Shown: piece by piece, positions 1 to 20,015 of the stretch
Layout of the letters: each line of letters begins with the position of its first letter
Numbering within the stretch: position 1 is the stretch's first letter
Notes under the pieces: generated by a model
Databases searched by the model: none
Seen by the model: the letters and a program-made list of their open reading frames with translations, nothing else
What the model was told of the DNA's origin: nothing
Virus record (IMG/VR): IMGVR_UViG_3300032087_004203
Coordinates: 1-20,015 of that record
Length of the DNA: 20,015 nucleotides
Strand: one strand, 5' to 3'
Source of the DNA: a virus
Made by a program: the position numbers and the translations under genes

Positions 1-59
1 TGGATACCTTCACGTTGAAAAGTAACCCAAATGTGCCGCTTTGCAAGCATTTTGCTCAT
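1..59 (-). CDS. Truncated gene at left edge, N-terminal 19 residues, function unknown
   Basis: Only the first 19 codons are inside the window, starting MSKMLAKRHIWVTFQREGI and running off the left edge. The ATG at 59-57 is preceded by AAAGAG about 10 bases upstream. Just upstream lie a good sigma70-type promoter (95-123) and a small inverted repeat (75-87), which supports a real, separately transcribed gene. The RHIWVTFQ-EGI string looks like the start of a conserved hypothetical protein of T4-like marine phages, but 19 residues are too few to assign a family. A second in-frame Met at residue 4 could be the true start. Confidence 0.6.
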   Translation of the reverse strand, partial: MSKMLAKRHIWVTFQREGI

Positions 60-74
60 TGTTGAAGCTCTTTT

Positions 75-87
75 TTGTTATTAACAA
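75..87. repeat. Perfect 6-bp inverted repeat, possible operator
   Basis: TTGTTA and TAACAA flank a single central base. The site falls about where transcription from the 95-123 promoter would begin and lies 15 bases upstream of the first ATG of the left-edge gene. On the minus strand it is followed by A's rather than T's, so it is not a terminator. An operator or 5' mRNA element is possible but unproven; AT-rich chance pairing is the alternative. Confidence 0.3.
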
Positions 88-94
88 TATATTT

Positions 95-123
95 AATATA
101 CAATTATTTTAAAACTTTGTCAA
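95..123 (-). promoter_or_regulatory. Sigma70-type promoter, TTGACA-17-TATATT
   Basis: On the minus strand the -35 box TTGACA is at 123-118 and the -10 box TATATT at 100-95, with exactly 17 bases between. The -35 lies inside the last codons of the 104-637 gene (its L-D-K), and the -10 is in the intergenic gap. It would drive the truncated gene at 59-1 and whatever follows. Confidence 0.6.
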
Positions 124-637
124 GTTTATATTGTGACCAATCTGTAAATTTATTTTTGTCCTTTAATTCATGTAAGCTATGACACCACACACCGGGATTT
201 GTTGCTTTAAAATCTACATCATCTATTTTTAACATAGTGTTATAGGGCCATTGCTGTACATACGGCATTGGAATACGTATTTGCGGTATAACATTATTAC
301 GCTCAACTATTGCACTTTGTAAAAATGTTTCAGCTTTGTCATACGGAATATCTATACTACACAGTATATCTTGATTTACAAAGTGCATTATGTATATTTC
401 CCACTTACGCCACATATGATCATCTTTTGGATTAAAAGAATGATTTGCGCCGAAGAAAATATGTTCACATTGTTCTTTTTCGTAATGTCTTTCAATAGTA
501 TCTAGAGGTTTTATTCCAACTACAAAAAGTGTTTTCATTCCATAAGCAGGTGTTTTTTCAACTTCATAACCTGTAAAAAAAGTTACATCGTTCTTTTCGC
601 CAGTGTCGTAATCTCTGTTCACTTTAAATTTTTCCAT
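104..637 (-). CDS. Conserved phage hypothetical protein, 177 aa
   Basis: I do not recognise a named family. The protein is soluble-looking, with no signal peptide or membrane segment. Its most distinctive parts are HIFFGANHSFNP at about residues 60-71, IPMPYVQQWPYNTMLKIDD at about 122-140, and NPGVWCHSLHEL at about 147-158. I believe similar proteins occur in marine T4-like phages, but that is memory, not a search. The ATG at 637 lies 19 bases inside the 3' end of the phosphoribosyltransferase gene, so the two are probably translationally coupled. It is the last gene of the run clamp, TGT-like enzyme, phosphoribosyltransferase, this gene. A role linked to nucleotide or base metabolism is only guilt by association. 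Its 3' end contains the -35 box of the next promoter. Confidence 0.75.
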   Translation of the reverse strand: MEKFKVNRDYDTGEKNDVTFFTGYEVEKTPAYGMKTLFVVGIKPLDTIERHYEKEQCEHIFFGANHSFNPKDDHMWRKWEIYIMHFVNQDILCSIDIPYDKAETFLQSAIVERNNVIPQIRIPMPYVQQWPYNTMLKIDDVDFKATNPGVWCHSLHELKDKNKFTDWSQYKLDKVLK

Positions 638-1014
638 ATACTAGAAGCCATTTGAAACAGCGCATTAACTTGTTGGTTTGCAGGATTTCTAGCAAATGCA
701 ACCCAGCAAATTACATCTTGATCTGCATAATTTTCTTCAACAAAATCTTTAAAACTTGTACCAGTAGTGTAAACATCATCTACAATTAGTATAGGGTGTT
801 TTTCGTCTCCTGTGGCATATTTCTCCATTGCATACTGCAATGGCAACCCGCCACGTGGAATACCAACTACTTTTGAAAAAGGACGATTTTCAATTTCCGA
901 GATCATAAGTCCTAGGCATTCCCAGTCGTCTTCGGTAAGTCCGTCACATTCAATTTTCCATTTAAGATCAAGGCCTGCATGTGATACAAAGTCTTCTTTT
1001 ACAAATATTGTCAT
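619..1014 (-). CDS. Phosphoribosyltransferase-like protein, 131 aa
   Basis: This is a short type I phosphoribosyltransferase-like protein. The diagnostic PRPP-binding loop is ILIVDDVYTTGTS at residues 75-87, with the acidic pair followed by the TTGTS phosphate loop. VVGIPRGGLPL at 49-59 is the usual preceding strand and pyrophosphate-loop region. At 131 residues it is shorter than typical purine or orotate PRTases (about 170-210) and lacks an obvious base-specificity hood, so the substrate cannot be read. The ATG at 1014 has AAGGAA upstream, formed by the end of the TGT-like gene 9 bases away. Its position directly after a TGT/DpdA-like gene suggests a shared pathway in nucleotide salvage or base modification. 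Family assignment is secure; the role is inference. Confidence 0.85.
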   Translation of the reverse strand: MTIFVKEDFVSHAGLDLKWKIECDGLTEDDWECLGLMISEIENRPFSKVVGIPRGGLPLQYAMEKYATGDEKHPILIVDDVYTTGTSFKDFVEENYADQDVICWVAFARNPANQQVNALFQMASSIWKNLK

Positions 1015-1023
1015 TTTATTTCC

Positions 1024-2478
1024 TTACTCAAAAAACTTATTAAAGTTTGCACTAGCATTTATTGTTTTCTTTCCAACAGCACCTCGTGTACCAATCACAG
1101 TTAAAAAGAAGTTTCTGTGTTTTTCAACTTCTGCTAATGCACGATCACGGTTGTCTATACTAAAAATACGTTCTACAACATCTCTAAAATATATTCTATC
1201 AAATGTTTCGTCTACTAACATTTTAGGAATAACACCTGCATCATACTGTCTGTTTGCTTCTTGCACAGCATTCAAATGACTCCATACATTATGTCCCATT
1301 TGTAGTGCATAACTAAAAGAATCCCAACTAGTTTTTCCTTCTTTACCTATTTTATTTAAGTCGCCAGGGGCATATGTACAAATGTCACTTACTTTAAGAC
1401 CGTCACTAATTGGAGAATCTGTGAAGTTTTCAAAAATACCGTCGGCTAATGTAGCATCTCGAAAGCCTCTAGCATCAGTGGCGTATTTTTTATCGTCTAC
1501 ACTAGGCACCATGCGATATACCCACTTTGATCTATCTTCAGTTTCAGTTTGTATATAAATTTGTCCATTTGCAGTAGCAAGGAACGGAGAAGCGCAGTCG
1601 AACGTAATTGTAAAGTTTTCGTTATGATACTTTCGAATAGCTCGTTGAACGTCAGTAAGCAGTACAGCCCATTCTAGCTTACTAGTACCTAAGAAGTGCA
1701 TAACATCGTGTATGCCTTTTTCTAATAACCCGTCGAACCGTAGCGTAACAAGACGCTTGATAGCAAGTTCGATATCACACATGTTTTGACCACCCATTGC
1801 CCAGCCGTTAAAATGTGTATCTGGATACAGCTTTGGGTCGCAGAAGTCTTTCATTTGCTCGTACCAGTCGTCAGCTTGATCAAAGTTTTCACCTTGTAGG
1901 ACATTCAAAAACTTACAAGCACCTGTACGATTCTTTTGCCAGTAATCATTATTAATCCGTGTAGCATTTACAGCTTCTTGGTATGTGCTAATACCTGTTG
2001 CACGTTGTCCTGCTTCTGATCTAGATACCCATGCTGGAATATCAAGAATCATACCGTAGTCCATGTATGCATCCATCCACTTGAGCACACCATCACGTTT
2101 TTTGTGTGCTTTAGGACAGTTAGGATCTTTCCAATCACCTTCCCATACACCCTTACCAATTTGGAAACCACCTGAGTCGCCTAGTACCCAAGTATTATCT
2201 CTATCTCTATTACGCACCATATCTTCTTTTGGTGCTTCTTTAGTAGTGTCTAGGTCAGCATGCCCAGCAGAGTACAGTGTCCACTTGTATTGGAATTTAC
2301 CTTCATCTTTGTTTAGGTAGTTTAAACTTTCAATGCCATTAGGTAGATTACTGGGAATTCTATCTGCAGAAACATATTCGTCAAAGCGCTGCTTACCTAC
2401 ATAAGTGGCATAAAAACCACTTAGTGCAGGAAGAAATATAGCATAATCATTTTGTGTTTCAGTTAAGTTTGTGTTCAT
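1024..2478 (-). CDS. TGT/DpdA-superfamily guanine transglycosylase-like enzyme, 484 aa
   Basis: tRNA-guanine transglycosylases swap a guanine base for a 7-deazaguanine. Phage DpdA relatives do this in DNA, which protects it from host nucleases. The superfamily signatures are in order: LGDSGGFQIG at 99-108 (catalytic/binding Asp101), MILDIPAW at 143-150 (Asp146, position of the LDE motif), NVLQGENF at 192-199, GWAMGGQ at 225-231 (cf. GGLAVGE), and FDCASP at 293-298, where Asp294 matches the catalytic nucleophile of FDCVxPTR. The C-terminal Cys-x-Cys-x2-Cys plus His zinc site of true tRNA TGTs is not visible, and 484 residues exceeds the usual 370-390. Both points favour a DpdA-like DNA enzyme over a tRNA enzyme. 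The start overlaps the clamp stop (TAATG at 2478), placing it in the clamp operon. No preQ0 synthesis genes are in the window; they would be elsewhere or host-supplied. Confidence 0.8.
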   Translation of the reverse strand: MNTNLTETQNDYAIFLPALSGFYATYVGKQRFDEYVSADRIPSNLPNGIESLNYLNKDEGKFQYKWTLYSAGHADLDTTKEAPKEDMVRNRDRDNTWVLGDSGGFQIGKGVWEGDWKDPNCPKAHKKRDGVLKWMDAYMDYGMILDIPAWVSRSEAGQRATGISTYQEAVNATRINNDYWQKNRTGACKFLNVLQGENFDQADDWYEQMKDFCDPKLYPDTHFNGWAMGGQNMCDIELAIKRLVTLRFDGLLEKGIHDVMHFLGTSKLEWAVLLTDVQRAIRKYHNENFTITFDCASPFLATANGQIYIQTETEDRSKWVYRMVPSVDDKKYATDARGFRDATLADGIFENFTDSPISDGLKVSDICTYAPGDLNKIGKEGKTSWDSFSYALQMGHNVWSHLNAVQEANRQYDAGVIPKMLVDETFDRIYFRDVVERIFSIDNRDRALAEVEKHRNFFLTVIGTRGAVGKKTINASANFNKFFE

Positions 2479-3209
2479 TACTTACTTTGTGCAGGAATAA
2501 TATAGTCGTATGTAGTCATGCCGCTGTCTACAGTAATTTTCATAGCACCTTGATCAGAAATACTCATTGTAACATCGCCATCTAAGTTGAGAATGCTTTG
2601 TACTTGTGCTACAGGATAAGACCAAGTATGCTGTAACTGTCCGCTTACATTTGCTTCAAAAATAAATTCACCAGCGTGTGTGTTTGCATCGCCAAACGAG
2701 AATACTAAATTATTGTTACTTGTAGATACTCGAAATAGTGGCTCTTCTGAATGTGCAGCACTCATAAGTTTAAGTCTGCTAATACTAGCAAGTGTTGGCT
2801 CGAACACAATTACCCACGTAGCACCTTTGAACTTTACTGCTTTGAGTTTTTCTTCGATAATAGCTTTACTCATAAAGCGATAGTCGTTATGAAAGTCGCC
2901 ACTAGAATTTTCAAAATGAATGTGTGTAGGAATAGTATCGCCGTTGCGCACATCTGTAATAACTTCAATCTTCTCGTTTTCACGATACTCAGGATTCTTA
3001 AGATGCAAAGAAAGTTTATCTAAGTTTGGCATTCCAAATGTATCATTAAACTCTGCAACAGGCGTATGCGTTTTAGCTGTAACAATTACACTGCGATCTT
3101 CAGCCATTGATTCAATAACAGTATCATTTGCATCGCTTACACTTACTTTTACCATAGGAAGACCTAGAGTATGTGTATGTGCAACAATGTCTTGTAAAAT
3201 ATCTTTCAT
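2478..3209 (-). CDS. 45: Sliding clamp, gp45-type DNA polymerase processivity factor
   Basis: This 243-residue protein matches the length and layout of T4-type clamps (gp45, 228 aa). These form a trimeric ring that tethers gp43 to DNA and also activates late transcription. The visible resemblance is structural rather than a strict motif: a helix followed by alternating strands, the segment FGMPNLDKLSLHLKNPEY at about 58-75 (cf. DL--FLG--SLF-NP in other gp45s), an FMSKAIIEE helix near 113, and a C-terminal strand ending TYDYIIPAQ. GGAG lies 8 bases before the ATG at 3209, and a strong sigma70-type promoter sits just upstream (3231-3259). The polymerase gene is two genes upstream, so both replisome parts are close. 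The polymerase ends in a clamp-binding-like tail. The assignment is a family-level recognition and could be tested by structure prediction. Confidence 0.72.
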   Translation of the reverse strand: MKDILQDIVAHTHTLGLPMVKVSVSDANDTVIESMAEDRSVIVTAKTHTPVAEFNDTFGMPNLDKLSLHLKNPEYRENEKIEVITDVRNGDTIPTHIHFENSSGDFHNDYRFMSKAIIEEKLKAVKFKGATWVIVFEPTLASISRLKLMSAAHSEEPLFRVSTSNNNLVFSFGDANTHAGEFIFEANVSGQLQHTWSYPVAQVQSILNLDGDVTMSISDQGAMKITVDSGMTTYDYIIPAQSK

Positions 3210-3230
3210 TATGATTCTCCAATATTATGT

Positions 3231-3259
3231 ATTGTAATGTATTTTGTGTCTAGTGTCAA
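3231..3259 (-). promoter_or_regulatory. Sigma70-type promoter of the clamp operon, TTGACA-17-TACAAT
   Basis: The -35 TTGACA is at 3259-3254 and the -10 TACAAT at 3236-3231, with a 17-base spacer. It lies in the 62-base gap after the cytidylyltransferase stop and before the clamp ATG at 3209. It should drive the clamp, the TGT-like gene, the phosphoribosyltransferase and the 177-aa gene. Confidence 0.7.
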
Positions 3260-3269
3260 TAAATATTTA
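3260..3269. repeat. AT palindrome abutting the clamp promoter -35 box
   Basis: TAAATATTTA is a perfect 10-bp palindrome directly upstream of the -35 TTGACA. It could act as an UP-like AT-rich element or a small operator. In DNA this AT-rich, chance is a real alternative. Confidence 0.3.
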
Positions 3270-3271
3270 GG

Positions 3272-3736
3272 TTATTTACGTGGTGGAATAATATTTTTAT
3301 ACCACGGAGATGTTGCAGCTGGTTCTTTCAACGCATCACAAACTCTTTGTCTTATATCACTAGAGCTAAATCTATGATCACGTTTATTAAAATACAATTC
3401 TATATTTTTACGTTTGCACAGATCTCTACCAGTGAATTCTTTTTCTTTATATTCTTCGCCTAAAATTCTAACATTTATAGGATAAATTTTCAAAATGTCT
3501 AACAAATCTTCTTCTGTTTGATAACAAATTATTTCATCAACGTACTTTACACCTTTTAGTTGTATAAATCTTTCTACTAATGTTTGTACTGGTTTGTTTT
3601 TTTCTGGCCTATCAACAGATGGATCAACTTGTAAACCTACAACTAGGTAATCACACTGATCTTTTGCGTCTGCAAGCATTTGCACATGACCAGCATGCAG
3701 CAAATCAAATGTGCTTGCAGTGAAACCCATTTTCAT
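3272..3736 (-). CDS. Cytidylyltransferase-like nucleotidyltransferase (TagD/HldE-C type), 154 aa
   Basis: This is a small alpha/beta-phosphodiesterase-fold nucleotidyltransferase, which joins an NTP to a phosphorylated alcohol or sugar (for example glycerol-3-phosphate to CDP-glycerol). FTASTFDLLHAGHVQML at 5-21 holds the HxGH motif (HAGH 14-17), DYLVVGLQVD follows at 29-38, and HRFSSSDIRQRV at 121-132 is the position of the second signature (RTEGISTT in TagD). Length matches TagD-like enzymes. I chose the ATG at 3736 because AGGAGAC lies 7 bases upstream and it overlaps the SDR stop as ATGA. Reading further upstream gives an implausible arginine/tyrosine-rich extension. A start at residue 3 (MGFTAS) is also possible. 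Coupling to an SDR suggests a small pathway making an activated polyol or sugar, perhaps for glycosylation or envelope modification. The substrate is unknown. Confidence 0.85.
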   Translation of the reverse strand: MKMGFTASTFDLLHAGHVQMLADAKDQCDYLVVGLQVDPSVDRPEKNKPVQTLVERFIQLKGVKYVDEIICYQTEEDLLDILKIYPINVRILGEEYKEKEFTGRDLCKRKNIELYFNKRDHRFSSSDIRQRVCDALKEPAATSPWYKNIIPPRK

Positions 3737-4179
3737 TTTTTGTCTCCTTGGTCGGGTGTAATAGTTATATCTTTTACTCTGTGTGGTTGTTGTAATATCC
3801 AATCGATTACATTTACACAATAATCTAAGCTCATCTTATAAGCATCTACGTGTGCAACTCTTGGACTATCAAACCATCCAAATCTTACGCTAGTTGTATT
3901 CACTCCTTGATAGTAAAGTTGTTCGTTTGCTTTGTCGAGCGCAGCTTTTTCTACTGCATAGATATGCGGTTTTGGTTTATTTCCGTCACCGCTATTACTA
4001 CTAATATTAATAATTCTTTTACCTAGTGCGGCAGCATCATACAATAGTTCAACTTGCGAAAAACCATCATGCTTACAATTAATAAAAATATCGCATTCTT
4101 CTAGGCTTGCGCAATTACCATATTTTTCTGCTAATGCTTTTCCTAAGCCTCTTCGTGAACCTGTAACAAAAAATTTCAT
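3733..4179 (-). CDS. Compact short-chain dehydrogenase/reductase-like protein, 148 aa
   Basis: The N-terminal MKFFVTGSRRGLGKAL holds the SDR nucleotide-binding motif TGxxxGxG (TGSRRGLG, 6-13). IINISSNSG at 56-64 supplies the catalytic-serine strand, and YAVEK at 74-78 is the YxxxK catalytic pair. Classical SDRs are about 250 residues. Here the region between the glycine motif and the serine strand is shortened to about 45 residues, which removes the usual adenine-pocket strands and helices, yet the catalytic residues are kept. It is therefore either a minimal active SDR, possibly with altered cofactor binding, or a non-catalytic Rossmann protein. It starts at a TAATG junction with the polymerase stop, has only a weak GAG upstream, and ends in an ATGA overlap with the cytidylyltransferase, so translation is probably coupled. 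The NAD(P) preference is not readable. Confidence 0.82.
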   Translation of the reverse strand: MKFFVTGSRRGLGKALAEKYGNCASLEECDIFINCKHDGFSQVELLYDAAALGKRIINISSNSGDGNKPKPHIYAVEKAALDKANEQLYYQGVNTTSVRFGWFDSPRVAHVDAYKMSLDYCVNVIDWILQQPHRVKDITITPDQGDKK

Positions 4180-6857
4180 TATTCGAACTCAAATAAACTT
4201 GCAAATGTTGTATTTTGTTTTGTGTCTTCCAACGGATAGTTTAGCACACCGATTAAATTATCTAATTTATTATCAATTATAGTTTCAGCCATCGCAGCAT
4301 CGTCAAATGGCAATTCTGTAAACCATTGCGGCAGTCTAAGTTCATCAGTTGGGTATCCGATACTTGTATAACCTAGTGGATTTGGTTTAAGCTTACACAC
4401 AATAGTTTTCATACCATCTACAATATCTTGAGAGTATTTGTCACCGTGTACTCTTTTTAGTGTATTCCAGTTTAATGCTGCTCTTACGTGCCCTGGCATG
4501 TTGGCTTTGCCCTGCTTTTCTTCAAGTGTTCTAAACTTATTTAGGTTATTTACACGTTTGGGTGTACCTTTTTCCCATGCAGGACGTGACTCAAAGTCTT
4601 TTCTAAATTGTATAATCATATCAAGAATTTCTTGTTGCGGAGCACTTTCGAGTACTCTTGTTAAAATTCTCATTAAAAATTCTTGCATATACGGCGGCGT
4701 GTCTGCACGACGCAAGTCTAAGCCCATTGCTTTTACTTTTCCGCTTTTGCCATCTATGTCTTTTCTATTGCCTTCGTCGTCGATTACAAGTGCAGCATAT
4801 CGTTTCTTTGTAATATATAAACCTGATTCTGCAACAATTTCTCTACCAGCTGCAATTACGTCACTTCTACTGTTTGGGCAATGAAACGCTTTTTGCATAA
4901 AATCTGGAAAAGTTGAGTTAGCTTGTTCTGCTATTTGATTGTATAGAGTAATTACGTTTTCTTTACTCCACGGTATATTACCAGCGTCGATGTCTTTTTT
5001 CAATACAGGATAAGCTGAAAAGTAAACTGAGTCTGTATCGCCGTAAATTACAGTTTCACCTACATGATCATATTCACCAGTAGCAACTTTGTTAACTTCG
5101 GCACTCATATGTTTTACAATTTGTCGACCTGTGAGTGTTGTGCTTTGACCAATACGCTTATCGAAGAATCTACAGCCAGGATTTAGAATTGCACCATACA
5201 ACGAGTTAAGATTAATCTTTTTAACTAGTTGTCGCTTATCCCAGTATTCAATTTCAGCTTTATTGCCAGCAGCAATTGCTTTCTTAAGTTTACCTTGAAG
5301 TTCTTTTCTTTCAGCATACCAGCGTTTCAAAATACCCGGAATAACAGCTTCGAATTCATGTGTAAAAATAGTACCATTTGCACTAAGCATCCAAGGCATG
5401 TTACTGTCAAAAATTAGTTTATGAACTTCGGCTGCACTTAATACATTGCTACCGCCTTCTTCCCAATCTATTGTGATCATAAAGTCTTTACGCTGTTCCA
5501 TAACAGCTTCGTACTCTAACGAACCAAAATGTCCTTCCCATGCTGCTGCAAATGATTTTTTCTTAAGGGTAGTAGCTTCGTGAATCATTGCATCGGTAGC
5601 ATCGGGACGAAGTTGTCCTACAATGCTTTCAGGAGCCATGTTTAGTGCACGAATTACACTAGGATACAGTGAGTTCAAGTCCATAGAGCCGATCCACTTG
5701 TGTAGTCCTTTTTTCGGATAGGCTACATAAGCACCAGCAGCACCTGTTGTTTCATGCTCGCGACGATTGGGTACTTGCATGCCTCTACGATGTGCTTCGT
5801 TTACAATTGCTTGTTCCGTCACTGCTACTGCTCCCATAGTAGTTTGCAGTAGCACAGTATTTGCATGTGCAAGTTCATTTGCAAGATCAATAAACCGCAG
5901 TTTCTTATCTAGTTTATCGAGTAGTGCAACGTCCTGCCTGTTATATTCAATAAACTTTTCAAAGTCATTGTTGTAAAGCTGATCAAGTGTACCTTCATAT
6001 GCAGTTTTGTTTTCTCCTACTTCATATTCGCCAATAGCATCTAGTTTGTAAGAGTGACGTTCTTCGTATGTATACTTTCTATATAGATTAAGATAATCCA
6101 TGTGTACACGACCGATAGTGTCATACGTTTCGCTCGTTTTGCCAAATTTTTCAAACTCACGACGCTTTGGCAATTGTTGCCATAGACAGAATCTGCGTGT
6201 ATCGTCTTTACTTAAAACACGGGCAATTCTGTTAATTGTATATGGTACATCATAACCTTCTGAGTTCCAACCGCTGTGGATATCAGCATCTTCAATCAAG
6301 TCGAGGAATGCTTCAAGCATATCGCTCTCGCCTTGTTTACTGTTAGGAAACAAGATACATTCTTCACCCCAACGCTCTTTACACATCGCTGCTGCTTCGT
6401 CGTATGGCAAGCCCTTCGGCGGCATAGCAACTGTAACTAGAACTTCCAACCATTGCAAATATACTGTAATAGCAGTAATTGGCATAAATGGATCTTCAGG
6501 CGGAGCAAAGCCTTTATCAGGATCAAAGTCTGTCTCAATATCCCAAAACGCAACATTTAGTTTTGGTGAATCTTGATTCAAATAGTTTTCACTTAAACAT
6601 TGAAAGATAGGATTAGTATCACTTTCAAAAAGCTTTAAGTGTTTGTTTATTGCAAGTTCTTTTTTGAACTCTTTTGTGTTCTTACACACAATACGTTTAA
6701 GAGGCTCGCCGTGTGTGCTTTTATATTTGCCGGCAGCATCTGCGTAATAGAAAGTATATTTTGCTTGAATGTCTTTGAAAACACGCTTGCCTTCAATACG
6801 TTCTACAATTCTAATAATGTCTGCATCTCTGTCAAAAAAAGCGTCAACGTATGGCAT
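4179..6857 (-). CDS. 43: Replicative DNA polymerase, family B, T4 gp43-like, 892 aa
   Basis: This is a complete, uninterrupted family B polymerase, close in length to T4 gp43 (898). Exonuclease motifs: FWDIET at 104-109, NSEGYD at 198-203, YNRQD at 305-309. Polymerase motifs: A, DLNSLYPS at 393-400; B, KKINLNSLYGAI at 546-557; C, YGDTDS at 605-610; KKRYAAL follows at 684-690. All catalytic acids are present, so both synthesis and 3'-5' proofreading should be active. The C-terminus ends FASLFEFE, resembling the clamp-binding tail of gp43. It starts 3 bases after the DsbA-like stop. The only Shine-Dalgarno-like bases (GTAGAG) sit too close to the ATG, so translation is probably coupled to the upstream gene and may be a control point. 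No intein or frameshift is visible, unlike some T4-like relatives in which gene 43 is split. Confidence 0.98.
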   Translation of the reverse strand: MPYVDAFFDRDADIIRIVERIEGKRVFKDIQAKYTFYYADAAGKYKSTHGEPLKRIVCKNTKEFKKELAINKHLKLFESDTNPIFQCLSENYLNQDSPKLNVAFWDIETDFDPDKGFAPPEDPFMPITAITVYLQWLEVLVTVAMPPKGLPYDEAAAMCKERWGEECILFPNSKQGESDMLEAFLDLIEDADIHSGWNSEGYDVPYTINRIARVLSKDDTRRFCLWQQLPKRREFEKFGKTSETYDTIGRVHMDYLNLYRKYTYEERHSYKLDAIGEYEVGENKTAYEGTLDQLYNNDFEKFIEYNRQDVALLDKLDKKLRFIDLANELAHANTVLLQTTMGAVAVTEQAIVNEAHRRGMQVPNRREHETTGAAGAYVAYPKKGLHKWIGSMDLNSLYPSVIRALNMAPESIVGQLRPDATDAMIHEATTLKKKSFAAAWEGHFGSLEYEAVMEQRKDFMITIDWEEGGSNVLSAAEVHKLIFDSNMPWMLSANGTIFTHEFEAVIPGILKRWYAERKELQGKLKKAIAAGNKAEIEYWDKRQLVKKINLNSLYGAILNPGCRFFDKRIGQSTTLTGRQIVKHMSAEVNKVATGEYDHVGETVIYGDTDSVYFSAYPVLKKDIDAGNIPWSKENVITLYNQIAEQANSTFPDFMQKAFHCPNSRSDVIAAGREIVAESGLYITKKRYAALVIDDEGNRKDIDGKSGKVKAMGLDLRRADTPPYMQEFLMRILTRVLESAPQQEILDMIIQFRKDFESRPAWEKGTPKRVNNLNKFRTLEEKQGKANMPGHVRAALNWNTLKRVHGDKYSQDIVDGMKTIVCKLKPNPLGYTSIGYPTDELRLPQWFTELPFDDAAMAETIIDNKLDNLIGVLNYPLEDTKQNTTFASLFEFE

Positions 6858-6860
6858 ACT

Positions 6861-7121
6861 CTACTTATCAACTCCTACTGTTGCAACTATAGTTTCAAGA
6901 TCTTGGAAATCATCTACATGCTTATCCCAGTCACGCTTATATGCAACACGAATCGCTTTATTGATTAGTGCAGGTTTTACATCTAATTCTTCAGCAATTG
7001 CTTTTACTGTATCTTTTAGTCCTGCTTGTAAATCGTCAACTTCTTGTAGTACAGATACACCTTCAGCTACAATACGTTCAAGTTTTCCTTTTTCGTCAGG
7101 ACCATAGACTCTATCACTCAT
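6861..7121 (-). CDS. dsbA: DsbA-like small dsDNA-binding/late transcription protein, 86 aa
   Basis: This small helical protein of 86 residues is close to T4 DsbA (89), a double-stranded DNA-binding protein that aids late transcription. The shared layout is an N-terminal helix rich in K/E, then an EVDDLQAGLKD segment, then AEELDVKPALINKAIRVAYKRD, matching the order of DELGVDGKMFNRLLALYHKD in T4 DsbA, then an acidic VDDFQDLETIV tail. AGGAG lies 9 bases before the ATG at 7121, and a TTGACT-17-TATATT promoter precedes it. It is the first gene of the early-type block and sits directly ahead of gene 43. The match is from pattern memory; a different small helical regulator is possible. Confidence 0.62.
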   Translation of the reverse strand: MSDRVYGPDEKGKLERIVAEGVSVLQEVDDLQAGLKDTVKAIAEELDVKPALINKAIRVAYKRDWDKHVDDFQDLETIVATVGVDK

Positions 7122-7145
7122 TAAATAAACTCCTAATAATAATTA

Positions 7146-7174
7146 AATATAATATAAAAATACAGAAAAGTCAA
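7146..7174 (-). promoter_or_regulatory. Sigma70-type promoter of the polymerase operon, TTGACT-17-TATATT
   Basis: The -35 TTGACT is at 7174-7169 and the -10 TATATT at 7151-7146, with a 17-base spacer, in the 56-base gap between the late block and the DsbA-like gene. It should transcribe the DsbA-like gene, gene 43, the SDR and the cytidylyltransferase. It marks the change from late-type to host-type promoters in the window. Confidence 0.62.
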
Positions 7175-7177
7175 CTG

Positions 7178-7789
7178 TTATTTGACAAATGCTCCAATTC
7201 TTCCGTGTATATCGGGGTAATCTATATATGTATATCCCTCCGGAGCAGCAGTATTTTCCCCTTCCCAAACAGGTATAAATTCTTCTTGTGCATAGTTAAA
7301 GTCTTCATTTTTACGTAAGTGCACTTCTATAAGTTTATTGCCTATAAATTCACAGTTTAAATATTCTTCATCTTTATATTCTTCTAACACACTTGGTAGA
7401 CTAATTTGATCTTTTACCTTACGCCATACTTTCCATTTTGTAAAAGTGTTTGAATCTTTGAAACCTTCTACAGCTAACACTTGTCTACCATAATTGTAGT
7501 CTACGCTTATGTGTTTACCTTCAAACCATTCACACCAAAAAAAACCTATTGGTAAATCTGTTGTTAGTTTTTCTATCCATCTTTTTTCTGCTCCTAGACC
7601 TAATCCTAAAGCATTTACACAAGGGCGTACAATATAATGTGCTGGCTTAGGCACATCTATACCGGTCGGTCCGCATGTGTAACCTAGTTTTCTTGAAAGT
7701 ATAAGCTTATCAAATACCCAAAGCTTATCTGGATTAGTTCGTTGCCATACAAAATCTTCTTCTGTATCGTCAACTAACGGGTTTATCAT
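7178..7789 (-). CDS. Conserved phage protein, possibly ATP-grasp-like, 203 aa
   Basis: No family is certain. The protein has no signal peptide or membrane segment. Suggestive pieces are HYIVRPCVNALGLGLGA at about 51-67, where a basic residue before P resembles the ATP-grasp lysine strand; FFWCEWFEGKHISVDYNY at about 83-100, like the EYLEGEHVSVD strand; and NCEFIGNKLIEVHLRKNEDF at about 144-163, like the E-x-N metal-binding end of ATP-grasp ligases. Together these suggest a small ATP-grasp-like enzyme, but size and motif match are incomplete. It starts by ATGA overlap with the preceding gene, without its own clear Shine-Dalgarno, and is the last gene before the replication block. Similar proteins are, to my memory, common in marine T4-like phages. 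Confidence 0.78.
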   Translation of the reverse strand: MINPLVDDTEEDFVWQRTNPDKLWVFDKLILSRKLGYTCGPTGIDVPKPAHYIVRPCVNALGLGLGAEKRWIEKLTTDLPIGFFWCEWFEGKHISVDYNYGRQVLAVEGFKDSNTFTKWKVWRKVKDQISLPSVLEEYKDEEYLNCEFIGNKLIEVHLRKNEDFNYAQEEFIPVWEGENTAAPEGYTYIDYPDIHGRIGAFVK

Positions 7790-8334
7790 TTGCTTTGTTT
7801 AAGCATCTTAATCATACTGTGTAAACGTTCACGGTATCGCGGTTCAATTAACAGTGTGCTAAAAATTGTAACATAAGGGCCTAAAGCTTTTTGTTGTTCA
7901 TCACTTAATTCTTCACCAGCTGAAGCAAGTGCAAGAGCTTGTGCAGCTTGAACATGATTTGGTTGTTCTTTCTTTAATGTTTTTGTTTGTCTAAGAGCAG
8001 AAATATAATCTCTTGTTTTGTATTCTTTTTCGTTCATTCTTTTCTTCTTTCCTGCACAATGGGCTTTTTGAGAAAAGCCTTTTGGGTTAGAACAGTTAAT
8101 ACTGTCTTTGTATTTTTGAGACCATTTTTCAGCAACAATTTTGTCTTGCATTAGATCATCATGATTTTTTTCTGCGTAGGTTTTTGCTTGCTTTGCAGAA
8201 TAAAATAATTTGACAATGTCACCTTTGTTATTGTATACAGCCCAGAAGTCTTTTCCGTTGTCATCTTTGTGTTTTACAACGTGACTGTTAGTATCATGCC
8301 CGTACTTTTTATCAAAAACTTCTCTCAAATACAT
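7786..8334 (-). CDS. Putative internal head protein with leader and Cys-pair module, 182 aa
   Basis: The function is unknown. It begins MYLREVFDKK, similar to the leaders of neighbouring genes. The middle holds a basic two-cysteine module, NCSNPKGFSQKAHCAGKKKR, at 80-99 (Cys81 and Cys93, C-x11-C). The C-terminal half is helical, with an ALALASAGEELSDEQQKAL stretch at about 133-151 and a basic tail. The first 60 residues (FWAVYNNKGDIVKLF then YSAKQAKTYAEKN) look like a small alpha/beta fold. The ATG at 8334 is one base from the stop of the gene before it, with only a weak AAGAAG upstream. It belongs to the late cargo-like block. It is probably a virion component, by context only. Confidence 0.78.
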   Translation of the reverse strand: MYLREVFDKKYGHDTNSHVVKHKDDNGKDFWAVYNNKGDIVKLFYSAKQAKTYAEKNHDDLMQDKIVAEKWSQKYKDSINCSNPKGFSQKAHCAGKKKRMNEKEYKTRDYISALRQTKTLKKEQPNHVQAAQALALASAGEELSDEQQKALGPYVTIFSTLLIEPRYRERLHSMIKMLKQSK

Positions 8335-8335
8335 T

Positions 8336-9265
8336 TTATTTCTTCTTTGACCTAGTAGTGTTACTTACGTTTTTAGCTTTACCTCTGCGATTCTTATTCG
8401 GATCTTCTCTTCTCTTTTTACGTACAGCAGCAGCAATTGCTTTTTTACCGCCTTTGCGACGTAAACTAGCAGCACGACTTTTACTTAAACACTTAGGCTT
8501 ACCTTCGCCTTTTTTTCGGTCGCCGCATTTGCCAATGCGCTCGCCTTTGGTATTATAACGATCCCAGCCGCCGCCTCCGGCACCGCCTTTTTTACCTTTG
8601 CCGAACCAATCACGTAAACTTTCTTCTAAACTTTCTGCATAGTATGGATTGCTGGGATCTGCATCATCTGATTCGTCAGGCCACCAATCTAATTCATAAC
8701 GTTGCCCTTCGTCAAACATATCTTTCATGTCTAAAATACGTTTTTCATATTCTTCTTTTACTGGGTCAACTCTGCCGGCTACAACATCTAAAACAAAGTT
8801 TAGGGTAGTTGCATTTGCAGTTAGACTGCCGCAACGTGCGCCTACTTCATTTTTTAGATGATCAATCAATATGCTACCACTACACTTTGCAAGTTCGTCG
8901 CTGAGATCTTCTGGAACTTCTAAGTCTATGTAACAGTAGATAAAGTCATAGTGTGGTGCCGGCGATCCATGTAGTATATACTCATCCCGGCACACTATAC
9001 GTTTAAAGCCATCTACATTATGCCATACAGTTTGTTCATCTGTTACTTCGTCTGGCGTGCCGAATGTTTTTTCTAAGTGCTTGCTATAGTCAGCAGATTC
9101 ATTATGATCCCAATTATCGTAATTTTCTGTTAGGTTCTCGTCGATATATTCGTCTGATTCGTTTTTTACACAGTTAGGGACACGCTTTCCGAACATGGTT
9201 TTCATGCCCTTCTTTTTGTATCCATTCCAACAACGTGTTCCTTCAACGATTTCAAATATATTCAT
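8336..9265 (-). CDS. Putative internal head protein with two Cys-pair basic modules, 309 aa
   Basis: The leader MNIFEIVEG (1-9) is followed at once by a basic two-Cys module at 12-32 (RCWNGYKKKG then KTMFGKRVPNC; Cys12 and Cys32, C-x19-C). The middle (35-215) is acidic and probably a globular alpha/beta domain. The C-terminus is a Gly/Lys/Arg-rich module from about 218: DWFGKGKKGGAGGGGWDRYN, then IGKCGD...KPKCLS (Cys247 and Cys259, C-x11-C), then a strongly basic tail (KKRREDPNKNRRGKAK). IVE-G at 7-9 fits the I-x-E cleavage rule of T4-type prohead proteases. The start at 9265 lacks a strong Shine-Dalgarno (AAAGAG about 9-13 bases upstream). The basic tail suggests DNA contact inside the head; this is inference. 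Confidence 0.8.
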   Translation of the reverse strand: MNIFEIVEGTRCWNGYKKKGMKTMFGKRVPNCVKNESDEYIDENLTENYDNWDHNESADYSKHLEKTFGTPDEVTDEQTVWHNVDGFKRIVCRDEYILHGSPAPHYDFIYCYIDLEVPEDLSDELAKCSGSILIDHLKNEVGARCGSLTANATTLNFVLDVVAGRVDPVKEEYEKRILDMKDMFDEGQRYELDWWPDESDDADPSNPYYAESLEESLRDWFGKGKKGGAGGGGWDRYNTKGERIGKCGDRKKGEGKPKCLSKSRAASLRRKGGKKAIAAAVRKKRREDPNKNRRGKAKNVSNTTRSKKK

Positions 9266-9293
9266 TTTTTCTTGCTCTTTACGTTCTTGTTTA

Positions 9294-11132
9294 TCAGCGT
9301 TGTCCTGAATTGCCCCAATTAGCTGCGCCTTTTTTACGACACTGTACTAGTGCCCCGCTTGCATAAGCACTCGGCCATACCTTATAACGTCTTTTCACTT
9401 TATGATAGCATGCGTCCTTAGGGCCTCCGCCTTTTTTAGCTGCTTCGCTTACATGTACTATTTCGCCGCCGCAAGAAGGACATTGGTTAAATGGTATATC
9501 AGTATCTTCACTTACTTCTTTTTTTTTAGCGTTATCGTCTTCGCCTGGCTTCTTATCTGCCCAATCTGGAACGCCGTCACCGTCAGCATCTGGCTTTTTC
9601 TTTTTAGATTCGCCATATGCTGCTCGCATGCCTGATGCTGCTCCGTCAAAAGAAGCATCATTACCAGAACCACCGTGATCGCCAAATGCTAGATCGTCGT
9701 GGGCTTCTGCGTAAGCTTTCATCATTGCTATTAAAGACTTGTATGTTCCACTGTTAGCATCTAATAGACGTGCTGCTTGATCTGGCTCGCCACGATCCAT
9801 TAACTGTGCTACGTTAGATAGACGATCTTTGATACGCTGTTCTAGTTGCTCCATGCGATACACACCCATGCCCTTCACTAGTACTTCAGACTGTGTAGCA
9901 TCTTCGTCGTGATGTGTAATTTCACCAAATTGTCCCTCTGCTATAACACGCTTTTTAAAATCAAGTGCTAACCTACGCAAATCATCTTTGTGAGTTGTTT
10001 CTGCTAATTTGATAGCTTTAGGCGATACGTCAGCACGTCCAATGTTACTTGCTTGGTATCTAATAGCTTGCTCTACAATGCGTAACATTGATGCATTAGC
10101 ACTTTTTCTTGTAGATTCTAAAGTGTGTTCTTTACCATCTGATGTTTTAAACTTTGTACCAGGTTTTGCACCAGAGGCTTTTAGTTCTCTCACTCTTTGT
10201 GCAAATTCGTTGCCTTCTTCAACTTCAGCTTCGTCAACTGGTGTTTCTGTTTCTTCACTATCAGTAGTATCTTTAAGTTTTTTAATACCTGCGTCAATCA
10301 ACCACCATGCGCCTCCTAGGCCCAAAAGAAGTGCTGAAGTAGTAGCATCGTATTTGTTTTTAGCATCTTGAGTTTGTTCAATTATCTCTTTTGCAATGTC
10401 GGTAGTTCTTAGCAATTCTAATTGCGCTTTTTTTACAGCTCTTCTTGCCATGTTGTTATCAACAGCATCTTCGAGTTCTACTACCTGTTTTATAAGTGAT
10501 CTCATCTTTGCATCTGCATTTCCAAGATCACCTTTATAGAAACGTTTGAGTATGCCTCTTTCAGCCATTTGGCCTAATTTGTTAGCAGCATCAAGAGCAT
10601 CATTTCTTGTTTTCAACGTTTTAAAAACAGCTATTTGCAGTGCACCTTTTTTTGCTCTAGCATTTGCAATGGCTACTAGCTTGTTGATTTCTGCCTTTGC
10701 AGCAGCGTGAGTATATGCAAGATTTGCAAGTGTAGAAGCACGACGATTCAATACTCGCTGTCTAACTTTTGTAGCAATCTCGCCTGCTCTTTTGCCCAAA
10801 GAAGTTTTAGCAGCAAGTTTTGCCAAGTCTCCCAACGGACCTTCATCTAGTTGCTCGGACTCGTTTGTAGTGTATTCCACATCCATTTGATTGTGTTCAT
10901 AATCCATACTATGATAAACTGAGCCTAAGTAATCAGCAGCTTTGGTAATCTTTGCTTGCTGCCAACCTTCAATGCCTTCTGCTTCACTTACACTTTTTAA
11001 CATATCGTGTAATTCTACAGCATATTTTGCAACTTTAAATAAGTCACTGCGTGCCATTTGCACTTCGTGATCCATTTCTGCTTTATATGCCATGTCACCT
11101 AAGTGACCTTCTTGAACTTTTTTACGAGCCAT
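9294..11132 (-). CDS. Large helical virion-associated protein with Ca-loop and zinc-ribbon-like C-terminus, 612 aa
   Basis: This is the longest protein of the late block. Residues 20-80 are helical (ARSDLFKVAKYAVELHDML, KITKAADYLGSVYH). Residues 105-265 are a long, alanine- and basic-rich helical region, ending in a hydrophobic segment, ALLLGLGGAWWLIDAG at 267-282, that could insert in a membrane. Residues 300-505 are mixed helical. DADGDGVPDWADKKPGEDD at 515-533 is an EF-hand or thrombospondin-3-like calcium loop. CPSCGG (551-556) plus Cys575 and Cys598 gives four cysteines, a zinc-ribbon-like ending within CYHKVKRRYKVWPSAY. LDE-G (95-98) and IAE-G (397-400) fit prohead-protease sites. AGGA lies about 8 bases before the ATG and a GATAAATA promoter (11156-11163) is just upstream, so it is probably made in large amounts late. 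The function is unknown; an ejected internal protein is my guess. Confidence 0.82.
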   Translation of the reverse strand: MARKKVQEGHLGDMAYKAEMDHEVQMARSDLFKVAKYAVELHDMLKSVSEAEGIEGWQQAKITKAADYLGSVYHSMDYEHNQMDVEYTTNESEQLDEGPLGDLAKLAAKTSLGKRAGEIATKVRQRVLNRRASTLANLAYTHAAAKAEINKLVAIANARAKKGALQIAVFKTLKTRNDALDAANKLGQMAERGILKRFYKGDLGNADAKMRSLIKQVVELEDAVDNNMARRAVKKAQLELLRTTDIAKEIIEQTQDAKNKYDATTSALLLGLGGAWWLIDAGIKKLKDTTDSEETETPVDEAEVEEGNEFAQRVRELKASGAKPGTKFKTSDGKEHTLESTRKSANASMLRIVEQAIRYQASNIGRADVSPKAIKLAETTHKDDLRRLALDFKKRVIAEGQFGEITHHDEDATQSEVLVKGMGVYRMEQLEQRIKDRLSNVAQLMDRGEPDQAARLLDANSGTYKSLIAMMKAYAEAHDDLAFGDHGGSGNDASFDGAASGMRAAYGESKKKKPDADGDGVPDWADKKPGEDDNAKKKEVSEDTDIPFNQCPSCGGEIVHVSEAAKKGGGPKDACYHKVKRRYKVWPSAYASGALVQCRKKGAANWGNSGQR

Positions 11133-11155
11133 GATGAATTCCTATTAATATATTA

Positions 11156-11163
11156 TATTTATC
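11156..11163 (-). promoter_or_regulatory. T4-type late promoter motif GATAAATA
   Basis: On the minus strand GATAAATA (T4 consensus TATAAATA) ends 23 bases before the ATG of the 612-aa gene, the usual late promoter distance. It overlaps the TGA stop of the 54-aa gene, so the stop and the promoter share bases. Late transcription would need phage gp55- and gp33-like factors and the clamp. Confidence 0.6.
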
Positions 11164-11326
11164 ACTTCTGCTTTTTTTGATCTTCAGTTTTCTTTTTCTT
11201 TTTTGACCCTGTGCGACTAATTGGTGGTGTTCCAGGGCCGCCGTTTACAAAACCATTTCCGCCGTCTGCAAATGCTGTGGCAACACTTGCGCTGGTTGTT
11301 GTTTCAGTAATTTCATTCATTTTCAT
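11162..11326 (-). CDS. Small 54-aa protein with MKMNEITE leader and lysine tail
   Basis: This short gene fills the gap between the acyl carrier protein and the 612-aa gene. It starts at the ATG 11326-11324, one base after the ACP stop, with AGGAG 8 bases upstream, and stops at TGA 11164-11162, directly followed by TAA. It reads MKMNEITETTTSASVATAFA, then a Gly/Asn/Pro segment (DGGNGFVNGGPGTPP), then ISRTG and a SKKKKK tail. The first five residues are identical to those of the peptidase at 12388, and both have T-E soon after. Such a short, flexible, Lys-tailed protein with a capsid-targeting-like leader resembles a small internal head protein or peptide. The good ribosome site and tight spacing support a real gene. 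Confidence 0.72.
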   Translation of the reverse strand: MKMNEITETTTSASVATAFADGGNGFVNGGPGTPPISRTGSKKKKKTEDQKKQK

Positions 11327-11327
11327 T

Positions 11328-11567
11328 TTATTCTCCTACAGCTTCAGTTACATATGAAACAACTTCGCCGACTGTCATTAAACTTTCAGCATCGTCGTCG
11401 TCAATTGTAATGTCAAACTCGTTTTCAAGTGCTATAACTATTTCTACAGTATCTAAACTGTCAGCACCTAAGTCGTCTATAAAATTAGCAGATTCTGTAA
11501 ACATATCAACGTCTTTGTTTAATGTATCTGCTAGTACTTTTTTAACTTTGTCTGCTAATTCACTCAT
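11328..11567 (-). CDS. acpP: Acyl carrier protein, 79 aa
   Basis: This is a canonical bacterial-type acyl carrier protein that carries acyl chains on a 4'-phosphopantetheine attached to serine. The attachment motif is DLGADSLDTVE at 32-42, with Ser37 modified. The four-helix layout is complete: ELADKVKKVLADTL, the acidic recognition helix EIVIALENEFDI, and a final VGEVVSYVTEAV. Length and acidity match host ACPs (about 78 aa). I chose the ATG at 11567 with AAGGA about 9 bases upstream; an in-frame TTG at 11585 would add six residues and swallow that site. The gene lies inside the late block between a cell-wall peptidase and small cargo-like genes, with no fatty-acid synthesis gene in the window. 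It must rely on host holo-ACP synthase. Why a phage makes its own ACP late is unclear. Confidence 0.95.
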   Translation of the reverse strand: MSELADKVKKVLADTLNKDVDMFTESANFIDDLGADSLDTVEIVIALENEFDITIDDDDAESLMTVGEVVSYVTEAVGE

Positions 11568-11581
11568 TGTTAATTTCCTTT

Positions 11582-11641
11582 TCAATCAAATTCATTACCA
11601 TACCCGGGTGTTTAAGTATCAAATTCATTATTGTATCCGGA
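11582..11641 (-). repeat. Tandem duplication of the peptidase C-terminal codons across its stop
   Basis: The last codons of the peptidase gene, encoding SGYNNEFDT and stop (11641-11612), are followed at once and in the same frame by codons for TPGYGNEFD and a TGA stop (11611-11582). The AATGAATTTGAT core is identical in the two copies. The second copy ends 15 bases upstream of the ACP ATG. It is either a tandem duplication that later gained a stop, or an ancestral double-motif tail cut short by a new TAA. Confidence 0.7.
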
Positions 11642-12388
11642 CGTGTTAGTACTCGCTTTTGCAGCAGCAAGTGCTTTTCTTGTTTCAGGACCAACTATTC
11701 CATCGACCTGTAAACTATTAGCCTGTTGGAAGCGGCGTACTGCTTGTTCTGTGCGAGGCCCAAACTTTCCGTCTATGCCTGTTGAACCAACACTATAACC
11801 TAATTCTTCTAGTCTTGTTTGTAGTTTTTTAACTGTTGGTATTAGTTGTGGACTGTAAGAGCCAGTGTTTCTAAGTAGATTTGCACCTGACGTTGACATA
11901 GGAGCAGAAGGTTTTCTTGTTTTTTTATTGCTAGTAGGCCGTGTTACAGTGGTAGTTTTAGTGCTTGCGCCGCCTCCGTATATATTAGGTCCTCTAGACA
12001 CTTGAATATTGCCTCCTTCTCTAGCTGCTGCGCTAAAATGCATAGCGTCTTTAGAACGGTTCCAATTTCCGCCCCATCCTAAACCGTGTTTTGCAGCTAT
12101 TTGACTTATATTAGGAGGCATGTCAGTAATTAATGTTGGTCCTTGCGGATTGTCATCTGGATTTATGTCAATTGCTAAACCTTGAGCATGATGACTCCAC
12201 TTACCGCTGCTTGTCCTTCTTTTATTATATCCGCCTATAGAGTATATATTATATCCAGTAGCTTCTAAATCATTTACAAAAGCTTGAAATTGTGCCTGCA
12301 CAGGTGCAGCAACCCAAGCTTGTTTGCCACTTTTAGTTGTGATTTTTGCTAAACCCTGTTGTTCAGTAATTATTTCGTTCATTTTCAT
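11612..12388 (-). CDS. M15-type peptidoglycan peptidase with peptidoglycan-binding domain, 258 aa
   Basis: The protein cuts peptide bonds in cell-wall peptidoglycan. The catalytic domain (about 13-125) is a VanY/M15-like zinc peptidase: GGYNKRR at 52-58, SHHAQGLAIDIN at 65-76 fits SxHxxGxAxD with zinc ligands His67 and Asp74, and DAMHF at 114-118 gives the third ligand His117. A Thr/Ser/Lys-rich linker (130-180) leads to a PG_binding_1 domain at 181-241 (VKKLQTRLEELGY, GIDGKFGPRTEQAVRRFQ, DGIVGPETRKAL). The start is MKMNEIITE, a capsid-targeting-like leader with an I-x-E site, instead of a signal peptide. It sits among virion-type genes away from any holin, so a packaged, entry-phase enzyme fits at least as well as a lysis endolysin. 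The ATG at 12388 has only a weak purine run upstream. Confidence 0.9.
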   Translation of the reverse strand: MKMNEIITEQQGLAKITTKSGKQAWVAAPVQAQFQAFVNDLEATGYNIYSIGGYNKRRTSSGKWSHHAQGLAIDINPDDNPQGPTLITDMPPNISQIAAKHGLGWGGNWNRSKDAMHFSAAAREGGNIQVSRGPNIYGGGASTKTTTVTRPTSNKKTRKPSAPMSTSGANLLRNTGSYSPQLIPTVKKLQTRLEELGYSVGSTGIDGKFGPRTEQAVRRFQQANSLQVDGIVGPETRKALAAAKASTNTSGYNNEFDT

Positions 12389-12390
12389 AA

Positions 12391-13497
12391 CTAGCTTTTC
12401 TTTCTTCTACCACTTTTCATATTTGCGCACCAATGATACATTTTTCCACGTTCGCCCTTGTACTTTTTTGCTTTTTTACGAAGGCTTGTTACTGATCCTT
12501 TGCAACTTGCTCCTGAACGTTTTACACGTCCTGGTCTGCTTTTGCCTTTTTTCTTACCATCGGCAAAGTTTTCATCTACGCTTTCTTTTTTTTTACTTTT
12601 GTTATAACTAGCCCATGCTACTGCATAAGGATTATCAACTTTTCCTTTAAGCGCTAGAACTTGATCTTCTCTACCTGGCGGTGCAACTTCGTCTATTACA
12701 TACATGCCTAGTTCATCGTCCCAACGTTGCCCAGGTAATTCATCCATTTTTTGATCATACTTAAATTGTTGTTTTTTTCTTGTAGCAGATTTAACGTTTT
12801 CAAGTTCTTCTCGTTCTCTTTGTACAGCACGATATGCCATAGCACGTACTTTGCTGTCGGATAAACCGCTGTTTCCTTTCCTGCGTCTTAGTATTCTAAA
12901 CACTGAGTTTACTGCTTCTTTTCCAAAACCTAACTTTTGTACAATTTTACCTATTGCAGATCCAGCTTCGTTTAGGTTTTTATCATCACATTTACATACA
13001 GCTTCGCCTGTTACAGGGCAGGGACCTTTTTGTTCATTGGTCATTACAGCTTTAGTAATATTTAATGCTTGTTCGCCATCAGGGTGATGTGGATTTATAC
13101 TTACAGTTTCGCCAGCAAACAGTGCGCCGAGGTCAACTGCTTTACCTAAGCCGTCTAAAACTTGATGTAAGCGATCGTTTTTGTTGTAATTTCCAGTTTC
13201 GTAGCCTTTTTCGCCACGCAGTTCTACTCTATGCTTGTCTTCGTTGTCGACCATATGTAGTACATAGATGTTATTACGTTTATCACGCTCTAATTTGATA
13301 AGCACTGACTCAGATAAACCTAAATTAAACAGTTTGTGTACACTAGAACCCCTTGCTGTGTGAGCAGGCCGCCCGTCTTTGTCTACCTTAAAGCCAAATT
13401 TAGCAGCTTCTATACTAACTTGGTTTGGACCTACGTCCACAGTTTGGTTTTGTGTAGTAATACAGCCAACGCCTTCAAAAATATCCCATATTTTCAT
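12391..13497 (-). CDS. Putative internal head protein with leader and C-terminal Cys-pair basic module, 368 aa
   Basis: The function is unknown. The leader MKIWDIFEGVGC is followed by a globular beta-rich domain (20-150). A cysteine cluster CPVTGEAVCKC at 160-170 comes next, then a strongly basic helical region at 185-250 (RILRRRKGNSGLSDSKVRAM, ATRKKQQFKYDQK). NPYAVAWASYNKSKKKES at 289-306 is a linker string I associate with marine phage proteins. The C-terminal module at 321-367 has RPGRVKRSGASCKGS and KMYHWCANMKSGRRKK (Cys332 and Cys357, C-x24-C). IFE-G at 6-9 fits a prohead protease site. AGGGGAC lies just upstream of the ATG at 13497, and the gene overlaps its upstream neighbour by 4 bases. 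The basic modules suggest nucleic-acid contact inside the capsid, by inference. Confidence 0.8.
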   Translation of the reverse strand: MKIWDIFEGVGCITTQNQTVDVGPNQVSIEAAKFGFKVDKDGRPAHTARGSSVHKLFNLGLSESVLIKLERDKRNNIYVLHMVDNEDKHRVELRGEKGYETGNYNKNDRLHQVLDGLGKAVDLGALFAGETVSINPHHPDGEQALNITKAVMTNEQKGPCPVTGEAVCKCDDKNLNEAGSAIGKIVQKLGFGKEAVNSVFRILRRRKGNSGLSDSKVRAMAYRAVQREREELENVKSATRKKQQFKYDQKMDELPGQRWDDELGMYVIDEVAPPGREDQVLALKGKVDNPYAVAWASYNKSKKKESVDENFADGKKKGKSRPGRVKRSGASCKGSVTSLRKKAKKYKGERGKMYHWCANMKSGRRKKS

Positions 13498-13706
13498 TTG
13501 CGTCCCCTAAAACTAATAGGTCCATTTAGATAGGGCCTAGAAAACCATAGCTTAAACCAGTCGTCTGTACCTGGTTGTATATTTTCCTCACGTTCTATTT
13601 GTCTTTTTTCTGTCCCTGTAACAGAGATATTAGATCCTTCGTAGGCAGTGTATCCTTTAAATTCATTTATACCTGCTAATTTACGAATCTGATCTAACTC
13701 ATCCAT
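13494..13706 (-). CDS. Small conserved phage protein, 70 aa
   Basis: The function is unknown. I start it at the ATG 13706 (MDELDQIRKLAGINEFKGY), which has AGGTG upstream and overlaps the previous stop by 8 bases. A GTG at 13715 would add only three residues and has a worse ribosome site. The N-terminal QIRKLAGINEF is a short amphipathic segment that may serve as another leader type. A polar middle with SVTGTEKRQIEREE follows, then GTDDWFKLWFSRPYLNG, an aromatic-rich motif that I associate with marine T4-like phages. It is wedged between two cargo-like genes, so a virion role is likely by context. Confidence 0.75.
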   Translation of the reverse strand: MDELDQIRKLAGINEFKGYTAYEGSNISVTGTEKRQIEREENIQPGTDDWFKLWFSRPYLNGPISFRGRK

Positions 13707-14277
13707 TGTTGACACCTAGAATTTGACCTAACTTATCAAACATAGCCTGTGCCTGTGGTTGTGCAGGCTGTGTTACACCAGATTTAAATAAATCAAAATT
13801 GTTATCTATCACAGCTTGGCGCATTTTACTAGCACTCATACCTGACGCATCTTCCGCATCGGGATTTCTAGTCAATCTAAACTGTTTTATGCTGTTAAAA
13901 TTGTAGTTATGTATAGCAGTTTCTACACCATTGTATCTTTCTATTAGTGGAAATAGTTTATCTTCGCCTTCTACAAATACAATATCAGTATAACCCATTT
14001 TATATAATCTGTCAGCTGCGATTAACACAGTTTTTGCTAAGCCTACTGCTACATTATTAAAACTTAATCTAGCCCATTCTAGTTTTTCTTGTGGACTCAG
14101 CGGATCAGTGGGCAACTTAGCTGCTCTATCACTTAGAAACAAAAAGCCATCACCTGGCTGTTGTGCTATAGCGTTTACCATAAGCTCATGACCAACTGTA
14201 GCAGGATTTAATCTACCGAAGGCAAATGCTGCTTGTTTCCCTCTTTTGCCTAATCCAAATACTTCTGATATTTTCAT
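13699..14277 (-). CDS. NMN-adenylyltransferase-like nucleotidyltransferase with leader, 192 aa
   Basis: The family joins ATP to nicotinamide mononucleotide (or a similar phosphate) to give NAD or a nucleotide-activated product. AFAFGRLNPATVGHELM at 17-33 contains the (H/T)xGH motif (TVGH 27-30), DIVFVEGEDKL at 98-108 matches the central strand and acidic turn, and SGMSASKMRQAV at 145-156 matches the ISxTxxR signature. It is distinct from the cytidylyltransferase at 3272-3736. Upstream of the catalytic domain is MKISEVFGLGKRG, a leader like those of its neighbours, which suggests packaging into the head. A Pro/Gln-rich stretch (170-177) precedes a short C-terminal helix. GGAG lies 7 bases before the ATG at 14277, and the start overlaps the upstream stop as ATGA. 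Substrate choice cannot be fixed from sequence alone. Confidence 0.85.
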   Translation of the reverse strand: MKISEVFGLGKRGKQAAFAFGRLNPATVGHELMVNAIAQQPGDGFLFLSDRAAKLPTDPLSPQEKLEWARLSFNNVAVGLAKTVLIAADRLYKMGYTDIVFVEGEDKLFPLIERYNGVETAIHNYNFNSIKQFRLTRNPDAEDASGMSASKMRQAVIDNNFDLFKSGVTQPAQPQAQAMFDKLGQILGVNNG

Positions 14278-15032
14278 TCTTGTGCTCCTGATCCTGCTAA
14301 CGCCGGAGTCGCCACAATTCCACTACCGCTTGTGCCTAATACTGTTATTCCTTTAACAATATCAGGTAGCTTATTCCAAAGTTTTTGTAAAACTCTACCT
14401 AATAGTTTAATCAGAGACACAACTCCTTTACCAATAATATTAAACCCTAAAATGCCGATTGCTGCCCAAATTGCTTCTTCTTTTAATATATTCATTACAC
14501 GAGATATTCCGTCCTTGGAAGTTGTGTATTCTTCAGGATTATTAGCCCAATCTATTAAACTTTGGATAGCTGTATATATACCTATCATTTTAGGTATTGC
14601 AGTAAGTTGTAATCTTGTACTCGTTGCTATGCCTGCAGTTTGTCTTGCTACAGCAAAAGATTGAGCAAGTTTTTTGTTTCTAGGATTTTTTATTTTTTGT
14701 ATTTTTCTTTGTAGCTGCTTAATAGCAATTCGATGTTGTTTTTGTAGATTTGTAGGAAATTTTCTAAACTTGCTAGCTGTATCCTTACCTATACTTGTCC
14801 ATTTATCTAAATTTTTTATTCTTCTTTGTTGTCTAGGATTTAGATTTATACGTTGTGCTGCTGCTCTACTAGGTGATGACTTAATTGATGCGCTAGATCC
14901 TCTAGGTGTTTGACCTGATTGGGTAGGTTGGGTAAATCTTAAACCCATGTGCTTGGATGTGCCTCTAGTAGCAAAAGCGCCGCCCCTTCCTTGTTCGTAA
15001 AGAGATTGAGAAACTATTTCTCTTATCTGCAT
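14274..15032 (-). CDS. Basic virion protein with two hydrophobic segments, 252 aa
   Basis: The function is unknown. The leader is MQIREIVSQSLYEQG. Residues 15-60 are Gly/Ser/Thr/Arg-rich and disordered-looking. Residues 60-122 are very basic and helical (NPRQQRRIKNLDKW, IKQLQRKIQKIKNPRNKK). Then come two hydrophobic segments, LQLTAIPKMIGIYTAIQSLI at 141-160 and AIWAAIGILGFNIIGKGVVS at 187-206, and a flexible Gly/Ser/Ala end. The mix of a basic DNA-binding-like half with membrane-active-like helices is what one would expect of an internal protein ejected with DNA to help cross the inner membrane. That reading is inference; no family is recognised. AAGGTGAG lies ahead of the ATG, and the gene overlaps its upstream neighbour by 10 bases. 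Confidence 0.8.
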   Translation of the reverse strand: MQIREIVSQSLYEQGRGGAFATRGTSKHMGLRFTQPTQSGQTPRGSSASIKSSPSRAAAQRINLNPRQQRRIKNLDKWTSIGKDTASKFRKFPTNLQKQHRIAIKQLQRKIQKIKNPRNKKLAQSFAVARQTAGIATSTRLQLTAIPKMIGIYTAIQSLIDWANNPEEYTTSKDGISRVMNILKEEAIWAAIGILGFNIIGKGVVSLIKLLGRVLQKLWNKLPDIVKGITVLGTSGSGIVATPALAGSGAQE

Positions 15033-15322
15033 CTGTACTCACCTTTACGTATCAATGGCATTTCTTCAGTTGAAATACGTTTTAATATATCATCAACGAT
15101 TTCTTTAGAGAATACTTGATCTGCAGGACCTAGATCAAATTTATCACAATATGATTGCATACCTTGTTTAAGCATAGGCATTACATGCGAACGCTTTACT
15201 GGCTTTTTCATATCCATAATATCACTCATCTTGCTCATGCAAGGGTAATAGTGTTTTGGGTAAAAATCTTTATCGTTTCTAGCGTACACTAGGAAATCAT
15301 TAGCAACATCCCAACCTACCAT
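15023..15322 (-). CDS. Conserved phage hypothetical protein, 99 aa
   Basis: The function is unknown. I place the start at the ATG 15322 (MVGWDVANDFLVYARNDKDF), with GGAG 9 bases upstream and a 7-base overlap with the previous stop (ATGGTAG). An upstream in-frame GTG at 15352 would make the overlap 37 bases and has no clear ribosome site. The protein is helical and rich in Met, Lys and Tyr, with YPKHYYPCMSKMSDIMDM at about 22-39, a central KKPVKRSHVMPMLKQG, then YCDKFDLGPADQVFSKEIVD. Cysteines are at about 29 and 59, with one more at the C-terminus. It lies between two putative internal virion proteins and is probably a late structural or assembly gene. Confidence 0.72.
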   Translation of the reverse strand: MVGWDVANDFLVYARNDKDFYPKHYYPCMSKMSDIMDMKKPVKRSHVMPMLKQGMQSYCDKFDLGPADQVFSKEIVDDILKRISTEEMPLIRKGEYRCR

Positions 15323-16074
15323 TTGCGACAACTCCAATAACGTGCTTTCCACTTTGGCCCTGGATTATCACAGTTATGCCTAGCACGGAAGCTTCTACGT
15401 CTTGCAGGATTGTTTTTGCGTATGCGCATTGTTTTACGTTTAGCACTTGTACCGCCGTGTCCAAAGTTAACTTTAACTACACGTTTCTTGCCGCCTTTGC
15501 CTGGTTTGTTAACGTACACTTTGAATTTTTTTACATCGCCACGCATAGGCTTGTTAAGCTTCACTGTACGCCCTCTGTACTTTGCTTCAAAAATACCTGC
15601 TTCTTCAACATAACCTAAATATCCAAACAATTCATGAAAGTCTTCGTCTTCTTCTAGCGTTATCTCGTCAAGGGTAAGCATCTCTTTAAACCGCTTGTGT
15701 TCTTTAATTGCTTGTTCAGCTTTCTTGTTAAACGCATATGCACCCATGTAATGACTGCCTGTGTTTTCTTCTAGTATAGGTTGCACATTGATGCGCCAAT
15801 CCTCGGCAATAGTTTTATGTGCAATTTTTGCTTCTTCTGCTAAACTATCTTCTTCGCTCATGGATATTTCAATATCAAAATCCTCAATACCACTTTCTAA
15901 CAAGTAGTCAGACAGTGCTCCTGCATAGTCATCTGCTTGTTTTTCTGTTAGCGCAGTATCATGTTGGAATTCATAAACTAAATTATCTTCTGATTCCAAT
16001 ACCGTATTATACGGTACTTCTGATTCAGATAGTTGATGTTTGTTATTTACAAATAGTCGTACGAAGTGTGTCAT
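15316..16074 (-). CDS. Two-part acidic/basic virion protein with C-terminal Cys-pair module, 252 aa
   Basis: The function is unknown. Residues 1-160 are strongly acidic and helical (LTLDEITLEEDEDFHELFG at 133-151). From residue 164 the protein turns strongly basic: KYRGRTVKLNKPMRGDVKKF, KPGKGGKKRVVKVNFG, NNPARRRSFRARHNCDNPGP and KWKARYWSCRKW at the C-terminus (Cys235 and Cys249, C-x13-C). IFE-A at 161-164 lies exactly at the switch and fits a prohead protease cut, so the protein could be made as an acidic precursor that releases a basic DNA-binding piece. AGAGG lies 11 bases before the ATG at 16074, and a GATAAATA late promoter is 20 bases upstream. It is the first gene of the long late block. 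Confidence 0.82.
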   Translation of the reverse strand: MTHFVRLFVNNKHQLSESEVPYNTVLESEDNLVYEFQHDTALTEKQADDYAGALSDYLLESGIEDFDIEISMSEEDSLAEEAKIAHKTIAEDWRINVQPILEENTGSHYMGAYAFNKKAEQAIKEHKRFKEMLTLDEITLEEDEDFHELFGYLGYVEEAGIFEAKYRGRTVKLNKPMRGDVKKFKVYVNKPGKGGKKRVVKVNFGHGGTSAKRKTMRIRKNNPARRRSFRARHNCDNPGPKWKARYWSCRKW

Positions 16075-16094
16075 AGTAAATACCTCTTATACAG

Positions 16095-16102
16095 TATTTA
16101 TC
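16095..16102 (-). promoter_or_regulatory. T4-type late promoter motif GATAAATA
   Basis: On the minus strand GATAAATAC lies 20 bases upstream of the ATG at 16074. The TAA inside the motif is the stop codon of the LamG-like gene (16100-16098), the same stop-in-promoter arrangement as at 11156-11163. It should start the transcript of the internal-protein block. Confidence 0.6.
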
Positions 16103-16958
16103 CTGTTGGTGCCGAACTCTTGTAAGGATGACTTACAGGTAAAAGCGACTCTGCACCCCATTTGTGTGCTACATATCCTTCTGCCTCTTCTATGTAGGTC
16201 ATATCCGTGCCGCCTGTGCCTGGCAATCCCTTTACGCTCATAAATTCATACATTGTGCCACCAAACGTTTGACTGCCTCTGTTACGGAATAGTCTCAACA
16301 GTTGATTGTTTTGTAAGTTATTGTCGTAATCTGTTTCAGGAGTAAATGCGTTGACACCGTTTACCCTCACCCCTATCTCACTGCCTGTCTTGTTGAAGAA
16401 AGTTACTACAATAACATTGGTTGATGCGGCAATAGGTGTCTGGGCAGTGAACTCTATCAAGTTTCCTGCTGTGCTACTAATCCTGTTTGAACTCAAACCA
16501 TCTAAATCCAACTCCCCATCAAATGCACTGGCGTTACTGGCACTGACAGCATAATCTCTTTTAGGTGATTGATTGGTTTCAAAACTCCATATACTATCTT
16601 TAGTGTTGTCGGGTGTGGCTATCTGTCCAATGAACAATGCCCAGTGATTGCCCGAAGACGCCTGAGCGGTATAACCTGTAGACAAATATTCATTAAATGA
16701 TTGATCGAATACTATTGTTTCTAATCCATTAGACGTGCCTTTACTTGGAGTGTTAGTTATTGACATAGTTGCTGTGCCAGTTTTGTCTGTGATTGATGTA
16801 AGGTTTGTGCCACTGTAAGTTGTTGTTGAAGTGTCACTTGGATCAAGCCAAAGACTGAGATTGGGTATGTTTACTGAAGGATTGTAAGGCGTGCTACTAA
16901 ATGCTGTTGCTCTACGTCCTGAGAAAAAACTACCTGTGGTTGATGCTATAAAAGGCAT
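16098..16958 (-). CDS. LamG/concanavalin-like virion surface protein, 286 aa
   Basis: The protein is probably a tail-fibre or capsid-surface accessory with a carbohydrate-binding-type beta-sandwich. SLWLDPSDTSTTT at 35-47 followed by NLTSITDKTG, the beta-strand-rich middle (WALFIGQIAT, LIEFTAQTP, NVIVVTFFN), and the end YIEEAEGYVAHKWG at 255-268 with LPVSHPYKSSAP form a pattern common in phage LamG-like proteins (cf. E-Y-A-KWGL---LP--HPY). The N-terminus FIASTTGSFFSGRRA is a likely virion-attachment segment. It starts at a TAATG junction with the tail-fibre gene before it. Its codons look slightly GC-richer than its neighbours by eye (not computed), as expected of exchangeable host-recognition genes. 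Confidence 0.8.
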   Translation of the reverse strand: MPFIASTTGSFFSGRRATAFSSTPYNPSVNIPNLSLWLDPSDTSTTTYSGTNLTSITDKTGTATMSITNTPSKGTSNGLETIVFDQSFNEYLSTGYTAQASSGNHWALFIGQIATPDNTKDSIWSFETNQSPKRDYAVSASNASAFDGELDLDGLSSNRISSTAGNLIEFTAQTPIAASTNVIVVTFFNKTGSEIGVRVNGVNAFTPETDYDNNLQNNQLLRLFRNRGSQTFGGTMYEFMSVKGLPGTGGTDMTYIEEAEGYVAHKWGAESLLPVSHPYKSSAPTG

Positions 16959-18367
16959 TATGTGAAGTCTACCATTTGTCCAAGCACAACGTATGAGCCA
17001 CCATCATTTAATATCGTAAATGAGAAACTATCAATTCCGTTGGCTGTTCCTGTAGGAGCCGAGCCACCTTGCCAATTAATAGTCTGTGCCACTCCTGCTA
17101 TTTGCACTGCGGTAACTTCATAAGGTGTAGCACCCTGATTAATAATTATTGTTACATTCGTAGCATATTCAGCCGTTAAATTAACGTTTGTAAAGTTTGC
17201 AGTAATATCACCTGCTGGTGTTGTGTGATAAAATACGTGTCCATCATTCCAGTTATGAATAACAACTCCTGATTGTCCTGTGAGTGTTTGGAATTTTTCT
17301 TCTACACCTCTATCAAAATGCACGTCTTTTGTAAAGGTTGTTTCTGTTGAAGTGTTTGCCGCATCTGTAATACCATATCCACCAAGTGTGGTTGGAGTGC
17401 TTGTAAGATCAGCAAATGCAACGGTTGTTAAGAAACTTGTTCCTGTTATAGTAACACCTGTAAAGTCAACTGCTGTTCCGCTTGGGAAGTCTACGTTGTT
17501 ACTACCACTTCCTATAGTAACCAATGTTGTTTGTGTCGTACCAATGTTTACATTACCCGGTGCTAGTGCTCCACTACCACCTGTGATGTTAGCATCGCCG
17601 CCTGTGCTGTTTAGTTCTGTAGCATCACCACCTGATATTGCTAAATCATTACCGTCTGCAACACCTGCTCCTACTGCCGCGGCCTCTAAACTGCTACCAG
17701 TTAGAGCACCATCTGTTGCAATAGTAATATTACCTTCTGCATCACTGGATGTGGTTATGCCTGAGCCACCGAGTATTAGGAAACTTTCGCCTTCACTGAT
17801 GCTTCTAATAGTTGAATCGTCAGCACCTACACCAATGTTGGTAAAGGCACTGCCGCCGCCTCCACTTATTGTTAAATTACCGGAACCAAGTAGACTTTCT
17901 CCATTTACAGTTTTGATGTTTGTTCCACTAACCAATGCTGCCTGTGCATCTGTAATACCATATCCTGCAAGTGTGGTTGGAGTGCTTGTAATGTTTGAAA
18001 ATGCTGTTGTAATGCCAGTTAAATTACTACCATCTATTGCTGGTAAAGCACCTGTAAGTGCAGTTGCATTAAGTTTTCCTGCAACACTGTCAACTAATAT
18101 AGTTGAATCATCAGCGGCAATAGTACCTTTTAGATCACCAACAAACTTTCCGTAAAATGTTCCAGTTGCTGAATCGTATGCTTTAGAACTATCACTACTA
18201 AACACATCGCCTTTAACATCTTGTACAAGAACAATTTGTCCTTCTAATACAGTTACTTTTCCGTATAGTTCTGTAAAGTTATCATTGACTTTGCCAAATG
18301 CTGTACGGATTGGATCTCCGTCTCCTTTGTTTGCACTTGAACCAATGTTTATAATTCTTTGTGCCAT
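16958..18367 (-). CDS. Tail-fibre-like protein with internal repeats, 469 aa
   Basis: The start MAQRIINIGSSANKGDGDPI then RTAFGKVNDNFTELYGKV (1-38) is the N-terminal domain typical of T4-like baseplate wedge and tail-fibre proteins, which fixes the protein to the baseplate. The shaft is Gly/Ser/Thr-rich and beta-structured. The unit TSTPTTLAGYGITDAQ (about 127-142) returns as TSTPTTLGGYGITDAA (about 322-337), and DDST motifs recur. The C-terminal 100 residues (VVIHNWNDGHVFYHTTP, VTIIINQGATPYEV, INWQGG near the end) form a compact beta head seen in other marine phage structural proteins. The ATG overlaps the previous stop (TAATG at 18367). The host receptor is unknown. It could also be annotated as a gp10- or gp12-like protein. 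Confidence 0.82.
   Translation of the reverse strand: MAQRIINIGSSANKGDGDPIRTAFGKVNDNFTELYGKVTVLEGQIVLVQDVKGDVFSSDSSKAYDSATGTFYGKFVGDLKGTIAADDSTILVDSVAGKLNATALTGALPAIDGSNLTGITTAFSNITSTPTTLAGYGITDAQAALVSGTNIKTVNGESLLGSGNLTISGGGGSAFTNIGVGADDSTIRSISEGESFLILGGSGITTSSDAEGNITIATDGALTGSSLEAAAVGAGVADGNDLAISGGDATELNSTGGDANITGGSGALAPGNVNIGTTQTTLVTIGSGSNNVDFPSGTAVDFTGVTITGTSFLTTVAFADLTSTPTTLGGYGITDAANTSTETTFTKDVHFDRGVEEKFQTLTGQSGVVIHNWNDGHVFYHTTPAGDITANFTNVNLTAEYATNVTIIINQGATPYEVTAVQIAGVAQTINWQGGSAPTGTANGIDSFSFTILNDGGSYVVLGQMVDFT
17361..17419. repeat. Direct repeat copy inside the tail-fibre gene (1)
   Basis: This 59-base unit matches 17946-18004. Blocks of 20 and 23 bases are identical, separated by three changed bases. 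It encodes the TSTPTTLGGYGITDA unit of the tail fibre. The high nucleotide identity suggests recent duplication or recombination between units. Confidence 0.75.
17946..18004. repeat. Direct repeat copy inside the tail-fibre gene (2)
   Basis: This is the partner of 17361-17419. It encodes TSTPTTLAGYGITDA. The two units are 585 bases apart, a whole number of codons (195), so recombination between them would delete in frame. Confidence 0.75.
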
Positions 18368-20013
18368 TACACTCTCCCTACCACTGCTTCAATTGTGCCG
18401 TATCCGGGATCGTCTTTGGCTTGTAATGCTTTACCAATTACAGTTCCAACTTTTGCACTATTGTTTACTATTGCATAACCTGGAACACTTGCTGTTACTA
18501 ACAAGTCACCTTTCTTAACAATACCAACAACATTTACAGGTACTCTACCCTGTAATGCAATCGCTGTAACAAAATCGCCCTCTGCACCTGCGTTCATTAA
18601 GTAACCCGGTTTCTCTGAAACAACACCTGCTACTCTTGTATCGTCTTTCAGTTGTGTAACAGTAACTTCTTGTTCACCACCAAATATTAAAACGCTACCT
18701 GTTTCATATGTAGCATCTGCAAGATAATTTTCTGCTAAGTCAGCGTATAGTGCTGTGTTTGCCTGAGCACTTGTTGAAATAGCATAAACATTATTATAAC
18801 GTTTTGTTGTGCTACCTAAATCGTACACATCTGTTTCACCTGGAATAGTTGCTGTGTCTGTTACTACAAGTCTTGCAGTACCGCCAGTAATTAAACCAAT
18901 TTGATCTGCTGATGTAAATCCGTTATTTGCACCAATACCAATACCAGTTGAGTTTGTATCACCTTCGCCTGGCGCTTCAATAAATGAAGTATAAGTCCAG
19001 TCAGCGGCCATATAGTTTTCACCAGCCAATGCACTGTTTGTTTGGAATGTACTTTCTGCAGATTTTGCATTTCCGATATTTAAGTTACCAGTCATTGAGT
19101 TATTAGTAACACCGCCACCTGTGGTTTGTGAACTTAGGAATAGTGTTGTACCAGGGTTTGTAAAGTTTACAGTTGTACCCGATGTATCAATAATTCTTGC
19201 ACTGTCTATTTCTAATGCTTGAACGTTAATTGAACCATCTGTATGTGTTTTAACAATAGCGTTAGGAGAACCAATAGTTGTAAATGTACCGCCCGAGTTA
19301 ACAATAGTTGAAAACGGAATAGCACTTACATCACCTGATGCACTGTCTCCTTGTGCTCTACCTATTACAGTATCATCTGGAATATTTGCTAATTTTTCAA
19401 TTGGTAGTTGACCATCGTCAATGCTAATAAAGCCATTGTTACTGCTGAATACTACACTATCAAATACAGCAAGACCTAAGTTACCTTGTGTAATACCAGC
19501 GGCAGTTGCTCTTACACCTGCGGCCTGCATATTTAATTTACTTTGTGCAATAGCCGCCGCACTGTTTACATCAGCATTTATAATACTGTCAGCTTCAATT
19601 TGTAGATCTATTTCTGCTCCGCCTGCTGTTCTGTCAACTGTAATATTAATATCACTTGCGGTTGCTTCGCTTGCATGTGTAAATTCATCCCAAGGTCCGC
19701 CCACTCCTGCTTGTAATGGACTGTATATAATATCAGCTGTAGCAGTTCCGTTAGTTATGCCACTTCCGCTTCTGTCACTATCATCAAAATCACCAGCTAA
19801 TCTAGTGTAAACAATTTTTCTTATTGAGCCAAATTGTTCATCTGTTCCACTTTCAATTGAAATAATTGTACCAGTTGCTCCAGAGCCACCACCTGTTATT
19901 GTATCGCCTTGAGCAAACAGTCCACCTGACTCAGGTTCAGTAAGTAATATTTTCTTTCCTGTAGCAACTACAATTTCATTTGATCCAGGTGAATCTACAA
20001 CAGTATCTCTCAT
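18367..20013 (-). CDS. Tail-fibre-like protein, 548 aa, probably incomplete at the N-terminus
   Basis: The reading frame is open to the right edge. The ATG at 20013 has only two bases ahead of it, so it may be an internal methionine and the gene may continue beyond the window. The protein is a long Gly/Ser/Thr/Asn-rich beta shaft (GGGSGATGTIISIESG near 41-56, SAAAIAQSKLNMQAAG at 151-166, DDTVIGRAQGDSASGDV near 213-229). YDLGSTTKRYNNVYA at 397-411 is the usual join between shaft and C-terminal domain. Then ADLAENYLADATYETGSVLI at 424-442 and VAGVVSEKPGYLMN at 461-474 form a conserved end domain seen in marine phage fibres, perhaps a trimerisation or chaperone-like part. I see no complete peptidase signature. 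It probably binds the host surface. Confidence 0.8.
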   Translation of the reverse strand: MRDTVVDSPGSNEIVVATGKKILLTEPESGGLFAQGDTITGGGSGATGTIISIESGTDEQFGSIRKIVYTRLAGDFDDSDRSGSGITNGTATADIIYSPLQAGVGGPWDEFTHASEATASDINITVDRTAGGAEIDLQIEADSIINADVNSAAAIAQSKLNMQAAGVRATAAGITQGNLGLAVFDSVVFSSNNGFISIDDGQLPIEKLANIPDDTVIGRAQGDSASGDVSAIPFSTIVNSGGTFTTIGSPNAIVKTHTDGSINVQALEIDSARIIDTSGTTVNFTNPGTTLFLSSQTTGGGVTNNSMTGNLNIGNAKSAESTFQTNSALAGENYMAADWTYTSFIEAPGEGDTNSTGIGIGANNGFTSADQIGLITGGTARLVVTDTATIPGETDVYDLGSTTKRYNNVYAISTSAQANTALYADLAENYLADATYETGSVLIFGGEQEVTVTQLKDDTRVAGVVSEKPGYLMNAGAEGDFVTAIALQGRVPVNVVGIVKKGDLLVTASVPGYAIVNNSAKVGTVIGKALQAKDDPGYGTIEAVVGRV

Positions 20014-20015
20014 TT

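Follow-up and report, generated by a model that had tools for sequence, protein, structure and literature searches.

How does an enzyme that exchanges bases come to be encoded directly behind a phage's sliding clamp, and which nucleic acid does it act on? We took up this question with a viral fragment from IMG/VR (20,015 bases, hereafter the window), in which the genes around the polymerase and the enzyme all lie on the minus strand. They run in the order family B DNA polymerase (4179..6857, assigned by Pfam and PHROG matches), a short FabG-like dehydrogenase ORF (3733-4179), an adenylyltransferase-like gene (CTP_transf_like; 3272-3820), the sliding clamp (2478..3209), a 484-aa DpdA-type transglycosylase (1024..2478), a short phosphoribosyltransferase (PRTase)-like protein of 131 aa (619..1014) and a 177-aa ORF (104..637), after which the fragment ends. 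The clamp stop and the transglycosylase start overlap by one base (TAATG). A first-pass annotation of the DNA had drawn the last four of these ORFs, and we recovered all of them at these coordinates. We call the neighbor of the transglycosylase a clamp because its family matches the annotated sliding clamp of phage Phosso (E 1.2e-63); sequence comparison with T4 gp45 gave no match. The cultured phages with the nearest polymerases are the jumbo phages Phosso, Atu_ph07 and Vibrio phage 2.275.O. Elsewhere in the window, judged by eye, a small ORF at 11328-11585 (-) resembles an acyl-carrier protein (DLGADSLDTVEIVIALE), here in a phage, and 11612-12388 (-) encodes a D-Ala-D-Ala-peptidase-like domain followed by a peptidoglycan-binding domain, likely a lysin.

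Fold, catalytic residues and family of the transglycosylase

Sequence searches of Pfam, PHROGs, NCBIfam and the PDB, with either the window protein or its family, returned no match to a tRNA-guanine transglycosylase (TGT), so kinship with these enzymes had to be sought by structure and by profile-profile comparison. An AlphaFold2 model of the 484-aa protein, built from 22 sequences, reached a pLDDT of 83 and a pTM of 0.87, and the top Foldseek matches of this model in the PDB were all TGTs (E 4.7e-6, probability 1.0). The predicted structure thus gives the protein a TGT-type barrel fold. The first-pass annotation had read the catalytic positions of the superfamily from the sequence, and they are indeed present: D101 (within D101-SGGFQ), D146 and D294 are identical in 109/109 aligned relatives. 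In the alignment with E. coli TGT, FDCASP..ANG lies over FDCVMPTRNARNG, and D294 falls on the TGT nucleophile motif FDCV.PTR.ARNG. From established TGT enzymology, we take D294 to be the nucleophile, D101 the acid/base and D146 the residue for base recognition.

Two further features noted in the first pass also stood. The CxCxxC zinc motif, which E. coli TGT carries at 302, is absent from all members of the window family and of DpdA2 that we examined, and the window protein exceeds E. coli TGT (375 aa) by 109 residues. Comparison of the window family with the DpdA2 of phages nt-1 and KVP40 by hhalign yielded a match over 189 columns (E 2.4e-8, probability 95%); PHROG 10773, which holds DpdA2 (nt-1 VPFG_00171), reached the family weakly (best E 0.091), and hhalign against the DpdA1 of Enterobacteria phage 9g found nothing. 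In a tree of 16 rows, the window family formed its own clade with support of 100/100, apart from DpdA2; E. coli TGT and 9g DpdA1 sit on long branches in this tree and their placement is unsure. Phylogeny, to which the first pass had looked for a place among DpdA or TGT clades, therefore did not put the enzyme within DpdA2, and did give it a clade of its own related to DpdA2. By these comparisons, the enzyme represents a DpdA clade that is neither DpdA1 nor DpdA2, yet is detectably homologous to the latter. Relatives are encoded in at least 597 IMG/VR stretches and in 13 phage records, including the PA5oct/Paride phages, Phosso and Vibrio phage 2.275.O.

DpdA and DpdA2, and their role, are already established (PMC6884629). 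Like the window family, DpdA2 is a TGT-superfamily transglycosylase without CxCxxC, shares the DSGG[FL]Q motif, adjoins FolE/QueC/QueE genes and in some members bears a clamp-like tail; the window family differs in being longer, in its location in a polymerase-clamp operon and in its separate 100/100 clade. DpdA1 of phage 9g, which puts 7-deazaguanines into DNA (PMC6884629), likewise adjoins a phage sliding clamp and FolE, but is 317 aa long and shows no resemblance to the window family that sequence comparison could detect. That DNA is the substrate here as well we infer from homology and context, since a DpdA2 phage, nt-1, has dPreQ0 measured in its DNA (PMC6884629).

A TGT of the tRNA type, acting on tRNA of the host or the phage in the course of infection, would share this fold and these catalytic residues, and queuosine genes can serve either tRNA or DNA modification. 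Such an enzyme would nevertheless sit poorly with the missing zinc motif and with a separate clade related to DpdA2, and it would make two features described below hard to explain, the strict association with the clamp and polymerase genes and the tail of polymerase type; we consider it highly improbable.

Genes that accompany the enzyme in relatives

We compared 100 distinct loci, scoring each gene only where a locus has enough sequence. The usual order is polymerase, clamp, DpdA, 177-aa gene (g177), QueD-like gene (g155), glycosyltransferase (g352), xanthine/guanine PRTase, FolE and QueE. The clamp is adjacent to and upstream of DpdA in 95/96 loci, in line with the coupling to replication proposed in the first pass. 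Downstream of DpdA lie g177 (82/84), g155 (74/75), g352 (67/67), the xanthine/guanine-type PRTase (49/49), FolE (30/35 distinct loci) and QueE (30/32, assigned from NCBIfam). FolE and QueE are found a few kb 3' of DpdA in nearly all sufficiently long relatives, which agrees with the earlier suggestion that this transglycosylase is of the DNA type and linked to 7-deazaguanine production; FolE is present in 14/14 larger records searched. No 7-deazaguanine synthesis gene occurs in the 20-kb window itself, because the fragment breaks off where the remainder of the module would begin.

The first-pass annotation had named both the short PRTase and the 177-aa gene as possible partners, and only the second held up. 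The 131-aa protein has a PRPP loop (ILIVDDVYTTGTS) and matches Pfam Pribosyltran at E 4.6e-4 with 20 bits, under the 26.3-bit cut-off of that family; it occurs only in two near-identical relatives, L002 and L003 (1/90 distinct loci), and is a local extra gene. The PRTase that is conserved among relatives is encoded by another gene, some 3 kb downstream, and matches xanthine/guanine PRTases; the DpdA2 cluster of phage BUCT-ZZ01 also contains a xanthine-guanine PRTase. A search of 50,697 phage records recovered the 177-aa protein in 13, namely those of the PA5oct group and ACP17, all of them DpdA or DpdA2 carriers, and because it is confined in this way we regard the gene as a real partner. Its AlphaFold2 model (pLDDT 85.7) has a predicted alpha/beta fold; a fold search returned no significant match, the best being a class II aldolase (E 0.097). 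Homologs of g352 in ACP17 and Paride match Glycos_transf_1, by which g352 is assigned as a GT-B-type glycosyltransferase.

Parts of this gene set recur in other phages. ACP17, a DpdA2-type phage, carries FolE, g177, DpdA2, g352, g155 and QueE together, and in X1 and BUCT-ZZ01 DpdA2 is flanked by part of the same partner set. PA5oct and Paride encode a DpdA of the window family with clamp, glycosyltransferase, QueD-like, PRTase and QueE genes, but their order is partly rearranged, the 177-aa gene and FolE lie elsewhere, and canonical QueD is present twice. A deazaguanine synthesis and incorporation system in PA5oct was already noted by Iyer and colleagues (PMC7824862). The relative in Vibrio phage 2.275.O adjoins QueF, YhhQ, QueC and FolE. 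Also adjoining DpdA in that phage is an amidoligase-like gene (L084 13726-14838 (+); PF12224, E 1.8e-4), whose product may possibly target a deazaguanine carboxylate or amine. Probably a jumbo phage as well, a 335-kb contig binned as a Neomarinimicrobiota genome (L154, PBPT01000016.1) contains the polymerase-clamp-DpdA-FolE-QueE module in full.

Which base the pathway delivers depends on QueD and QueC. The first pass had called for a search for FolE, QueD, QueE and QueC; in relatives FolE and QueE were found, QueD (PF01242) appeared in 6/13 records, and strong, canonical QueC was confined to 2.275.O. Most relatives, in the records searched, lack canonical QueC or QueD. The g155 family has invariant His and Glu residues in a QueD-like pattern, and its profile comparison with QueD is weak (E 0.002, probability 14%). 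In 8/17 records we found a divergent QueC-like ATP-pyrophosphatase that has the SGGxDS motif and, toward its C-terminus, a cluster of cysteines. Several other QueC candidates proved to be different PP-loop enzymes, among them one in L164 that is ATP_bind_3/TilS-like and one in L167 whose match is limited to the PP-loop end. The inserted base could be 7-carboxy-7-deazaguanine, with the pathway stopping there for want of a true QueC, a variant that changes only the base: FolE and QueE are in the lineage, QueD is in some members, and neither the Paride nor the Phosso genome has a QueC match. We think this rather unlikely, given the divergent QueC-like protein, the QueC and QueF of 2.275.O, and the ability of hosts to supply QueC.

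The C-terminal tail and the sliding clamp

DpdA ends in the peptide NASANFNKFFE (1027..1059 (-)), a putative clamp-binding tail that the first pass had not seen. In the model, the final 20 residues have a pLDDT of about 35 and are predicted to be disordered. The polymerase of the window ends in NTTFASLFEFE (4182..4214 (-)), its presumed clamp-binding tail; of this pair, FASLFEFE and FNKFFE, the DpdA sequence is the looser match. Among marine relatives, F..LF[DE] occurs within the last 60 residues of 81/94 DpdA proteins and 81/84 polymerases. It is absent from the FolE, QueE, clamp, g177, g155, g352 and PRTase sequences and from all 1,395 background ORFs (0/1,395). Because this motif was picked after viewing the tails, the counts describe a pattern and are no pre-planned test; the controls were the background ORFs and two genome-wide scans. 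In the scan of 2.275.O, the only genes of more than 100 aa ending in LF[DG]W are the polymerase (NNTDLFDW) and DpdA (NNNDLFGW), and in that of Paride, DpdA is the sole ORF with F..LF[DE] near its end, the polymerase terminating in HFDSLFGW. Like pairs of tails are found in ACP17 (SLDDLFE and TLDELFE), Moby (SLEDLFGW and SLDDLFG), X1 (SLESLFG and SLEELFG) and BUCT-ZZ01 (TLDDFFS and SLDSFFD), and the C-terminus of T4 gp43 is SLDFLFG. The tail of Phosso DpdA is weak, and in KVP40, nt-1 and pf16 the polymerase has the tail and DpdA2 does not.

Since the tail resembles that of the polymerase and was seen in no other module family and no background ORF, it suggests that DpdA rides the sliding clamp, and on this sequence evidence the tail probably binds the phage clamp. 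In T4, the clamp ligands gp43, gp55 and gp33 end in hydrophobic and acidic peptides that can be exchanged for one another, and a copy placed internally remains functional (PMC2988020); T4 alpha-glucosyltransferase, an unrelated enzyme that glucosylates hydroxymethylcytosine, is a DNA-modifying enzyme likewise recruited to the sliding clamp, gp45 (PMC13216743). Both precedents bear on an alternative in which DNA modification is real and DpdA is untethered, its tail resembling that of the polymerase through, for example, a shared chaperone or protease tag. The DpdA2 enzymes without a tail would fit this alternative, as would the roughly 25-35 further acidic residues that follow the motif in most marine members and place it short of the very end. 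A working internal motif in T4 speaks against the latter point, however, as the clamp-bound glucosyltransferase does against the alternative as a whole, and in several lineages the DpdA tail varies together with the polymerase tail of the phage that encodes it. We judge an untethered enzyme unlikely.

Two other proteins have endings of related type. In BUCT-ZZ01, a 447-aa glycosyltransferase-like protein encoded directly before DpdA2 (L222 4653-5996 (+)) ends in SLEDFFND, a tail like those of the polymerase and DpdA2. DpdA1 of phage 9g (L178 3007-3960 (-)) ends in LQDLFDE, resembling a bacterial beta-clamp motif. In the searchable literature, coverage of which is incomplete, we came across no description of these partner genes or of a DpdA tail that binds the clamp, nor any published data on base modification of the DNA or on clamp binding in the window DpdA family; the foundational DpdA paper nowhere mentions a clamp.

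A proposed pathway for base exchange at the clamp

As a whole, these results are best explained by a phage DNA-guanine transglycosylase of a distinct DpdA clade that is tethered to the clamp and inserts a phage-made 7-deazaguanine, a reading to which we assign a probability of about 0.8. The 7-deazaguanine base would come from three enzymes whose genes lie just past the window in relatives: FolE, QueE and a QueD-type protein. DpdA would then cut the glycosidic bond of guanine in DNA, with D294 as nucleophile, D101 as acid/base and D146 recognizing the base, and insert the deazaguanine in its place. Its C-terminal peptide would hold the phage sliding clamp, and we therefore propose that modification follows the replication fork. 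The released guanine would probably be salvaged to GMP by the conserved xanthine/guanine PRTase. The GT-B glycosyltransferase may decorate the new base, although we lean against glycosylation by g352. A broader version, in which DpdA and in some phages a glycosyltransferase too ride the clamp to produce glycosylated 7-deazaguanine, with the 177-aa and QueD-like proteins as dedicated parts and the PRTase recycling guanine, we hold to be doubtful.

What the first-pass annotation observed is thus confirmed, and its interpretation is partly supported; we share its inference that such modification would block host restriction. With this gene set, the marine giant-phage relatives appear to swap guanines of their own DNA for a modified base, which suggests that the DNA is camouflaged while it is being copied. 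As Paride and PA5oct are in culture, these claims are directly testable. The analysis adds to DpdA a clade that is missed by sequence libraries yet common in marine phage contigs, and it names partner genes that had gone unrecognized in 7-deazaguanine DNA modification. Further, it offers a testable answer to how a base-exchange enzyme reaches new DNA: by way of the clamp, through a tail matched to that of the phage's own polymerase.
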